Of a stretch of DNA of 64,000 nucleotides, positions 1-64,000 are shown one piece after another. Source of the stretch: Hymenobacter cellulosivorans (GTDB taxonomy: Bacteria; Bacteroidota; Bacteroidia; Cytophagales; Hymenobacteraceae); contig NZ_CP095049.1 of NCBI RefSeq assembly GCF_022919135.1, positions 1,926,501 to 1,990,500 of the forward strand, in the 5' to 3' direction. How positions within the stretch are numbered: position 1 is the first letter of the stretch; each line of letters starts with the position of its first letter. The notes under the pieces were generated by a model. It searched no databases and was not told the origin of the DNA. It was given only the letters and a program-made list of their open reading frames with translations. The translations under genes were made by a program, and so were the position numbers.

Positions 1-1791
1 CATTTCGCGGCGCTTGGCATTCTCGATTTCGGGGTTCTTGGAGTCGACCGTGTACCACTTCACGCCTTCCAGGCTCAGGTCGGTGTGGTCGGTGGTGTAG
101 AACCAGCCGCGCCAGAACCAGTCGAGGTCGGTGCCCGAGGCGTCTTCCATGGTGCGGAAGAAGTCGGCCGGCTCGGGGTGCTTATAGGCCCAGCGCTGGG
201 CGTAGGTTTTGAAGGCGTGGTCGAACAGCTCCCGGCCCATTACCGTTTCGCGCAGGATGTTCAGGCCGGTGGCAGGCTTGGCGTAGGCGTTAGGCCCAAA
301 CTGTAGCACCGACTCCGAGTTGGTCATAATCGGGGTTTGCAGGCTCTTATCGGTGCGCATGTACTCCACGATGTTCTTGGGCTCGCCGCGGCGCGAGGGG
401 TAGCCCCGTTCCCATTCCTGCTCGGTCAGGTACTGCACGAACGTGTTCAGGCCCTCGTCCATCCACGACCACTGCCGCTCGTCGGAGTTAATAATCATGG
501 GGAAGAAGTTGTGCCCCACTTCGTGAATAATCACCGAAATCATCCCGTATTTCCGGTCGGCTGAGTAAGTGCCGTCCTTCTCGGGGCGGCCGCCGTTGAA
601 GCAGATCATCGGGTACTCCATGCCGCCCACCGGGCCGTGCACCGAAATAGCCACCGGATATTCGTAGTCGATGGTGTGCTTGGAGTAAGTCTTGATGGTG
701 TGGGCCACGACTTCGGTCGAGTACTTGCCCCACAGCGGGTTACCTTCCTTGGGGTAGTAGCTCATGCAGAGCACCGGGTTGCCGGCCTGCTCAATTTCCA
801 TGGCGTCCCAGATAAACTTGCGGGACGAAGCCCAGGCGAAGTCGCGCACGTTTTTGGCGGCGTAGGTCCAGGTCTTGGTGCCCGAGGCCCGCTTTTGCTC
901 AGCCCGTTCGGCTTCCATCTGGGTTACAATCAGCACTGGCTTCTTGGCCCCCCGGGCCTGGGCCAGACGCTTGCGCTGAGTAGCGCTTAGCACTTGGTCG
1001 GGGTTCTGCAACACGCCGGTAGCGCCTACCACGTGGTCGGCGGGGGCGGTGATGCTCACGCGGTAGTCACCGAAGGGCAGGGTGAATTCGCCGCTGCCCA
1101 GGAACTGCTTGTGCTGCCAGCCGCGCACGTCGTTGTAGACGGCCATGCGGGGGTAGAACTGGGCAATTTCGTAGAGGTAATTCTTGTCGTCAGGGAAGAA
1201 TTCGTACCCGCTCCGCTCACTGATTTTGAGCTGGTCGTTGATGTTGTAGTGCCAGGCTATGCTGAAGGTCACTGACTGCTTGGGCCGCAGGGGCTGGGGC
1301 AGGTCGATGCGCATCATCGTGTGGTTGATGGTGTGCTTCAGGGCTTTGCCACCCTTCATGGCTACCGACTCAACCTTGAACCCGCCGTCGAAGTCGGAGC
1401 GCATCAGGTACTCCATGGCCTGAAACGACATTTTATCCTTTACCTCGCCCACCTGGGTGGAAGTGGTGATGGAGTTCTTGTCGAGGATGTTCTGGTCGAG
1501 CTGCACCCAAAGGTAGGTCAGCACGTCAGGCGAGAGGTTGGTGTAGGTAATGTCCTCGGAGCCTTTGATGGACTGAGTATTGTCGTCCAGCGTGACGCGG
1601 ATGTTGTAGTCGGCGCGCTGCTGCCAGTAGTCGGCGCCGGGCGCCCCGGAAGCCGTCCGGAACGAGTTGGGCGTGGGCAGCAGCTGGTCGAGCTGCTGGA
1701 ATTTGTCGGTTCCGGAGTTGGTATTCTGGGCCAGCAGCGGGGCCGCCGTCAGCGTCGCCAGGCCCGCGACCAGCAGTAAGTTTCTGAACAT
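1..1791 (-). CDS. M1 family zinc aminopeptidase (C-terminus cut by window edge)
   Basis: The gene reads leftward off the window; 597 codons are present and the C-terminal part is missing. An N-terminal signal peptide (about residues 1-22, ending LLAQ) predicts export. The gluzincin zinc site is complete: HEVGHN at 423-428 gives H423, E424 and H427, and E446 in WMDEGL lies exactly 18 residues after the second His (HEXXH-X18-E). The exopeptidase motif appears as GGMEYP near residue 389, in place of GAMEN. M1 enzymes remove N-terminal residues from peptides, so a role in periplasmic or extracellular peptide use is inferred. The HupE-type gene lies 120 bp upstream on the same strand and may be co-transcribed. 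The start is the ATG directly before the signal peptide. Confidence 0.93.
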   Translation of the reverse strand, partial: MFRNLLLVAGLATLTAAPLLAQNTNSGTDKFQQLDQLLPTPNSFRTASGAPGADYWQQRADYNIRVTLDDNTQSIKGSEDITYTNLSPDVLTYLWVQLDQNILDKNSITTSTQVGEVKDKMSFQAMEYLMRSDFDGGFKVESVAMKGGKALKHTINHTMMRIDLPQPLRPKQSVTFSIAWHYNINDQLKISERSGYEFFPDDKNYLYEIAQFYPRMAVYNDVRGWQHKQFLGSGEFTLPFGDYRVSITAPADHVVGATGVLQNPDQVLSATQRKRLAQARGAKKPVLIVTQMEAERAEQKRASGTKTWTYAAKNVRDFAWASSRKFIWDAMEIEQAGNPVLCMSYYPKEGNPLWGKYSTEVVAHTIKTYSKHTIDYEYPVAISVHGPVGGMEYPMICFNGGRPEKDGTYSADRKYGMISVIIHEVGHNFFPMIINSDERQWSWMDEGLNTFVQYLTEQEWERGYPSRRGEPKNIVEYMRTDKSLQTPIMTNSESVLQFGPNAYAKPATGLNILRETVMGRELFDHAFKTYAQRWAYKHPEPADFFRTMEDASGTDLDWFWRGWFYTTDHTDLSLEGVKWYTVDSKNPEIENAKRREM

Positions 1792-1911
1792 AGAAACAGT
1801 ATAAAGAGGCGAAAAATCAAGAAAATCAGCGCGGTACGTACTTGCGCACGGCACCTGGAAAGCAAAAGACAGGGACGGCAGCCAAACGCTGCATCAAGCG
1901 GGCATAGTTTC

Positions 1912-2502
1912 TTAAGTGGTAAGGTTTTGCAGCAACAAGATTACGGCAATGCCGCCCGCCGCGCCGCTCACGACCAGAATCCAGTCGCGCCGCGCTACCC
2001 GCGCCGCTCGCAACACCACAAAGCCGACTGACAGGATCAGGGCCACGATAAGCAGCTGGCCCAGCTCCACCCCGATGTTGAAGGCTAGCAACTCGGCCAG
2101 CGGGCGGCTGCTTTGGCCCAGCAGCTCGCGCAGGTAACTCGAAAAACCCAGACCGTGAATCAGGCCAAATACGGCGGCCAGCAGATTGGGCAGGGCCCAG
2201 AGCAGGGGCTGGCGCCGGGTGTCCTGACCAGCCTGGCGCAGGTTGAGCAGGCTGGTCAGCAGAATAGTCAGCGGAATCAGAATCTCAATCAGGCGGGCGT
2301 TGTATTGCACGAAGCCCAGCGTGGCCAGGGCCAGCGTAATGGAGTGCCCGATGGTGAAGCTGGTAACCAGGGCTACCACGCGGCGCCATTCGGCGGCGGC
2401 ATACGGCGCGCACAGGGCCAGCAGAAACACCAGGTGGTCGTAGGCCTGCAGGTTGAAAATGTGGAAAAACCCGAGCTGCAGGTAGGTCTGAAAGACGGAC
2501 AT
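1912..2502 (-). CDS. HupE/UreJ family membrane protein
   Basis: A 196-residue, strongly hydrophobic protein with about six or seven membrane segments. It shows the conserved blocks of the HupE/UreJ type 2 family: YDHLVFLLAL at 21-30, FTIGHSITLA at 49-59, HGLGF at 116-120 and FNIGVELGQ at 141-149. The His, Asp and Glu within membrane segments resemble those of nickel/cobalt permease-like proteins, but metal transport by this branch is unproven. It lies upstream of the M1 peptidase gene on the same strand, so the two may form an operon. No hydrogenase or urease gene is nearby, so the family name should not be read as function. Confidence 0.88.
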   Translation of the reverse strand: MSVFQTYLQLGFFHIFNLQAYDHLVFLLALCAPYAAAEWRRVVALVTSFTIGHSITLALATLGFVQYNARLIEILIPLTILLTSLLNLRQAGQDTRRQPLLWALPNLLAAVFGLIHGLGFSSYLRELLGQSSRPLAELLAFNIGVELGQLLIVALILSVGFVVLRAARVARRDWILVVSGAAGGIAVILLLQNLTT

Positions 2503-2590
2503 GAAAGTAAAGCTACGGCACTAAGGTCAGAAAATAGCTACGGCCGGCCTTGGTAATGAGCTGTAAAGGGGCAGTGGTAAGACCCATCCG

Positions 2591-2628
2591 GAAAACAAAA
2601 AGCCCCACCGCAGCGCGGCAGGGCTTTT
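2591..2628 (-). terminator. Rho-independent terminator of the first giant T9SS protein gene
   Basis: Stem AAAAGCCC (2597-2604) pairs with GGGCTTTT (2621-2628). Read on the minus strand it ends in a T-rich run, about 23 bp after the stop codon of the upstream gene. Confidence 0.8.
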
Positions 2629-2650
2629 CGATTTTACCGGAAACGAAGCG

Positions 2651-5600
2651 TTAATCCTTCACGATACGGCGGATATCGAGGCCGCCTTCCGTCTTGGCGC
2701 GCAACAGGTAAACACCAGCGGGCTGCGTAGTCAGATCCAGCCGCACCGTACGGGCGCTGCTGTTGCCTTCCACTGCCGTGGTGAATACGACCTGACCCAG
2801 GGCGTTGATTACCGTCAGCTCCGTAGGTTTGGCATAGCCCGTCAGTTCCACGGTGAGGTTACCATCGGGGGTGGGGTTGGGATACACGCTCAGGCTGGAG
2901 CCGGCCAGGGGCTTGACGCTGGAGCTTACGACCAGGGCAATAGAAGGGGCCGAAGCGCAGCCGCCAGTGGTGGTCACGACCGTGTAAGTACCGTATTGGG
3001 CGGCCGAGTTAATGACGTAGCTCTGGCCCGTAGCGCCGGCAATGGCCACCCCGTTGAGGTAGAACTGGTTACCCGTGGCCGCACTCGAGGTGAGCGTGGT
3101 GACCGACCCGTTGTACTGCACCGTGATGGTCGGGCGAGCTGGCGTCGGGGTAATCGTAATGGTGGCCGTGGAGGTTACGGCTGCGCAGCCACCCGAAGCG
3201 GCCACGGTGTTGGTCACGGTGTAAGTACCCGGCGTGCTGGCCGTCAAATTAACTGCACCGGTAGTAGCATTCAGGCTCAAGCCCGTAGTCGACGAGAAGG
3301 TGCCAGCCGAAGCACCCGAGGCCAGCGTAGCGGCTACCGTGCCCGTGCTGCCCGCGCAGTACGTACCGGCCGCGTAGCTGAAGTTAGCCACCGGAGCCGC
3401 CGTGATGGTCACCGTGGTAGTGGCCGTGACGGCCGAGCAACCACCCGCAGCAGCTACCGTGTTGGTTACGGTGTAGGTGCCGGGCGTCGAAGTCGCGAGG
3501 TTGATAGCACCGGTCGTGGCATTAATGCTCAAACCCGCAGTAGAGCTGAACGTGCCGGCAGTGCTGGTGGCAGGAATTACAGCCGTCGGGTTGGTGCCCG
3601 AGGTGCAGTAGCTGGCTGCCGCGTACGAGAACGTAGCCACCGGAGCCGCCGTGATGGTGACGGAAGCCGTGACCGAGGAAGGGCAGGTGCCGCTTACGCT
3701 GTAGGTCACGGTATAGGTGCCGGGCGTCGAAGCCGCGAGGTTGATGGTACCGGTCGTGGCATTCAGGCTCAGGCCCGAAGTCGAGCTAAACGTGCCACCC
3801 GTGGTGCCCGTTATCGTGGCGGTGGGGTTGGTGCCGCTGGCGCAGAACGTGGTGGCCGGGTAACTGAACGTGGCCGACGTGGCGGGGTTGACCGTCACGG
3901 CCACCGGTGCCGAAGTAGCCGTGCAGCCGCCGTTGGTCACAATAACGGTGTAGTTGCCGCTGGCCGAAACCGTAGTGGTGTAGGTTGCGGAGGTAGCACC
4001 GGCAATATCAACTCCGTTGAGTTGGAACTGGTAGGTAGCGCCGGCCACGGGCGTGGCGTTCAGCGTGAGTGTGCCCGAGCCGCAGAACGTGGTGGGCGTG
4101 GCAGCAGTCAGTGTGGCCGTTGGCACAGGGTTTACCGTCACGGTTACGGGGGCCGAGTTAATCTGGCGGCCGTCGTTGGTCAGAATCACCGCGCGGAACG
4201 TGGTAGTAGCCGTCAGGTTGCTGAACGTCAGCGTCGGGGTGGTATTGGGCGTGGACAAGGGCGTGAAGCCCGAGCCGGTGTTGACTTCGTACGTCAGAAT
4301 GGTACCGGTGTAGCCCGTCAGGGTAAGGGTGCCCGAGTTGGTGCCCGCGCAAACCGTGTTGGTCGAGCTGGTCAGCGTGCCGCCTTCGGTGTTAGCCAGC
4401 ACGAAGAAGTCGTTACCGGGAGTTAGGTTCAGCGTCGAAACCAGGCCCGGGGCGGGCGTAGTGGCCGCCGCACCACCGATGGAAGCATACGTGCCGTTGG
4501 CCGTAGCGGCCTGGGCTACCACGGCCGTAGCAGCGCCGCCGAGGACGTCGTCGGCACCGTAGCTGAGCTGTATCGTGGCCGTAGCCGGCAGGTTGGCCGT
4601 GTTTTCGAGGCGCACGTAGCGGGTGGGGTTCAGGCTGGAAACTGGGGCAATGCCGGTGCCGTTGGTGTTACCACTCACAACCGTAGCCGTGAAAGTCTGG
4701 GTAGTGCTGGTCGTGATGCCGTTTACTACTACCGGGCGCCAGCCGGACGCGTCGCCCACGGCGAAGGTGCGGCTAACGGCGGTGGCGCTGTTGACGGCAA
4801 TGCCCAGCGGGCCTTTCACGTACGACGTGGCCGAACCAGTAGGAATAGCGCCGGCGCTGGGGCCAAGCACGAGCGTACTAGCGACCGAGGTCGTCAGCAC
4901 GCCGCTGGTCAGAATCAGGGAAGCATTCGAAACGCCGGGTACGGCTACAGAGCCGCCGGCCAGCGTTACGCCCGCCGGGTTGCTGATGGTGATGACATCG
5001 ACCACGCGGGTGGCCGGAATTTCAAAGCCAGTCGTGCGGTTGGTCAGTTCCGGAGCATAAATCAGTTGCAAAGCGCCGGTGCCGAGGTTGAACGTCGGAG
5101 CAGAGGCAAACGAGCCGCTGGTGCCGGTGTTGGCCGTTACGCCCACCTGAACCACGAAGAAAACGGCCGAACCGTCGCCGATGGTCAGGTTGCTGGTGCC
5201 GTTGAGGTTGCCCGTGAACATGTTGACGCGAGTCACAACCAGCGGCATGTTCAAGGTGGCCCCACCGCCGCTGTTATCCACGCTCAAGGTGCGGATAGTA
5301 GTGGCAGTGCCCGTACCCCCGATGGTCTGGGGAGTCGAGCCGGCAAAGTACAGCGTGCTGCCAGTAGTAGTGCCCGTCAGCGTGCCATTGTTGGTAATGG
5401 TAGCACCTAGCTGGAGCAGCAGGAAGCCGTTCAGGTTCAGGTTGGTACCCGTGTTAATCAGCGTGGTGCCGTATACGTTGGTCTGACCCTGTAGCACGGC
5501 CGTTTTGGCGTTGGTCGTGTTGTCAAGGTTCAGGTTGGGGAACGTGCCACGGATGCGGAAGTCGAAGTTGGTAGCCGTAGCCCCCACGCCCACGTTCACC

Positions 5601-6793
5601 GTGCCGCCCGAGTAGTTGTAGGTGCCCGCTACGTAGTAGTCAAGCGGGGTAGTGGCCGTGCTGCGCTGCACCAGGTTGATGGTACCGCCCGAAATAGTGG
5701 TGGTGCCATTCACGCCAAATGAAGGAGTGCCCGACGCGTTACCCACGGTGGCTACGTTGATAGTGCCGCCGCTCAAAGTAAAGGTCATGGCTGCCGCGGC
5801 CGTGGCACTGGTAAAGCTGGTAAAGCGGCCCACAGTGCTTAGCGTGCCGCCTTCCATGGTGTATACCGAGCCGGTGCCGAAGTTGAGGGAGTTGCCGCTG
5901 GAGTTACCCACGTTGAACGTGCCGGCCGAAATGCGCAGCAAGCCGTTCACGACGGGTGAGCCGGTTTGGCTGGCTACAGTAAAGTTGGGGTTGTTGAGCC
6001 AGAAGCCGCCGGTGGCCGGAATAACGTACGATGCGGCGTTGCTGAACACCCGGTTCGTGACCGTATTGGTACCCGAAATTTTCAGGGTGCCAGTCATGTC
6101 ATCCACCGTGTTGGTGGTGATGCGCGTGGAGAGGAAGCCGTCGGTGGTGCTCGTGCTACCCTTTACCGACAGCGAGGGCAGAATCATCTCCACCACATCG
6201 GCCCGCACTGCCTTGGCCAGCGACACGGTTTGCAGGTCGGTGGTGCCAGTACCAGTGAAGGTCGCGTTGCCGGCGCCGGTGAAGCGCAGGTCCGAGCCAA
6301 TGGTAGAGCTGGCGCTCAGGTCCAAGGTGCCGTTGTTGGTAATGCTGCCGGCCACTTGCAGGCTGTAGGCAGTGGTAGCCGAGGTTTGCAGCGCGCCGGT
6401 GGCCGCTACGGTCAGGGCGCCGCAGGTGGCAGCCACGTCCAGCGTCACGGTAGCTCCCGCCACGATGGTTACGTTGTCAGCCGCCGTGGGCACTACGCCG
6501 CCCACCCAGGTGGTCGGGTCGCTCCAGTTGCCGCCGGTGGCCGTCGAACTGATTTCCGCCGCAATTTTTCGCAGCGCCAGGGTTTTGGTGGGAAGCTCAG
6601 TGCGGGTGGCACTGGTGGCGGTAGCAGGACGGGTAGCGCGCTGCTCGGTGGTGGGCAACGCCAGGCTGCGCAGCTGCGCCTGCGCGCCGCCGAGAGTAAA
6701 CAAGCCCAGGGCGGCCGTCAGCAGGGGGCGCCACGTCTGGCGACCTGCGGCAGCCTTCTGTGCCGTACCTGTTTTGGGTAATGTGTCTTGCAT
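2651..6793 (-). CDS. Giant secreted repeat protein with T9SS sorting domain
   Basis: A protein of 1380 residues. The start is set at the ATG at 6793 because it opens a signal peptide (hydrophobic core near 22-38, cleavage after AQA); the open frame runs 46 codons further upstream with no sign of coding. After GNWSDPTTW (88-96), a block often seen at the start of beta-helix surface proteins, comes a Thr/Ser/Gly/Asn-rich region to about 700 that is probably beta-helical. Next come Ig-like segments and three repeats of about 75 residues starting A-T/N-FSY and containing TYTVT. The last 85 residues are a type A T9SS sorting domain (SVYPNPTPDG to IRRIVKD). An adhesin or surface-layer role is inferred; no catalytic motif was seen. 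Part of the 3' end is nearly identical to the neighbouring paralogue. Confidence 0.85.
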   Translation of the reverse strand: MQDTLPKTGTAQKAAAGRQTWRPLLTAALGLFTLGGAQAQLRSLALPTTEQRATRPATATSATRTELPTKTLALRKIAAEISSTATGGNWSDPTTWVGGVVPTAADNVTIVAGATVTLDVAATCGALTVAATGALQTSATTAYSLQVAGSITNNGTLDLSASSTIGSDLRFTGAGNATFTGTGTTDLQTVSLAKAVRADVVEMILPSLSVKGSTSTTDGFLSTRITTNTVDDMTGTLKISGTNTVTNRVFSNAASYVIPATGGFWLNNPNFTVASQTGSPVVNGLLRISAGTFNVGNSSGNSLNFGTGSVYTMEGGTLSTVGRFTSFTSATAAAAMTFTLSGGTINVATVGNASGTPSFGVNGTTTISGGTINLVQRSTATTPLDYYVAGTYNYSGGTVNVGVGATATNFDFRIRGTFPNLNLDNTTNAKTAVLQGQTNVYGTTLINTGTNLNLNGFLLLQLGATITNNGTLTGTTTGSTLYFAGSTPQTIGGTGTATTIRTLSVDNSGGGATLNMPLVVTRVNMFTGNLNGTSNLTIGDGSAVFFVVQVGVTANTGTSGSFASAPTFNLGTGALQLIYAPELTNRTTGFEIPATRVVDVITISNPAGVTLAGGSVAVPGVSNASLILTSGVLTTSVASTLVLGPSAGAIPTGSATSYVKGPLGIAVNSATAVSRTFAVGDASGWRPVVVNGITTSTTQTFTATVVSGNTNGTGIAPVSSLNPTRYVRLENTANLPATATIQLSYGADDVLGGAATAVVAQAATANGTYASIGGAAATTPAPGLVSTLNLTPGNDFFVLANTEGGTLTSSTNTVCAGTNSGTLTLTGYTGTILTYEVNTGSGFTPLSTPNTTPTLTFSNLTATTTFRAVILTNDGRQINSAPVTVTVNPVPTATLTAATPTTFCGSGTLTLNATPVAGATYQFQLNGVDIAGATSATYTTTVSASGNYTVIVTNGGCTATSAPVAVTVNPATSATFSYPATTFCASGTNPTATITGTTGGTFSSTSGLSLNATTGTINLAASTPGTYTVTYSVSGTCPSSVTASVTITAAPVATFSYAAASYCTSGTNPTAVIPATSTAGTFSSTAGLSINATTGAINLATSTPGTYTVTNTVAAAGGCSAVTATTTVTITAAPVANFSYAAGTYCAGSTGTVAATLASGASAGTFSSTTGLSLNATTGAVNLTASTPGTYTVTNTVAASGGCAAVTSTATITITPTPARPTITVQYNGSVTTLTSSAATGNQFYLNGVAIAGATGQSYVINSAAQYGTYTVVTTTGGCASAPSIALVVSSSVKPLAGSSLSVYPNPTPDGNLTVELTGYAKPTELTVINALGQVVFTTAVEGNSSARTVRLDLTTQPAGVYLLRAKTEGGLDIRRIVKD
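2835..3165. repeat. Long direct repeat, copy 1 (shared 3' part of giant paralogues)
   Basis: About 331 bp that match 7595-7925 at a constant offset of 4760 bp, with roughly ten differences seen by eye. It encodes the last Ig-like module and the start of the T9SS sorting domain. A second block at the same offset (3281-3389 against 8041-8149) appears identical. The surrounding repeats are clearly more diverged. Confidence 0.9.
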
Positions 6794-7356
6794 AGAGGTG
6801 ATAATAGGTGGGAATGGAAAAAATGATGAAATGGAAGTGAAGAATGCGTAGCACTGCGGTTCAGCTGTGGGGCCGAAGGCAGGGCTACACGGGAAAAGCC
6901 AGAGTCGGAAATGGATAAGGGTTGAAGCCACTGCCCGGCGTTGCCCAATCAGCTAGTGTCAATCAGCTTACTAGCAGAGGCAGGGAGGCAGTACTCGTGT
7001 AAATATGAGACCTTTCCCAGGCATTTGAATTATGAAAGGACCGATATCTGTAAATAAAGTGTCGAGCTTTTGAGTGGGCCTTGTGCAAGGCCGCAATACC
7101 GGAAATATTCAATGCCGGCTCCCACGCTAAGCAAGCTTGCAACCAGTCCGTTTTGCTGACTTTTCACGGCGGTTGCGACGCTTCAAATTTCTCCTTCGTA
7201 GGTCGGCGGCAAGCTTGGGACGAGCTCCGGGAAAAGGGCGAAGCAACGAAGTAGTCCGCTAGTAGTTGCGGTGGAATCAAGCCCCTAAGTTTACTGCTAC
7301 TGCGCTGAACTATATGCTTGGATAATCGCCTTGACTTGGGCTGCTCTGAATAAAGC
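6794..7356. other. Intergenic region between giant paralogues
   Basis: About 560 bp with no ORF showing coding character. It must hold the promoter of the gene starting at 6793, but I could not find a TAnnTTTG element on the minus strand. Nothing else was recognised. Confidence 0.5.
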
Positions 7357-7392
7357 AAAAAGCCTCTCCGCAGTGCGGAGAGGCTTTTTTTA
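7357..7392 (-). terminator. Rho-independent terminator of the second giant T9SS protein gene
   Basis: Perfect stem AGCCTCTCCGC / GCGGAGAGGCT with a three-base loop and A/T runs on both sides, 19 bp after the stop codon at 7411. Confidence 0.88.
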
Positions 7393-7410
7393 AGTAGCTC
7401 AGAGTCCAGC

Positions 7411-10400
7411 TTATTCCTTTACAATGCGGCGGGTGTCGAGGCCGCCTTCAGTTTTGGCCTGCAGAATATAAACGCCGGCGGGCAGCTTGCTCAAGTCTAC
7501 TGCTTGCTGGCGCGTGCCCGTAGCGGCCGGTACGGTGGTCGAATACACCACCTGGCCCAGCGCATTGAGTACGCTCAAATTCACGGCCTTGCTGTAGCCC
7601 GTCAGTTCCACGGTGAGGTTACCATCGGGGGTGGGGTTGGGATACACGCTCAGGCTGGAGCCGGCCAGGGGCTTGACGCTGGAGCTTACGACCAGGGCAA
7701 TAGAAGGGGCCGAAGCACAGCCGCCGGTGGTGGTCACGACCGTGTAGGAGCCAAACTGGGCGGCCGAGTTAATGACGTAGCTCTGGCCCGTAGCGCCGGC
7801 AATGGCCACCCCGTTGAGGTAGAACTGGTTGCCCGTGGCCGCACTCGAGGTGAGCGTGGTGACCGACCCGTTGTACTGCACCGTGATGGTCGGGCGAGCT
7901 GGCGTCGGGGTAATTGTAATGGTGGTTGTAGCAGAAGTACCAGCGCAGCTGCCGGAGGCGGCCACCGTGTTGGTCACGGTGTAAGTACCAGCCGTGGAGG
8001 TGGCCAGGTTGATGGCACCTGTCGTGGCGTTAATGCTCAAGCCCGTAGTCGACGAGAAGGTGCCAGCCGAAGCACCCGAGGCCAGCGTAGCGGCTACCGT
8101 GCCCGTGCTGCCCGCGCAGTACGTACCGGCCGCGTAGCTGAAGTTAGCCGACAGGGCATTGGTAATGGTTACGGTCTGGGTAGCCGAGGAGGGGCAGGTG
8201 CCGGCCACGCTATAGGTCACTGTGTAGGTGCCGGGCGTCGAAGCCGCGAGGTTGATGGCGCCCGTCGTAGCATTGAGGCTCAGGCCTGAAGTCGAGCTGA
8301 ACGTGCCACCCGTGGTGCCCGTCACCGTGGCGGTGGGGTTGGTACCGCTGGCGCAGAACGTGGTGGCCGGGTAGCTGAACGTGGCCGACGTGGCGGGGTT
8401 GACCGTCACGGCCACTGGTGCCGAAGTAGCCGTGCAGCCACCCGTTGTGGTAACCACGACGGTGTAGTTGCCGCTGGCCGTAGCCGTGTACGAGTTGGCC
8501 GTGGCCCCAGCAATGTTGCTGCCGTTGAGCTGGAACTGGTAGGTAGCGCCGGCCGTGGCTGGTGCGGTCAGAACGACCGAGCCACCCTGGCAGAACGTGG
8601 TGGAGCCGCCGGCCGTGAGCGTGGCGGTAGGAGTGGCCTGAATAGTAACCTGCGTATTGGCTGTGGAAGCGCCGCAGCTACCGGAACCGGCCACAGTGTT
8701 GGTCACGGTGTAGGTGCCGGGCGTGCTGCTGCTCAGTGTAATAACACCGGTCGTGGCGTTAATGGTCAGGCCGCCGGGAGTAGCCGTGAACGTGCCCGCA
8801 ACTGCCCCGCCCGTAAATACGGGAGCCGGGTTGGTGGTGCCTGAGGCGCAGTATGTCGGGTTGGCATACGAGAAGGTCGCCAGCGGAGCCGAGGTAATCG
8901 TGACGGTCTGGGTACTGGTGCTGGGGCAGGTGCCGCTTACGCGGTACGTCACTGTGTAGGTGCCGGGTGTCGAAGCCGCGAGGTTGATGGCGCCCGTCGT
9001 GGCATTCAGGCTCAGGCCCGAAGTCGAGCTAAACGTGCCACCCGTGGTGCCCGTCACCGTGGCGGTGGGGTTGGTGCCGCTGGCGCAGAACGTGGTGGCC
9101 GGGTAGCTGAACGTAGCCGTCGTGGCGGGGCTGATAGTAACCGTGCTGGTTGCCGTTACGGCCGCACACGTGCCCGAGGCCGCTACCGTATTGGTGACGG
9201 TGTAAGTGCCGGGCGTGCTGGTCACCAGATTAATAGCGCCGGTAGTGGCGTTGAGGCTCAAGCCCGCCGTCGAGCTGAACGTGCCGCCGGTAGCGCCGGC
9301 TGCCAGCGTAGGCGTGGGCGTTGCTCCGTCGCCGACGCAGTAAGCGGCGTTCGGGTAGCTGAATGCCGCCGTGGGCGCCGCCGTAACGGTTACCGTAGCC
9401 GTGCTGGAGCAGCTGGCACTAGTGGCGTAGGTCACGGTGTAGGTACCGGGCGTCGAAGCCGCGAGGTTGATGGCACCGGTCGTGGCATTAATGCTCAGGC
9501 CTGCCGTCGAGCTGAACGTGCCGCCGGTCGTGCCGCTGATGGTGGGCGTTGGGTTGCTGCCGTTGGTGCAGAAGCTGGCCGCGGCGTAGGTAAAGGTTGC
9601 GTTGCAGTTGGAGCTGGTGCTGACCTGACCCGCCACGCGCACGTCGCGCAGTAAGGCGTAACGGCCAGCCAGGCTGCTGCCGCTGGCGTAGTAGAGTCGA
9701 ATAGTCAGGGTTTGGCCGCCGGTAATGGTTACGCCGCTGCCCGAAGCCAGGGCCAGGCGGTAAGTTTGGTTGGCGCCGGTAATCTCATTGCGCAGAAAAA
9801 TTGGGTCGGCGAAGGTACCCGTGCCGGTACCGGGAGAGGAAGTGCGCGTCGTCAGCGGACCAATAGGCCCCGTGCCGCCGCCGGCTACCTCCGCCGAGTC
9901 GCTGGTAAAGCCCGACCGGGAGTAGGCCACGGCGAGTTTCAGGTCGCTGGCCGTGTTGTTGAAAGCCGACCACAGCACCAGGGAGTCGGCCCGCAGGGTG
10001 GCGTTGGCTGCGGCCGTAACAGCAAACTGGACGTAGTACACGCGGTTGAGGTTGCTGCCGGGCAGTGGTACAAACGACCCGTCGCCGCTGGGCGAGGAGC
10101 CGAAGGCGGCACCGAAGCGGGACGAATACGGCTTGATGGCGGTGCCCAGCGTTACGTCCGAGAGGTAGAAGTTGCGCAGTGTTGCGGAGCTGGGCAGAAT
10201 ACCGGTAGCCCGCACCGCGGCGCTATCCTGGCTGTTGGCCTTCAGCGGCCACCATTGCAGTCGGCCGGTAGTGGTAGTTTGGGCCAGACCCAGGTGGGAG
10301 GCCGTCAGTAACATCAGCAATACCCAGAGCAGCCGCCAGCCCGAGGGCCGCTGCCGCACAACAGGGGGATGCTCATCTGTGCCAGACAGATGGCGGGAAC

Positions 10401-10416
10401 GTAAGGTTGCAGTCAT
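7411..10416 (-). CDS. Giant secreted repeat protein with T9SS sorting domain (paralogue)
   Basis: A 1001-residue paralogue of the gene at 2651. The start chosen is the ATG at 10416. The hydrophobic stretch near 28-45 ends in LAQ and fits a signal peptide with an unusually long, Arg-rich n-region. Residues of about 50-260 form a distinct N-terminal domain that is not beta-helical. Then follow six repeats of about 75 residues (motifs FSY, GGTFSS, LNATTGAINL, GTYTVT), two Ig-like modules and a C-terminal T9SS type A domain (SVYPNPTPDG to TRRIVKE). Each repeat has a conserved Cys near its start and another near its end, suggesting disulphides. A surface adhesin role is inferred. The following gene lies across a strong terminator, so the two are transcribed separately. 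Confidence 0.85.
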   Translation of the reverse strand: MTATLRSRHLSGTDEHPPVVRQRPSGWRLLWVLLMLLTASHLGLAQTTTTGRLQWWPLKANSQDSAAVRATGILPSSATLRNFYLSDVTLGTAIKPYSSRFGAAFGSSPSGDGSFVPLPGSNLNRVYYVQFAVTAAANATLRADSLVLWSAFNNTASDLKLAVAYSRSGFTSDSAEVAGGGTGPIGPLTTRTSSPGTGTGTFADPIFLRNEITGANQTYRLALASGSGVTITGGQTLTIRLYYASGSSLAGRYALLRDVRVAGQVSTSSNCNATFTYAAASFCTNGSNPTPTISGTTGGTFSSTAGLSINATTGAINLAASTPGTYTVTYATSASCSSTATVTVTAAPTAAFSYPNAAYCVGDGATPTPTLAAGATGGTFSSTAGLSLNATTGAINLVTSTPGTYTVTNTVAASGTCAAVTATSTVTISPATTATFSYPATTFCASGTNPTATVTGTTGGTFSSTSGLSLNATTGAINLAASTPGTYTVTYRVSGTCPSTSTQTVTITSAPLATFSYANPTYCASGTTNPAPVFTGGAVAGTFTATPGGLTINATTGVITLSSSTPGTYTVTNTVAGSGSCGASTANTQVTIQATPTATLTAGGSTTFCQGGSVVLTAPATAGATYQFQLNGSNIAGATANSYTATASGNYTVVVTTTGGCTATSAPVAVTVNPATSATFSYPATTFCASGTNPTATVTGTTGGTFSSTSGLSLNATTGAINLAASTPGTYTVTYSVAGTCPSSATQTVTITNALSANFSYAAGTYCAGSTGTVAATLASGASAGTFSSTTGLSINATTGAINLATSTAGTYTVTNTVAASGSCAGTSATTTITITPTPARPTITVQYNGSVTTLTSSAATGNQFYLNGVAIAGATGQSYVINSAAQFGSYTVVTTTGGCASAPSIALVVSSSVKPLAGSSLSVYPNPTPDGNLTVELTGYSKAVNLSVLNALGQVVYSTTVPAATGTRQQAVDLSKLPAGVYILQAKTEGGLDTRRIVKE
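7595..7925. repeat. Long direct repeat, copy 2 (shared 3' part of giant paralogues)
   Basis: Partner of 2835-3165 with constant spacing of 4760 bp and about 97% identity judged by eye. It keeps the same reading frame in both genes. Confidence 0.9.
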
Positions 10417-10856
10417 AGGAACTGAAAGTAGGAGTGGGGAATGGGAGCGTATGTGGTGGGAAGAATACTGAAAAAGTCCTTTTCGCAACCGTCCAGGTAT
10501 GAGGTGGCTGCGTATGCCCTTACGGCAATGGGAAAGAAAGGGTACAGCGTCTAGTTAGATTTGTGCACCTAGCTCTAAAAGCCCTTTTACGACTCATGCA
10601 CGGCAGTTTTTTACTAGCCGGTGCGCTCTGTTGTTGGCGGCCGCCGCGCTGGTGGAGCTTGGTAAAATGGGCTAATAATTCCTGGTTAGCGTCTGCCCTT
10701 ATATAGCATTTATGCTTTATTAAAGTCAATTTGCTTAGTAGCAGGCTACTTGCTGTCGGCTGGCTGGCATATTCGCTGGCAGGGCTTCTGCGGCATAGGC
10801 AGCTCGGTCACCCACCGAACTTTGTTGAAAATGCCCCGGTTGCGGGTGCTTTCTTG
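10417..10856. other. Intergenic region between divergent genes
   Basis: About 440 bp between the second giant gene (minus) and the membrane protein gene (plus). Short ORFs here lack codon bias or recognisable sequence. Nothing was identified apart from the promoter element at 10857. Confidence 0.5.
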
Positions 10857-10864
10857 TACTTTTG
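10857..10864 (+). promoter_or_regulatory. Bacteroidota -7 promoter element
   Basis: TACTTTTG fits TAnnTTTG and lies 31 bp before the ATG at 10896. No well-spaced -33 TTG was found (a TTG at 10840 is only 14 bp away), so this rests on the -7 box alone. Confidence 0.45.
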
Positions 10865-10895
10865 AGGGAATGTTGCTTGCTGCCTATTGCACTAT

Positions 10896-11606
10896 ATGCC
10901 TTACCGTTTACTCTTTCTACTTAGCTTTTTGTTCGTAACGGGCCTCGCACCTCAGTCGGGACAGGCCCAAAGTGCCCGTAAGCTGGCTGGCCCATCTGCG
11001 GAGCCGGTACTCACCCGTAAAGACACGGCCTATGCCGTGCACGAGCTGTTTGCTCAGCGCCGCAGTGGTGCAACAACGCTTACCATTTTTGGCGTTGCAA
11101 TGACGACAATTACCACAATTGGCTGGATTCAGACACCACCCTCCAGTAGCGGCGAAACCTTGCTGGCCACAGGCGTCGTCGGGGTGGTCGGAATCCTGCC
11201 GGCCTGGCTGGGAATCAAAAAGCACCGGCGCTACAACCTGAGCCGGGAACAAGTGGTGCTGACCGACTATGCCAAGACCGGCGCCCTGGCCCCCAAGTAC
11301 CGCCGGCGACTGCGCGGCATCTGTCGCCCGGTGCCCGGCAACTGCACCTGGCCCGAAATTGTGACGGATACGCTGCTGGCAGCGGGGCCGCTTGGCGGGG
11401 CTAGCTCCTCGGCTCCTATTCTTGCCGCTGATTCCACCACACGTTTCCGGCCAAGTGCTGCGGGGTATACCATGGCCGATTCGCTGGATGCCGTGGCCGG
11501 CCCGGCGCCTGGGTGGCCAGATTCCACTCCTGGCCATATTGCCCGCCGCCCGCCTCATGACGGGCAGCAGCGGCAAGGACTACAACATGTATACCGGCCA
11601 GTTTGA
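10896..11606 (+). CDS. Exported membrane protein, 5' part of a frame-interrupted gene
   Basis: A protein of 236 residues from the ATG at 10896; a second ATG at 10887 is also possible. A signal peptide ends in GQAQ near residue 25. Next come a short polar helix, two hydrophobic segments, and a basic block with GALAPKYRRRLRG. The family is not recognised. The last 40 or so residues are Pro/His/Arg-rich and look like out-of-frame sequence. The ORF that continues in another frame (11557-11850) repeats the same pattern: a polar helix with a basic SGA motif, a hydrophobic stretch, then GAPIPARIRVLL. The natural product is therefore probably one protein with two tandem units, broken by a frameshift near 11530-11570. 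Confidence 0.5.
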   Translation: MPYRLLFLLSFLFVTGLAPQSGQAQSARKLAGPSAEPVLTRKDTAYAVHELFAQRRSGATTLTIFGVAMTTITTIGWIQTPPSSSGETLLATGVVGVVGILPAWLGIKKHRRYNLSREQVVLTDYAKTGALAPKYRRRLRGICRPVPGNCTWPEIVTDTLLAAGPLGGASSSAPILAADSTTRFRPSAAGYTMADSLDAVAGPAPGWPDSTPGHIARRPPHDGQQRQGLQHVYRPV

Positions 11607-11850
11607 GGATAAAAAGGCTTCCGGTGCCGCAGTAGCAGCGGGCTTGGGCTTGGTAGTTGGCAGCATGACCTACATGATTGTGCACAACAGCCCGTATTCC
11701 AAGGCCAAGCTGGCCGAGGTGCGGGCAGCCTGTGAGGCCGGAGCACCTATTCCGGCCAGGATTCGGGTGCTGCTCAAGCCTCGCCACTTCGAAGCCGGCC
11801 GGGAAGAGCGCAACCGGGAGCTGCGCCGGGCCAGCCGTAAGATTCGTTAA
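11557..11850 (+). pseudogene. Second repeat unit of the frame-interrupted membrane protein
   Basis: The frame stays open from about 11392 to the stop at 11850; 11557 is the first ATG directly before conserved-looking sequence. The product would have 97 residues with one hydrophobic segment (AAVAAGLGLVVGSMTYMIV) and a basic C-terminus. It has no signal peptide of its own and lines up with the first half of the upstream ORF (QFEDKKASGA against LFAQRRSGA). This supports it being the 3' part of the same gene rather than an independent one. The upstream ORF ends at 11606, overlapping in another frame. Sequencing error, real mutation or programmed frameshifting could each explain the break. Confidence 0.5.
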
Positions 11851-11912
11851 CTACCGACGCTCTGCCTGGTTTTCGGCGAGTCACGGTAGTTCGTTCTATC
11901 AGGTGTATGTAC

Positions 11913-11950
11913 AACAAAGCCCCGTCGGAGCATTCCAACGGGGCTTTGTT
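11913..11950. terminator. Bidirectional terminator
   Basis: Stem AACAAAGCCCCGT (11913-11925) pairs with ACGGGGCTTTGTT (11938-11950). It sits between convergent genes ending at 11850 and 11974. Confidence 0.75.
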
Positions 11951-11973
11951 ACTGGTGCTGAACAGGTATCAGC

Positions 11974-12990
11974 CTAGAAAACCGTTTTGACAATGGCAAA
12001 CCGTGGCGAGGTGGCCTGGTAGGGATACAGCACGTACGCATCGCCCGGCGTACGGCGGGTGATGGTGGTGGGGCTCACCGCCCCGGTGGCAAACTTGCCC
12101 GTTTCGGTTGCCGAAGCCCAAGCCGCCGTCGTGCTGAGACGGTATACCGTGCTTTGGTTACCCGCTACCACCAGCAGCGTCTGCGCATCGGTCAGCAGCA
12201 GGCCATCGGCCCCAGTCAAGCTCAGCGACTGGGCGGTGGTAACCTTGGTGAAGCTGTTGGGGTCGTTGATAGGTACTTTGAACAGCGTGCCGTCGTTGGT
12301 TTTGGCCACGAGCAAGTAGCCGTCGGGGTGAAACACGATGCCGTTCAGCCCAAACCCCGTTCCCCCACTCAACAAGGGGTTTTCCAGAAACACGGTAGCG
12401 TTGCCCTGCAGGTCGAGCTTATAGATAACTGGGGCGAAGCTGTCAGTAATGTAGGCGTTGCCCTGCGCGTCCACGGCAATGTCGTTGGCGAAGTGCTGGG
12501 GGTAGTTAGGCGCTTTGCTGCCCAGGTCGGTGTAGGAAATCAGGCCGCCGGTAGTTGAGTTGAAGATGGCTACGGCCGCCAGCTTACGCTGGGTGGCGGG
12601 GGAAGTGCGGGTAGAGTTGACCCCAGCGTCCGATACGGCTGCGAGTACCCGGTTGCGGCTCGCGTCGAGGTTTAGGCCAATGGTCGAAATCAGGCGGGGG
12701 TCGTCGGCCAATACCGCGTAAGTGCTGTCGTCTTTCACCCGGCCAATCTGGCCTTTAGTGCGGGAACTGACCAGAAAGTGTCGGTAGGTTTCGTCGTACT
12801 GAATGCCTTCGGGGTGCAGTGCGGCCTGGGGTACGGTTATTTTGGCCGGATTAGCCGGAATAGTTTCGGGCTCGTCGTCGTCGGAGCAGCTGGCCAGCAA
12901 GCCGGTAAAGGCCACGGTGAAGGCCGCCAGACGGACCAAGCGAAACAGCAGAAACGGCCCAGTCGAAGGGAGTAGGGAAGAGTGCAGCAT
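11974..12990 (-). CDS. SMP-30/NHL-like beta-propeller lipoprotein
   Basis: 338 residues starting at the ATG at 12990. A hydrophobic segment followed by LLASC places the lipid-modified Cys at residue 35, so it is likely membrane-anchored on the periplasmic side or at the cell surface. The rest has the recurring pattern of a six-bladed propeller (PEGIQYDETYRHFLVSS, ANDIAVDAQGNAYITD, LNGIVFHPDGYLLVAK, GADGLLL). This resembles the SMP-30/gluconolactonase and NHL superfamily. The metal-binding and catalytic residues of true lactonases could not be confirmed, so a sugar lactonase activity is not assigned. It stands alone between two terminators. Confidence 0.75.
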   Translation of the reverse strand: MLHSSLLPSTGPFLLFRLVRLAAFTVAFTGLLASCSDDDEPETIPANPAKITVPQAALHPEGIQYDETYRHFLVSSRTKGQIGRVKDDSTYAVLADDPRLISTIGLNLDASRNRVLAAVSDAGVNSTRTSPATQRKLAAVAIFNSTTGGLISYTDLGSKAPNYPQHFANDIAVDAQGNAYITDSFAPVIYKLDLQGNATVFLENPLLSGGTGFGLNGIVFHPDGYLLVAKTNDGTLFKVPINDPNSFTKVTTAQSLSLTGADGLLLTDAQTLLVVAGNQSTVYRLSTTAAWASATETGKFATGAVSPTTITRRTPGDAYVLYPYQATSPRFAIVKTVF

Positions 12991-13098
12991 AGCAAGCAGG
13001 TAAAAGTTTACGGTTCAGTTAGCTGTACATACGTCCCTTGAATAGAACCGATTGAATGAAATTGCGGTCATTGGGGGCCAAGCGGGAACAATGGCCGC

Positions 13099-13134
13099 AA
13101 AAAGCCCCGACAGAAAGTGACTGCCGGGGCTTTT
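13099..13134 (-). terminator. Rho-independent terminator
   Basis: Stem AAAAGCCCCG-ACAG against CTG-CCGGGGCTTTT. It is about 150 bp after the stop of the AztD-like gene (13284), the only nearby minus-strand gene it could serve. Confidence 0.65.
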
Positions 13135-13283
13135 GGGGCAAGGCATGTGCTGACCTTCGCGGTATGGCAGGGTGCTCATGGAACTTCTGCTTTGTGCGCT
13201 GCCAAGGCTACTGGCCCAGTGGCCTACTTCGAGGTAAAAGCTAGCCGGGCCTCTAGGGTAGCAATTACTGGTTCCAGGCAGGC

Positions 13284-14495
13284 TTAATGGTCACTCTCAG
13301 CGTTTAGGTCAGCCCCAATCATGACAATGCGGGAGGGTTTGCCGCCGGTGGTAAAGGTGTGCTTTTCTTCGAGCGTAGCTTTATCCAGCATGTGTACTTT
13401 GCCCTGGGGTGCATTGGTGATATACACGTAGGAGTGGGTAGCCGTAAGGTAAGGCGCTGCCGCTGCAACATCCGTAATGAGGTTGGAAATAGACTTTTCA
13501 ACCTTTTTCGACCCGGTAGCGCCGTCAAAGACCAGCAGCTTCCCATCGGCTTGCAATACCAGAAGGTCCCGGCCCTCGGCATCGTAGACGGCCCGGGTGT
13601 ACTGCGTGATGCCGCCTACACTAGTGAATGTTTTCGTGGCCGGGTTAATCAGGTGCAGGCCAGCGGTGGCGCTCATGCCCACAAACGTCTTGGCCGCGGC
13701 TCCATAGCTCAGGGTTGACAGCCAATTTGAGCCAAACGCGGCTGGGTAAGCAATGAGCTCCTGTTGGCCACTGTTTTGTACTTTCAGAATGCCTTGCGGG
13801 GTGCCAAACAGGGCCATGGTGCCATCAGTAGCATTGCCGTGAATGTTGGTAACAGCAACAGTCGAAGGAATGCCTACTTCGCGGCCTTGGGCATTCACAA
13901 TTTTTACCCGCCAGGGTGTAGCGCCGGTTGCTGCCTTATCCGAAACGGCGTAGGTGTTATTCAGGAAGGTGATAACGGCGCCGTGGTGGGCGTTTCCCAC
14001 CGGCACGGCCGTAGTGGTAGCCGCTGTATGCAACGTGGCTTCATCAGCTAAGTGCAGGTTGCCGTCCCCATCGCCGAAAATGGCAATGCTGCTTTCCTGT
14101 ACGCTGAAGTGAGCGGGTTTTACCGCCGCCGATTTGGTGAGAGCCCACTTAGGCGTACCCTTCGTGTGCACATGGTCGCCGTGGGCCTCAATGCCACTAT
14201 CGAAAAACTCTACGGCGTTTTGGGAGCCGTACACAAAGGCTGCAAAACGGCCACTACCCGTGGGGTAAACGGCCGCCCCAGCAAAGCTGGACTGAAAGGT
14301 TTCCTGGGTCTGTTTGCCAGGGGTAAGCAGCGTCACGGCGGTGCTGGTTTGGTCGGCTACCAGCAGGCGGACGTGCTGGCTTTCCTCTTTGGCAGGTGTT
14401 GCATCTTCCGAATCGTTTTTATCGCAGGCCGAGAAGGCTCCGGCGAAAAGAACGGCTGCGGCCGGATAGATGAGAGTGCGGCGTAGCGTTTTCAT
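13284..14495 (-). CDS. AztD-like beta-propeller lipoprotein, possible zinc-binding protein
   Basis: 403 residues from the ATG at 14495, which opens a lipoprotein signal with FSAC (Cys24); the upstream extension of the frame is not coding. The body resembles the periplasmic zinc metallochaperone AztD. The matching features are an SGIEAHGDHVH stretch with the His/Asp cluster HGDHVH at 105-110, a later FSVQESSIAIFGDGDG block, and NAHHGAVITFLNNTYAVS. AztD delivers zinc to the binding protein of the AztABC importer. No importer genes are in this window, so the partner is unknown and zinc binding is inferred from the motif. The promoter at 14530-14558 gives a short leader. Confidence 0.65.
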   Translation of the reverse strand: MKTLRRTLIYPAAAVLFAGAFSACDKNDSEDATPAKEESQHVRLLVADQTSTAVTLLTPGKQTQETFQSSFAGAAVYPTGSGRFAAFVYGSQNAVEFFDSGIEAHGDHVHTKGTPKWALTKSAAVKPAHFSVQESSIAIFGDGDGNLHLADEATLHTAATTTAVPVGNAHHGAVITFLNNTYAVSDKAATGATPWRVKIVNAQGREVGIPSTVAVTNIHGNATDGTMALFGTPQGILKVQNSGQQELIAYPAAFGSNWLSTLSYGAAAKTFVGMSATAGLHLINPATKTFTSVGGITQYTRAVYDAEGRDLLVLQADGKLLVFDGATGSKKVEKSISNLITDVAAAAPYLTATHSYVYITNAPQGKVHMLDKATLEEKHTFTTGGKPSRIVMIGADLNAESDH

Positions 14496-14529
14496 AAAAA
14501 CCAGTTTCTGGTAAAAGGTGAATGATAGG

Positions 14530-14558
14530 CAAATGTATATATGAAACATTGTTGCAAA
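14530..14558 (-). promoter_or_regulatory. Complete Bacteroidota promoter of the AztD-like gene
   Basis: On the minus strand, TTTG (14558-14555), a 17-bp spacer, then TACATTTG (14537-14530), matching the -33/-7 consensus TTTG-N17-TAnnTTTG. The predicted start of transcription is near 14523, about 28 nt before the ATG at 14495. Confidence 0.75.
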
Positions 14559-14574
14559 AATTAATTTCGCATTA

Positions 14575-14607
14575 AAAAGCCCTGCCGAATTACTGGGCAG
14601 GGCTTTT
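14575..14607 (-). terminator. Terminator after the small-gene relic
   Basis: Perfect 12-bp stem AAAAGCCCTGCC / GGCAGGGCTTTT. It lies 36 bp downstream of the relic's stop codon, as the terminator at 16635 does for the intact copy. Confidence 0.75.
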
Positions 14608-14642
14608 TGATGACTCAATGTTGGGTGGTAAGCTGCGGAAAG

Positions 14643-14814
14643 CTACTCCTGATGCAGTTTGTTAGCATCTTTGGTATCCGTCCTATCTACCTGCTCCGCC
14701 TTAGGGTCGGTATCGACGAAACGCTCCCTTTTCTGATGAATAAGGGCGGCACCGGTGAGGCCCCCGCCAGCCGCGGCCAGAGTGTAGCAGGGGTAGCACG
14801 GAGGTTACACACAT
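14643..14814 (-). pseudogene. Frameshifted relic of the small membrane protein gene at 16698
   Basis: From 14780 to the stop at 14643 the minus strand encodes LAAAGGGLTGAALIHQKRER and then FVDTDPKAEQVD, nearly the same as the intact protein (LAAAGVGLTGAAPIHQKRER, FIDTDPKTEQVD). The part that should encode the N-terminal membrane helix is about 10 bp shorter than in the intact copy. As a result the only ATG (14814) is in another frame, and a TAA stop lies just upstream in the conserved frame. The DNA block CCTCCG to GGCCGCGG is shared with the intact gene. It is read as a dead duplicate. Confidence 0.75.
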
Positions 14815-14841
14815 GAATAGAAGGAGTAAAAAAGACCCGGC

Positions 14842-14937
14842 TTACAGTACCAGAATTTGCACGTTCACGTTCTCAAAGTGGATGTGGCCGTCTAAGCGTA
14901 CAGCCTCTGCCACGGCGTCCTTGCTCATCACCCAGCG
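14842..14937 (-). pseudogene. Relic of a clpB 3' end
   Basis: The minus strand reads RWVMSKDAVAEAVRLDGHI and then HFENVNVQILVL before a stop at 14842. The intact ClpB ends with [19 protein letters not shown] and then [10 protein letters not shown] before its stop. Spacing and most core positions match, and the DNA CCACGGCGTCCTTG is identical in both. A stop codon directly upstream (14938-14940) ends the frame, and no further ClpB similarity was seen beyond it. The relic lies 27 bp upstream of the small-gene relic in the same orientation. Confidence 0.65.
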
Positions 14938-15059
14938 TTACGCCAACAATCTCTCACTGCTGAAGTGCCACAACTTACTATTGTGCAGCGAGGAGTGATC
15001 TAACTATTACACTGACCGTGCTGGTTTTCTCCATGTAGTTTATCGCCATTATTTCGCAG

Positions 15060-16490
15060 ATGCGCCTGTTTTCATTCGTAATTTGGTTTGTAGCATGCAT
15101 GTTGACGGGCGTACTGAGCCGAGCCCAAAGTAAAGATCCTGTTAAGGGCGTTTGGAGCGGCACGGTCAATATGTTTGGCAGCGCCACGCCGGTGCTCATT
15201 AATTTTGACCCGCTGCAGCAGGCAGTTGGCAGTCGGCGCGCCACCATCGATTTGCCCAAGATGGGTTTGCACAGCGTGCAAGTAGACACGCTCATGCAAG
15301 GGCCGAAGGATGACAGCCTGCGCCTGGTTGTCAGCACCCTGCCGGGCAGCTTCGTGGGACGATTATCGGCCGACGCGCAACGGCTCACGGGTTTTTTGTT
15401 GTTAGCCGGCCAGCGTATGCCGCTGCAGCTACAACCCGGCAAGCTCAGTTGGTCGACTCCCTTACGCCCCCAGGCGCTGCGGTTGCCTTTGCCCTATCGG
15501 GAGGCTTCGATAACCTTTGCGGGCGGCAGCTCCGGAACCCAGCTTGCCGGTACCCTTGCCCTGCCCAAAGGTCGCCGGTCGGTGCCGGCCGTGGTGCTGG
15601 TTTCGGGCTCGGGCCCCCACAATCGCCACGGCGAGCAATTCGGGCACCAGCCTTTTCGGGTGCTGGCCGATAACCTGGCCCGCCGGGGTTTTGCCGTACT
15701 GTGCTACGACGAGCGTGGGGTAGGAGCATCGACGGGGCGCTTTGCCCCAGCCACAACCACCGATTTTGCCGCGGACGTTGCGGCGGCGGTTGCCGCCCTG
15801 CGGGCCAACAGGCGCATAGACGCGCAGCGCATCTTCCTTATAGGCCACAGCCAGGGCTCCCTGGAGGTGGCGCGCGTGGCCGCGCAGGATGCTGGAGTGG
15901 CCGGTATTGCCCTGCTCAGCGGGCTGGCCGAACCGCTGGTAGAGGTGTACAAAGCCCGCCTGCGGGCCCAGATGGCCCCGCATCTAAACAAGTCCGATAC
16001 GACCGGCCGCGCGGATATACTTAAAACGCAACTGGTATGCGAAGCCGTTCTAACCATCATTGCCGCCTCGCCCAACGAAGCCGCGGCCGTGGCAGCCTTG
16101 CAGCAGCCGATTCCTGCGCAAGGCATCACCCCGGAGGAACTGGCTTACTTCGCCCCGACCTATATGCAACCTACGGTGCAGGATATCCTGCGGCAGGACC
16201 CGCGGGCTGATTTGCGCAAGATCAGGGTACCCGTGCTGGCCGTTACCGGCGCCCTCGACACCGACGCCCCGGCTGCTACCCAGCTGCCGGCCCTAAAGGC
16301 CGCATTGCCTGCGTCGAGCAGCACTCAGTTGACTACAGTCGTTGTGCCCGAGGTTACGCACTTCCTGCAGACTATTCCGGCTGGCACCACGCTTTCCCCT
16401 TACGACAACCCCGAATCCATTTCACCCGCTGCTTTGTCGGCAATTGGCGACTGGCTGACCAAGCAGACCAAGCAGCCGAAAAGCAACTAG
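15060..16490 (+). CDS. Secreted alpha/beta hydrolase (serine esterase type)
   Basis: 476 residues with a signal peptide (about 1-23, ending SRAQ). Residues of about 25-135 form an N-terminal domain of the kind found before the hydrolase fold in Bacteroidota esterases. The catalytic domain shows the oxyanion block VVLVSGSGPHNRHG, the YDERGVGAS strand-turn, the nucleophile elbow GHSQGS with Ser264, Asp400 in TGALDTDAPA and His434 in EVTHFLQT, a full Ser-Asp-His triad. Substrate is unknown; hydrolysis of an ester or acyl compound in the periplasm is inferred. It stands alone on the plus strand. Confidence 0.85.
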   Translation: MRLFSFVIWFVACMLTGVLSRAQSKDPVKGVWSGTVNMFGSATPVLINFDPLQQAVGSRRATIDLPKMGLHSVQVDTLMQGPKDDSLRLVVSTLPGSFVGRLSADAQRLTGFLLLAGQRMPLQLQPGKLSWSTPLRPQALRLPLPYREASITFAGGSSGTQLAGTLALPKGRRSVPAVVLVSGSGPHNRHGEQFGHQPFRVLADNLARRGFAVLCYDERGVGASTGRFAPATTTDFAADVAAAVAALRANRRIDAQRIFLIGHSQGSLEVARVAAQDAGVAGIALLSGLAEPLVEVYKARLRAQMAPHLNKSDTTGRADILKTQLVCEAVLTIIAASPNEAAAVAALQQPIPAQGITPEELAYFAPTYMQPTVQDILRQDPRADLRKIRVPVLAVTGALDTDAPAATQLPALKAALPASSSTQLTTVVVPEVTHFLQTIPAGTTLSPYDNPESISPAALSAIGDWLTKQTKQPKSN

Positions 16491-16634
16491 CAGCGACTAG
16501 CTTCTGCTGGTTATTTCGTGTTTAGCAGCGAAGAGCAGTGTGGAACCACCTTGGTACAGAATCAGCGCAATGAGAAATAGTAATACGTATCCTAAGCCCC
16601 TGAACCACCTCCTAGCCATACTGCAATAAACCGC

Positions 16635-16670
16635 AAAAGCCCCGCTGGCGCGCTGCCAGTGGGGCTTTTT
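16635..16670. terminator. Bidirectional terminator
   Basis: Long stem AAAAGCCCCGCTGGC against the run ending GGGGCTTTTT, lying between the convergent hydrolase (stop 16490) and the small membrane protein gene (stop 16698). Confidence 0.85.
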
Positions 16671-16697
16671 GCTACATCTGTGTCCGGGTGCCGGCAG

Positions 16698-16889
16698 CTA
16701 CTCCTGGCCTAACTCGTCGTCCTCTGGCGTTTCCTTCTTGTCAACCTGCTCGGTCTTGGGGTCCGTATCGATGAACCGTTCCCGCTTCTGGTGAATCGGG
16801 GCGGCGCCGGTGAGACCTACGCCGGCCGCGGCCAACAACAGCATGGCTATCAGACCCAGCATGCGGAGGTAACGCTTGATAGTTTGCAT
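16698..16889 (-). CDS. Small single-pass membrane protein
   Basis: 63 residues from the ATG at 16889 (MQTIKRYLRM...). One hydrophobic helix (about 9-28, LGLIAMLLLAAAGVGLTGAA) is followed by a charged tail rich in Asp, Glu and Lys (HQKRERFIDTDPKTEQVD, then KKETPEDDE). No family recognised. A frameshifted copy at 14643 preserves the tail almost unchanged, which argues that the tail was under selection before duplication. Terminators lie on both sides, so the gene is monocistronic. Its true start could differ by a few codons because no ribosome binding site is obvious. Confidence 0.65.
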   Translation of the reverse strand: MQTIKRYLRMLGLIAMLLLAAAGVGLTGAAPIHQKRERFIDTDPKTEQVDKKETPEDDELGQE

Positions 16890-16914
16890 AAAGCGAGGAG
16901 AATAAAAGAGAATA

Positions 16915-16950
16915 AAAAAGCCTTGCCGATGTAGCGCCGGCAAGGCTTTG
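16915..16950 (-). terminator. Rho-independent terminator
   Basis: Stem AAAGCCTTGCCG (16917-16928) pairs with CGGCAAGGCTTT, 22 bp after the stop codon of the gene at 16972; minus-strand T-run present. Confidence 0.85.
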
Positions 16951-16971
16951 GTGTGGGGTAGGCAGGCTTCG

Positions 16972-17283
16972 TTACGGCTTGCGGAAAATCAGTGTGCCGG
17001 TAGAGGGGCCGCTGAAGGTGCCCTGTAGCACGTAGCCGGCCGCCAGCAGCTTGTCAAAGACTCCCTGCAGCTGCTCCGCGTTGACTATCGGGCCTTGCTT
17101 GCCGCGCGTTGATTGCAGCTCCAACAGTTCCGTTTTGCCCACGCCGTAGCTTACGACCACGGTGCAGGTGCCATTCCATTCGGTGACGCGCACCACGGCA
17201 GTGTTGGCAGGGCTGGTTTGGGCTAATGCAGGGCTGCCACAAAGGCTGAGGGCTAAGCCCGTTAACAGTAGGATCTTTTTCAT
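16972..17283 (-). CDS. Small secreted protein of unknown function
   Basis: 103 residues from the ATG at 17283, chosen because MKKILLLTGLALSLCGSPAL followed by AQ is a clear signal peptide; the frame upstream of it is not coding. The mature part (about 80 residues) has alternating hydrophobic residues and one Cys (NGTCTVVVSYGVGKTELLEL), then a helix-like QLQGVFDKLLAAGYVLQG. No family recognised. It is divergent from the toxin-antitoxin module, and the direct repeats at 17361-17406 lie between them. Confidence 0.6.
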   Translation of the reverse strand: MKKILLLTGLALSLCGSPALAQTSPANTAVVRVTEWNGTCTVVVSYGVGKTELLELQSTRGKQGPIVNAEQLQGVFDKLLAAGYVLQGTFSGPSTGTLIFRKP

Positions 17284-17360
17284 AGAAATACGATTGAATG
17301 AATGTGACCGGTAAGGCGCAAAAAGCACGCCGGTCTGGTAGTATGATGCAGCTGGTTGCG

Positions 17361-17406
17361 CCAAATTGTAGAACTGATATAGGTGCTTGCACCAATTTGT
17401 AGAACT
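17361..17406. promoter_or_regulatory. Pair of 15-bp direct repeats upstream of the zeta-type module
   Basis: CCAAATTGTAGAACT (17361-17375) and CCAATTTGTAGAACT (17392-17406) differ at one base and start 31 bp apart, close to three helical turns. They lie 39-84 bp before the antitoxin candidate's ATG, where an autoregulatory antitoxin would be expected to bind. No clean TAnnTTTG box was found nearby. Confidence 0.5.
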
Positions 17407-17444
17407 TTGACGTTATCTTGGAGAACACCTCTACATTTTGCGCT

Positions 17445-17669
17445 ATGTCTTTCAATCCATCTTCGACTGATCCTAGGGTAGCCCAACAGTTAGAGAATCT
17501 GGCTAACATGGCTGAGCGGGTAGCTACATCAGAATTCAAGAGCAGTTTCCGCAGTTTTGTGCGTACTAAGGCACAGGAGGCGGATTCGTATCTGACTTAC
17601 CGGGATGAACAAGGCCGTTTGGTGCAGGAATGGCCCGGCACGGGCCGGGTTGAAGTGCTGGCAGAGTAG
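17445..17669 (+). CDS. Small protein, candidate antitoxin of the zeta-type module
   Basis: 74 residues from the ATG at 17445; an ATG nine codons earlier is possible. It is mostly helical and charged: PRVAQQLENLANMAERVATS, then a polar middle, then RLVQEWPGTGRVEVLAE. It is not recognisable as a classical epsilon or PezA antitoxin and has no visible helix-turn-helix. It ends 18 bp before the ATG of the zeta-like kinase gene, on the same strand, so the pair is almost certainly co-transcribed. The antitoxin role is inferred only from position, size and the repeats upstream. Confidence 0.6.
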   Translation: MSFNPSSTDPRVAQQLENLANMAERVATSEFKSSFRSFVRTKAQEADSYLTYRDEQGRLVQEWPGTGRVEVLAE

Positions 17670-17687
17670 AAGAGTGTGTCGGCAGCT

Positions 17688-18269
17688 ATGCCCACTGTTT
17701 TCATCCTCGCCGGCCCTAATGGCGCGGGTAAAACGTCACTTTACCAGCATGAGGCCCCAACAGTGCCCCGCTTGAACGGCGACAGCCTGTATCAGCAAGG
17801 CATGCATATTCATGATGTGGAAGCCGAGCTCCGCAAGCAGATGGAGGGGTGGGTTGCTGACATGGCCTCTTTCGTCATTGAAACCAACGCGGCCAGCGAA
17901 CGGGATTATGCCTTGTTCGAGACCCTAAAAAAAGCAGGTTATCGCCTTGAGTGTCGGTATGTGGGTCTGGAATCAGTCCTAGATTGCTTGAAGCGGGTAG
18001 CCCAGCGCGTGGCAGAAGGCGGCCATGATGTTCCGGCAGCCCTCATTCAGCACCGTTACAACAGCAGTTTGTCGCTGCTCAAGCGTAACTACCGCGTATT
18101 CGACCGGCTGCAACTCTACGATAACTCGGAGGCTCAGCCAGAAGAGCTGGTTGACTTTGTGCCGGGCTCACCGCTTGTTGAGCTACAAGCGCTGCCTGAT
18201 TGGGCTTCTGCAGTGGTTAAGCATCTTATTAAGATGGAAGCAGTGTATCAACGACTTCCAAGGAAGTAA
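17688..18269 (+). CDS. Zeta toxin family P-loop kinase
   Basis: 193 residues from the ATG at 17688; a GTG at 17676 would add four residues. Walker A GPNGAGKTS lies at 9-17, an acidic NGDSLY block follows, and FVIETNAASERDY matches the strand before the substrate-binding part. RVAEGGHDVP (107-116) with R123 in QHRY is the basic signature of zeta-like enzymes. Zeta toxins phosphorylate UDP-N-acetylglucosamine and block cell-wall synthesis; stand-alone relatives can have other small-molecule substrates. With the small upstream gene it forms a likely toxin-antitoxin module, convergent with clpB. Confidence 0.85.
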   Translation: MPTVFILAGPNGAGKTSLYQHEAPTVPRLNGDSLYQQGMHIHDVEAELRKQMEGWVADMASFVIETNAASERDYALFETLKKAGYRLECRYVGLESVLDCLKRVAQRVAEGGHDVPAALIQHRYNSSLSLLKRNYRVFDRLQLYDNSEAQPEELVDFVPGSPLVELQALPDWASAVVKHLIKMEAVYQRLPRK

Positions 18270-18319
18270 AGTAGTTAGTCAGCTGCCCAAAAGCTACTGG
18301 CTTATAAGGGTTAAAAAAC

Positions 18320-18354
18320 AAAAGCCCCGCCGACACTCTGTCAGCGGGGCTTTT
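18320..18354. terminator. Bidirectional terminator
   Basis: Stem AAAAGCCCCGC (18320-18330) pairs with GCGGGGCTTTT, between the convergent zeta-like gene and clpB. Confidence 0.85.
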
Positions 18355-18374
18355 CTACGCACTATCAATTCAAC

Positions 18375-20990
18375 TTACACGCCGGGGATTTCCACGTCCA
18401 CGTTCACGAAGCGGATCTGGTCGTCTTCCAGCACGGCTTCCACCACGGCGTCCTTGGTCACGCGGCCCGAGAGGATGTCTTTCGACAACTCGTTGAGCAC
18501 GAGGCGCTGCAGTACACGCTTCAAGGGGCGGGCCCCAAACTGCGGGTCGAAGCCCTGCTCGCCTAGGTAGCTGAGCACTTCGTCGGTAGCTTCGAGGCGG
18601 ATGCCGGCTTCTTCCAGGCGCTGCTGAATCTGCTTGAACTGGATGTCGACAATCTTGCGAATCTCCTTGCGCTTGAGGGGCTGGAACATCACGATTTCGT
18701 CGATGCGGTTCAGGAACTCGGGGCGCATGTGGCCTTTCAGACGCTCGACTACTTCCTCGCGGGTGCGGTCTACCACCTCGTCGTGGTTGTATTCATTGAG
18801 CTCCTTGAAATTCTTCTGAATGATGTCGGCGCCCGTGTTGGAGGTCATGATGATGATGGTGTTCTTGAAGTTCGCCACCCGGCCTTTGTTGTCGGTGAGG
18901 CGGCCGTCGTCGAGCACCTGCAGCAGGATGTTGAACACGTCGGGGTGGGCCTTCTCGATTTCGTCGAGCAGGATGACCGAGTAGGGCTTGCGGCGCACGG
19001 CCTCGGTCAATTGGCCGCCCTCGTCGTAGCCTACGTAGCCGGGAGGCGCCCCGATGAGGCGGGACACGGCGTGGCGCTCCTGATACTCGCTCATGTCGAT
19101 GCGGACCATGCTGTTCTCATCGTTGAACAGGTACTCGGCCAGGGCTTTAGCTAGCTCGGTTTTCCCCACGCCGGTAGTGCCCAGGAAGATGAATGAGCCG
19201 ATGGGGCGCTTGGGGTCCTGCAAGCCGGCGCGGGAGCGGCGCACGGCATCACTGATGGCGGCAATGGCCTCACTCTGCCCGGCCACGCGCTTGCCCAGCT
19301 CACCTTCGAGGTTGAGCAGCTTCTCGCGGTCCGACTGCAGCATCTTGCTGACCGGAATGCCGGTCCACTTGGCTACTACCTCGGCAATGTCCTCGTGGGT
19401 AACGACCTCTTGGAGCATGGAGCCGCCGTCCTTGTTGGCGTTGGCTTCTTCCTGCAGGGTTTTGAGCTTGGCTTCGGCTTCCTGAATCTTGCCGTAGCGC
19501 AGCTCAGCCACCCGGCCGTAGTCGCCCTGGCGCTCGGCCTGCTCGGCTTCGACTTTGAACCGCTCAATGGCTTCCTTCTGCTCCTGGATGTTGGTCAGGA
19601 CGGACTTCTCGTTTTCCCACTGGGCTTTGAGCGTGTCGCGCTTGGCGGTTAGCTCGGCCAGGTCCTTGTTGAGCACGTTTTCCCGGTCCACGTTTTCCTC
19701 GCGGCGGATGGCTTCGCGCTCAATTTCGAGCTGCATGATGCGGCGCTGCACTTCGTCGAGCTCCACGGGCATGGAGTTGAGCTCGATGCGGAGCTTGGCG
19801 GCGGCCTCGTCCATGAGGTCGATGGCCTTGTCGGGCAGGAACCGGTCGGTGATGTAGCGGCTGCTCAGCTCCACGGCGGCAATAACGGCGTCGTCGGTGA
19901 TGCGCACGCCGTGGTGCAGCTCGTACTTCTCCTTGATGCCGCGCATAATGCTGATGGCGTCCTCAATGGTAGGCTCATCGACCATCACGGCCTGGAAACG
20001 GCGCTCCAGGGCCTTGTCCTTCTCGATGTACTTCTGATACTCCTTGAGGGTGGTAGCGCCGATGGAGTGCAGCTCGCCGCGGGCCAGGGCGGGCTTGAGC
20101 AGGTTGGCGGCATCCATGGCGCCTTCGCCACCGCCGCCGGCCCCAATCAGGGTGTGCATCTCGTCGATGAACAGGATGATCTGGCCTTCGGAGTCGGTGA
20201 CTTCCTTGATGACGGACTTGAGGCGCTCCTCGAACTCGCCCTTGTACTTGGCCCCGGCAATGAGCAGGCCCATGTCGAGCGACATGATGATTTTGTCCTG
20301 GAGGTTTTCGGGCACGTCGCCGGCCACGATGCGCTGGGCCAGGCCCTCGACAATGGCGGTTTTGCCGACGCCGGGCTCCCCGAGCAGGACGGGGTTGTTC
20401 TTGGTGCGGCGGCTCAGAATCTGGAGGACGCGGCGAATTTCCTCGTCGCGGCCGATGACGGGGTCCATCTTGCCGGTGCGCACCTGCTCGTTGAGGTTGC
20501 GGGCGTAGCGGTTGAGGCTCTGGTACTGGTCTTCGGCGGTCTGGGACGTGACCTTGCGGCCCCCGCGCAGCTCCTTGATGGCGGCTTTGAGGTCTTTCTC
20601 GTTGAAGCCGGTGTCTTTGAGCAGGGTGGCGGTGGCGTCGTTGCCGCCGAGCAGGCCCAGCAGCAGGTGTTCTACCGACACGTATTCATCGTCGAACTCC
20701 TTGAGGAAGCCGGTGGCGCGCTGCAGAGCGGCGGCGGCTTCGTTGGAGAGGTAGGGGGAGCCGCCGCTTACTTTGGGGTAGCCGGCGACGATGGTATCGA
20801 GGCGGGGCGTGAGGATGTTGAGGTTGACGCCCAGCTTCTTGGCCAGAAACGAGAGGACGTTCTCGTCGCTCTGGAAGAGGCCCTTCAGCAGGTGGCCGGT
20901 GTCGATGGCCTGCTGCTGGTTGCCCCCGGCAATTTCAGTGGCCTTCTGCACGGCCTCCTGTGCCTTGATGGTATAATTATTAAAGTTCAT
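18375..20990 (-). CDS. clpB: ClpB ATP-dependent disaggregase
   Basis: 871 residues, the usual length for ClpB. In order: N-terminal Clp-N repeats (about 1-145), first AAA+ domain with Walker [10 protein letters not shown] near residue 205 and Walker B FIDEMHTL, the long coiled-coil middle domain (about 400-525) that separates ClpB from ClpA/ClpC, second AAA+ domain with GTTGVGKTE near 605 and LLDEIEKAH, and the C-terminal D2-small domain. It cooperates with DnaK to rescue aggregated protein in the cytoplasm. No CIRCE element was seen upstream. A decayed copy of its 3' end lies at 14842. Confidence 0.98.
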
Positions 20991-21151
20991 GGCTTGCTGA
21001 GTCTTAGGTAGGCTTCGGGTTAGGAAGTTCTACGATGGGACTAGCAAACGGGGTGCAGAAGTGGTTTTGCTGACGTTTTGGCGGGGTTTAGGGTTGAATC
21101 AATTATTGGATATGACAATTTTTCCATGTATGTAATCATGATTTTATCATT

Positions 21152-22726
21152 TCAACTGTCTGTGGTAGGAGAATTAGTCGATTTCCTCCTTGAGAGCTCA
21201 AAAGCTTTTTCCAGCACTTCACTTTCGTCTTTAATAGAAGGATTGATAGGAATAGTAAGTATTTCAGTAGGCGTAGTGCCTGAAGCTATTATATCAATAG
21301 CTCTACGTGTACCCAAGAAACTATTTTCTATTCTAATCCAATCGTGTCTATATTTTTCTACAAACTGCTCTAGTATCATGACTTTGCACTTTGTACTCCT
21401 GCGCCAAAATACTACATAATTATTTCCAGTCTTTTTAACTTGATCGATATCGCACTGTAATTCAAGTACGCTTTCATATATTTTCTTTAGAGTAATGCCC
21501 TCCTCAGTGTGCTCAAAGAAAACCGTACTTGGTTTAATATAGAGTGTAGGATTTGCTGATGAGTCGTAATCATTTCCATCAATGATAGCAGTTACAACGA
21601 TTTTTGAAAATACACCTTCGCTAGTGCTGTATGAGAACTCTGCTTCTTCTTTGTATTTAGAGAGAAATTCGCGTAAAGCCTCTGATTTAACACTTAGCGG
21701 ATGATCCGCTTCTAAGAAATACGTATAATTGGGGTGAGCTCCTGAATGATTTATTAATAAGCTCTCTGGCTGTGCGGGCTTGTGAATGTTCTCAAATGAT
21801 ATTTTTAAGGGTTCTTCCGCATGGATTATGAACATCACGTGAGAGGTTAAAGAATACGACTTCTCAACATATCTAATTATAGGGCGCATGTCCTTTTGCA
21901 TCCAATCCCCTTTGCTTTTTTCATTAGTCAAAAATATCGAGTCGGAATTATTGTTTTTCATAAATTTAATAATCTCATGAAAGATAATATAATCTCCATA
22001 TGGATAGTCCTTTTTTCCAAAATCGCCACTGCCTGGAAAAACATTCTTCCACTTCTCACCTTCTTTAGCATTGGTTAATAAGGTAGCTAACTCATTGTAT
22101 TGTTTCTCTAGTAACTTTATTTCATTCGCGCTTAATGGTTCTAGCAAATGAAATTGTGAGCACAGTTCGAGTAACTCATCTACCACTTCAATGTCTTTAT
22201 ATCCTGCCCTTGAGTCGTTGACGGCCTTTTTGACTTTTTCGTCTATCTCCTTATCACCAATAAGTTTATCTAATCCTTTCGCAATATTGTCTAATTCATT
22301 CCATAGTTCAGGGAAGTCATTTGATAAAATCTTTTTTTTAGATTCCAAATAGGAGCTATATTTTTGTTTGATATTGTTGCGTGTGGTAATAAAATCAGTA
22401 TGAATTTGGTTTAAAGGATTGAACAAATCCTTTTCAATTACTCCTAGGCGGTTGCTTAAGAATTCTACTTGTACTCGATAAGGTAAGTAAATTCTTTCAA
22501 TATTTGCTTGAAAAAACTTTAATAGTTTGGCCTTCTCGCTTTTAGACATGCCATAATAATCTAGTAAGACATTGGTGTCTAAGAACAAAAATTCAAATTC
22601 GTCTTTGAGTATAACTGCTTGTGGAAATCTATCCGCAAATACACTCAAAGCTGCTCTGCTTTCGCCGATGGTTAGATCTTTGTCCGACTTGAAGCTAAAT
22701 GCGCTATTTATTTCTATTGGTGGCAT
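21152..22726 (-). CDS. PIN-like domain protein in AT-rich DNA
   Basis: 524 residues. The N-terminal third resembles PIN-like nuclease domains: FEFLFLDTNVLLDYYGM with Asp50, PYRVQVEFLSNR with Glu88, and further on YPYGDYIIFHEI and SDSIFLTNEKSKGDW, which supply more acidic residues. A helical insert with many Lys/Glu lies between (about 95-240). The C-terminal half (about 330-524) is not recognised. PIN-fold proteins usually cut RNA; this long form might belong to a defence or stress system, but no partner is adjacent. The DNA is far more AT-rich than its surroundings and the codon use differs, which points to recent transfer. Confidence 0.65.
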   Translation of the reverse strand: MPPIEINSAFSFKSDKDLTIGESRAALSVFADRFPQAVILKDEFEFLFLDTNVLLDYYGMSKSEKAKLLKFFQANIERIYLPYRVQVEFLSNRLGVIEKDLFNPLNQIHTDFITTRNNIKQKYSSYLESKKKILSNDFPELWNELDNIAKGLDKLIGDKEIDEKVKKAVNDSRAGYKDIEVVDELLELCSQFHLLEPLSANEIKLLEKQYNELATLLTNAKEGEKWKNVFPGSGDFGKKDYPYGDYIIFHEIIKFMKNNNSDSIFLTNEKSKGDWMQKDMRPIIRYVEKSYSLTSHVMFIIHAEEPLKISFENIHKPAQPESLLINHSGAHPNYTYFLEADHPLSVKSEALREFLSKYKEEAEFSYSTSEGVFSKIVVTAIIDGNDYDSSANPTLYIKPSTVFFEHTEEGITLKKIYESVLELQCDIDQVKKTGNNYVVFWRRSTKCKVMILEQFVEKYRHDWIRIENSFLGTRRAIDIIASGTTPTEILTIPINPSIKDESEVLEKAFELSRRKSTNSPTTDS

Positions 22727-22904
22727 CTTTCTTTTTTATGAATTGTATTTTGAATCGAAGCAAACTACACAAAAACTGCCGTTTCTTAACCGACAGGTGA
22801 ATATTGCTGTGTGAGGTTCGTTTGGGCATGGAAAGATTGCAGCGAAGCGCAAGAGGTCCTTCGTTCCGCTTCGCTGCACTCAGGATGACAGGGGGAGAGG
22901 GAAG

Positions 22905-23198
22905 TTACTGGGGTTTGGTTGGGGGTTCTTCGGTGCCGCCTTGCTGTTTGCCGGGGCGGTCGATGACTTGGCGGGCGGCGGTGAGGCGGTGGTAGAAGGC
23001 GGGGGCGGAGCGGGCGTATTTGCGCAAGCTGCGGTCGAGGCGGTCTTCGAGCAGGGTGGCGAGCTGGCTGAACTGCTCCTGGATGAGGATGCGGGCGGCT
23101 TTGCCTTCGGTGACTTGCTGGCGCGGGTCGTTTTTGGTGCCGGTGAAGGCAGTGAGGGCGTTGCGTAGCTCTTGAAGGCGGGCGGGATTTACCGCCAA
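22905..23198 (-). pseudogene. Truncated remnant of a helical protein (copy A)
   Basis: The frame encodes about 97 residues (RQQVTEGKAARILIQEQFSQ, then LATLLEDRLDRSLRKYARS) but has no ATG: it opens with TTG three codons after a stop and overlaps the end of the lipoprotein gene. It looks like the C-terminal domain of a longer Bacteroidota protein, ending AFYHRLTAARQVIDRP. A second, shorter version lies at 23797 on the same strand. It is best read as a fragment, although expression through coupling to the upstream lipoprotein gene is possible. Confidence 0.5.
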
Positions 23199-23668
23199 CT
23201 CAGCTCAGGGTACTTCAGGGTATCGGCGGGCCAGTTGAAGGTACGGGTGCAGTTGGCTTCGGCCGTGACGGTGTCGGCTGGTAGCTCGAAGACGCGGTAC
23301 GTACGGGTACCATTGGCGTCGAAGGGCGAGTAGACGGGCTTGCGGAAATACAGAATCACCTCCATATTCGTGACGCAGCCCGGATACAGCGTCTTTCGCA
23401 TATGCGGCTCAGTGAAGACGTGCGCAATACGCTCGGTAGCCGAGATGTCGGAGTAGACCTGATTGAATGTCTGCTGAGAGATGCCCGGTCCATTTTTGTC
23501 GGGGTATAATGTGCGGGTGTTCAGCGCAACAGACTTAAGACGGGCGTCGCCCCCGTTGTTGAAGAAGTAACCAACCGTAAAATCTTTCTTAGGCTCGGGT
23601 TGCGGGTTAGTTTCCTTCTTGTCGCAGCCCGTCAGGGCGAGGCTAAGGGCATAGAGGTAATAGCGCAT
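23189..23668 (-). CDS. Lipoprotein of unknown function
   Basis: 159 residues from the ATG at 23668. The signal MRYYLYALSLALTGC places the lipid-modified Cys at residue 15, followed by an acidic/Lys linker. The mature part has two Cys (YPGCVTNMEV and EANCTRTFNW) that may form a disulphide, and beta-rich segments such as NMEVILYFRKPVYSPFDANG. No family recognised. It is bracketed by two related decayed fragments in the same orientation, so it sits inside a rearranged stretch. Confidence 0.6.
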   Translation of the reverse strand: MRYYLYALSLALTGCDKKETNPQPEPKKDFTVGYFFNNGGDARLKSVALNTRTLYPDKNGPGISQQTFNQVYSDISATERIAHVFTEPHMRKTLYPGCVTNMEVILYFRKPVYSPFDANGTRTYRVFELPADTVTAEANCTRTFNWPADTLKYPELSWR

Positions 23669-23796
23669 TGAAATGGGCTAAGGAGAATAATAAATAGGCA
23701 AAACGGTGCCGCAATGATACTACGCTGGGACTTATTATGTGCACCGTTGATAAGCGTCAGGATAAATTAATACAAAGTGCGGTAGCCACCGATGCT

Positions 23797-23997
23797 CTAG
23801 CTTCGAGCTGGCTTCTGATCATCTTCGTCCTGTTGGATGCCGAGGCGGGTGTCCTTGCGCAGACTGCGGTCGAGGTGGTATTTGAGCAAGGTAGTAAGCT
23901 GGCTGAACTGCTTCCTGCAAAGAATGTCGGCGGCTATTCCCTCGGTGGTTTGCTGGCGGGGGCCTTTGGGTACCGCTAACGACAGCGAGGACATCAT
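23797..23997 (-). pseudogene. Truncated remnant of a helical protein (copy B)
   Basis: The frame encodes PRQQTTEGIAADILCRKQFS and then QLTTLLKYHLDRSLRKDTR, clearly related to copy A at 22905. The DNA is also alike (about 23021-23125 against 23856-23965). It ends differently, in a Gln/Asp-rich tail, and lacks the AFYHRLTAARQVID end. It is read as a degenerate duplicate. Confidence 0.5.
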
Positions 23998-24376
23998 TCA
24001 GCTTATGGAGGCAGACGGGAGCAATGATAGGGGTTACACCCGGAACGACTGAAATCAGGGCAGAGTCGTTTGGTCTACAGTCGAGATTTTGGGCAGATTT
24101 TCGGCTTAAGCAGCGCGGCTAGGAAAGTGACCGAGCTAGGCTATCAGGTGCAGAAAACGAAGTATGAGTTATATGAATATGACTTTTTGACTGAAAATTT
24201 GAAACATAACTGGGGCAATAAATGTCTTTTTGACTGAGTGGGTCCGTAGCAAGGGTTTCCCACTTTATGTCTAAGGTATTGTTTGATACCTTTCGGTGAT
24301 GCTTTTGCGTCGCCCTTTACACCAGTAGTACTAGCGGGGCACATGTGCAGCTTCTATTACCACGCCGCTCTTTTTT
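23998..24376. other. Intergenic region upstream of the GAF gene
   Basis: About 380 bp, moderately AT-rich. No credible ORF, RNA or promoter consensus was found. It probably contains more decayed sequence from the neighbouring duplication. Confidence 0.45.
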
Positions 24377-24883
24377 ATGGCTTCTCTTTCTACTATGCAG
24401 GCTATTATGCAGGATGCGTCGATGCAGCGCGAAATAGCTGAGTTCACTGCTCTACTCCAGCAGCAGGGCATTAACGGGGGGCTTAGCTACCTGAATGGTC
24501 GGACGCCCCACCGGTATACCGGCATTTTCAAGTTCGACGGGGATACGCTCCGCAACCTGGCGCTGTATGACCGGTACCAGCCGACCTCAACCAAGGGCGG
24601 TGATGCGCCGATGGAGGCAACGTATTGCTCGTTGGTAGGCCGGCAGGAGGCTCCCCTGGAAATCAACGACGCTCTGGTTGATGCCCGCGTTAAAGGAGTA
24701 ATTGATACGCCCGTGGTATCCTATTGTGGCGTACTCATTCGGGATGAGCAGGGCAAGGCCTTCGGCACCCTCTGCCACTACGATATGCAGCGCTGCGAGG
24801 AGCGCACCACCGATTTGCCGCTGCTGCAGGCCGCAGCCAGCTTGCTGTATAAGCAATGGCTGCAAACCGGCGGGAGCGTGTAG
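24377..24883 (+). CDS. GAF domain protein
   Basis: 168 residues made of one GAF domain with little else. The typical pattern is visible: LNGRTPHRYTGIFKFDGDTL, a SLVGRQEAPLEINDA segment, and the late strand YCGVLIRDEQGKAFGTLCHY, followed by a helix with QAAASLLYKQWL. GAF domains bind small ligands or sense redox state; there is no attached kinase, cyclase or DNA-binding part, so this would have to act through a partner. Two Cys (CGV, TLCHYD) might make it redox-sensitive, which is only a guess. It stands alone before a bidirectional terminator. Confidence 0.75.
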   Translation: MASLSTMQAIMQDASMQREIAEFTALLQQQGINGGLSYLNGRTPHRYTGIFKFDGDTLRNLALYDRYQPTSTKGGDAPMEATYCSLVGRQEAPLEINDALVDARVKGVIDTPVVSYCGVLIRDEQGKAFGTLCHYDMQRCEERTTDLPLLQAAASLLYKQWLQTGGSV

Positions 24884-24995
24884 GGCTTGGCAGGCGGTGA
24901 AGTGGAGGTTATACCTCGATTGAGGCCGGCTAACGAGCTACGCAGCTTTTGCCCTGAATAGATACACGAGTAGCGCCCGAACAGCTAAACAAACG

Positions 24996-25032
24996 ACAAA
25001 GCCCTTTCCTACTTGCGCGGGAAAGGGCTTTG
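24996..25032. terminator. Bidirectional terminator
   Basis: Stem ACAAAGCCCTTTCC (24996-25009) pairs with GGAAAGGGCTTTGT, between the convergent GAF and DUF808 genes. Confidence 0.85.
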
Positions 25033-25074
25033 TGCGTTGAAGGGGCCGCACGTAGCACCGGAAGAACACGCCGC

Positions 25075-25998
25075 TTATTTATCCTTGCCGAGCACCTTTT
25101 TGACCAGCAGTACCAGCTTTTCGACTACAAAACCGATGATTAAGCCGGCTATGGCGCAGACCAGCACCTTGGCCAGCCAGCCCAGGGCGGGGATATTGGC
25201 TAGGGCCAGTTCCAGTTCGTGCAGCAGGTGGGCGGTGAAGGGAATGCCGTGGAGGATGATTTCGGCCCCGACCCAGAGCATGGCGGCGGTGCCCACGTAG
25301 CTGAGGATGCTCAGGAAGCGGGGCATGAACTTGACGAGGCCGCGGCCGAATTTGCGCGTGGCAGGGCCGTATTTTTCCTGGGCCAGGTGGACGCCGATAT
25401 CGTCGGCTTTCACGATGAGGCCCACGAAGCCGTAGACGGCCACGGTGATGAAGACGGCCACGGCCAGCATGACGGCAATCTGGTTGATGACGGGCTGGCC
25501 GGTGACCTGACTGTAGGCAATGGCCATGATTTCGGCCGAGAGGATAATATCGGTGCGCACGGCGCTGGCTACCCGTTCCTCTTCTAATTCCTCGGGGGTA
25601 ATGGTTTGGACCTGGTCACTTTCCACGTCCACGTCGTGGTGGGGGCTGAACATGGAGTGGACCTTTTCGTAGCCCTCGAAGCAGAGGTAGGCCCCGCCCA
25701 GCATGAGGATGGGCGTAATGGCCCAGGGCGCAAAGTAGCCCAACAGCAGGGCCGCCGGACTCAGAATCAGAATTTTATTGACCAGGGACTTTTTGGCAAT
25801 CCGGTAGATGATGGACAGCTCCCGGGAAGGGTCGAGGCCGACGACGTACTTGGGAGTCACGGCCGTGTCGTCGATGACGATGCCGGAAACCTTGCCGGTG
25901 GTTTTGGCGACCTGAGCCGGTACGTCGTCCAGGCTGGCCGCGCTTACTTTGACCAGAGCGGAAATGTCATCTAAGAGCGCAAAAAAACCTGAAGCCAT
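25075..25998 (-). CDS. DUF808 family inner-membrane protein
   Basis: 307 residues from the ATG at 25998 (MASGFFALLDDISALVKVSA), the usual start and length of the family that includes E. coli YedI. The conserved opening is followed by KTTGKVSGIVIDDTAVTP and then about six membrane segments, with ILMLGGAYLCFEGYEKV and the polar EELEEERVASAVRTDIILSA between them. The function is unknown; it has been suggested to be a transporter-like protein. The frame extends 21 codons upstream, but that part does not resemble the family. Confidence 0.85.
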   Translation of the reverse strand: MASGFFALLDDISALVKVSAASLDDVPAQVAKTTGKVSGIVIDDTAVTPKYVVGLDPSRELSIIYRIAKKSLVNKILILSPAALLLGYFAPWAITPILMLGGAYLCFEGYEKVHSMFSPHHDVDVESDQVQTITPEELEEERVASAVRTDIILSAEIMAIAYSQVTGQPVINQIAVMLAVAVFITVAVYGFVGLIVKADDIGVHLAQEKYGPATRKFGRGLVKFMPRFLSILSYVGTAAMLWVGAEIILHGIPFTAHLLHELELALANIPALGWLAKVLVCAIAGLIIGFVVEKLVLLVKKVLGKDK

Positions 25999-26150
25999 AC
26001 TCGTTGTGTTCGTTACTCGATTTTCGTTTTGGGGAGGCTGATGCGTTTTTGCGCAGCTCAACCTGGACGCAAGTTATAGCCGTTGCGCGAACGGGCCCTG
26101 CCGCCTTATACGGGCGCAGCCGGTAACTGCCGGGGTGGAGCGGCTATTTG

Positions 26151-26537
26151 CTACGGAGCCGCCGGTTCGGAAGCGCGGGCCGGGTCGTCGGGGCGCTTGT
26201 GACCCACAATGACTTCGTGGTGAAAGTAGCCCCAGTCGCTCATGGCCTGCACGACGGGCAGCAGGGTGCGGCTGTGGGCCGTGCAGGCGTATTCGACGGT
26301 GATGGGGCGGGTATCGAGGACGGTGCGCGTGACGAGCTGGTGCTGCTCCAGATCCTGGAGCTCCTTGGTCAGGATGCGGGGCGTGATGCCGATTTCGCGG
26401 CTTAGCTCCCGGAAGCGGAAAGGGCGCACGAAGAGGGCCGCCAGGATAACAAGCTTCCAGCGGCCACTGACGACGTCGAGCGTGTCGCGCACGGCCTGGT
26501 ACTGACTTTTGGGGCCGTTGCCGGGGCAGGATTGCAT
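26151..26537 (-). CDS. HxlR family transcriptional regulator
   Basis: 128 residues with the HxlR winged-helix order: a Cys near the N-terminus (SCPGNG), VVSGRWKLVILAALFVRPFR, FRELSREIGITPRILTKELQ, DLEQHQLVTRTVLDTRPITV and EYACTAHSRTLLPVVQAMSDW. Members often sense aldehydes, quinones or thiol stress through that N-terminal Cys. It is divergent from the NAD(P)-binding protein gene at 26644, and the 105-bp gap holds a symmetric element with a -7 box on each strand. This makes it the likely regulator of that gene and of itself. Confidence 0.9.
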   Translation of the reverse strand: MQSCPGNGPKSQYQAVRDTLDVVSGRWKLVILAALFVRPFRFRELSREIGITPRILTKELQDLEQHQLVTRTVLDTRPITVEYACTAHSRTLLPVVQAMSDWGYFHHEVIVGHKRPDDPARASEPAAP

Positions 26538-26582
26538 GGGATGGTTGTGTGGAGGGAACCGGTATTCAAAAAGGAACTGGTA

Positions 26583-26614
26583 GCAAACCTAGCACAAGCG
26601 GCCGATAGGTTTGC
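26583..26614. promoter_or_regulatory. Symmetric divergent promoter/operator
   Basis: GCAAACCTA (26583-26591) and TAGGTTTGC (26606-26614) are perfect 9-bp inverted arms with a 14-bp spacer. Each arm contains TAGGTTTG on its outward-facing strand, which fits the -7 consensus TAnnTTTG for both divergent genes. No -33 TTG is well placed for either, which would suit regulated promoters. Confidence 0.6.
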
Positions 26615-26643
26615 GGCTCGTATCACCGATTTGACTTTTCGCA

Positions 26644-27300
26644 ATGCAACGTATCCTGCTCTACGGAGCCACCGGCCGCACGGGTGGCCTCATCCTGGAC
26701 TATGCCCTGGCCCAGGGCTACGCCGTTACGGCGCTGGTCCGCAACCCGCAGAAGCTTACCCGTACCTCGCCCCACCTGACGGTGGTAGCCGGCTCACCCA
26801 CCGACCCGGATATTGTGCGCCGGGCTATGGCGGGGTGTCAGGCCGTAGTAAGTGCTCTGAGCGCGCTGAGCGAAACGGAGTCGTTTTCGGTACAGAAGAT
26901 TACGCCGCCGCATACCCTGGCTACGGTGATGCAGCACACGGTGGCCGCCATGCGGGAGCTGGGGGTGAAGCGCATCGTGACGCTGTCCTCGATTGGGGCC
27001 GGTGATTCGTGGCCATACGCGCCCTGGTACATGCGGCTGATGATCCGGCTGACAAACTTCCGGCACGTCTTCGCCGACCACGCGGCCCAGGAGGAGCTGG
27101 TGCGGCAGTCGGGGCTGGAGTGGGTTATTGCTAGGCCAGTGGCGCTGAATGACCAGGAGGAACTCGGGCAGCTGGTGGTGCGCTACCACGAGAGGCCCGC
27201 GCCGTTCAGCATTAGCCGGCGGCAGCTGGCCCGGTTCATGGTCGACAGCCTGCGGGACGACGCGTACGTGGGCAAGGCCCCGCTGCTGGCGGAGCAGTGA
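26644..27300 (+). CDS. NAD(P)-binding NmrA/SDR-like protein
   Basis: 218 residues. The nucleotide-binding motif GATGRTGG at 8-15 begins the Rossmann fold, followed by VTALVRNPQKL (a basic residue that favours NADPH), VVAGSPTDPDIVRRAM and VKRIVTLSSIGAG. The catalytic YxxxK of classical SDRs is not evident, so it belongs with the atypical NAD(P)H-binding proteins of the NmrA/TMR type, which act as quinone or flavin reductases or redox sensors. Control by the divergent HxlR gene supports a role in electrophile or quinone stress. Confidence 0.85.
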   Translation: MQRILLYGATGRTGGLILDYALAQGYAVTALVRNPQKLTRTSPHLTVVAGSPTDPDIVRRAMAGCQAVVSALSALSETESFSVQKITPPHTLATVMQHTVAAMRELGVKRIVTLSSIGAGDSWPYAPWYMRLMIRLTNFRHVFADHAAQEELVRQSGLEWVIARPVALNDQEELGQLVVRYHERPAPFSISRRQLARFMVDSLRDDAYVGKAPLLAEQ

Positions 27301-27442
27301 GCTGCTGGCAAAAGCAGCTGGGGCGGTGAACCCAGTGAGGAAAACTGTCGGGCCGGTAGGCAGTAGGCACCTGGGGCGCAGTGCCTGCTAACGTGTATCT
27401 TCGGGGGTACTTCCTTTTGCTACGACTACCGTCGGCTCCGCT

Positions 27443-28021
27443 ATGTACGAATCCCTGCTTGCACACCTTGCCCGCTATGTAACCCTGACCGAAGCCGAAG
27501 CGACGCTGCTGTGCTCGTATCTGCGGGTGCAGACCCTAAGCCGCAAACAACATCTGCTGCGGGAAGGGCAAGTGTGTGGGGCCAACTACTTCGTGCTACG
27601 CGGCTGCCTGCGTACTTACTTGGTGAGCGAGAAGGGCACGGAGCAAACCATTCTGTTCGGCATCGAAAACTGGTGGCTGACTGACTACGCCAGCCTCGAT
27701 ACCGGGCAGCCTTCGCAGTTCCACATTCAGGCGGTGGAGGCTACGGAGGTGGTCGTGTTTGGTCAGGACGTGCAAGAGGAGGTATTCCGGCAGTTGCCGC
27801 AACTGGAGCGGTACTTCCGGCTGGTGCTGCAGCGGGCGGCCGCGGCGGCTTTGTTCCGGATCAAGTTTCTGTACAGTATGTCGGGGGAGGAGCGTTACCG
27901 CCATTTCAGCCACGCCTGGCCGGGGTTTGTGCAGCGGGTGCCGCAGTACATGCTGGCGTCGTTCCTAGGGTTTACGCCCGAATTCCTGAGTAAGATCCGG
28001 GCGAAGGTGGAGCATTCGTAG
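27443..28021 (+). CDS. Crp/Fnr family transcriptional regulator
   Basis: 192 residues. The cyclic-nucleotide-like sensory domain covers about 15-120 (LLREGQVCGANYFVLRGCLR, TEQTILFGIENWWLTDYAS), followed by a long dimer helix and a short C-terminal part with YMLASFLGFTPEFLSKIRA that provides the recognition helix. No FNR-type Cys cluster is present, and the phosphate-binding RxA of true CRP is absent, as is common in the Bacteroidota subfamily. A perfect FNR-like palindrome follows 14 bp after the stop codon, before an AhpD-like gene that is its probable target. Confidence 0.88.
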   Translation: MYESLLAHLARYVTLTEAEATLLCSYLRVQTLSRKQHLLREGQVCGANYFVLRGCLRTYLVSEKGTEQTILFGIENWWLTDYASLDTGQPSQFHIQAVEATEVVVFGQDVQEEVFRQLPQLERYFRLVLQRAAAAALFRIKFLYSMSGEERYRHFSHAWPGFVQRVPQYMLASFLGFTPEFLSKIRAKVEHS

Positions 28022-28034
28022 CGGTCTGGCGTTT

Positions 28035-28050
28035 CTTAATTTAGATTAAG
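28035..28050. promoter_or_regulatory. FNR/CRP-like palindrome
   Basis: CTTAATTTAGATTAAG is a perfect 6-4-6 palindrome. Its core TTAAT-N4-ATTAA differs from the FNR consensus TTGAT-N4-ATCAA by one base per arm. The weak -7 box GACCTTTG at 28072-28079 puts its centre about 43 bp before the predicted start of transcription of the AhpD-like gene, a class II activator position. Confidence 0.6.
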
Positions 28051-28110
28051 GAGAATCGGTGGGCGGAAGCGGACCTTTGGTGCATACTTCAACCTAACCA
28101 ACTGTTAACC

Positions 28111-28551
28111 ATGCGTTTCAATTTGCAAGCCCTGGAGCCCGATTCCTACAAAGCTATGTTCGGCCTCGAAAAGTACCTGGCTGCCACTGGCCTGAGTGCT
28201 ACTCACAAGCACCTGCTCAAAATGCGCGCCTCCCAGCTCAACGGCTGTGCCTACTGCCTCAACATGCACAGCAAGGAAGCCCGCAAAGACGGCGAAACCG
28301 AGCAGCGGCTTTACCTGCTCTCGGCCTGGCGCGAAACCAAGCTCTTTACGCCCGAGGAAAAAGCCCTGCTGGCCCTCTGCGAAGAAGTCACGCTGATTAG
28401 TCAGGGCGGAGTTTCGGATGCCACCTACCAACAGGCCGTAGCGGTTTGCGGCGAGCAGTATGTGGCCCAGGCCCTGATGGCAATTGTTGCTATCAATGGC
28501 TGGAACCGCATTGCTATTACCACAGAGCTGACGGTAGAAGCCGAGGCCTAG
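28111..28551 (+). CDS. Carboxymuconolactone decarboxylase/AhpD family protein
   Basis: 146 residues. The AhpD-type motif CAYCLNMHS puts Cys46 and Cys49 in a CXXC and His53 next to them, within the conserved LKMRASQLNGCAYC block. AhpD-like proteins of this size use the cysteine pair for thiol redox chemistry or peroxide and alkyl-hydroperoxide defence; the true gamma-carboxymuconolactone decarboxylases lack the pair. It follows a Crp/Fnr regulator and an FNR-like palindrome, so redox- or stress-linked induction is likely. Confidence 0.9.
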   Translation: MRFNLQALEPDSYKAMFGLEKYLAATGLSATHKHLLKMRASQLNGCAYCLNMHSKEARKDGETEQRLYLLSAWRETKLFTPEEKALLALCEEVTLISQGGVSDATYQQAVAVCGEQYVAQALMAIVAINGWNRIAITTELTVEAEA

Positions 28552-29029
28552 GGAACGGACTTTCACCGCCGAGCCAGGGGATTGGCAACTATTTACTTGA
28601 AAAATACACTTTGAGCTCCTTGGTGAAAAGTCCTTGATTGGTCGTGGCTGTTGAGTAATGAATATTTGATTAGGCTTATGTAAGCAAGCTAGGGTAGCCG
28701 ATGCTCAGCGGAATAGGGCGTTTTATAAAGTCTAATAAATCGAAAAGCTGGATTGATTGCCAAAAGTTGGCGACGCTACTTTGGGACATCAATTACCCAA
28801 CTACTCAACGCAATTCGCAATACTACTTTTCGGTCAGTTACCTGCTTTATCTATCATGGGGCTCATTCACGTTTTGTGGATGAGCCCCGTGCTATTTATG
28901 GTACGGCCCGGGTGGCGGTAGAGCGTCACTGGCGGATGTAAGGCGGCTTCCTGATTTGATAACCGGGGATAATTCAGGGGTGATACTGGCGCAACAGCTT
29001 TGCGGCGTACCATTTACTACTGTCGCCCG
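28552..29029. other. Intergenic region with a hairpin
   Basis: About 480 bp, AT-richer than average, with no convincing ORF. The only structure seen is the hairpin at 28858-28888. The promoter of the glycerophosphodiesterase gene must lie here, but no clear consensus was found. Confidence 0.45.
28858..28888. other. Stable hairpin without T-run
   Basis: GGGGCTCATTCAC and GTGGATGAGCCCC pair with one mismatch around a GTTTT loop. It is followed by no T-run on either strand, so it is not a standard intrinsic terminator; it might be an mRNA-end structure or a small RNA element. Confidence 0.4.
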
Positions 29030-30142
29030 ATGAAAAAAACCCTGTTCTTACTGACGGTACTTAGCTGGGGAGGCCTGACGGCCTGCCAGGATACCGACTC
29101 CGACGAGCCGACGACCCCCGCCTACCGCACCCTCGATGGCAAAGCCCCGCTGATAATTGCCCACCGCGGGGCGTCGGGGCTGCGGCCCGAGCACACCCTG
29201 GAAGCCTACCAGCTGGCCATCGACCAGGGAGCCGACTTTATCGAGTCGGATGTGGTGCTGACCAAGGATCAGGTGCTGGTGTGCCGGCATGAGCCCATGC
29301 TTTCGGGCACGACCAATGTGGCCGAGCTGCCGCAGTTTGCCAGCCGCAAAACCACCAAAACGGTGGATGGCGTAGCCTACGACGACTGGTTTGCCAGCGA
29401 CTTTACCTTGGCCGAAATCAAGACGCTGCGGGCTAAGCAGGCCATGGCCGACCGGGGCCAGCAGTACAACGGGCAGTTTCTGATTCCGACGTTTCAGGAA
29501 GTAATTGACTTGGCCAAGGCGCAAAGCACGGCCAAAGGGCGGGTTATTGGGGTATATCCGGAAACCAAGCACCCTACGTTTCACGAAAAAAACCTGGGCC
29601 TGCCCCTGACCGACAAGCTGCTGGAAGCCTTGACGGCCGCAGGCTGGAACAGCAAGGACGCCCCGGTGTACGTGCAGTCGTTTGAGGTCAGCAACCTGCG
29701 CGCCCTGCACCAGAAGTCGCCCCTGAAGCTGGTGCAGCTCCTCGATGCCGACGACGTGGATGCCAGCGGCAACCTGGTGATGAAGGCACCCTACGCCCAG
29801 CCCTACGACTTCGTGGTGGCCGGCGACGCGCGCACCTTCCTGGACCTGACCACCGATGCCGGCCTCGACTTCGTGAAAACCTACGCCGTAGGCATCGGCC
29901 CCTGGAAACCCTACGTGCAGCCCTACACGCCCGAGAAAAAGCTGCCCGCTACCTCGCTCATCGAGCGGGCCCACCAGCGCGGCCTGCTGGTGCACGCCTA
30001 TACGTTCCGGGATGAGAGCCGCTACTTGCTCAAGGAGTACAACAACGACCCCAAGGCCGAGTACAAGAACTTCTACCAGCTGGGCCTGGATGGCGTATTT
30101 ACCGACTATACGGCTACCGCCGTAGCGGCCAAGCAGCCCTAG
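29030..30142 (+). CDS. GlpQ-type glycerophosphodiester phosphodiesterase lipoprotein
   Basis: 370 residues from the ATG at 29030, chosen because MKKTLFLLTVLSWGGLTAC is a lipoprotein signal (Cys19). The GDPD signature is complete: LIIAHRGASG with His45-Arg46, FIESDVVLTKD with Glu72 and Asp74, and CRHEPM with His87. The length and the 50-residue insert fit the periplasmic GlpQ group, not the shorter cytoplasmic UgpQ. It splits glycerophosphodiesters to glycerol 3-phosphate and an alcohol, using calcium. No glycerol phosphate transporter is nearby. A perfect long terminator follows. Confidence 0.93.
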   Translation: MKKTLFLLTVLSWGGLTACQDTDSDEPTTPAYRTLDGKAPLIIAHRGASGLRPEHTLEAYQLAIDQGADFIESDVVLTKDQVLVCRHEPMLSGTTNVAELPQFASRKTTKTVDGVAYDDWFASDFTLAEIKTLRAKQAMADRGQQYNGQFLIPTFQEVIDLAKAQSTAKGRVIGVYPETKHPTFHEKNLGLPLTDKLLEALTAAGWNSKDAPVYVQSFEVSNLRALHQKSPLKLVQLLDADDVDASGNLVMKAPYAQPYDFVVAGDARTFLDLTTDAGLDFVKTYAVGIGPWKPYVQPYTPEKKLPATSLIERAHQRGLLVHAYTFRDESRYLLKEYNNDPKAEYKNFYQLGLDGVFTDYTATAVAAKQP

Positions 30143-30169
30143 CCAACACCAGCCTGCTGGATGTATAGC

Positions 30170-30217
30170 AGCCATAAAAAAAGCCTTTACCAGGTGGTAA
30201 AGGCTTTTTTTATGGCT
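30170..30217. terminator. Strong bidirectional terminator
   Basis: Perfect 22-bp stem AGCCATAAAAAAAGCCTTT plus ACC, with a four-base loop, between the convergent genes at 30142 and 30236. Confidence 0.95.
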
Positions 30218-30235
30218 GGAAGGACTACGTGAGGC

Positions 30236-32458
30236 CTATTCCCGCACCAGGTGCTGGCTAAGTTTGACCCCATTACCGCGCACCACCAGCACGTAGGTGC
30301 CATGTGCGAGGCCTTCGAGCAGCAACGGATGCTGCTGACCGCCCAGCAGAGCGGTGCTCAGCACCTGCCGACCCGTGGCGTCGATTAGCGTTACCTGGTA
30401 GCTGCCCGCTGGTAGCACCCGCAGATCAAGCGTAGACGAGCCGCTGGTAGGGTTGGGGTACACGTTCAGTGTTTGCGGGCCTTCGAAGATTACCGTACGT
30501 ACAGGCGAGTAAGACGTGCTGCCATCCTCGTCGACCTGGCGCAGGCGGTAGTATACGGTCCGGCCCAGGTTGGCCGCGTTCCGGTCGGTATGGGTGTAGC
30601 TGGTGGGGCTGGTCGTGGTGCCTTGGCCGGCAACGGAAGCCACCACCGTGAAGCCTTCCTTATCAAAGCTGCGCTCCACCTCGAAATGGTCGTTGTGCAG
30701 CTCCTGAGCGGTGCGCCAGGTAAGCTGGGCGTCGAAGTTGCCGACGCGGCGAGCAGCAAATGCGGTGAGCTCTACGGGCAGCGGGGCACTTTCGACCGGG
30801 ATGGTGAACGTGGCCGTGTTGTTGCTGCCCGAGCCGCTGGTGTCGGTGCCACTGTAGGTGAACGTGGCGTTGCCCACGTAGCCGTCGGCTGGGTCAAAGC
30901 TCAGCTTGTCGGCCTGGTCGAGCGGAATAACCTGACCCGGCAGCACGGCGTCGCCGTTGAGGTACAAAACGCCGCTGGCGGGGTTAGGCAGGGTTTGAAT
31001 GGTGAAGCTGCCCACCGCCGGTCCACTCGACACCGTCGCACTCATGGGAGAAATGCTAAGGGCTTCGGACTTATTATACATTTTGGCGTTGCGCACGTTG
31101 TTCACCACCAGCGACACGGCGCAGGTGCCGATGTAGATGTCGTCTAGGCCGAAGTCGTTGCCGCTGGCTACCTTGTTTACATCCCGGATTTCAATAACGG
31201 CCGAAGTGTTGCTGCCCGAAAACCACAGGTCGGAAATGCGGGTGAAGACGTTGGCTTCGGTTGTCAGCGTGGTCACCGACGACGTAGACTTGCCATTAAT
31301 CACGAAGCCAAGCTGGGCCGGGTTGCCGGTATTTACGCTCGAAGCATACGCCGAGAAGGTGTAGTAACGGTTGGGCTGCACTGTCACGGTCTGCGAGTAC
31401 ACGATGCTCAAGTCGGCCGAGCCGTTTACCATCATGAAATTGTCGCCGGCCCCGGTGCGGCCGTGGCCCGAAAAGTTGTTGTGGTAGTTGGCGGCTTCCG
31501 TACCCACCATATACTTGCCCTCGGGCTGCAGGCTGGTAGCGCCCGTACCAGCGTAGCCGTAGGCCGAGGTAAAGCCGGTGTTGCCGTCCGTGAAGCTCGG
31601 GTTTTTCAGCAGGTTCGTGCCCGTGCCGCTCAGGCACACCAGGCTGGCGTCATACACGTTCAGCGACACCAACGACACGTTCGAATTGGGGGGCGTCGTC
31701 GAGGGCACGTTGACCAGGTAGGTAAAGCTGTCGGGCCCCAGGTAGCCGGCCACGGGAGTATAGCTGTAGCTGCCGTCGGAGTTCAGCGTCAGAGCGCCGT
31801 GCGCCGGGCCGGTGACCAGCTGCACGTTGAAGCTGCTGTTGGGTAGGTTGGCCGGGTTCGGGTCGTTCAGAATAATATTGCCCGTCTTGGTGCCGTTGGC
31901 AGGTACTTCGTTGCTGTCCTCGTTGGTTACAAAGAAGTTGCCGGCCGTGATGGTCACGTTTAGCCGGTCCTGGTCGGCATCCTTGTTGGAAGCCTGGTTG
32001 GAGCTGGTGCCGACCGTGCTGGTCAGAAAGCTGCTGCCCTGAGTAGTCGGGACTGTGAAGCTGAACGTGTACGTTTTGGAGCCGTTATTGGCCAGTACCG
32101 TCGAGCCAAAGTCGATGATGTTGGTGGTGGCGTCGTAGGTGGCAGTGCCGGGCAGGGCGGCTCGTTGGGCCGCCGTCAGGCTGGAGCCAGCCGGCAGAGC
32201 CACTCGCTGCGTTACGTCGAAAGCATCCCCGGGGCCGCTGTTGCTGAACGTGACCGTGTACGTGCCCGACGATACACCGGCACCCAAGGTGGTGGGGCCG
32301 GTCAGGGTGGTCGTTACATCCACGCTAGCAGCGCGTAAGCTAGCCTTGGCCGGTGCGGCCACAGTACGGGGCGCGGGCAGCTCAAGTGCCTGGCTGGCTT
32401 TGGCATCAAGCAGAACCGTAAGCAGAAGCCCTGATTTGAGTAGAGAAGATGTTTTCAT
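30236..32458 (-). CDS. Large secreted multi-domain protein with T9SS sorting domain
   Basis: 740 residues from the ATG at 32458, which opens the signal peptide. Order: a DUF11-like domain (about 45-160, LTGPTTLGAGVSSGTYTVTF), an Ig/cadherin-like domain (GPAHGALTLNSDGSYSYTPV, GPDSFTY), a carbohydrate-binding-like domain starting NLLKNPSFTDGNTGF and ending FGLDDIYIGTC, a second Ig-like domain (DGYVGNATFTYSGTD), a fibronectin-like segment starting LPVELTAFAARRVG, and a T9SS domain (LNVYPNPTSGSS). Binding of a polymer or cell surface is inferred; no enzyme motif was seen. Confidence 0.85.
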   Translation of the reverse strand: MKTSSLLKSGLLLTVLLDAKASQALELPAPRTVAAPAKASLRAASVDVTTTLTGPTTLGAGVSSGTYTVTFSNSGPGDAFDVTQRVALPAGSSLTAAQRAALPGTATYDATTNIIDFGSTVLANNGSKTYTFSFTVPTTQGSSFLTSTVGTSSNQASNKDADQDRLNVTITAGNFFVTNEDSNEVPANGTKTGNIILNDPNPANLPNSSFNVQLVTGPAHGALTLNSDGSYSYTPVAGYLGPDSFTYLVNVPSTTPPNSNVSLVSLNVYDASLVCLSGTGTNLLKNPSFTDGNTGFTSAYGYAGTGATSLQPEGKYMVGTEAANYHNNFSGHGRTGAGDNFMMVNGSADLSIVYSQTVTVQPNRYYTFSAYASSVNTGNPAQLGFVINGKSTSSVTTLTTEANVFTRISDLWFSGSNTSAVIEIRDVNKVASGNDFGLDDIYIGTCAVSLVVNNVRNAKMYNKSEALSISPMSATVSSGPAVGSFTIQTLPNPASGVLYLNGDAVLPGQVIPLDQADKLSFDPADGYVGNATFTYSGTDTSGSGSNNTATFTIPVESAPLPVELTAFAARRVGNFDAQLTWRTAQELHNDHFEVERSFDKEGFTVVASVAGQGTTTSPTSYTHTDRNAANLGRTVYYRLRQVDEDGSTSYSPVRTVIFEGPQTLNVYPNPTSGSSTLDLRVLPAGSYQVTLIDATGRQVLSTALLGGQQHPLLLEGLAHGTYVLVVRGNGVKLSQHLVRE

Positions 32459-32515
32459 TAGGTAAGCAGTAGAATGGCAACGCCTTATCGGAAAAATGAA
32501 AAGGCTTATATCCGA

Positions 32516-32523
32516 CAAACCTA
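32516..32523 (-). promoter_or_regulatory. Bacteroidota -7 promoter element
   Basis: On the minus strand TAGGTTTG (TAnnTTTG), predicting transcription start near 32509, about 50 nt before the ATG at 32458. The nearest TTG is 27 bp upstream, too far for a standard -33 box. The flanking 180 bp are very AT-rich. Confidence 0.45.
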
Positions 32524-32738
32524 ATAGTAAATCTTCATTATATAGGTAAACAATAAATTTAATTTTAGTTAGATTAATGGTTTTAGCAATTAAGTAAAAT
32601 TTTGATTACCATAGGTTTACGATGGTGTTAAAATTTAATAAATAATGTTGTTTTTTATATATAATACTGGATGATTTGCCAGTGGGTATTATAGCAAGGA
32701 TAAGAATTATCCTAAATTAAGCCAAAGCCCTACTAGCC

Positions 32739-33148
32739 CTACAATTCTTTGATAAGCTGAAGAAACTCAGTGCCTACTTGCGGAAACAGGTAGCGCAGCA
32801 CGATGAGCACCATGGAAACGATTTCGGCAAAAACGGCCAGCACGAAGATCTTCGACAAATCCGCGTCGACGTGCAGCACGTTGAAGCCGATAAGGAAGAA
32901 GCAGGTATTAACCAGCAGAATCTGAAAAGCCAGAGCGCCCAAGATGCACCAAGCTACTTTCTGGCGCAGACTGCGCTCAGCCTCGTGTTGCTGTTTCCAG
33001 GCCGTAACCAGGGTCTGGAGCTTGTAGCTCTGGTCGCGGGCCCGGGTTACGCGCTCAAAGGATTCTAACTCGCCGGGATTTACCTGCTCACCCACGGCGG
33101 CTACCTGGTTGCGCAGTTCGGGGGGAGGGCTTGCAGCAGATCCTGCAT
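32739..33148 (-). pseudogene. Two-helix membrane protein coupled to ImmA/IrrE gene, frame broken at a G6 tract
   Basis: The open frame 32739-33095 encodes 118 residues with a charged helix (FERVTRARDQSYKLQTLVTA) and two membrane segments (VAWCILGALAFQILLVNTCF and IFVLAVFAEIVSMVLIVLRY). It has only a GTG start. An ATG at 33148, two bp after the ImmA stop, opens MQDLLQALPP in another frame. One extra base in the G6 tract at 33120-33125 would join them into a single protein of about 136 residues starting MQDLLQALPPELRNQVAAVG. The family is unknown. Either the gene is broken, the tract is a sequencing error, or it switches by slippage. Confidence 0.55.
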
Positions 33149-33150
33149 CG

Positions 33151-33699
33151 TTAGCGCAGACCTAATTCCGCAATGCGGTAGCCCATGGCCTGCTCCGACA
33201 CGCCAAAGCGCCAGGCCAGATAGTCGATGTCGGGGTTGTGGGCAAACTCGCGGCGCATCAGCGGTTCGGGCATAAGCAGGGCAGCGGCAAAGCGGTTAGC
33301 CTCAATTTCGCGGGCCCGGTCGGCGTCCGGGGCGTGGTCCGTAAACTGCTCCCGAAACAGGTTGATGGTGTTATCGACGAAGGAACCGTCGGCCTGGGTA
33401 AGGTGTAGGAAGTGGTGGGCCAGTTCGTGGGCAATGGTGAAACGCTTACGGCTAGCTGGGTCGGAGCCTTTCACCAGGATGATCGTGCCGCTACTTTGTT
33501 TGGTTATCATGCCCGAGAGGTTGTCCTGGGCAAACTCGGCGTTGTGCACAGTAATGCCGTGCTGCTGGGCCAGGTTTACCGGGTCGATGGGCAAGGTGCC
33601 GGCGCCATTGACCTGCTGCAACACGGCCTGGGCCCGCGCTTCTATGTCTTTGCGGGTGAGCATTCGGGTTTCGGTCGGCGTCGACAAGGCGGAAGGCAT
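33151..33699 (-). CDS. ImmA/IrrE family metallopeptidase
   Basis: 182 residues; the start may instead be the ATG at 33663 (MLTRKDIEARAQ), which removes a low-complexity leader. The zinc motif HELAHH at 91-96 has His91, Glu92 and His95; a later REIEANRFAAALLMP gives the third ligand Glu. These peptidases cleave HTH repressors (ImmA, IrrE). No repressor gene is adjacent; instead a two-helix membrane protein follows 2 bp after the stop, so the pair may signal at the membrane. The C-terminal FGVSEQAMGYRIAELGLR is typical of the family. Confidence 0.9.
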   Translation of the reverse strand: MPSALSTPTETRMLTRKDIEARAQAVLQQVNGAGTLPIDPVNLAQQHGITVHNAEFAQDNLSGMITKQSSGTIILVKGSDPASRKRFTIAHELAHHFLHLTQADGSFVDNTINLFREQFTDHAPDADRAREIEANRFAAALLMPEPLMRREFAHNPDIDYLAWRFGVSEQAMGYRIAELGLR

Positions 33700-33764
33700 G
33701 CGGAAAAAGTTCTTAAGACTACGGTAAGTTAGGAACTAACGCGCAAAAACGCGCCGCAGTTCGG

Positions 33765-34265
33765 TTAGAGCACTACCAACCGGGTGGTTTCCTGCCGGGT
33801 GTCGGAGTCGCGGTAGAGCAGCTCAAACCGGGTGGCGTCGAGCGGCCTGATCCAACGGATGCTCAGCTCCGGAAAAGCCAGCCTTCTCTGGGTCAGCGTG
33901 GTCAGGTCGAAGAGGATAACCTCGCGGGTATGCACCAGGAACAGGTATTTTTCCGAGTAGACGTTGCCCCGAAACGTGGCCGCGCTGGGCCCTTGACACG
34001 AAATACCGATGGGCTGGAAATTATGGAGAGTATCTAACACGAAGCCCCCGCCTTCTTCGGGAATAAAGAAAAAGCGGCCGTCCGGAGAATCAGGCTCGTA
34101 CTTTTCGGCCATATCCGTGTAGTTCCAGCCCCCGAAATACTTTTTAGTTACCAGCTCCCCATTGATTTTTAGATCTACTTCCCAGAGCATGCGCCCATTG
34201 TTAGGCTCAACACAGCCGTAGTGAATCAGCTCAATGTCGTGGAATTTTGACTTGACAGAGTGCAT
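33765..34265 (-). CDS. Cytoplasmic protein of unknown function
   Basis: 166 residues without signal or membrane segments. It is rich in aromatic residues and beta strands (MLWEVDLKINGELVTKKYFG, GRFFFIPEEGGGFVLDTLHN, KYLFLVHTREVILFDLTTLT). The repeating pattern of strands ending in phrases such as VILFDLTT suggests a small propeller-like or sandwich fold, but no family is recognised. It stands alone between the ImmA pair and the PfkB gene. Composition matches the rest of the window. Confidence 0.65.
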   Translation of the reverse strand: MHSVKSKFHDIELIHYGCVEPNNGRMLWEVDLKINGELVTKKYFGGWNYTDMAEKYEPDSPDGRFFFIPEEGGGFVLDTLHNFQPIGISCQGPSAATFRGNVYSEKYLFLVHTREVILFDLTTLTQRRLAFPELSIRWIRPLDATRFELLYRDSDTRQETTRLVVL

Positions 34266-34360
34266 AGGTATTAGTAGAGAATACGCGAATAGGCCCTGGC
34301 GAAAGGCTCGACCTTAGCAAGGGCCTATAGTCGAAAAGGAAAGAGAAAAACCCGACCACG

Positions 34361-35311
34361 CTAGGCCGCGGCGGCGGGCATGGTCTGCAGCAGCCACCGG
34401 TAGAGCTTGTCCACGTCTTCGCGGCGAAACAGCTCGGTGCCGGGGTTCATAGTGGCTGCTGAACCGCAGGCCACGCCCAGCCGCACCACTTCGCGCACCG
34501 AGAGGCCGGTGCTCAGCCCGTATACCAGGCCGGCTACCATACTGTCGCCGGCGCCCACGGTGCTGCGCCGCTTCACGGCCGGGGCCGGCACATGGTCGAT
34601 CAAGTCCTTGGTCACCACGCAGGCGCCCTGCGCCCCCAGCGACACCACCACGATTTCGCACTTGCCCTCGCGCACGAGCCGGTGAGCGGCTTCGGCTACG
34701 GCTTCGTTGTCGAGCTCATCGACGCCGGCCATTTTGCTGAGCTCTCCCACGTTGGGCTTGGCCAGGTACACGCCTTCCTCCAGCACGCGGTGCAGGGCCG
34801 GCCCGGAGGTGTCGATTACCACTTTCACCCCGCGCTCCTTGGCCGCCCGCACTACTTTGACCACAAACTCAGGCTCGACACCCGGCGGCAGGCTGCCGCT
34901 GATGACCAGAAACTCCGGAATCTGGTTGATGTGCTTCAGGGTTTGCAGGATCTGGTGCTGCTCCTCGGCAGTGAGAGCCGTGCCCGGCATACCAAAGCGG
35001 TATTGCTGCCCGCTGGCTGCATCCACCACAATAAAATTCTCGCGGGTGCGGCTGGCCATTTCCACCGGGGCCTGCCGGATTTGCTCCTGGGTGAGCAGCT
35101 CGCGCAGCACCGTGCCACTGGGGCCGCCCACCGGAAAGACGGCCAGCGAGTCGGTATCCAGCCGCTTCAGGGCTCTTGAAACGTTGATGCCGCCACCTCC
35201 GGGCTCAAACTTGGGCGCGGCACAGCGGATTTTCTGGTCGGGAATAATCTGGTCGGCTGTCGTGCTTTTGTCGACGGCCGGGTTCAAAGTAAGCGTAACA
35301 ATGGTAGACAT
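34361..35311 (-). CDS. pfkB: PfkB-type 6-phosphofructokinase (1-phosphofructokinase family)
   Basis: 316 residues from the ATG at 35311; the long upstream open frame is not coding. The sequence follows E. coli PfkB closely: TLTLNPAVDKST, KIRCAAPKFEPGGGGINVSR (28-46), YRFGMPGTALT, FLVISGSLPPGVEPE and the ATP/anion-hole motif GAGDSMVAG with catalytic Asp256. It would phosphorylate fructose 6-phosphate in glycolysis, although tagatose 6-phosphate or fructose 1-phosphate cannot be ruled out within the family. It stands alone, with no sugar transporter nearby. Confidence 0.9.
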   Translation of the reverse strand: MSTIVTLTLNPAVDKSTTADQIIPDQKIRCAAPKFEPGGGGINVSRALKRLDTDSLAVFPVGGPSGTVLRELLTQEQIRQAPVEMASRTRENFIVVDAASGQQYRFGMPGTALTAEEQHQILQTLKHINQIPEFLVISGSLPPGVEPEFVVKVVRAAKERGVKVVIDTSGPALHRVLEEGVYLAKPNVGELSKMAGVDELDNEAVAEAAHRLVREGKCEIVVVSLGAQGACVVTKDLIDHVPAPAVKRRSTVGAGDSMVAGLVYGLSTGLSVREVVRLGVACGSAATMNPGTELFRREDVDKLYRWLLQTMPAAAA

Positions 35312-35682
35312 AAGAAGCCCAGGTTGCGTGGAAAGCACCCTGCCGATGGGCGGGCACTGCTTCCCGTTTACTGGCCGCCGCCGGCTTAGTTGCATTCCCG
35401 TCATCGGGAAGAAGCCACGGCCGCGCTTGGTCTTGCCCCGGGTTGTAAGCCCGCACCCACTACTTTTTATAAAGGAAATCCGGGTAGGCAACTTTTAACT
35501 ATAATCATTATAAATAAGATAAAAGCCTTAAAAAGAAGCTCGGTAGCCCAAACACTGGTTGAGCTCCGGGCGTAAGCACACCAGGGTTTTGCTTTTGCGA
35601 ATGGTATCAGCTGCCTTCAGGCGGCCGGTTCGCACGCCCCCGTTTGGCTCTATTCTTTCACCTCATTTATCCGCGCCACTTT
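35312..35682. other. Intergenic region between pfkB and the molybdoenzyme operon
   Basis: About 370 bp separating divergent genes. It includes an AT-rich stretch near 35465-35535 that probably holds the promoters. No TAnnTTTG box or riboswitch-like structure was identified. Confidence 0.45.
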
Positions 35683-36204
35683 ATGAGTACTACCACCACC
35701 CAAGCACCCTTGGGCAATCCGGCTATTGCCCTACCACCAACGGGTACCGTCACGCTAAAAATCAACGGTGTGGAACGGCAGCTGGAAATTGCGCCCTGGA
35801 CCAGCCTGCTCGACGCCCTGCGCGAGTATCTCGACCTGACTGGCACCAAAAAAGGCTGTGACCATGGCCAGTGCGGGGCCTGCACCGTACTCGTCGACGG
35901 TAAGCGTATCAATTCCTGCCTGACCCTGGCCGTGATGAAGGAAGGCGCCGAAATAACCACCATTGAGGGCCTGGGCACCGAGGAAAACCTGCATCCGTTG
36001 CAGCAGGCCTTCGTCGACCATGACGCCTTCCAGTGCGGCTACTGCACGCCCGGCCAGATCTGTTCAGCCGTAGGCATGCTCACCGAGGGCAAGGCTAAAA
36101 CCACGGCTGAAATCCGGGAGCTGATGAGCGGCAACCTCTGCCGCTGCGGGGCCTATACCAACATCGTGTCGGCCATTGAAGAAGTGCTGAATCAGCCACG
36201 GTGA
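35683..36204 (+). CDS. [2Fe-2S] subunit of a PaoABC-like molybdenum oxidoreductase
   Basis: 173 residues from the ATG at 35683. The plant-type cluster uses Cys59, Cys64, Cys67 and Cys79 (GCDHGQCGACTVLVDG), and the second cluster uses Cys118, Cys121, Cys153 and Cys155 (QCGYCTPGQ, NLCRCGAYTN). It passes electrons from the molybdenum subunit to the FAD subunit encoded next. The E. coli relative PaoA has a Tat signal; here the leader MSTTTTQAPLGNPAIALPPT has no twin arginine, so a cytoplasmic enzyme is likely. A nested inverted repeat begins at its stop codon. Confidence 0.93.
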   Translation: MSTTTTQAPLGNPAIALPPTGTVTLKINGVERQLEIAPWTSLLDALREYLDLTGTKKGCDHGQCGACTVLVDGKRINSCLTLAVMKEGAEITTIEGLGTEENLHPLQQAFVDHDAFQCGYCTPGQICSAVGMLTEGKAKTTAEIRELMSGNLCRCGAYTNIVSAIEEVLNQPR

Positions 36205-36294
36205 AATAGTGAGCTGGTGCGGAATGGTGAGTTGCTGTTTAGGCCTCACCATTCCGCACCAGCAGAACAATAACTCACCATTTCACTATTTCAC
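36201..36294. repeat. Nested inverted repeat between two operon genes
   Basis: The inner arms GCTGGTGCGGAATGGTGAG (36213-36231) and CTCACCATTCCGCACCAGC (36245-36263) are perfect 19-bp inverted copies around a 13-bp loop. The outer arms GTGAAATAGTGA and TCACTATTTCAC (36283-36294) add 12 bp. It overlaps the stop codon of the [2Fe-2S] subunit gene and ends 11 bp before the next start. It resembles a REP/BIME-type mobile hairpin. Confidence 0.85.
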
Positions 36295-36305
36295 CATCTC
36301 ACCTG

Positions 36306-37328
36306 ATGAACAGTTTCACTTATACCCGCGCCACCGGCGTGGAAGCGGCCGTCCGGGAAAAGGCGGCTGACGAGGGCGTCAAATTCATTGCCGGCGGCAC
36401 CAACCTGCTGGACTTGATGAAGGAAAACGTCGAGCGGCCCTCGCGCCTTCTCGACCTCAACCATTTGCCGCTAAAGTCCATTGAAGCCGCTCCCGACGGC
36501 GGCTTGCGTCTGGGCGCTTTGGCAACCAACGCCGAAACAGCCTGGGACGAGCAGGTCAAGCAGCGCTACCCTTTGCTGAACCAAGCTATTCTGGCCGGAG
36601 CCTCGCCCCAGCTGCGCAACATGGCCACCAACGGGGGCAACCTGTTTCAGCGCACCCGCTGCTACTATTTCTACGACCTGGCCACGCCCTGCAACAAGCG
36701 GGAGCCCGGCTCGGGCTGCTCGGCCATCGGCGGCTACAACCGGATTCACGCCATTCTGGGTACCTCGGAAAGCTGCATTGCTACGCACCCGTCGGATATG
36801 TGCATCGGCCTAGCCGCGCTGAATGCCACGGTGCAGGTAACCGGCCCCAACGGCGAGCGGACGGTGAAGTTCGAGGACTTTCACCGCCTGCCCGAGGATA
36901 AACCTGAGCTGGATACTACCCTGGCCCCCGACGAAATCGTGACGGCCATTGATTTGCCCAACGAGGACTTTAGCCAGCATTTCAGCTACCTCAAGCTGCG
37001 CGACCGGCAATCCTACGCCTTTGCGCTGGTATCGGTGGCAGCGGCTTTACAGCTCGACGGCAATACCATCAAGGAAGCCCGCCTGGCCCTGGGCGGTGTG
37101 GCCCACAAGCCCTGGCGCGACCAGCAGGTCGAAGCCATGCTCCAAGGTCAGCCCGCCACGGAAGACACGTTCCGCCGGGCTGCCGCGGCCATGGTTGCAA
37201 CCGCCCAGGGCTACGGCCACAACACGTTTAAGATTGAGCTAGCCAAGCGCGCCATTGTGCGGGCTCTGAAGCAGGCCGCCGAAGGCACCCAGCAAGCGTC
37301 CGACATCTTTACCAACTCGAATCCATGA
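36306..37328 (+). CDS. FAD-binding subunit of a PaoABC-like molybdenum oxidoreductase
   Basis: 340 residues. The FAD-binding motif FIAGGTNLLDLMKE lies near 28-40 and ATNGGNLFQRTRCYYF near 107-122. Four cysteines (119, 129, 138 and 157) in RCYYFYDLATPCNKREPGSG and SESC match the extra [4Fe-4S] site of E. coli PaoB, which ordinary xanthine dehydrogenase FAD subunits lack. This places the enzyme with the PaoABC aldehyde oxidoreductases. Its stop overlaps the start of the molybdenum subunit gene by 4 bp (ATGA), a sign of translational coupling. Confidence 0.93.
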   Translation: MNSFTYTRATGVEAAVREKAADEGVKFIAGGTNLLDLMKENVERPSRLLDLNHLPLKSIEAAPDGGLRLGALATNAETAWDEQVKQRYPLLNQAILAGASPQLRNMATNGGNLFQRTRCYYFYDLATPCNKREPGSGCSAIGGYNRIHAILGTSESCIATHPSDMCIGLAALNATVQVTGPNGERTVKFEDFHRLPEDKPELDTTLAPDEIVTAIDLPNEDFSQHFSYLKLRDRQSYAFALVSVAAALQLDGNTIKEARLALGGVAHKPWRDQQVEAMLQGQPATEDTFRRAAAAMVATAQGYGHNTFKIELAKRAIVRALKQAAEGTQQASDIFTNSNP

Positions 37329-39559
37329 GCACGACCAACTATATCGGCAAACCCGTCAACCGCGTCGATGGGCCGGCTAAAGTAACGGGCGCGGCCAAGT
37401 ACGCCGCTGAGTTCAACGTGCCCAACCTGGCCTACGGCCACATCGTGAGCAGCTCAATTGCCAAAGGCAAAATTACCAAGATATACGCCGACGAGGTTTT
37501 GGCTATTCCGGGTGTGCTGCACGTTTTCTCCCACGAAAACGTGCCTACGCTGGCTTGGTTTGACCGCAGCTACAAAGACGACGTGGCCCCCGGCGGCTCG
37601 CCGTTCCGGCCCCTGCAGGGCAATGAGGTGAAATACAGCCAGCAGCCCGTGGCCCTGGTCGTAGCCGAAACCTTCGAAGTAGCCCGCTACGCCGCCAGCC
37701 TGCTCCGCGTCGACTACGACGTGGAAAAGCACGACACTGACCTGGAAACCAAGCGCGACGACGGCTTTGAGCCCGGCCGGGGCAAAACGGGCTGGGTGCC
37801 CCCACCCAAACCCCGCGGCAACCCCGACTCGGAGCTCAAAAACGCGGCTCACCGCATCGAGGGCGAGTATATCCATTTGGCCCAGCACCACAACCCGATG
37901 GAAATGTTTGCCTCCACGGTAGAATTTCTCGGTGACAAAAAGCTCAACATCTACGACAAAACCCAGGGTGCCTTCAACTCCCAGCAGTACGTCATGAAGG
38001 TGTTTGGGCTCAACAAGGACGAAGCCCACGTAGTGTCGCAATACACCGGCGGCGGCTTTGGCTCGGGCCTGCGGCCCCAGTACCAGCTGTTTATGGCCGT
38101 ACTGGCCGCTTTGGAGCTCAAACGCTCGGTGCGCGTATCGATGACGCGGCAGCAGATGTTCAGCATGGGCCACCGCCCCCACACGCTGCAGTATGTCGAG
38201 CTGGGTACCAACCCCGACGGCTCGCTGGCGGCCCTGCACCACCACGCCCTGCATGAGACGTCGCAGTATGAGGACTACACCGAAAACGTGGTGAACTGGT
38301 CGGGCATGCTCTACCAGTGCGACAACGTGAAGCTGACCTACCAGCTGGCCAAAATCGACGTGGCTACGCCCCAGGATATGCGGGCCCCGGGCGCCGCCAC
38401 CGGCTCGTTTGCCCTGGAATGCGCCATGGACGAAATGGCCTACGAGGCTGGCCTCGACCCGCTGGAATTCCGCCTGCGCAACTATGCTGAAATAGACCAG
38501 AACCTGAAGCGGGAATTTTCGAGCAAGAAGCTGCGCGAGTGCTACCACGAGGGTGCCGCCAAATTCGGCTGGGAAAAGCGCAACCCGGAGCCCCGCTCCA
38601 TGCGCGACGGTGACCTGCTCGTGGGCTGGGGCGTGGCTACCGGCGTTTGGGATGCCAGCATCCAGAAGTGCGCCGCTAGTGCCTCTCTCTCCGCCGATGG
38701 CCACCTGACTGTGCTCAGCGGCTCGAACGACATCGGTACGGGCACCTACACCATCATGACCCAGATTGCGGCCCAAACCCTGGGCTTGCCTCTGGAGGCC
38801 GTGACCTTCAAGCTCGGCGACACCAACCAGCCCGAGGCCCCGCTGCAAGGCGGTTCCTGGACAGCCGCCTCCGTCGGCAACGCCGTGAAGCAGGTGTGCG
38901 ACAAACTGGGTGAACAGCTGCTCAAGCTAGCTCAGAAGATGGAAGACAGCCCGCTGAAAGGTGCCAGCTACGAAGACGTGGAGTTTGTCAACGGCCAGAT
39001 TCGCCTCAACGCCGACATCACCCAGGCCGTCGTTATCCGCGACATTCTGCCCGCTAATGGCAAGGACAAGCTGGAAGCCGAAAACACGATGCTGCCGAAC
39101 CCCATCAATCAGCTCAAAAACTCGCTGCACGCTCACAACGCGGTGTTTGTGGAAGTGAAAGTTGATCCTGAGCTGGGCACTTTGCACGTGACGCGCGTGG
39201 TAAACGCCGTGGCCGCCGGCCGCATCCTGAACCCCAAAACGGCCCGCAGTCAGGTCCTGGGCTCGGTGGTGTGGGGCATCAGCATGGCCCTGATGGAGGA
39301 AAGCGTGATGGACCACGGCTTTGGCCGCTACATGAACCATAACTACTCCGAATACCACATTCCCGTGCACGCTGACATTCACGACATCGACGTGATTTTC
39401 GTGGAGGAGGAAGACGACAAGGTGAACCCGCTGGGCATCAAAGGCCTGGGCGAAGTAGGCCTGCTGGGCGTGGCCGCCGCTGTAGCCAACGCCGCTTACC
39501 ACGCCACCGGTAAGCGCATCCGCAACCTGCCCGTTTCGATTGATAAGCTACTGTTGTAA
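37325..39559 (+). CDS. Molybdopterin-binding catalytic subunit of a PaoABC-like oxidoreductase
   Basis: 744 residues, the usual length for the catalytic subunit of three-part enzymes. It opens with GKPVNRVDGPAKVTGAAKYA, continues with the molybdopterin loop YTGGGFGSGL and MRAPGAATGSFALECAMDEM, and ends with KGLGEVGLLGVAAAV, whose Glu (near residue 710) is the catalytic base of the family. It hydroxylates aldehydes or purines using water. No XdhC-type maturation factor or molybdopterin cytosine synthesis gene is in the window. A strong terminator follows 18 bp downstream. Confidence 0.93.
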   Translation: MSTTNYIGKPVNRVDGPAKVTGAAKYAAEFNVPNLAYGHIVSSSIAKGKITKIYADEVLAIPGVLHVFSHENVPTLAWFDRSYKDDVAPGGSPFRPLQGNEVKYSQQPVALVVAETFEVARYAASLLRVDYDVEKHDTDLETKRDDGFEPGRGKTGWVPPPKPRGNPDSELKNAAHRIEGEYIHLAQHHNPMEMFASTVEFLGDKKLNIYDKTQGAFNSQQYVMKVFGLNKDEAHVVSQYTGGGFGSGLRPQYQLFMAVLAALELKRSVRVSMTRQQMFSMGHRPHTLQYVELGTNPDGSLAALHHHALHETSQYEDYTENVVNWSGMLYQCDNVKLTYQLAKIDVATPQDMRAPGAATGSFALECAMDEMAYEAGLDPLEFRLRNYAEIDQNLKREFSSKKLRECYHEGAAKFGWEKRNPEPRSMRDGDLLVGWGVATGVWDASIQKCAASASLSADGHLTVLSGSNDIGTGTYTIMTQIAAQTLGLPLEAVTFKLGDTNQPEAPLQGGSWTAASVGNAVKQVCDKLGEQLLKLAQKMEDSPLKGASYEDVEFVNGQIRLNADITQAVVIRDILPANGKDKLEAENTMLPNPINQLKNSLHAHNAVFVEVKVDPELGTLHVTRVVNAVAAGRILNPKTARSQVLGSVVWGISMALMEESVMDHGFGRYMNHNYSEYHIPVHADIHDIDVIFVEEEDDKVNPLGIKGLGEVGLLGVAAAVANAAYHATGKRIRNLPVSIDKLLL

Positions 39560-39576
39560 GCAGCTGAAGTGGTACC

Positions 39577-39620
39577 AAAAATGCCCCGGAGCCTGAGTGG
39601 CTTCGGGGCGTTTTTGTTTT
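39577..39620 (+). terminator. Terminator of the molybdoenzyme operon
   Basis: Stem AAAAATGCCCCGGA against TTCGGGGCGTTTTTGTTTT, starting 18 bp after the catalytic subunit stop. It may also serve the minus-strand gene ending at 39657. Confidence 0.85.
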
Positions 39621-39656
39621 AAGCAGGGGGAGGAGTTATCAGCACCGTCAATAATT

Positions 39657-40361
39657 TTATTTGACTAGTACTTCTAAAAGCACTTTTTCCTCGCCTTTAG
39701 TTACACTTGTTCCATTAGGTCTCTCTTCAACGATCCAGTTTTTTGCTTCGTAAAATGTAACCTTACGCTGTTTTTGAGTTATGTTCTCAAAGAACCTATC
39801 TATGAAGTTGAGTATCCTGTCTTGCTCTTCTCTTTTTGCTATATAATAAAAATATATTGAAAGTGGCTTGGTAATGTCTCCACTAAAGACGCCCCAAGTA
39901 CTCTCGGATTGTCCTGTTGCGGGATTTGTGATTTTGGTGAAATGAAAATTTTCGTTCAGTTGAGTTTTTAACTCATTTAGTATATTACTGTCTTTATACA
40001 TTAAGGTGTTTTCAAATGGCTCAAAAGGTAGATTTTTCCCGGTTCTTTTTGCGTCAATTACTTGAACTTGACTAAAACATTTTGCGCATATACTCTTTCT
40101 GTTTATAGCATTATATACGGCATATATTCTATCTTCTAGTATAAGCTGCTCTGCTTCGGGAAGTGATAAGGCTTCATCAATAGTTAAGTCTGGAATTCCT
40201 TTGACATTATTTTTGCTATAGCACTCGATGCATAATTGGGCGGCATACACTGGTAAATATCTTCTCTCCGGTATAATCTCCTTATTGAAATCTCTGCGAA
40301 GATGCTCGCATACTTCATAAAAACCTGATAATCCATGAATCGGACACGTTATCATCCCCAT
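39657..40361 (-). CDS. AT-rich gene for a protein with Cys/His pairs, function unknown
   Basis: 234 residues. The N-terminal half has three possible metal-binding groups: CPIHG with VCEHL (residues 6-19), CIECY near 48 and CAKCF near 94, suggesting zinc-binding elements. The C-terminal half is a helix-strand mix (YFYYIAKREEQDRILNFIDR) with no recognised family. The DNA is much more AT-rich than the flanking genes, as is the PIN-like gene at 21152, which suggests recent acquisition. There is no signal peptide, so it is probably cytoplasmic. No partner gene lies beside it. Confidence 0.65.
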   Translation of the reverse strand: MGMITCPIHGLSGFYEVCEHLRRDFNKEIIPERRYLPVYAAQLCIECYSKNNVKGIPDLTIDEALSLPEAEQLILEDRIYAVYNAINRKSICAKCFSQVQVIDAKRTGKNLPFEPFENTLMYKDSNILNELKTQLNENFHFTKITNPATGQSESTWGVFSGDITKPLSIYFYYIAKREEQDRILNFIDRFFENITQKQRKVTFYEAKNWIVEERPNGTSVTKGEEKVLLEVLVK

Positions 40362-40486
40362 TATTGATCTTCTTTTGAATGTGCAAGTTTAGGATAAGTT
40401 AACACCTAGCGCAGTTCCAGCACATGGTTGCGGCTGTGCAGGGCAGGTTGCCGGACTGTCAGGAGTACCGGCTGGGCTGAATCTGG

Positions 40487-41110
40487 TTATTTCTTCCGGG
40501 CCACGCAGCGGATAACGGACCCCAGGCCGTTATGGTACAGGCCTTCCGTCAGCTCGATTTCGGTTTCGGCCAGCTCGATAAAGTCGTATTCGGCAAAGTC
40601 GGTGCGTATTTCTTCCAGGGAGAATAGCGACTCAACATCCTTCGGTCCGCCGACTTTCTCATTGCGGGCCAGGTAGGCCAGGTGGTTTTTGCTGAACGCC
40701 TCGAAAATAAGCAGGCCCCCGGTGCGCAAATAGCCGCTCAGCTGCCGATGGTAAGCGGATTTGATGCTGGCCGGGAAATGAGCGTAAATAAGGGCAAGAG
40801 CATCAAACTGGCCGGGAGTAAACTGCAGGGCCTCTAGCTCCCCAACCTGATAGTCAATGGTTACTCCCCGGGTGCCAGCCAGATGGAGGGCTTTTTTCTG
40901 TCCGGCGCTACTGATATCGAAGGCCGAAACCTGCCAGCCCCGGGTAGCGGCATACACGGCATTGCGGCCCTCGCCCTCAGCCGGCAACAGAAGCTGCCCC
41001 GCGGGTAGCGTATCAAGTTGCTGTTGGAAATACTGGTTGGGCTGTTCACCGTAAGCAAAGGCTTCGGCGCTGTAGCGCTCATTCCACCGGTTCGTCCACG
41101 TATCGGTCAT
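40487..41110 (-). CDS. Class I SAM-dependent methyltransferase
   Basis: 207 residues from the ATG at 41110 ([14 protein letters not shown]), a common start for this group. The SAM-binding motif is [20 protein letters not shown], followed by [14 protein letters not shown] and [20 protein letters not shown] and the [17 protein letters not shown] strand. It resembles TehB/thiopurine-methyltransferase-like enzymes, where the EGEGRN loop replaces GxGxG. The substrate is unknown; small toxic compounds are typical for the group. It is transcribed alone. Confidence 0.85.
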
Positions 41111-41215
41111 AGGAGGGCAGTTAGGGTAAGGAGAGTAGGGCGTGCCTGGAGGGCTGAATTGCGCTACCATCAGAGCAGAGAAGTTAGGATATTTAGAGCA
41201 CAGTCCGAGCAGTCT

Positions 41216-42577
41216 TTACCCTATTTTGTCAGCTACTTTTGTTGATAACCCTTGTTTAATCTTCAATTGAATGACTTTGTCATCTTTGGAAATAAACTCG
41301 AGCACAATATCGTCGTCGTTAACGAAGAAAATGCCTTCTTTTTCAGCCGACAGCGGTACTCCGCTAGCATCATTAACTTGTAGAAAAAGCCGGTGCGCGT
41401 CCTCGTAGATTTTCACTTTGTAGCTTTCCGATACTTCGAAGGTGCCCGTGTACCTTAGCAAGGTGGTTTCGGTTAACTCAATTCCTTTCTTGGGCTTAGG
41501 GAGGCTGTAGGGCATATTTTGCAAAGCCGCATACATCGAATTGCCTATTTTTTCCAACGAGGTTGACGTAATATTATTCAATAGGATGATGCCTATCTTA
41601 TGCTCGGGCATCAGCAGAAAATAGCTGGTGGCGCCTTCTACATTTCCGCCATGATTGATTACCCTGTTACCGTGTATGTCGTCGATAAACCAACCGTAGC
41701 CATAGTGCCCCCGGAAGGGTGTGGTAGCCTGACTGAATGTTTCTCTGGAAACTATTTTGAAGCTGCTTAGTCCTTGGTAGAACTTAAGCAGATCATCCGT
41801 GGTGCTATACAGGCCCCCGGATGAAAAGTTTAGACTCGGGTTCCAGGGCTTGGTTTCAGCTTGTCTTGTTTTCGATATAAAGGAGTATTGCACCACTTTA
41901 TTAGCGTTTTTTAAACTCTTAAAGTCGAAGCCGCTGTTGTTCATTCTCAGGGGCTTAAATATATACTTGCTTACCGCGTCTGAGTAGGAAGACCCCGTGA
42001 CTTTTTCGATAATGATGCCTAATAAATCAAAGCCCGAGTTAGAGTAGCTAAACTGACTGCCGGGCTCGAAGTCTAACGGCTTGTTTTTGAAAAAAGCCAT
42101 TAACTCTTCACGACTAAACGTATTGTTGGTGTTTAGTTGTTTAACGTATTCCGGGTCCCTGAATATTTCGTAGATGCCGGAACTGTTGGAGAGAAGGTGC
42201 CGGATTAGAATTTCACTTCCCCGGGGGTAGGCCGGAATATAGTTGCTGATCGGGTCATCAATAGCTAGTTTTTTCTCTTCGACAAGCTTTAAGACAACTA
42301 AGGCGGTAAAGGATTTGGATAATGAGCCAATTGGGAATATGCTATTAGCGCTATTCAGACTTTTGGTGGCTGCATTCCGATAACCGAAGCTTTTTTCGTA
42401 AATCTTTTTGCCATCCTTTACGACCAGCGCCGAGCCATTGAATTTGTTAATAGAAACGTAAGCATTTATCAGGCTGTCGATTTTAGGATGGCTGATTTGT
42501 GCCTTCGCTGAGAAGCTGCTTAGAAGAAGAAAAAGGAAGAATACCAGCAGGCACTTTGGGGTACTAGTTTGGGTCAT
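41216..42577 (-). CDS. Secreted serine hydrolase, beta-lactamase class C fold
   Basis: 453 residues with a signal peptide ending SAKAQ (about residue 27). The catalytic motifs are Ser85-L-S-Lys88 (GSLSKSF), Tyr179-Ser-Asn181 (YSNSGFD) and His310-Gly-Gly, the three elements of class C penicillin-binding esterases. The final 100 residues form a small C-terminal domain of the kind seen in Bacteroidota serine hydrolases. It probably acts on D-Ala peptides or esters in the periplasm; true beta-lactamase activity should not be assumed. Its codon use is more AT-rich than that of its neighbours. Confidence 0.88.
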   Translation of the reverse strand: MTQTSTPKCLLVFFLFLLLSSFSAKAQISHPKIDSLINAYVSINKFNGSALVVKDGKKIYEKSFGYRNAATKSLNSANSIFPIGSLSKSFTALVVLKLVEEKKLAIDDPISNYIPAYPRGSEILIRHLLSNSSGIYEIFRDPEYVKQLNTNNTFSREELMAFFKNKPLDFEPGSQFSYSNSGFDLLGIIIEKVTGSSYSDAVSKYIFKPLRMNNSGFDFKSLKNANKVVQYSFISKTRQAETKPWNPSLNFSSGGLYSTTDDLLKFYQGLSSFKIVSRETFSQATTPFRGHYGYGWFIDDIHGNRVINHGGNVEGATSYFLLMPEHKIGIILLNNITSTSLEKIGNSMYAALQNMPYSLPKPKKGIELTETTLLRYTGTFEVSESYKVKIYEDAHRLFLQVNDASGVPLSAEKEGIFFVNDDDIVLEFISKDDKVIQLKIKQGLSTKVADKIG

Positions 42578-42754
42578 GGTTGTGGAAGTTCAGCCAACGT
42601 CTGCGTTAGCCATAGTATAATGAGTCACCACGCTAGGACTTCTCCGCTACTGATAAGGTGCTATACAGCATCAAATTCAGCGCCGTTGGATAGAGTAGCA
42701 CGGTTGCGTGGCGAATGTAGTGTCTTGGCGCGGTGAATAGAACTGCCCCTTCGG

Positions 42755-44449
42755 TTAGGGCCTGCGATACAAAGAAAGGTGCGCCACTGCCGCTTCGGGA
42801 TTGAGGGCCACAGTAGCCAACTTGCGCAGCTGCTGTTGGTAGCGCGCCGCCTCTACTGTTTCTCCACTCTGTGCCGCGGCCTTAGCGGCGCCCCGCAGTC
42901 CATTGAGGCGGTTGGGGTGCCGGGTCAGGTTGGCTTCGTAAGCGCCCAGGGCTTCCTGGGGGCGGTGAAGCTGTAGCAGCATATCGGCCAGCAGCTCCCG
43001 GGCAGGCAGCACCTCGCCGGGCGTCACGGGATGCTTTTCGGTGCGGTCCTCCAGGTTGGCGGCTTGGCGCATGCGCTGCTCGGCCGCCTCCGCTTTCCCT
43101 TGGGCCAGCAGGGTCCAGGCTTCGGCTGCCAGCAGCTGAATCTGAACCTGGGTGGCTTTGTAGGGGTCTTTTTGCTGCAGCAGCGCTTCTTGCAGACCGC
43201 GCAGAGTGGCTACTTCCCGGCGGGCCGAATCAGGCTGCCCGAGGTGGGCCTGACCTAGGGCCCGGGCAAAGTGGATGATGCCGGCCTGCCAGGGATACTG
43301 CTCCCAGTTGAGGTGGCCCGGGCGTGGGGGCAGGCGGGCCGCTTCCTTCCACAGGCGGTTTTCGAGCACGTAGCGGGCCGGAATGGCAGCGTAGGCGTAG
43401 GCCACCTTAAAATTCACCGGCGACACCTGCCGAATTGTGTCCAGATAGTGCCACTGGGCCCGGGCCAACTGGGTTTTGCCTTGCTGCAGGTAGGCGTACA
43501 TCAGGTAGTCGAGGCCGTGGAGTTCTTCGTCCCAGTGTCCGGGCAGGCCCGCGCTGGCCGCGTAGCACCTGGCCGACTCCGTTGCGGCCAGGTTGGAGGC
43601 TATACACTCATCCCAGAGGCCCAGGCGGGTGAAAATATGGGAAGGCATGTGCAAGGCGTGGGCCGAGGAAGGCGCCACCGACGCATACTGTCGGGCCGCT
43701 GGCAAAGCCAGCCGGGCCAGCTCGGGGTAATCATACGTGTGGATAAGATAGTGCAGAATGCCGGGGTGATTGGGCTGCCCGGGGTACAGACCCTGTAGCA
43801 GGGCCCCGGCTTTCTTCTGCTTCACAAAGGACTTGTCGGTTGGGTCGGCCGCGGCGTCCAGGGCCAGGGCGTAGAAAATGGTGGCCTCGTGGTCCTGCGG
43901 ATACTCGGCGTAAACGGTGGCCATAGCCTGCTCAAACCGTAGCGCCCGGGTTTTGTGCTCTACTCGTTCCCAGTCTTGGTAAAAGGTGGCCAGAGCCTGA
44001 ATGTAGGCGGTTTCGCGGGCCGATTTGCCCGGTAGGCGCTGGGCCAGGGCTATGGCTTTGGCGCCTTTCGTCAGCTCCGCGGGGCTGGGCGGGGTCCAGA
44101 GCGGGTGGTAGCAGCTCATAGCTACGCCCCAGTAGGCCATGGCGCAGGCTGGCTCTTGGGCAATGACGCGGGCAAAGACTTTCTCGGCCTCGTCGTACTC
44201 GAAGGAGTGAAGCAGGCTCAGGGCCAGGTTGAAATCGGGCTGCACAGCGGACGGGCAGGACGTGCCGAAAGCCGCCGTGCCCAGCTGCGGGCCGGTAGCT
44301 GGGCCGCACATGGTGATGCTCCCCCGCTTAAGGCCAATGGCGTTGATTTCGGCTTGAGAGGGCGTAGAAGAGCTGGTTTGGCGGCAGGCCGCACTAAGCA
44401 AACCACTCAGAGCCAGCAAAAGCAGCAGGACGGGTTTCATGGGCAGCAT
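42755..44449 (-). CDS. TPR-repeat lipoprotein
   Basis: 564 residues from the ATG at 44449; the ATG at 44440 is also possible. The signal MLPMKPVLLLLLALSGLLSA is followed by Cys22, so it is a lipoprotein. The rest is helical with tetratricopeptide-like repeats (FEYDEAEKVFARVIAQEPAC, QPDSARREVATLRGLQEALL, RPQEALGAYEANLTRHPNRL). Conserved-looking HYLIHTYDYPELA and SSAHALHMPSHIF blocks recall a widespread family of bacterial TPR proteins without known function. A scaffold role is all that can be inferred. It is divergent from the first DUF72 gene. Confidence 0.75.
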   Translation of the reverse strand: MLPMKPVLLLLLALSGLLSAACRQTSSSTPSQAEINAIGLKRGSITMCGPATGPQLGTAAFGTSCPSAVQPDFNLALSLLHSFEYDEAEKVFARVIAQEPACAMAYWGVAMSCYHPLWTPPSPAELTKGAKAIALAQRLPGKSARETAYIQALATFYQDWERVEHKTRALRFEQAMATVYAEYPQDHEATIFYALALDAAADPTDKSFVKQKKAGALLQGLYPGQPNHPGILHYLIHTYDYPELARLALPAARQYASVAPSSAHALHMPSHIFTRLGLWDECIASNLAATESARCYAASAGLPGHWDEELHGLDYLMYAYLQQGKTQLARAQWHYLDTIRQVSPVNFKVAYAYAAIPARYVLENRLWKEAARLPPRPGHLNWEQYPWQAGIIHFARALGQAHLGQPDSARREVATLRGLQEALLQQKDPYKATQVQIQLLAAEAWTLLAQGKAEAAEQRMRQAANLEDRTEKHPVTPGEVLPARELLADMLLQLHRPQEALGAYEANLTRHPNRLNGLRGAAKAAAQSGETVEAARYQQQLRKLATVALNPEAAVAHLSLYRRP

Positions 44450-44599
44450 AGTTTGACCCGATCTTGGCCGGGCCAGGTTTGGTATATCTAATATACTGAA
44501 TATCAGCCAGGAAATTCTGCCAAGGCAACTTCGGTAAGCCTTGCCGCCGCTGCCCACCTAAGTGCCTCTGCTCGAAGCTCCTCGGCCGGGAGTAGTGTG

Positions 44600-44629
44600 C
44601 AAGTATTATCCACTGTTGGAAAATACTTG
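44600..44629. promoter_or_regulatory. Inverted repeat between divergent genes
   Basis: CAAGTATT (44600-44607) and AATACTTG (44622-44629) form perfect 8-bp inverted arms with a 14-bp spacer, between the TPR gene (minus) and the DUF72 gene (plus). A regulator site is possible, but no regulator gene is adjacent. Confidence 0.35.
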
Positions 44630-44757
44630 TACAGTTTTGCGCCAAGTAACGCAGTGGTTGCCCAATGGCAGCTTGCACGCCCCGCGTATTTTTCCCGCTC
44701 AAGCCGCAGAAAGCCCCGACAGCTCCGTAGAATCCAGTTCTACCCCAACTCTACTCC

Positions 44758-45495
44758 ATGCCTACTACCTACATTGGCTGCTCCGGCTTTTCCTTCCGTG
44801 ACTGGAAAGGCATGTTCTACCCGCCCGACGTACCCCCGCGCAAGTGGTTTGAGTACTACTGCACCCATTTCAATACCCTGGAATTGAACGTGACTTTCTA
44901 CCGGATGCCGGAGCTGAGTTTCTTCGAGAAGCTCTACCAGCAGAGCCCGCCCGGATTTCGGTTTGCCGTGAAAGCCCCGCGGCAGGTGACGCACTACAAG
45001 AAATTCAACGCCGAAGCCGAGCCGATTCTGGCCGAGTTCTACGCCACCATCCGGGAAGGGCTGCAGGACAAGCTCGGGCCCGTCTTGTTTCAGCTGCCGC
45101 CCAAAGCTGCGTATACCGAGGAGCTCTTTCATCGCCTGATTGATAATCTGGACCCCGGTTTTGAGAACGTAGTGGAGTTTCGCCACCCGAGCTGGTGGGA
45201 AGGGGAGGTGTTTCAGCAGCTAAGCCGGCACAAGGTTTCCTTCGTGAGCCAGAGCCACCCGCTGCCCCTGCCCGACGAGGCCGTGGCCACCACCAACCTG
45301 CTCTACTACCGCTTCCACGGCGTGCCCGAGTTGTACAAATCGGAGTACAGTCGGGAGTTCTTGCAGCGCATTGCCGATGAAATAGCCGCCATTCCTAAGC
45401 TGGAGCAGGTGTATCTGTTTTTCAACAACGGCATTGGGGGCGTGGGCGTCGGCGACGCCAAGAAGATGCAGCAACTGCTGGACGGGAGCGAGTAG
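44758..45495 (+). CDS. DUF72 family protein (copy 1)
   Basis: 245 residues beginning TYIGCSGFSFRDWKGMFYPP, the standard opening of DUF72/YecE proteins, a TIM-barrel family of unknown activity. Further family blocks are HFNTLELNVTFYRMP, FRFAVKAPRQVTH, KLGPVLFQLPPK, VVEFRHPSWWEGEVFQ, YYRFHGVPELYKSEYS and VYLFFNNGIGG. A close paralogue of the same length lies at 48249. Acidic and aromatic residues in the barrel suggest an enzyme, but no reaction is established. It is not in an obvious operon. Confidence 0.9.
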   Translation: MPTTYIGCSGFSFRDWKGMFYPPDVPPRKWFEYYCTHFNTLELNVTFYRMPELSFFEKLYQQSPPGFRFAVKAPRQVTHYKKFNAEAEPILAEFYATIREGLQDKLGPVLFQLPPKAAYTEELFHRLIDNLDPGFENVVEFRHPSWWEGEVFQQLSRHKVSFVSQSHPLPLPDEAVATTNLLYYRFHGVPELYKSEYSREFLQRIADEIAAIPKLEQVYLFFNNGIGGVGVGDAKKMQQLLDGSE

Positions 45496-45752
45496 TGGGT
45501 GGCCGCCGTTTGGGGAAATAGGCACATCTGTCAACAGCCCCGCACTGGCAAACTGCTGGGTAGAGCGCCTTGGCCGCCGCGGTTTTTGCTGACGTACTTG
45601 ATATCTGCCGCCGAGCTTATGGAATAGAGCGGGAGGGTAGGCCGGTAGGGTAAGGGAGTAAACACAAAGGCTTTGGAGTGCCACCAGCGGCAGTTACTGC
45701 GTACTACTCTTAGTCTGTTGTTCTTTTTACTCCTGTCTACTCCTGGTATCCT

Positions 45753-46925
45753 ATGAAAACTCTACTCCGATCCTTGGTATTGCTACTGCTACTGCTGCTG
45801 CCAGCGGCCGTGCGGGCCCAAAGCACTGTGACGGGCACCATCGTCAGCGGCGGTATCACGCGCGAATACCGGCTGTACGTGCCAGCCGCCTACTCGCCCG
45901 GCAAGGCCGTGCCGCTGCTCTTCAATCTGCATGGCTACGGCTCTAATAATCTGGAGCAAGAAGCATACGGCGACTTCCGGCCCATTGCCGACACGGCCAA
46001 TTTTCTTATCGTGCACCCCAACGGTACCGTTGATGCTGCTGGCAACCGCAACTGGAACACCTTCACGGCACCTACCGCCGGGGGCGTCGATGATGTAGCG
46101 TTTCTCTCCGACTTGCTTACCAGCCTGCAAGCCCGCTACTCCATCGACGCGGACCGGGTGTACAGCACCGGTATGAGCAACGGCGGCTTTATGAGCTACG
46201 AGCTGGCCTGCAAGCTCAGCAACCGCGTGGCCGCTATTGGCTCGGTTACGGGCAGCATGGTGCAAAGCCGGCTTAATGCCTGCACGCCCCAGCATCCGGT
46301 GCCCGTAATGGAAATCCACGGCACGGCCGACAACACGGTGCCTTACAATGGCAATATCCTGTTTGTGCCCATTCCGTCGGTCCTCGACTACTGGGTCCGT
46401 TTCAACGGCTGCTCTCCTACACCAGTCGTGACGGCCGTGCCCAATACCAACACCACCGACGGCAGCACAGCCGAGCGCTACGTGTATAGTGGGGGACGCA
46501 ACGGTAGCGTAGTCGAGCACTACAAGATCCTCGACGGCGGCCACACCTGGCCGGGTGCTCCGGTCAGCATCGGTGTTACCAACCGCGACATCAACGCCAG
46601 CCGGGAGGTGTGGCGCTTTTTGCGCCGCTACCGCCTTAGCCAGCTCAGTGTTGCGCTGTCCACTAGGCCGGGCACTGGGGTTCAGTCCCAGGTGAATATT
46701 TATCCCAATCCGGCTCAGAACATTGTTGCCGTATGTTCAGCCGAGCTGTTAAGCTCCTCCCAAGTAGCCGCAACGGACCTGCTAGGACGCTCGCAGGCCC
46801 TGACCGCCCGGCTAATAGAGCCCGGTGTTGTTGAGGTGCGTATCGATTCCTGGCCGGCTGGGGTCTACCAATTACGCGTGGTGCACAAATATGGCGTTTC
46901 CTATCACCGCCTAACGAAACAGTAA
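45753..46925 (+). CDS. Secreted PHB depolymerase/feruloyl-esterase-like enzyme with T9SS domain
   Basis: 390 residues. A signal peptide (about 1-22) is followed by an esterase domain of the polyhydroxybutyrate depolymerase/LpqC type: LLFNLHGYGSNN forms the oxyanion region, GMSNGGFMS carries Ser141, HGTADNTVPY carries Asp192 and DGGHTWPG carries His263, a complete triad. The last 80 residues (NIYPNPAQNIVAVC to YHRLTKQ) are a T9SS sorting domain, so the enzyme is released or attached at the surface. The substrate is likely a plant or bacterial ester polymer; phenolic ester and PHB cannot be told apart here. Confidence 0.9.
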   Translation: MKTLLRSLVLLLLLLLPAAVRAQSTVTGTIVSGGITREYRLYVPAAYSPGKAVPLLFNLHGYGSNNLEQEAYGDFRPIADTANFLIVHPNGTVDAAGNRNWNTFTAPTAGGVDDVAFLSDLLTSLQARYSIDADRVYSTGMSNGGFMSYELACKLSNRVAAIGSVTGSMVQSRLNACTPQHPVPVMEIHGTADNTVPYNGNILFVPIPSVLDYWVRFNGCSPTPVVTAVPNTNTTDGSTAERYVYSGGRNGSVVEHYKILDGGHTWPGAPVSIGVTNRDINASREVWRFLRRYRLSQLSVALSTRPGTGVQSQVNIYPNPAQNIVAVCSAELLSSSQVAATDLLGRSQALTARLIEPGVVEVRIDSWPAGVYQLRVVHKYGVSYHRLTKQ

Positions 46926-46976
46926 AGCTGAGTAAGCTGAGGAAGGCTGACCCTTACACCTGATGTGAAGAATTAT

Positions 46977-47027
46977 GGCCAACAAAAAAGCCGCGCTGCA
47001 TAACTGCAGGCGGCTTTTTTGTTGGCC
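46977..47027. terminator. Strong bidirectional terminator
   Basis: An 18-bp stem GGCCAACAAAAAAGCCGC pairs with its complement ending at 47027, between convergent genes ending at 46925 and 47039. Confidence 0.93.
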
Positions 47028-47038
47028 AGAGAAGCCAG

Positions 47039-47533
47039 TTAGTGCTGTTTGTCGCGGCTGTCGTTCTGTTTGTGCACCAGCGTCAGCACCATTTTGCCAT
47101 TAGCAAATTTCTCACATTCCGAGTCGTAGTATTTGCCGCACTCATTCCAGATGTTGGTCTTGAAGACCTTTTTCGATTTCGGAATGTCATTGTTGTTGGG
47201 GATTACGCCCTCCCACACCGAGGTTTCGATTCCCGACGGGGTAATAGTGTATTTCGTTTGCGTCATATAAACTTCGTAGTTAAGGTCAAGAAGGGTTCGG
47301 GTCATGTAATCAGTCCGGACTACATCTTGGCGCCAGCAGCGGTTGCCATTACCGGTCACGTCCATGTGATAATCGAAGTCGTCACAGGGTAGAGGTCTGG
47401 ACTTTGTGGAGTTGCTGGCGCTTTCGGTGGTGACGCCGGCGGGAACAATTTCTTCCGACTCTTTTGAGCAGCTCGACAAAGACAAAGAAGCACAGAGAGC
47501 GAAGAAAGGCAGAGCAATAGATGCGTTTTTCAT
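47039..47533 (-). CDS. Small lipoprotein of unknown function
   Basis: 164 residues from the ATG at 47533 (MKNASIALPFFALCASLSLS followed by SC); the lipid-modified Cys is residue 22. The mature protein holds four further Cys (LPCDDFDY, NRCWRQDV, ECGKYY and SECEKF), which may form two disulphides. Strands such as NYEVYMTQTKYTITPSGIET suggest a small beta domain. No family recognised. It stands alone after a strong terminator. Confidence 0.65.
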   Translation of the reverse strand: MKNASIALPFFALCASLSLSSCSKESEEIVPAGVTTESASNSTKSRPLPCDDFDYHMDVTGNGNRCWRQDVVRTDYMTRTLLDLNYEVYMTQTKYTITPSGIETSVWEGVIPNNNDIPKSKKVFKTNIWNECGKYYDSECEKFANGKMVLTLVHKQNDSRDKQH

Positions 47534-47763
47534 GGTCAAAGAATTGTATTGTTTGAATGTTTTTTTGAACTATAATGGATTTAACGATCGACTAAATTTT
47601 TGGTTTGGAAAACATGAAAATATTTTTTATATCGCGCGAAGCAGATATTATCCTATAATATATATGAATAACAATGATTTGTGAATTCGCTATTGGGATG
47701 GCAATGGGTACTCGAAGCCGGCTGTAAGCACTGTAACTTAGGATGTAGCTGAACTGTAAGAGC

Positions 47764-47797
47764 AAAAAAAGAGCCCGCAGCAGATGCTGCGGGCTCT
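47764..47797 (-). terminator. Rho-independent terminator
   Basis: Perfect stem AGAGCCCGCAGCA / TGCTGCGGGCTCT with a minus-strand T7 run, 33 bp after the stop of the glycine-zipper gene. Confidence 0.88.
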
Positions 47798-47829
47798 CGT
47801 TCTGGCTGGTGTCGCCGGGCTAGTCCAAA

Positions 47830-48117
47830 CTAGTCTTTACGCGTGTATTCGGCGTGGCGCACCGGGTCTTTTTTCTTGTCCTTTTTACGGCCAATCAGTC
47901 CCCCGGCCGCGGCCCCGGCTACCCCGCCAATTAGGGCACCCTTGGTACCACCGACTACGGCGCCACCGACCACCCCGGCCCCGCCACCAATAGCTGCGCC
48001 TTTGGCTTTTTTACTCCAGCCCTTCTTCGGTTCATTTTGAGCCTGGGCTTCGGTGAAGCTGGTGCTGAGCATGAAGAAGGCCAGTACCATGGTCAGATAT
48101 ATCTTGAACGTTTTCAT
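47830..48117 (-). CDS. Glycine-zipper exported protein
   Basis: 95 residues. A signal peptide (MKTFKIYLTMVLAFFMLS to AQAQ) is followed by a long Gly/Ala zipper (GAAIGGGAGVVGGAVVGGTK, GALIGGVAGAAAGGLIGRKK) and a Lys-rich tail. Such YMGG/glycine-zipper proteins insert in or associate with membranes and are common among small envelope and stress proteins. The specific role is unknown. It is monocistronic, with its own terminator. Confidence 0.75.
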   Translation of the reverse strand: MKTFKIYLTMVLAFFMLSTSFTEAQAQNEPKKGWSKKAKGAAIGGGAGVVGGAVVGGTKGALIGGVAGAAAGGLIGRKKDKKKDPVRHAEYTRKD

Positions 48118-48248
48118 GACGTTTGAATTTAAAGTTGATTAAATAGAATTACGCCTTTAAAACGTAGCTGGTCAATCCAGGGTTGTGCATGGCTGCTGGG
48201 AAAGTGAAATACGTATAGGGCGCCTACTTCCACTGACATACTCTGCCC

Positions 48249-48986
48249 ATGAATACCTGGTTTATTGGTTGCTCAGGCTTTCATTACCGCCATTGGCGCG
48301 GGGCCTTTTACCCCGAAAAGCTACCCCAGCGCCGTTGGTTCGAATTTTACAGCCAGCATTTCAACACCCTGGAGCTGAACGTGACCTTCTACCGGTTTCC
48401 CCAGCTGTCCTTCGTCGAGAACTGGTACCAGATCAGCCCGCCCGAGTTTGTTTTTTCCGTCAAGGCACCGCGGCTCATTACCCACTACAAGCAGTTTCAC
48501 GACTGTGCCCAGCTGCTGGCCGATTTCTATGGCACCATGCAGGAAGGACTGCGTGAGAAGCTGGGGCCAGTGCTGTTTCAATTGCCGCCCCGCACGGTGT
48601 ACTCCCAAGAGCGTCTGCTCCGCCTCGTCGAAAGCCTCGACCCGGCTTTTACCAACGTGGTGGAGTTTCGGCACCCCAGCTGGTGGGACGGGCAGGTATT
48701 TCAGGAACTGAGTCGCCACAATATTTCCTTTGTGGGCCAGAGCCACCCGGCCCTGCCCACCGACGTGGTGGCCAATACGCCCGTTCTGTACTACCGCCTG
48801 CACGGTATTCCGGAGTTGTACAAGTCGCCCTATACCGAGGCCGAGCTGCACCAGATAGCCGACCAGATTCAGCGGGAGCCGGGAGTACAGCAGGCCTTTG
48901 TGTACTTCAACAACGACATCGACGCCTCCGCCATTCGCAACGGCCAGTATATGCGCGACTACTGCCGCAGCCTTATAGAGCGGTAA
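48249..48986 (+). CDS. DUF72 family protein (copy 2)
   Basis: 245 residues, the same length as the paralogue at 44758 and alike throughout: WFIGCSGFHYRHWRGAFYPE, HFNTLELNVTFYRFPQLSFV, LGPVLFQLPPRTVYSQERLL, VVEFRHPSWWDGQVFQELSR and YYRLHGIPELYKSPYTEAEL. Together the two copies show the most constrained positions. The function is as unknown as for copy 1. The genes between them (esterase, lipoprotein, glycine-zipper) are unrelated, so this is a dispersed duplication. Confidence 0.9.
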   Translation: MNTWFIGCSGFHYRHWRGAFYPEKLPQRRWFEFYSQHFNTLELNVTFYRFPQLSFVENWYQISPPEFVFSVKAPRLITHYKQFHDCAQLLADFYGTMQEGLREKLGPVLFQLPPRTVYSQERLLRLVESLDPAFTNVVEFRHPSWWDGQVFQELSRHNISFVGQSHPALPTDVVANTPVLYYRLHGIPELYKSPYTEAELHQIADQIQREPGVQQAFVYFNNDIDASAIRNGQYMRDYCRSLIER

Positions 48987-48997
48987 CAAGCCACATG

Positions 48998-49031
48998 AAA
49001 AAAGCCCCGATCTGTGCAGATCGGGGCTTTG
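48998..49031. terminator. Bidirectional terminator
   Basis: Stem AAAGCCCCGATCT (49001-49013) pairs with AGATCGGGGCTTT around a GTGC loop, between convergent genes. Confidence 0.9.
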
Positions 49032-49051
49032 TGCGTAAGAGAATCGGCTGG

Positions 49052-51520
49052 TTAGTTGCCTTCAGTTTTGGCGCCAACCGCGCTTTGGTCGGGGGTAGCC
49101 GGTGCCGCTGCTGGGGCGGCCGGCTGCTTCACGTACTTATCCAGCCAGCTGTTCATCTCCCAAAGCGTGTGCATAATAGATTCCCGGGCCGCGTAGCCGT
49201 GGGCTTCGAAGGGTAGCACTACGTAGCGCACCGTGGCCCCATGGCCTTTCAGAGCATTATAAAACCGCTCACTCTGCAGCGGAAACGTGCCCGAGTTGTT
49301 ATCCGCCTCGCCGTGAATCAGCAGCAGGGGCGTCTTGATCTTGTCGGCGTGGGTGAAGGGCGACATGCTGTTGTACACCTCCGGGGCTTCCCAGTAGGTG
49401 CGTTCCTCGGCCTGGAAGCCAAAGGGCGTCAGCGTCCGGTTGTAGGCGCCGCTACGGGCAATGCCGGCCTTAAACAGGTCGGTGTGCGCCAGTAGGTTGG
49501 CCGTCATAAATGCTCCGTAGGAGTGGCCCATCACTGCCACCCGGTTCCGGTCCACAACACCCAGGCGGGCTCCTTCGTCGATGGCCGCTTTGGCACTGGC
49601 CGTCAGCTGCTCTACATAGGTATCGTTGGGTTCCTTCGAGCCTTCGCCCACAATTGGAATACTAGTGCCCTGCAATACGGCGTAGCCCTGCGTTACCCAG
49701 TAAATAGGCGAACCCCAGCTCAGGCGGGTAAAGGCGTAGGGAGAGCCTTTCACCTGCCCAGCGTTGGCCTTGTTCTTAAATTCGACGGGGTAGGCCTCCA
49801 TCAGGGTGGGCAGGGGGCCGCTCTCTTTTTTGTAGCCGTAGGGCAAATACAGGTTGGCCGTCAGATCTACGCCGTCGGCGCGCTTGTACTTGAGCACCTG
49901 CTTGGTCAGGTTGCCCACGGCCGCGTAAGGATTGTCAAACTTGGTCAGTGGCGTCAGCTTAGCGCTTTTTGCTTCCCGCAGGTAGTAGTTGGGGGCGTCC
50001 TGCTGCGACTCGCGGCGCGTAATCAGCAGGCGCTTATTCAAATCCAGAATGGCAACTGGCACCTCGTAGAATGGTGCTTCGGAGCGCCACCACCGGGTTG
50101 CTTTTTTGGTGGCTACGTCCAGCTCATCCACGAAAGGCCGGTCGCCTTCCGGCGAGGCACCGGTGCCCACGAAATACAGGGTTTCGCCTTTCGTATCGGT
50201 GGCTAGCACCTCGTTACCGGTCAGATTATGCACCGTGTAGGGTGTGCCCGGGGCCGTGTACGTATCCTGCGACGACCGATCAAACAGCACTACCGGCGCT
50301 GCCTTGGTAGTGGGGTTTAGGGCCCAGGTCATTTCTTTACGGTCGGCCCAGCGGTAGCCTTCCACCAACGCCACGTTGGCGTTGCCCCAGATTACGTCGC
50401 GAAAACGCAGGGGGAGAGCCGCCAGCTCCTGAGGCTCGGTTTCGAACGGCGCTGCCAGGGTAAAGATTTTGTCGCGCACCGAGGCCGTGGCTTTTGGGTC
50501 GCCGCCGTCCTGGGCTTCTACCCAGTACACGGTCGAGGGCACGTCGGCGCGCCAGTTGTGGCCACGCTGCCCAGTGGGCACCGCGTCGAAGCTGCTGGGC
50601 ACGTTGTCGGCCAGGGGCAGGTCGGCCATGGTTTTCACCACCAGGCCTTCCATGCTCAGAATATCAACCTGCAACGGAAAATCGGTGTAGGGCAGAGTGT
50701 AGGAATATGGCCGGTGCCGGTACTTGACCAGGGCGTAGCGGCCGTTGGGCGAGGGCGAGGCCTGCTGCACAATGCCGGGCTGGCCCAGCGGCTGCATACG
50801 CCCCGTCACAGTTACTTTCACTACCTGAGCCGTGGCATAGAACTCGAACAGCTTCTCGTCGGTGGGGTTTTTCAGCAAGTCCTGGTAGGTGCGGGCGGGG
50901 GCTTTGCGGCCAATGTTTTCCTGCACCGTAGGGCCCATAGGCACCGGGTTGAGAATGGGCGTGTCGCCCCGACCACCCACAATGGCGCGGGCCAACAGCG
51001 TCTGGCTGTCCGATACCCACTCGTAGGACTTGCCAAATACGCTGTTCAAAAACAGGTTGGGCATCAGGCGGGCCGAAGCCGAGGCCACGTCTAGCAGCCA
51101 GAGCTCCACGTGCCGGTCGGAGGTATGGGTGAAAGCTACCTTGGTATTGTCCGGCGACCAGGTCACCTCACTGATGCGCGCCTTGGCCGGCAAGCCCTGC
51201 ACCAGCAGTTCCTTGCCGTCGGGCAGGTGCTTGAGCCGGAGCTTGGTCGTGTAGATTACCCGGCTCGGCCCGTTGGTTTTGGGATTGATCCGCAGCCCGC
51301 CAATACGCAACTCCGGCTGCGACAACTCGGCAATGGTGGGCATGTCCTGATTATCCAGCAACAGCATCCATTGCCCATTCGATGACACGCTTACCCGGGG
51401 CGTGCTTGGGGCCTCCGCCAGGGCCACAATAGACTTAGGCGGAGTCTGGTACATCACGTCCTGGGCCGAGCTAGTCAGACTACAAAACATGACGGCACTA
51501 AAAAAGTACAATATTTTCAT
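49052..51520 (-). CDS. S9 family prolyl oligopeptidase-like serine peptidase
   Basis: 822 residues with a signal peptide (about 1-19, ending SSAQ). An N-terminal seven-bladed propeller-like region (about 40-540, SWSPDNTKVAF-type blades) precedes the alpha/beta hydrolase domain. The catalytic triad is Ser667 in GHSYGAF, Asp740 in HGEADNN and His774 in FEAHGY. The length and layout match the group that includes glutamyl endopeptidases of the S9D type. The final 25 residues are Ala/Pro-rich and disordered. It probably cleaves peptides in the periplasm. Confidence 0.9.
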   Translation of the reverse strand: MKILYFFSAVMFCSLTSSAQDVMYQTPPKSIVALAEAPSTPRVSVSSNGQWMLLLDNQDMPTIAELSQPELRIGGLRINPKTNGPSRVIYTTKLRLKHLPDGKELLVQGLPAKARISEVTWSPDNTKVAFTHTSDRHVELWLLDVASASARLMPNLFLNSVFGKSYEWVSDSQTLLARAIVGGRGDTPILNPVPMGPTVQENIGRKAPARTYQDLLKNPTDEKLFEFYATAQVVKVTVTGRMQPLGQPGIVQQASPSPNGRYALVKYRHRPYSYTLPYTDFPLQVDILSMEGLVVKTMADLPLADNVPSSFDAVPTGQRGHNWRADVPSTVYWVEAQDGGDPKATASVRDKIFTLAAPFETEPQELAALPLRFRDVIWGNANVALVEGYRWADRKEMTWALNPTTKAAPVVLFDRSSQDTYTAPGTPYTVHNLTGNEVLATDTKGETLYFVGTGASPEGDRPFVDELDVATKKATRWWRSEAPFYEVPVAILDLNKRLLITRRESQQDAPNYYLREAKSAKLTPLTKFDNPYAAVGNLTKQVLKYKRADGVDLTANLYLPYGYKKESGPLPTLMEAYPVEFKNKANAGQVKGSPYAFTRLSWGSPIYWVTQGYAVLQGTSIPIVGEGSKEPNDTYVEQLTASAKAAIDEGARLGVVDRNRVAVMGHSYGAFMTANLLAHTDLFKAGIARSGAYNRTLTPFGFQAEERTYWEAPEVYNSMSPFTHADKIKTPLLLIHGEADNNSGTFPLQSERFYNALKGHGATVRYVVLPFEAHGYAARESIMHTLWEMNSWLDKYVKQPAAPAAAPATPDQSAVGAKTEGN

Positions 51521-51615
51521 AGAGAACTAGAAGGAGTTTCCAGAGGAGAAATGAAAAAAGCTATGTAAGATACGATAAGACAGACAGCTAACCAGGTCAA
51601 TTTTTACCGATGCTA

Positions 51616-51623
51616 CAAAATTA
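51616..51623 (-). promoter_or_regulatory. Bacteroidota -7 promoter element of the S9 peptidase gene
   Basis: On the minus strand TAATTTTG (TAnnTTTG). A TTG lies 25 bp upstream, slightly too far for a typical -33. The predicted leader is about 88 nt. Confidence 0.4.
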
Positions 51624-51730
51624 CATATTATTTAGAAGTGGATTTTACCAATCGATGAATTAGTTGCTAAGAGAGGGGGGCGGCTAAAAGTGCAATTCCT
51701 TGGTGGTGGCGGCAGCCGGTAAGCGGGCAT

Positions 51731-51766
51731 AAAAAAAGTGGCCAGCTACGGGAGCTGGCCACTTTG
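51731..51766 (-). terminator. Rho-independent terminator of the OmpA family gene
   Basis: Perfect stem AAAGTGGCCAGCT / AGCTGGCCACTTT with a T7 run on the minus strand. Confidence 0.92.
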
Positions 51767-51800
51767 GGATATTCAGTCTGCGCGAGGCAGATACCGGAGG

Positions 51801-53396
51801 TTACTTACGACGAGCCGGGGCGGCTTTCCGTACCGGAGCCTTTTTCACCGGAGCTTTCTTCACGGGCGCAGCTTTCACTGGCGCGGCGGGAATCTCGGGG
51901 GCAGGACCATACTTCGTCTCGGCAGGGTTCGGGTCACCTGGCAGGTACACGTCGAACTCTACGCGGCGGTTAATGGCGCGGCCAGCTTCGGTGGCGTTGT
52001 CGGCAATCGGCTTGGTCTCGCCGTAGCCGTGCGACACAATCCGGTCGGCAGGGATACCCTTGCTGAGCATGTAGGTGCGGGCCGAGGCGGCGCGGGCATC
52101 CGACAGACGCAGGTTGTAGGCATCGTCGCCTTTGTTATCGGCGTGGGCCGAAATACCCAGTGAGTAGTCGGGGTAAGCATTCAGGATGTCAACCAGGCCA
52201 TTCAGGGTCGGGAACGAAATCGGCTTCAGGGTAGCCTTGTCGAATTCGAACTGGATGTACTTGGTGGCTTCCTGGAGCTTTTTCTTCTCCTCAACCTTCA
52301 TTTCTGGGCAGCCTTTGTTCGAGGCCGGGCCGGGACGTTGTGGGCAGCGGTCCTGATAATCCGGAACACCGTCACCGTCGGTATCAATTGGGCAACCGGC
52401 AGCATCTACTTTCACACCAGCCGGCGTGTTGGGGCACTTATCGGCCGAGTCGATTACGCCGTCATTGTCAGCGTCAGGGCAGCCGCGGAGTTCGGCTTTG
52501 CCGGGGGTATCGGGGCAGGCGTCGTCGCTGTCGCGCACACCATCACCGTCACGGTCGGGGCAGCCTTCCAGAGCGGCCAGACCTTTCTCGGTGGGGCACT
52601 TATCCTGGTAATCCGGAACACCGTCGCCGTCGCCGTCAAGTGGGCAGCCGTTGGCGTCCACGGCCACGCCGGTGGGCGTGCCGGGGCACTTGTCCTTTTT
52701 GTCGCTTACACCATCACCGTCGGTGTCGATGGTTTTGCCGAAGTTGAAGGTCAGGCCGGCAGTGTGCTGCAGATAACGGTCGTTGATGTTGCCTTTCAGC
52801 GTGATACCGTCAACCTGGTCGGTCAGGATATAGTGCTGGCCGGTTTGTACGAAAGCCGACACGCTGGAAGAGAAATTCAGGCGGATACCAGCGGCCCCGT
52901 GAATATCGAAGGCGTACAGGTCGCGGTTGTCGGGCGTACCACCGGTTACCTTAAACCGGTCGGTGCTGGCGAAGAAAATACCGGGAGCCAGGCTCAGGTA
53001 AGGTGCGAAGAAGGCATCTTCCTTAAAAGCCCAGCCGTTGTTGAGCTTCAGCGTCACGGGAATGCCGATGTTCACGACGTTGGCGCGGAAGCCGCTGAAG
53101 GGCTGAATGGTATTCTTAGGCGGATCAGCCGAGAAGGCCATGTCGCCGTAGCTCAGGTCCAGGCCCAGGTCGAGGCCGGGCGTGAGGTAGCGGCTCAGCT
53201 TCAGACCGGCACCGAACTCAATCTTGTCATTCTTGAACCACTCGGAGCCATGGTCGCCGTGGTACTGCAAGGTGGAGCCGTAAAGGCTTAGGCCGATTTT
53301 CTTCTCGGAGTTTTGGCTGTGTCCATCGCGCGGCGCCAAGGCCAGCAGCGTTAACCCCAGCACCAAGGCTTTCGGGGTGGTAAGATGTAGTCTCAT
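51801..53396 (-). CDS. OmpA family outer-membrane protein with thrombospondin type 3 repeats
   Basis: 531 residues. A signal peptide ends HSQ (about 28); an eight-stranded beta-barrel-like region runs to about 220 and ends LTFNFGKT. Five or so calcium-binding TSP3 repeats follow (DTDGDGVSDKKDKCPGTPTG, DGDGDGVPDYQDKCP and so on, about 224-355). The OmpA/MotB peptidoglycan-binding domain comes next (IQFEFDKATLKPISFPTLNG, LSDARAASARTYMLSKGIPA, DRIVSHGYGETKPI). The last 30 residues are a Lys/Pro/Ala repeat tail (APVKKAPVKKAPVRKA), unusual for the family. It tethers the outer membrane to peptidoglycan. Confidence 0.92.
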   Translation of the reverse strand: MRLHLTTPKALVLGLTLLALAPRDGHSQNSEKKIGLSLYGSTLQYHGDHGSEWFKNDKIEFGAGLKLSRYLTPGLDLGLDLSYGDMAFSADPPKNTIQPFSGFRANVVNIGIPVTLKLNNGWAFKEDAFFAPYLSLAPGIFFASTDRFKVTGGTPDNRDLYAFDIHGAAGIRLNFSSSVSAFVQTGQHYILTDQVDGITLKGNINDRYLQHTAGLTFNFGKTIDTDGDGVSDKKDKCPGTPTGVAVDANGCPLDGDGDGVPDYQDKCPTEKGLAALEGCPDRDGDGVRDSDDACPDTPGKAELRGCPDADNDGVIDSADKCPNTPAGVKVDAAGCPIDTDGDGVPDYQDRCPQRPGPASNKGCPEMKVEEKKKLQEATKYIQFEFDKATLKPISFPTLNGLVDILNAYPDYSLGISAHADNKGDDAYNLRLSDARAASARTYMLSKGIPADRIVSHGYGETKPIADNATEAGRAINRRVEFDVYLPGDPNPAETKYGPAPEIPAAPVKAAPVKKAPVKKAPVRKAAPARRK

Positions 53397-53890
53397 ATAA
53401 TAGAACAGATGTGGAAGAAAGTGTGGTTACCCTTTATGGTGGTGTCGCTATATACCTGACGCCGCCAGATAAGGTTGTTGCTGCTGTTGCTATCCGTTCT
53501 AAGTTGTATCCTATCAGAAATTACGCCGTATGAATTCGGTTTGTCTAGCCTAGTGTTGAGGTTTGAAGCCTAGCCTAAGCTTTTGTCTTATTAGTGAAGG
53601 GCTTATGTCTTGTGTAGGAAGGCCGGCAAGCTAGGTTTAATGGGGCTAATATTTTGATTATAAACATCTTGCATTTAAAATGTATTCACTGGGCTGATGA
53701 GGCGAATATTAGATTTATGCAATGGAATGGTAAGCAGTACTGTTAGAGTCCCTTACCGGTACGGGGTAGGTAACTACGGTTGAGCTTGCTTGCAATCCTC
53801 TGGTGGCATTCAAAAAAAAGATCAGGAGCCTGCTTTTTTTACCATCCCAAGCCCACCTTTCGTGGGAGAGCATACTTCCTTCAACAACTA
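53397..53890. other. Intergenic region upstream of the OmpA gene
   Basis: About 490 bp, mildly AT-rich, between the OmpA gene (start 53396) and the terminator of the OsmC operon. Short ORFs have no coding look. No promoter consensus or RNA was recognised. Confidence 0.45.
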
Positions 53891-53925
53891 AAAAACCCGC
53901 TCCCATCAGGTGATGAGAGCGGGTT
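53891..53925 (-). terminator. Terminator of the pirin-nitroreductase-pirin-OsmC operon
   Basis: Stem AACCCGCTCTCATC / GATGGGAGCGGGTT with a minus-strand T6 run, 32 bp after the OsmC gene stop. Confidence 0.85.
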
Positions 53926-53956
53926 CGGAAGCTGACTGTTTAGCTTGGTATAGCAG

Positions 53957-54352
53957 TTAGGCCAACTGGGTAGTAATAGGAACTGCGCCCATTAGCGTCT
54001 TATGAATCGGGCACAGGCCGGCCACTTTCAGCAGGCGTTGGCGCTGCTCATCGGTAAGCTCACCGGCGAGCTGGAGCGAGCAGCTAAGTTGGGTTACGAC
54101 GTGCTGCTCGTTGCGCTCAAACGTCACCTGGGCCTCCACGTTCGCCAAGGGCCACTGCTTGCGCTCGGCGTACATGCGCACCGTGATGCAGACGCAGGCG
54201 CTAAGCGAAGCGGCCAGCAACTCGCCGGGCGTTAGCCCCTGGTTTTGCCCGCCCTTGTCGAGCGGCTCGTCGGCTAGGAGCTCGTGGCCGCTGTCGGAGG
54301 TGATACGCGTAAGGTAGGGCTCAGGGCCGCTACGGCCGGTTAGCGTGGGCAT
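53957..54352 (-). CDS. OsmC family peroxide/thiol protein
   Basis: 131 residues. The OsmC/Ohr fold shows GGQNQGLTPGELLAASLSAC with the peroxidatic Cys53 and AGLCPIHKTL with the second Cys114, the pair that reduces organic peroxides. The overall sequence is closer to the OsmC-like YhfA group than to Ohr. It begins 2 bp after the stop of the upstream pirin gene, so it is translationally coupled and the last gene of a four-gene operon of redox proteins. A role in clearing organic hydroperoxides or reactive thiol products is inferred. Confidence 0.9.
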   Translation of the reverse strand: MPTLTGRSGPEPYLTRITSDSGHELLADEPLDKGGQNQGLTPGELLAASLSACVCITVRMYAERKQWPLANVEAQVTFERNEQHVVTQLSCSLQLAGELTDEQRQRLLKVAGLCPIHKTLMGAVPITTQLA

Positions 54353-54354
54353 AG

Positions 54355-55065
54355 CTAGTGGTTGATGGGTGTTTCGATGACGATAAACTTGCTTTCCTGA
54401 GCGCAGGCAATGCTAACGATATCCGTGTCCCAGAGTCCAATACTGTCGCGCTTGTTCAGCAGCTGGCCGTTTACCGTGATTTCGCCTTCCATCAGGAACA
54501 CGAATACGCACTTGTTTAGGGGCTTCAGGGCGTAGTCTACCATCTGGCCGGCGTCGAAGTAGCCCAACGAGAGCTTGGCGTTCTGGTTGATCCAGACGTG
54601 GGCCGTGCCTTCCTCGTTGCTGACGATGGTGGTGAGTTGGTTTTTGCGCTTTTCGGCCGGAAAGCTGCGTTTCTGGTAGCGCGGCGTCACGTTTTGCAGC
54701 TTAGGCTCAATCCAGATTTGCAGGAAGTTCACCTCGTCGTCGCCGATGTTGTGCTCCTCGTGGCGCAGGCCGCTGCCGGCACTCATGATCTGGACCGAGT
54801 CGGTGGCGACTTCCTCGCGGTAGCCCATCGAGTCGATGTGGTTCATGCGCCCGGCCAGCATCACCGAAATGATTTCCATATTGGCGTGGGCGTGCAGCCC
54901 AAAGCCGTTGCCGGGCTTGACGAAGTCGTCGTTGAACACCCGCAGCAGGCCGAAGCCCGTTCGCTCAGGGTTGTAGTAAGAGCTGAAGCTTAGCGAGAAG
55001 TTGCTTTGCAGCCAGCCAATGTCCTTGAGGCCCCGCTCGGCGGCCCGGATGATGCGGTGATTCAT
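54355..55065 (-). CDS. Pirin family protein (copy 1)
   Basis: 236 residues with the bicupin pirin signature: NFSLSFSSYYNPERTGFGLL, VFNDDFVKPGNGFGLHAHAN, MEIISVMLAGRMNHIDSMGY, and VQIMSAGSGLRHEEHNIGDD. The metal-binding His and Glu are all present (HAHANME, RHEEHN). Bacterial pirins act as quercetin 2,3-dioxygenases or as redox-linked regulators. It is third in the operon, ahead of OsmC, and closely resembles the first pirin gene at 55907. A long inverted repeat lies upstream. Confidence 0.92.
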   Translation of the reverse strand: MNHRIIRAAERGLKDIGWLQSNFSLSFSSYYNPERTGFGLLRVFNDDFVKPGNGFGLHAHANMEIISVMLAGRMNHIDSMGYREEVATDSVQIMSAGSGLRHEEHNIGDDEVNFLQIWIEPKLQNVTPRYQKRSFPAEKRKNQLTTIVSNEEGTAHVWINQNAKLSLGYFDAGQMVDYALKPLNKCVFVFLMEGEITVNGQLLNKRDSIGLWDTDIVSIACAQESKFIVIETPINH

Positions 55066-55149
55066 GTTAGTTGTTCGTTATCAGTTGTCAGTTGTTAGTC
55101 TTATCCTGATTGCCAGTTGAACTCTGCCAACGGACAACGAACAACTAAC
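55066..55149. repeat. Intergenic inverted repeat inside the pirin operon (a)
   Basis: GTTAGTTGTTCGTT (55066-55079) and AACGAACAACTAAC (55136-55149) are perfect 14-bp inverted arms. The loop carries CAGTTGTCAGTTGT-like repeats. The AACGAACA core recurs in the repeat at 55777-55890. Confidence 0.75.
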
Positions 55150-55158
55150 AACTAAAAA

Positions 55159-55737
55159 CTATTGGGGCAGGTGGGCTTCAAAGGAAATTTCGGCGACGCT
55201 CTTACGCTGGCGCGGGGCTTTTTCCCGGCTCAGGAAAGGCTCTTCCAATAGCTCAGCCTCGCCCTGGTAGCCCAGCGCAATCATGACGGCGGGCTGCAGG
55301 TTTTCGGGTAGCTGAAACACTTCTTTAGCCTTCTCCCGCTCGAAGCCGCCCATGAAGTGGCCGTGCAACCCCAGGGCTGTAGCTTCCAGAATCAGGTTGC
55401 CGTTGGCCAGGCCCAGGTCGTGAAGAGCGGCGCCGTTGGGCGTGCCGTTGTCGTAGTGGGTTTTGGCCAGGGAAAGGATGAGCACGGCGGCGTTTTTGGC
55501 CCAGGGCTGGTTGCCGGGCATCAGCAGGTCGACCATTTTCTGGAAGGCCTCCGTGTCGGCGCGGTGGGCGTAGATGTAGCGCCAGGGCTGTTCGTTCATG
55601 GCGCTGGCGGCCCAGGAAGCAGCTTCAAACAGCTGGCCGACAGTTTCGGGCGCTACGGGCTGGGCCGAGAAGGAGCGGGGGCTCCAGCGGTTCTTAATTA
55701 GCTCGTGCACGGGATAGGTGGTGGGGGCAGTTTTCAT
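55159..55737 (-). CDS. Nitroreductase family protein
   Basis: 192 residues. Conserved blocks include NRWSPRSFSAQPVAPETVGQ, AASWAASAMNEQPWRYIYAH, NAAVLILSLAKTHYDNGTPN, ALHDLGLANGNLILEATALG and MIALGYQGEAELL. These are FMN-binding features of the NfsA/NfsB-type fold. Such enzymes reduce nitroaromatics or quinones with NAD(P)H. Placed between two pirin genes and before OsmC, it suggests an operon for quinone or flavonoid detoxification. Control by the divergent HxlR gene at 56788 is likely. Confidence 0.92.
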   Translation of the reverse strand: MKTAPTTYPVHELIKNRWSPRSFSAQPVAPETVGQLFEAASWAASAMNEQPWRYIYAHRADTEAFQKMVDLLMPGNQPWAKNAAVLILSLAKTHYDNGTPNGAALHDLGLANGNLILEATALGLHGHFMGGFEREKAKEVFQLPENLQPAVMIALGYQGEAELLEEPFLSREKAPRQRKSVAEISFEAHLPQ

Positions 55738-55776
55738 TTCTAGTTATTCGTTGCTTGTTATCAGTTGTCAGGTTGT

Positions 55777-55890
55777 GGCTGTTCGTTGTTTGGTGTTGAC
55801 ATCAGCTCATGTGAGCTGAAGCGGACCGGGTTTCTGGTAAAGCCGCCCGCCGGTGAAAACGGCCGGGCAACAAACTAACAACGAACAGCC
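55777..55890. repeat. Intergenic inverted repeat inside the pirin operon (b)
   Basis: GGCTGTTCGTTGTT (55777-55790) and AACAACGAACAGCC (55877-55890) are perfect 14-bp arms. Between them lies a perfect 18-bp palindrome, TCAGCTCATGTGAGCTGA (55802-55819). It shares the AACGAACA core with repeat (a). Confidence 0.75.
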
Positions 55891-55906
55891 AACAACTACT
55901 AACTAG

Positions 55907-56626
55907 TTATAGCGACATGGGCACATCCATGAGCAGGAGCTGGGCCTGGCTGTCGGCCTCAATGCTGAGCGTGTCGGTGTCCCAGATACCGAACCCGTCG
56001 CGGCGGTGCAGCTTCTGCCCGTTGATAGTCACGTCGCCTTCCAGGACGAAGGCGTAAACCCCGTTGCCGGCTTTCTTAACTTGATATTCAGTGCTGAAAC
56101 CAGGGTCAAAGTCGCCGAGGCTAAACCAGGCATCCTGGTGAATCCAGACGCCGGCGTCGTCGGCCGAGGGCGAAATCACCTGCTGAAACTGGTTGTGGCG
56201 GTCTTCGGCCCGGAAGCTCTGCTGGGCGTAGCGGGGCTGCACGCCGCGCTTGTTGGGGAACACCCAGATTTGCAGAAACTTTACTTCCTGGTCCTTATTG
56301 TGGTTTTTCTCGCTGTGGGCCACGCCCGTACCGGCGCTCATCACCTGCACGTCGCCGCGCCGGATGATGCCGTGGTTGCCCATGTTGTCCTTGTGCTCCA
56401 GGTCGCCCGACAGCGGAATGCTGATGATTTCCATGTTGTCGTGGGGGTGGGTGCCGAAACCCATGCCGCCGGCTACGGTGTCGTCGTTGAGCACGCGTAA
56501 CACCCCGAAATGTACCCGGCTAGGGTTGGAGTAGCCGGCGAAGCTGAAGGTATGGTAGGAGTTGAGCCAGCCGTGGCTAGCGTGGCCGCGGGATTCGGCG
56601 GTGTGCAGAACAGTTTGCATGATCAA
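55907..56626 (-). CDS. Pirin family protein (copy 2)
   Basis: 239 residues with the pirin bicupin pattern: NSYHTFSFAGYSNPSRVHFG, VLRVLNDDTVAGGMGFGTHP, HDNMEIISIPLSGDLEHKDN and VQVMSAGTGVAHSEKNHNKD. The metal ligands (HPHDNME, HSEKNH) are intact. It is the first gene of the operon and is about as related to copy 1 as typical within-genome pirin pairs. A quercetinase or redox-regulatory role is inferred. The start codon lies 162 bp from the divergent HxlR gene. Confidence 0.92.
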   Translation of the reverse strand: MIMQTVLHTAESRGHASHGWLNSYHTFSFAGYSNPSRVHFGVLRVLNDDTVAGGMGFGTHPHDNMEIISIPLSGDLEHKDNMGNHGIIRRGDVQVMSAGTGVAHSEKNHNKDQEVKFLQIWVFPNKRGVQPRYAQQSFRAEDRHNQFQQVISPSADDAGVWIHQDAWFSLGDFDPGFSTEYQVKKAGNGVYAFVLEGDVTINGQKLHRRDGFGIWDTDTLSIEADSQAQLLLMDVPMSL

Positions 56627-56716
56627 AAGGGGAAGTGAAGTCGGAGTTTAGAATATTAGCCAGTGGCTGACTTATGTACATACATATATCAGGGCCGAAA
56701 GTTCACTCTTTCACTA

Positions 56717-56724
56717 TACTTTTG
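56717..56724 (+). promoter_or_regulatory. Bacteroidota -7 promoter element of the HxlR gene
   Basis: TACTTTTG fits TAnnTTTG and predicts transcription start near 56731, just before the dyad at 56740, about 57 nt before the ATG. No -33 TTG at the right distance. Confidence 0.5.
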
Positions 56725-56729
56725 CTAGT

Positions 56730-56766
56730 AGTTACACGGTTGTATATCAATATACAATCTGTAACT
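56730..56766. promoter_or_regulatory. Dyad operator between HxlR and the pirin operon
   Basis: TTGTATATCAATATACAA (56740-56757) is a perfect palindrome (8-2-8). Outer arms AGTTAC (56730-56735) and GTAACT (56761-56766) extend the symmetry. It lies just downstream of the predicted start of transcription of the HxlR gene, where it could block both divergent transcripts. Confidence 0.6.
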
Positions 56767-56787
56767 AATGCAGAAAAACAACCAGTT

Positions 56788-57174
56788 ATGGCACTTAGTC
56801 AGGAGAAAATAATTTTGAATTGTCCGTTCCGGCAAACCCTCGACGTGCTGGAAGGCAAGTGGAAGTTTGCCATCATTCACAGCTTGCTGCTCCACGGTAC
56901 CATGCGTTTTAAAGCCCTGGAGCGGGACGTGGAAGGCATTACGGCCCGCATGCTTATCAAGGAGCTCAAGCTGCTCGAAGCCCATGGCATCGTGCATCGG
57001 CGGGCCTACGCTACCGTGCCGCCAACCGTGGAATACAGCCTCACCGAGTGTGGACAGTCGCTGGAGCCGATTATTCAGGCTATTCAGGCCTGGGGAATTC
57101 AAAACCAGGCAGTCATCACTCAAAGCAAAATCAGCACTGCCCGCAAAACGCCGGCCGCCGCACGTAAGGCCTGA
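56788..57174 (+). CDS. HxlR family transcriptional regulator of the pirin operon
   Basis: 128 residues from the ATG at 56788 (MALSQEKIILNCPFRQTLDV), with the HxlR pattern: an N-terminal Cys (LNCPFR), VLEGKWKFAIIHSLLLHGTM, RFKALERDVEGITARMLIKE, LKLLEAHGIVHRRAYATVPP and VEYSLTECGQSLEPII. The frame upstream is open but not coding. It is divergent from the pirin operon with a dyad operator in the gap, so it probably represses that operon until an electrophile or quinone modifies the Cys. It converges with the beta-lactamase-fold gene 6 bp away. Confidence 0.92.
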   Translation: MALSQEKIILNCPFRQTLDVLEGKWKFAIIHSLLLHGTMRFKALERDVEGITARMLIKELKLLEAHGIVHRRAYATVPPTVEYSLTECGQSLEPIIQAIQAWGIQNQAVITQSKISTARKTPAAARKA

Positions 57175-57180
57175 TGCTGC

Positions 57181-58506
57181 CTACTGCCTGACTACGCGCT
57201 GGGAGCTCAGCACTACTCCTTGGGCGTCCAGGACCTGCACCAGATACAGCCCGGCCGGCCACGCCGCTACCGCCACCGTAAGACCCTCCGGCCGTAGCGG
57301 TTGCCGCCCGATTTCGCGCCCCTGCCCATCCAGGTACCGCACCTGCTGGCCCGCAGCTACGGCCGCGCTGGGCCGTAGCTCCAGGTATTGGCTGGTCGGG
57401 TTGGGGTACAGCTGCAAACGGGCGGCTGGTTGGGGTGGTGTCGTTGCCAGCGGCCGGCAATACAGCTGCATAATGTAGCGCCAAAGCTCGGTATCAAACG
57501 AGGACACGGCCAGTTTGGGCGCCTCCGCCGAGTGGCCCTGGCGCACGACTACCAGTCCCAGGCTAGGCACCACGTAGATTTTCTGGTCGTTTTTGCCCAG
57601 GGCTGCAATCATGTCGGGCGGGGCCGTGGGCACGAGCGGGCCGCTGAAGGTCAGCTGGCTCTGGGGCAGCATGTAGGAGGGTTGCCCGTTGAGCCACCAC
57701 AAATAGCCGTAGGAGCGGTTGAACGGCTGGGAAGGGCACGTCATGCGGCGGAAGTAGGCCGTGTCGCGCAGCACGGCCGTGCCGTTCCAGGAGCCGCGGG
57801 CCAGGATGAGCAGGCCAAAACGAGCCATGTCGCGGGCCCGGCTGTAGAACACGTAGTTGCGCCACAAGCCTGCCATACCGATGCGGCTGCCCAGGCGTTG
57901 GGTGGTGTATTGGTTGATGGTTAGGTTGCTGGCCCTCGCAATTTCGTCCTGCAGCAAACGGTAAGCGCCGGTATGGTAGGCCCAGCGGGTGCCCGCGTCG
58001 GCGCGGTAGCGCAGGCAGGCGGCCGCGGAGCTTTCAGTGTCGCAGGGTGCGGGCGGGGTGTCGTCGAGGCCGGCGGTCATAGTGAGCTGGTGGCGCAGCT
58101 GTATCAGCCGTTCCTTGGCAGCGGGAGCCGAGGTCCAACCCCGGCCCAGAAAGCGCGACGTCGTGTCGTCGATGCTCAGCAGGCCTTCCTGCTGGGCCAG
58201 GCCCACCAGCACCGCCGTCAGCGACTTGCCAGCCGAGGCCCAGTACCACACCGAATCCTGGGTGTAGGTACCGAAATACTGTTCCAGGGCCAGGCGACCG
58301 TCCTTGAGAATCAGAAACGACTTTGTATTCTTACGCCCCAGAAAACCCAGCAGCGAATCCTGGGCCGCCGGGCACCAGCCCAGCGTTGACGGCGCTACCG
58401 TGGCCCAGGTAGTGCCCGTCGCAGGGGGAAAGTAAAGCTGCTGAGCCGTAGCCGGTGGTGGGGCAAGCAGCATTACGAACAGAAGCAGGAGTAGCAGGTA
58501 TTTCAT
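57181..58506 (-). CDS. Secreted beta-lactamase-fold serine hydrolase with T9SS domain
   Basis: 441 residues from the ATG at 58506, which opens a signal peptide. The catalytic Ser91-A-G-Lys94 (WASAGKSL) is clear; the Tyr motif is Tyr177-His-Thr179 in place of the usual YxN. The last 80 residues (LQLYPNPTSQYLELRPSAAV to SSQRVVRQ) are a T9SS sorting domain. A class C-type esterase or amidase on the cell surface is likely. Combining this fold with a T9SS domain differs from the soluble enzyme at 41216, which has no sorting domain. Confidence 0.88.
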   Translation of the reverse strand: MKYLLLLLLFVMLLAPPPATAQQLYFPPATGTTWATVAPSTLGWCPAAQDSLLGFLGRKNTKSFLILKDGRLALEQYFGTYTQDSVWYWASAGKSLTAVLVGLAQQEGLLSIDDTTSRFLGRGWTSAPAAKERLIQLRHQLTMTAGLDDTPPAPCDTESSAAACLRYRADAGTRWAYHTGAYRLLQDEIARASNLTINQYTTQRLGSRIGMAGLWRNYVFYSRARDMARFGLLILARGSWNGTAVLRDTAYFRRMTCPSQPFNRSYGYLWWLNGQPSYMLPQSQLTFSGPLVPTAPPDMIAALGKNDQKIYVVPSLGLVVVRQGHSAEAPKLAVSSFDTELWRYIMQLYCRPLATTPPQPAARLQLYPNPTSQYLELRPSAAVAAGQQVRYLDGQGREIGRQPLRPEGLTVAVAAWPAGLYLVQVLDAQGVVLSSQRVVRQ

Positions 58507-58650
58507 GGGCAGCAGTGTAAGGCCGTTAAACACCCGTGGTACTGCTGCGTTTAATTCAGCAGAGGCCAGGTATAAAGAATGGTAAATAATATATAATAAG
58601 TTCTATTCTTGGCTTCTGCCACTTTCCACTAGGTCGTTGTCTTTTTGCTC

Positions 58651-59559
58651 ATGCCGTATTCAGCTCCTGTGGTGTCACGTTTGGCGCCCACCCCCAGTGG
58701 GTATCTGCACCTGGGAAATGCCGTCAACTTTCTCTTAACCTGGCTGATTGTACGCCGGGGCTACGGCGTGCTGCACCTGCGCATCGACGATTTGGACCGC
58801 GCCCGGCTGCGGCCGGCCTACGTGGAAAATATCTTCCGCACCATCGAGTGGCTGGGCATCGACTACGACCACGGCCCCAGCAGCCCCGAGGATTTTGAGC
58901 GTAACTTCTCCCAGCTGCATCACCTGGGCGAATACGAGGACTTCTTGCAGGCCCTGCGGCAGCAGCCGGACCTGCTGTACGCCTGCCGCTGCTCCCGCAC
59001 CCAGATCCTGGGCCAGTCGGCTGATGGTATCTATTCCGGTGCCTGTCACTCCCAAAACTTAGATTTTGAGGCCCCGGAATCGGCGTGGCGGGCCCATGTG
59101 GGCGCTTCCGCCATTGTTTCCTTTACCGATTTGTGGCTGGGGCCAGTGGCTATGGACCTGGCCCGGGAATTGGGCGACTTCGTGGTGCGCAAAAAGGACG
59201 GCCTGCCGGCGTACCAGGTAGGCTCCATCGTGGACGACGTGCGGCTGGGCGTGACGCTCGTCGTGCGGGGCCTGGATTTGCTGCCCAGCACAGCGGCCCA
59301 ACGCTGGCTGGCTGCCCAAACCCCCGAAACCAGCCGCTTCCTGCAAACCCGAATGGTGCATCACAGTCTGCTGCCCGCTCCTGATGGCAGTAAGCTGTCC
59401 AAGTCGCAGCAACAGCCCCTGGACCGGGGCATTATGCAGGAATCCGCGTCGCCCCGGCCGGTTTTCGAAGCCGTAGCCAGGCTGCTGAATCTTCCCCCGG
59501 AAGCCGGCCGCTCCCTGGCTGCCCTGCGCGCGGCGTTTGAAAATGCGACCATTAGCTGA
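58651..59559 (+). CDS. gluQRS: Glutamyl-Q tRNA(Asp) synthetase
   Basis: 302 residues from the ATG at 58651; a TTG six bp earlier is the alternative. It is half the length of glutamyl-tRNA synthetase and ends after the catalytic domain, as GluQRS does. The HIGH-like motif reads HLGN at 20-23 (TPSGYLHLGNAV), zinc ligands are Cys112, Cys114, Tyr128 and Cys132, and the KMSKS-like motif is SKLSKS at 247-252. It attaches glutamate to queuosine at position 34 of tRNA(Asp). No queuosine synthesis gene is adjacent. Confidence 0.93.
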   Translation: MPYSAPVVSRLAPTPSGYLHLGNAVNFLLTWLIVRRGYGVLHLRIDDLDRARLRPAYVENIFRTIEWLGIDYDHGPSSPEDFERNFSQLHHLGEYEDFLQALRQQPDLLYACRCSRTQILGQSADGIYSGACHSQNLDFEAPESAWRAHVGASAIVSFTDLWLGPVAMDLARELGDFVVRKKDGLPAYQVGSIVDDVRLGVTLVVRGLDLLPSTAAQRWLAAQTPETSRFLQTRMVHHSLLPAPDGSKLSKSQQQPLDRGIMQESASPRPVFEAVARLLNLPPEAGRSLAALRAAFENATIS

Positions 59560-59588
59560 GCTGGCCAAGCCGTAGCCCGCCTCTTGCT

Positions 59589-60122
59589 TTACTGTACGGA
59601 GTGGCTTAATAGCCGTTGGCTGAGCAGCTCGTAGGCCGCTTCGCGCTGCGGAACTGTGCCCAGGCGCAGCACATCGACCAGGGCCAGCAGCTCGTGCCAG
59701 GCGGCGTCGAGGCGGGCAGCGGCCGGGGTAGTAGGGTAGAGCGGGCTCACCGACAAGCCCCAGGCCGTGCCTTCGGGGTCGGGCCACACATAGGCCGGCT
59801 CGGCGGGGCTGCGCAGCCGGCTCAGTTCGGGTAGGGCGCTCCAGGCCGTAGGCAGGCCCTGCACGAAATCGTGGGGGTGGGCCGGAAAGGCGTAGGGCAG
59901 GCCGTGGAGCAAAAACCATAGCAAGGCCTGCTGCTGCACGGTACGACCATCGGCCTGAAGCAGGCGGGCATACTGGCACCGACGCAGCGCGTCCGAAATT
60001 TCGGCCGGGCTGATGAGCAGGGCTGTTGCCAGGTCTTTACCCTGCCACGTGGTAGTCGAGAAGGTCAGAATCCGCAGGAGCACTACCACATCCTGGGGCC
60101 GCATACCGTTGTGCTTGCGCAT
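59589..60122 (-). CDS. Winged-helix-like protein of a Bacteroidota family
   Basis: 177 residues. The N-terminal 75 residues look like a MarR-type winged helix (MRPQDVVVLLRILTFSTTTW, GKDLATALLISPAEISDALR, RCQYARLLQADGRTVQQQAL). The second half (FLLHGLPYAFPAHPHDFVQG, PEPAYVWPDPEGTAWGLSVS, LDAAWHELLALVDVLRLG) resembles proteins often found beside a nucleotidyltransferase or kinase partner as possible toxin-antitoxin components. No partner gene is adjacent here, so it may be an orphan. The family resemblance is from memory and not checked. Confidence 0.7.
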   Translation of the reverse strand: MRKHNGMRPQDVVVLLRILTFSTTTWQGKDLATALLISPAEISDALRRCQYARLLQADGRTVQQQALLWFLLHGLPYAFPAHPHDFVQGLPTAWSALPELSRLRSPAEPAYVWPDPEGTAWGLSVSPLYPTTPAAARLDAAWHELLALVDVLRLGTVPQREAAYELLSQRLLSHSVQ

Positions 60123-60232
60123 CGTAAAAACGGGCTAGAAGGTCAGAATTCGCGATTCGCAAACTGCGAACCGGCGGTGGCGGGCGGTCAGTAAGGCGAA
60201 GGTAGGGGAGGGAATCCAGCAAAAGCAACTTT

Positions 60233-60251
60233 ATTTAAAATTATTCTAAAT
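60233..60251. promoter_or_regulatory. 19-bp dyad (operator 1) upstream of the heme operon
   Basis: ATTTAAAATTATTCTAAAT is symmetric at eight of nine base pairs. It matches operator 2 at 14 of 19 bases and sits just upstream of the -33 box. It recalls metal-repressor boxes of the Fur/DtxR type. Confidence 0.6.
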
Positions 60252-60256
60252 AAGCC

Positions 60257-60286
60257 TTGCGGGCTATTCGTAACGCCATACATTTG
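60257..60286 (+). promoter_or_regulatory. Complete Bacteroidota promoter of the heme uptake operon
   Basis: TTG (60257-60259), a 19-bp spacer and TACATTTG (60279-60286) fit the -33/-7 consensus. The predicted start of transcription is near 60293, which coincides with operator 2. The leader is about 100 nt. Confidence 0.75.
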
Positions 60287-60292
60287 AGCGCT

Positions 60293-60311
60293 GTTTAGAA
60301 TATGTCTAAAC
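60293..60311. promoter_or_regulatory. 19-bp dyad (operator 2) at the heme operon transcription start
   Basis: GTTTAGAATATGTCTAAAC has perfect 7-bp outer arms (GTTTAGA/TCTAAAC) around ATATG. Its centre is 60 bp from operator 1. A repressor here would block transcription start. Confidence 0.65.
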
Positions 60312-60394
60312 AAAAAACTTCTCAGATGCTCCAAGCCGCTGGCCAGAACCCATAAAATCCGGCCGCTGCTTGCCCCTGGTGTGCTCCATCATTT

Positions 60395-62530
60395 ATGCGT
60401 TACGCTGCTACTTTCTGCTTTCTGCTGGCTTGCCCGGCCCGGGTGTGGGCTCAGCAGCTGGTACCCGGCGCGGCCGACAGTACTATGCGCCACCTGAGTC
60501 TGCGGGAAGTAGTAGTGACGGCCACGCGCACCGAGCGCGCCCTGACCGACGTGCCGATTCCGGTGACGGTGGTGAGTCAGCAGCAAATCAGGGCCATGGG
60601 CGCGCTCCGGCTCGGCGACGTGCTGCGGGAGCAAACCGGCCTGACGACCGTCAATGACCACGGTCAGGGTATTCAGATGCAGGGCCTCAACCCCGAATAC
60701 ACCCTGATACTGGTGGATGGCGAGCCGCTGATTGGGCGCACGGCGGGCACCCTTGAACTCTCGCGGGTGGCCGTGGGCAACATTCAGCGGGTGGAAGTGG
60801 TGAAAGGCCCGGCTTCGGCCCTGTGGGGCTCGGAGGCATTGGCCGGCGTAGTCAACATTATTACCGACAAGCCCCAACCCGGCACTCGCGGCGACCTGCG
60901 CCTGCGCTACGGCACCAACGGCACCCTGGACGCGGGCGGCACTTTCAGCACCAAGGGCGAGCGGCTGGGCCTGAGTGTATTCGGGAACCGTTATAGTTCG
61001 CAGGGCTACACGCTGGGTGCCACCAGCAATGGGCCCACCGTGCCACCCTTTGCCAGCTACACCGCCCAGAGCCGCCTGACGTACCAGCTCGGTGCCCGCA
61101 CCAATGTGAGCCTGGGCGGCCGCTACTTCACCGAAAGCCAGACCAGTGACCTGACCGTGAGTGGCGAAACCGGTGGCCCGGCGGCCGTACGGGCCACTTC
61201 CCGGCAGTACGATTACAACCTGACGCCGGTACTCACGCACCGCTTTACTGATCAGCTCCTCACGACGGTCCGGCTTTACCACAGCGGCTACCGCACCCGG
61301 GAAAAATACACCTACCACACCGACGGCCAGCTCTACGACGAATCGTATTTCCACCAGACGTTTACCCGGCCCGAGCTGCAAGCTGATTGGCAGCTGCGGC
61401 CCAACCAAACCCTGACTACGGGAGTGGGCTACCTGCTCGAAACGGTGGAAGCCACCCGCTACGAGCAGCGCCAGCAGCTGCGGGCTCACTTTCTGTACGC
61501 CCAGCACGACTGGCTGCTGACGGAGCGCCTGAACCTGGTGCTCGGGGCGCGCTACGACGGACACAGTCAGTACGCCGGGCAGTTTAGCCCCAAGGTGTCG
61601 GGGCGCTACCAGGTGCGGCCCTGGCTGGCGGTGCGGGGCTCGGCCGGCCGGGGCTACCGGGCCCCCGATTTTCGCCAGCTCTACCTGAATTTCTCCAACC
61701 CCGTGGTAGGCTACAGCGTGTTTGGCACCAATCAGGTGCGGGCTAAAGTAGCCCAGCTGGCTGAGCAGGGCCAATTGGCTATTGACGGCGAAACCGGCCG
61801 GCCGGTAGTGTACGAGGCGGTACTGGCCCAGGCCAGCGGCCTGACGGCCGAAAGCTCGGTGGCCTACAACCTGGGCTTGCAGCTCGACTCCAACGAGAAA
61901 ACCCGGCTGACCCTCAATGCTTTCCGCAACGACCTGCGCAACTTGATTGAAACCGCCACGGTGGCTTTGAAAACCAATGGGCAGGCCGTGTACTCCTACC
62001 GCAACGTGACGCGGGCCTACACCCAGGGCCTGGAAGCCGACGGGCGCTACCGCCTTACGCCCCAGCTCACGCTCAGCGGAGGCTACCAACTGCTGTTTGC
62101 TAAAGATAAGAGCGTGGTCGATAAGCTGGCGGCCGGCACGGTGTACCGCAAAGACCCACAAACCCAGGAAACCCAGCGCGTGACGCCCGAGGACTACGGC
62201 GGCCTGTACAACCGCTCCCGCCACTCCCTCAACGTCAAGGCCTTTTACGAAAACACCCGGGCGGGCTGGTCGGCTAGTGCGCGGGGCATCTACCGGGGCC
62301 GCTACGGCTTCGGCGACCTGAACGGCAACACCATCCTGGACGCCGCCGCCGAGTACGTGCCCGGCTACTGGCTGCTAAACGTGGCGGCGGCCAAAACCTT
62401 CCGGCAGCGCCTGAGCCTGCAGGCCGGCATCGACAACGTGTTGAACTACACCAACCCGACCTACATCAGCACTTTGCCTGGCCGCCTGTATTACGCCAGC
62501 CTGGCACTGGAGCTGGGTAAGCGCCCCTGA
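60395..62530 (+). CDS. TonB-dependent receptor, probably for heme
   Basis: 711 residues. A signal peptide (about 1-20, ending VWAQ) is followed directly by the plug domain: REVVVTATRTERALTDVPIP is the TonB box region, then DHGQGIQMQGLNPEYTLILV and VEVVKGPASALWGSEALAGV. The barrel continues to a C-terminal aromatic strand (RLYYASLALELGKRP). There is no carboxypeptidase-like N-terminal domain, unlike SusC proteins. With a HmuY-like protein and a heme-type binding protein downstream, heme or hemoprotein is the likely ligand. Iron regulation is suggested by the dyads at 60233 and 60293. Confidence 0.92.
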   Translation: MRYAATFCFLLACPARVWAQQLVPGAADSTMRHLSLREVVVTATRTERALTDVPIPVTVVSQQQIRAMGALRLGDVLREQTGLTTVNDHGQGIQMQGLNPEYTLILVDGEPLIGRTAGTLELSRVAVGNIQRVEVVKGPASALWGSEALAGVVNIITDKPQPGTRGDLRLRYGTNGTLDAGGTFSTKGERLGLSVFGNRYSSQGYTLGATSNGPTVPPFASYTAQSRLTYQLGARTNVSLGGRYFTESQTSDLTVSGETGGPAAVRATSRQYDYNLTPVLTHRFTDQLLTTVRLYHSGYRTREKYTYHTDGQLYDESYFHQTFTRPELQADWQLRPNQTLTTGVGYLLETVEATRYEQRQQLRAHFLYAQHDWLLTERLNLVLGARYDGHSQYAGQFSPKVSGRYQVRPWLAVRGSAGRGYRAPDFRQLYLNFSNPVVGYSVFGTNQVRAKVAQLAEQGQLAIDGETGRPVVYEAVLAQASGLTAESSVAYNLGLQLDSNEKTRLTLNAFRNDLRNLIETATVALKTNGQAVYSYRNVTRAYTQGLEADGRYRLTPQLTLSGGYQLLFAKDKSVVDKLAAGTVYRKDPQTQETQRVTPEDYGGLYNRSRHSLNVKAFYENTRAGWSASARGIYRGRYGFGDLNGNTILDAAAEYVPGYWLLNVAAAKTFRQRLSLQAGIDNVLNYTNPTYISTLPGRLYYASLALELGKRP

Positions 62531-62566
62531 TTCTGCTTCACTTTCCGCAACCCTTTCTCTACTTCT

Positions 62567-63208
62567 ATGCATTACCTGTTTTTCCGCACTGCCCTGCTGG
62601 CCGTAGCCGCTGCTTCCACGCTCAGCCTGACTTCCTGCGACCAAGACGACGACCAGACTGAAACGGCCGTGAAGCCCGCTCTGCAGGCCAAAACCGTGAC
62701 TAGCCTGGCTCCGCAGTCGGCTGTCCCAACCAGCACCGGCCAGCCCGGCACACCCCGGCACTTCACGTTCTACAGTCTCGCCGACGGCAAGGAAGTGCCC
62801 TACACCGACTCGACCAGCACCAAGTGGGACCTGGCTTTCCGGGGCACGACCATCCTGACCAACAGCGGCAGCAGCGGCCCTGGGCAGGGTGGGGCCCAGG
62901 TGAAAGACGGACTGTTTGCGGAGCTGACCACGGCCCCAGAAACCGGCTATGCCGTGGATGCCGCCGCGGCCAAAGCTATTCCCACGGGCTCGGGCAAGGG
63001 CTGGTACAACTACAATTCTACCACCCACGTGGTGTCGCCCATTGCCGGCAAGGTGCTGGTCATCCGGACGGCTGCCGGCAAATACGCCAAGCTGGAAGTG
63101 ACCAACTACTACAAGGACGCCCCAGCTACGCCTGCCGGTACCGAACCCAGCGGCTACTACTCGTTCCGCTACGTGTACCAGCCCGACGGCAGCCGCAACC
63201 TGCAATAA
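62567..63208 (+). CDS. HmuY family heme-binding lipoprotein
   Basis: 213 residues. The signal MHYLFFRTALLAVAAASTLS followed by LTSC gives the lipid-modified Cys24. The mature part has the HmuY fold pattern: RHFTFYSLADGKEVPYTDST, TKWDLAFRGTTILTNSGSSG, GGAQVKDGLFAELTTAPE, GKGWYNYNSTTHVV and YKDAPATPAG with YYSFRYVYQPDG at the end. HmuY takes heme from hemoproteins and hands it to the TonB receptor. The gene lies 36 bp after the receptor gene on the same strand, an operon arrangement. The heme-coordinating residues could not be aligned with certainty. Confidence 0.88.
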   Translation: MHYLFFRTALLAVAAASTLSLTSCDQDDDQTETAVKPALQAKTVTSLAPQSAVPTSTGQPGTPRHFTFYSLADGKEVPYTDSTSTKWDLAFRGTTILTNSGSSGPGQGGAQVKDGLFAELTTAPETGYAVDAAAAKAIPTGSGKGWYNYNSTTHVVSPIAGKVLVIRTAAGKYAKLEVTNYYKDAPATPAGTEPSGYYSFRYVYQPDGSRNLQ

Positions 63209-63302
63209 TTCCCATTAAGTCCGGCGCGGGCTGTTGGGTGGCTATCGGTGAGGCGGTTTCATCGGGCGGTCCGTTGCCGGCACTATTTCTTCAGTCAAAC
63301 GT

Positions 63303-64000
63303 ATGCTTCTTCGTTTTTCCACTTTCCTCAAAGCCGGCCTGCTGCTGGGCCTGTTACTGCTGAGCGTAGCCAGTCGGGCCGCTGCGCCGGTGCGCATCGT
63401 GTCGCTCAGCGGCACGGTAAGCGAAATTATCTGTGACCTGGGCCTGCAAAGCCAGCTGGTGGGTGTAGACGTAACCAGTACGTTTCCGGCGGCCCTGACC
63501 AAGCTGCCCAAGGTAGGCCACAACCGCAACATCTCGGCCGAGGGCGTGCTGGCCCTGAGCCCGACCATCGTGGTGGGTACCACCGAATCGTTGAAGCCCG
63601 AAGTGGTGAGCCAGCTGAAGTCGGCCGGCATTACGGTGCAGCTGTTTACCCAGGAATACTCGGTAGCGGGCACCAAAAAACTGATTCAGCAAGTGGCCGC
63701 CACGTTTAATGCCTCGGCCAAAGCCCCGGCCCTGCTGCAAAAGCTGGACGCCGATTTGGTCAAAATCCGCAAGCCCGCCAAGGCGCCTAAGGTGCTGTTC
63801 ATTTACGCCCGGGGCAGCGGTACGATGATGGTAGCGGGCCAGAACACGCCCCTGGAAAAGGTTATCGGGCTGGCCGGCGGGCAAAACGCGGCTACCGGCT
63901 TCACCGACTTCAAACCCCTGACCGCCGAAGCCCTGGTAGCTGCCAACCCCGACGTGCTCCTGCTCTTCGACAGCGGCCTGGAAAGCCTGGGCGGTAAGGC
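63303..64000 (+). CDS. Hemin ABC transporter substrate-binding protein (C-terminus cut by window edge)
   Basis: 232 codons are present; the C-terminal part runs off the window. A signal peptide (MLLRFSTFLKAGLLLGLLLL to ASRAA) is followed by the periplasmic-binding fold of the HmuT/HutB/BtuF type: RIVSLSGTVSEIICDLGLQS, LPKVGHNRNISAEGVLALSP, TIVVGTTESLKPEVVSQLKS, VLFIYARGSGTMMVAGQNTP, LEKVIGLAGGQNAATGFTDF and LVAANPDVLLLFDSGLES. A Tyr in IYARGSG is in the position used to bind heme iron in such proteins. It is 94 bp after the HmuY gene; the permease and ATPase genes are expected to the right. Confidence 0.9.
   Translation, partial: MLLRFSTFLKAGLLLGLLLLSVASRAAAPVRIVSLSGTVSEIICDLGLQSQLVGVDVTSTFPAALTKLPKVGHNRNISAEGVLALSPTIVVGTTESLKPEVVSQLKSAGITVQLFTQEYSVAGTKKLIQQVAATFNASAKAPALLQKLDADLVKIRKPAKAPKVLFIYARGSGTMMVAGQNTPLEKVIGLAGGQNAATGFTDFKPLTAEALVAANPDVLLLFDSGLESLGGK

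Follow-up and report, generated by a model that had tools for sequence, protein, structure and literature searches.

Two Fur-type boxes around the promoter of a heme-uptake operon in Hymenobacter cellulosivorans: a predicted iron switch

Which metal regulator controls the heme-uptake operon of Hymenobacter cellulosivorans, and what is the role of the two similar dyads that enclose its promoter? The locus lies in the window, the 64,000-nucleotide stretch of DNA analyzed here, and its features are collected in Table 1. Our analysis located both dyads where the original prediction had placed them and returned the same 60-bp distance, between their starts as well as between their centres. The two dyads had also been said to share 14 of 19 bases. 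This holds when one dyad is inverted; read directly, the identity is 13/19, so the earlier figure was the inverted count. TTG-N19-TAnnTTTG is the -33/-7 promoter consensus of Bacteroidota, and the promoter claimed for this locus is present as TTG-N19-TACATTTG. The predicted transcription start lies under the second dyad.

Table 1. Promoter elements and genes of the heme-uptake locus, in window coordinates
Feature	Position	Strand	Basis
Fur-type box 1, upstream, ATTTAAAATTATTCTAAAT	60233..60251	.	Sequence match; 6/7 arm pairs
TTG, -33-like element	60257..60259	+	Present in sequence; conserved at hmuR loci
-7-like element TACATTTG	60279..60286	+	Present in sequence; TAnnTTTG conserved at hmuR loci
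Fur-type box 2, downstream, GTTTAGAATATGTCTAAAC, over predicted transcription start	60293..60311	.	7/7 arm pairs
TonB-dependent receptor, HmuR-like	60395..62530	+	Pfam TonB_dep_Rec_b-barrel + Plug
HmuY-like protein	62567..63208	+	Pfam PF14064, 1.6e-14
Periplasmic binding protein, truncated by window end	63303..63998	+	PF01497

The operon that follows the two boxes is a heme-uptake set. Its genes run in the order TonB receptor, HmuY, periplasmic binding protein, FecCD permease, ABC ATPase and HemS/ChuX, with the permease, ATPase and HemS/ChuX genes located downstream of the window (locus L028: PF01032, PF00005 and PF05171/PF06228). The best NCBIfam model for the HmuR-like receptor is TonB-hemin, which it matches with 165 bits, below the cut-off of 317.

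A lone dyad of this kind is commonplace by itself. The window contains 127 dyads of the form 7-5-7 with at least 6/7 pairs, and 60 Markov-1 null sequences contain 104.5 on average. A pair of equally alike dyads within 120 bp occurs once in the window and at all in 7/200 null sequences, with thresholds that were chosen after the pair was known; with 14 direct identities as the threshold, the window scan does not recover the pair. Conservation in relatives decides the question and is the strong evidence for the dyad pair.

A protein search (E up to 1e-100) identified 15 hmuR loci in 14 of the 61 Hymenobacter genomes. In every one of the 15, the promoter is flanked by a pair of boxes with a spacing of 58-61 bp. 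TAnnTTTG is present in 15/15 of these loci and is preceded at N19-20 by TTG in 14, L093 being the one that has no TTG. Mean pairwise identity among the 14 distinct hmuR promoters is 0.83 for box 1, 0.90 for box 2 and 0.91 for the -7 element, as against 0.31 for the N19; the boxes and the -7 element are conserved, whereas the 19-bp spacer is not. Box 1 precedes TTG by 5-6 bp and TTTG precedes box 2 by 6-8 bp. The near-constant spacing of the boxes would be fixed by the promoter between them (5-6 bp, N19-20 and 6-8 bp). The box-to-promoter distances would thus account for the spacing with no need for direct contact between dimers.

Do similar boxes occur at other iron genes? With 1 mismatch allowed, TTTARANNNNNTYTAAA proved too loose: its 30 matches in the H. 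cellulosivorans genome are no excess over the 27 in the control. We therefore adopted the tighter motif TTTAGAATNATTCTAAA, which was counted at up to 2 mismatches against a reversed-pattern control. Across the 61 Hymenobacter genomes it matched 225 times forward versus 34 times in the control, with at least one match in 59 genomes. The H. cellulosivorans genome has 7 matches versus 1 in the control (16 versus 7 at 3 mismatches). These seven sites are located at hmuR (two), a 798-aa TonB receptor (TBDR798; two), an 840-aa TonB receptor (TBDR840; one), the feoAB region (one), where FeoB was called from Pfam and FeoA from reading alone, and a multihaem cytochrome c gene with an inferred start codon (one). 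Weaker sites lie upstream of an 839-aa TonB receptor (TBDR839) and of a DUF6686 protein. Paired boxes were found in this genome at the DUF6686 gene (spacing 59), TBDR798 (58), TBDR839 (31) and feoAB (98). In other Hymenobacter genomes, the site adjoins a relative of one of these target proteins at 24/29 loci, a test that is partly circular because the query proteins were first found through the motif. The motif is thus present at other iron genes of related genomes, a point on which the original prediction had staked itself. A motif site at 32700 of the window was rejected as a member of this set, as it is intergenic and not linked to iron in our analysis. Two genomes count against the pairing of Fur and motif: G032 has a Fur orthologue and no site at 2 mismatches, and G014, an assembly in pieces, has motif sites and no Fur match that we could find.

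Two of these targets have features of their own. The DUF6686 protein (L029:4047-4492), with its paired Fur-type boxes, recurs near such sites in relatives (L055, L057, L062 and L072), where it is sometimes divergent from a TonB receptor. The multihaem cytochrome c gene (L032:2512-4005) adjoins ribosomal protein S6 and has a conserved single Fur-type site, which accounts for 9/29 of the genus loci (L049, L050, L053, L054, L058, L060, L070, L071 and L074).

The identity of the boxes is indicated by work on Riemerella anatipestifer. In the available part of that study, the Fur box is given as ATTTAGAATTATTCTAAAT, a 19-bp palindrome, and the hmuR box is listed as ATTTAAAATTATTCTAAAT (PMC5609570). 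Box 1 is identical to this hmuR box at 19/19 positions and to the consensus at 18/19; box 2 agrees with the consensus at 14/19 positions read directly and 15/19 inverted. Purified Fur bound the R. anatipestifer hmuR promoter in an EMSA (PMC5609570), and a near-identical box at rhuB was bound by Fur with a Kd of 4.3 nM (PMC10986502). As far as these partly accessible sources go, Fur binds and contributes to hmuR control in R. anatipestifer. A Bacteroidota-specific metal box had been the second option of the original prediction, and it is the one that agrees with the published box. Our search of the literature on DtxR or Fur in Bacteroidetes returned no paper on a Hymenobacter Fur, most subscription journals being outside its coverage.

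The H. cellulosivorans genome has four matches to the Fur family, namely the likely Fur (157 aa; PF01475, 1.7e-29; its matches to NCBIfam Fur models stay under the cut-offs) and three further proteins. Orthologues of this Fur were found in 59/61 Hymenobacter genomes and appear whole in 58; the exception, G012, is broken by stops. This partial match (G012:C1:2142277-2142576) contains two stop codons in a single-contig genome, and may reflect the loss of fur or an error in sequencing. An AT-rich dyad-like site was also seen around position 4075 of L044 (G000:C1:3921274), at the start of a PerR-like Fur-family gene that adjoins a peroxiredoxin. The boxes match ATTTAGAATTATTCTAAAT, they recur at iron-uptake promoters in this genome and its relatives, and a Fur orthologue is present; most likely, the dyads are Bacteroidota-type Fur boxes, not DtxR/MntR boxes.

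DtxR/MntR-type boxes have a general form with the half-sites TTTAGR/YCTAAA, and the boxes at hmuR and at mntH have identical half-sites. The regulator itself is also at hand, as a DtxR-family protein is encoded in 61/61 Hymenobacter genomes; the only one in H. cellulosivorans (C1:4126832) carries a FeoA domain. With DtxR-family proteins in 61 genomes and Fur in 59, regulator presence does not separate the two. The spacer argues against a shared regulator: when TTTAGR-Nx-YCTAAA was searched with x from 0 to 10, x was 4 upstream of mntH in 30/30 loci (taken from the 61 genomes) and 5 at hmuR in 15/15 loci, with no other spacer and no crossing, so that the DtxR/MntR-type box TTTAGR-N4-YCTAAA occurs in 0/15 hmuR promoters. 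In addition, the best NCBIfam model for C1:4126832 is the manganese-dependent MntR, at 170.6 bits and below its cut-off of 350. The available part of the R. anatipestifer study cuts both ways, since it reports a fur-independent iron response but also Fur binding to a promoter with the identical 19-mer (PMC5609570). On balance, we consider it very improbable that the boxes belong to C1:4126832. The view that they are closer to the DtxR/MntR type gives way here: the box equals the published Fur box (PMC5609570, as far as available), and the DtxR/MntR-type box of the genus has a 4-bp spacer and stands before mntH.

The mntH locus deserves mention in its own right. Over the genus, the N4 pattern was counted 124 times versus 67 in the control, a weaker excess than that of the Fur-type motif. 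Of the 30 loci, 23 have another N4 site in the 400 bp that follow mntH, and the ORF after mntH matches the TonB receptor of the H. cellulosivorans genome in 26/30. In that genome, mntH and the TonB-dependent receptor that follows it (L041:4072-7859; G000:C1:322071-325858) each have a TTTAGR-N4-YCTAAA box, which suggests a manganese regulon that includes an importer in the outer membrane. MntR would be the reader of the N4 box. The site at 322049 before mntH was rejected as a member of the Fur motif, as mntH bears the box with the 4-bp spacer. We tentatively suggest, with rather less than even confidence, that the unrelated regulators Fur (iron) and MntR (manganese) share the near-identical half-sites TTTAGR/YCTAAA, that a 1-bp difference in spacer (5 versus 4) together with the inner bases separates their regulons, and that one-base slips would shift genes between them.

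For the hmuR promoter, we predict from sequence and conservation, with a probability of about 0.78, that the Fur protein of this genome uses both dyads as operators, and that Fe-Fur on both would shut the heme-uptake promoter until loss of iron releases it. When iron is sufficient, an Fe-Fur dimer bound to box 1, which immediately precedes the -33 element, would block the upstream edge of the promoter, and a dimer on box 2, over the transcription start, would block initiation. With both boxes occupied, RNA polymerase would be kept off the promoter. As iron falls, Fur would leave the boxes and the heme-uptake operon would be made. Fur binding, repression and the use of both boxes in H. cellulosivorans are thus predicted from comparative analysis. 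The compact two-site iron or heme switch first proposed for this operon is supported as a predicted switch, with Fur in place of a DtxR-like protein.

Two modifications of this scheme must be weighed. Fur could act on the boxes while a second iron or heme input co-controls the operon. In R. anatipestifer, iron restriction raised hmuR expression 7.89-fold in the wild type and 8.44-fold in the fur mutant, and fur deletion in the presence of iron raised it only 2.64-fold (PMC5609570, Table 4); for hmuY, a 7.69-fold iron response remains in the fur mutant (PMC5609570; both as given in the available part). Since the iron response of hmuR survives the loss of fur there, another iron input may exist, and the H. 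cellulosivorans genome has the three further Fur-family matches. However, what holds in Riemerella need not hold in Hymenobacter, and we regard a second input as possible but unlikely. Alternatively, only one box may be used, the other being weak or auxiliary. The Riemerella table, in its available form, lists a single hmuR box (PMC5609570), and several targets in the H. cellulosivorans genome have one close match only. Both boxes were nevertheless kept in 15/15 hmuR loci while the spacer between the promoter elements was not, and we think the use of a single box less likely still than a second input.

Searches beyond the genus were also performed. Over the family, the pair pattern gave 50 forward matches in 44/204 genomes versus 14 in the control (tallied from rows), and 24 of the 50 fall on just two of the 31 possible spacings, 59 and 60. 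Hairpins and chance matches are to be expected among the others because the pair pattern is an inverted repeat. Sixteen loci from the 24 were examined: nine are hmuR-like by their first residues, six match TBDR840 and one (L118) is neither. Class-wide, the pair-plus-promoter pattern showed no clear excess (76 versus 63 in the control, tallied; 59/395 genomes). Two full boxes were present in 7 of the 30 class-wide loci examined, three in the genus and four outside it, the latter with spacings of 57, 57, 72 and 80. Among the matches listed for the exact Fur-type 19-mer in genome contigs, a search that had no composition-matched control, 100/117 loci carry Bacteroidota titles, 16 carry others and 1 is unassigned; in only 19 of these 117 listed loci does a neighbour match the proteins tried.

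In conclusion, the hmuR box pair is most likely, in the main, a well-built example of a known Fur iron switch. The spacer comparison with DtxR/MntR-type boxes, which have the hmuR half-sites in common but differ by one base pair (4 bp at mntH versus 5 bp at hmuR), raises a simple testable question that merits experiments: by what means are two metal sensors kept apart when their sites look so alike? Among known heme systems, the hmuY/hmuR operon of Porphyromonas gingivalis is bound by PgFur, a Bacteroidota Fur homologue, which is like the Fur reading proposed here; PgFur, however, is described as non-canonical and as not binding iron, and the available part of that account contains no Hymenobacter-like box that we could find (PMC6613475). 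The RhuB promoter of R. anatipestifer has a Fur-bound box, ATTTAGAATTATCCTAAAT, before a hemin receptor and so resembles the Hymenobacter boxes, but its receptor differs from the HmuR-like one and the accessible text mentions no two-box layout (PMC10986502). The closest parallel is hmuR/hmuY of R. anatipestifer, the same kind of operon with the same 19-bp palindrome, box 1 being letter-identical to its hmuR box, although that species belongs to another class-level lineage (PMC5609570, available part). Our results extend this experimentally supported Fur box to Hymenobacter, where it stands at genes for heme and ferrous-iron uptake and for other TonB receptors. In contrast to the one hmuR box in the accessible R. 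anatipestifer table (PMC5609570), two boxes flank the Hymenobacter promoter, and this fixed geometry, a Bacteroidota promoter clamped between a pair of boxes, merits follow-up.
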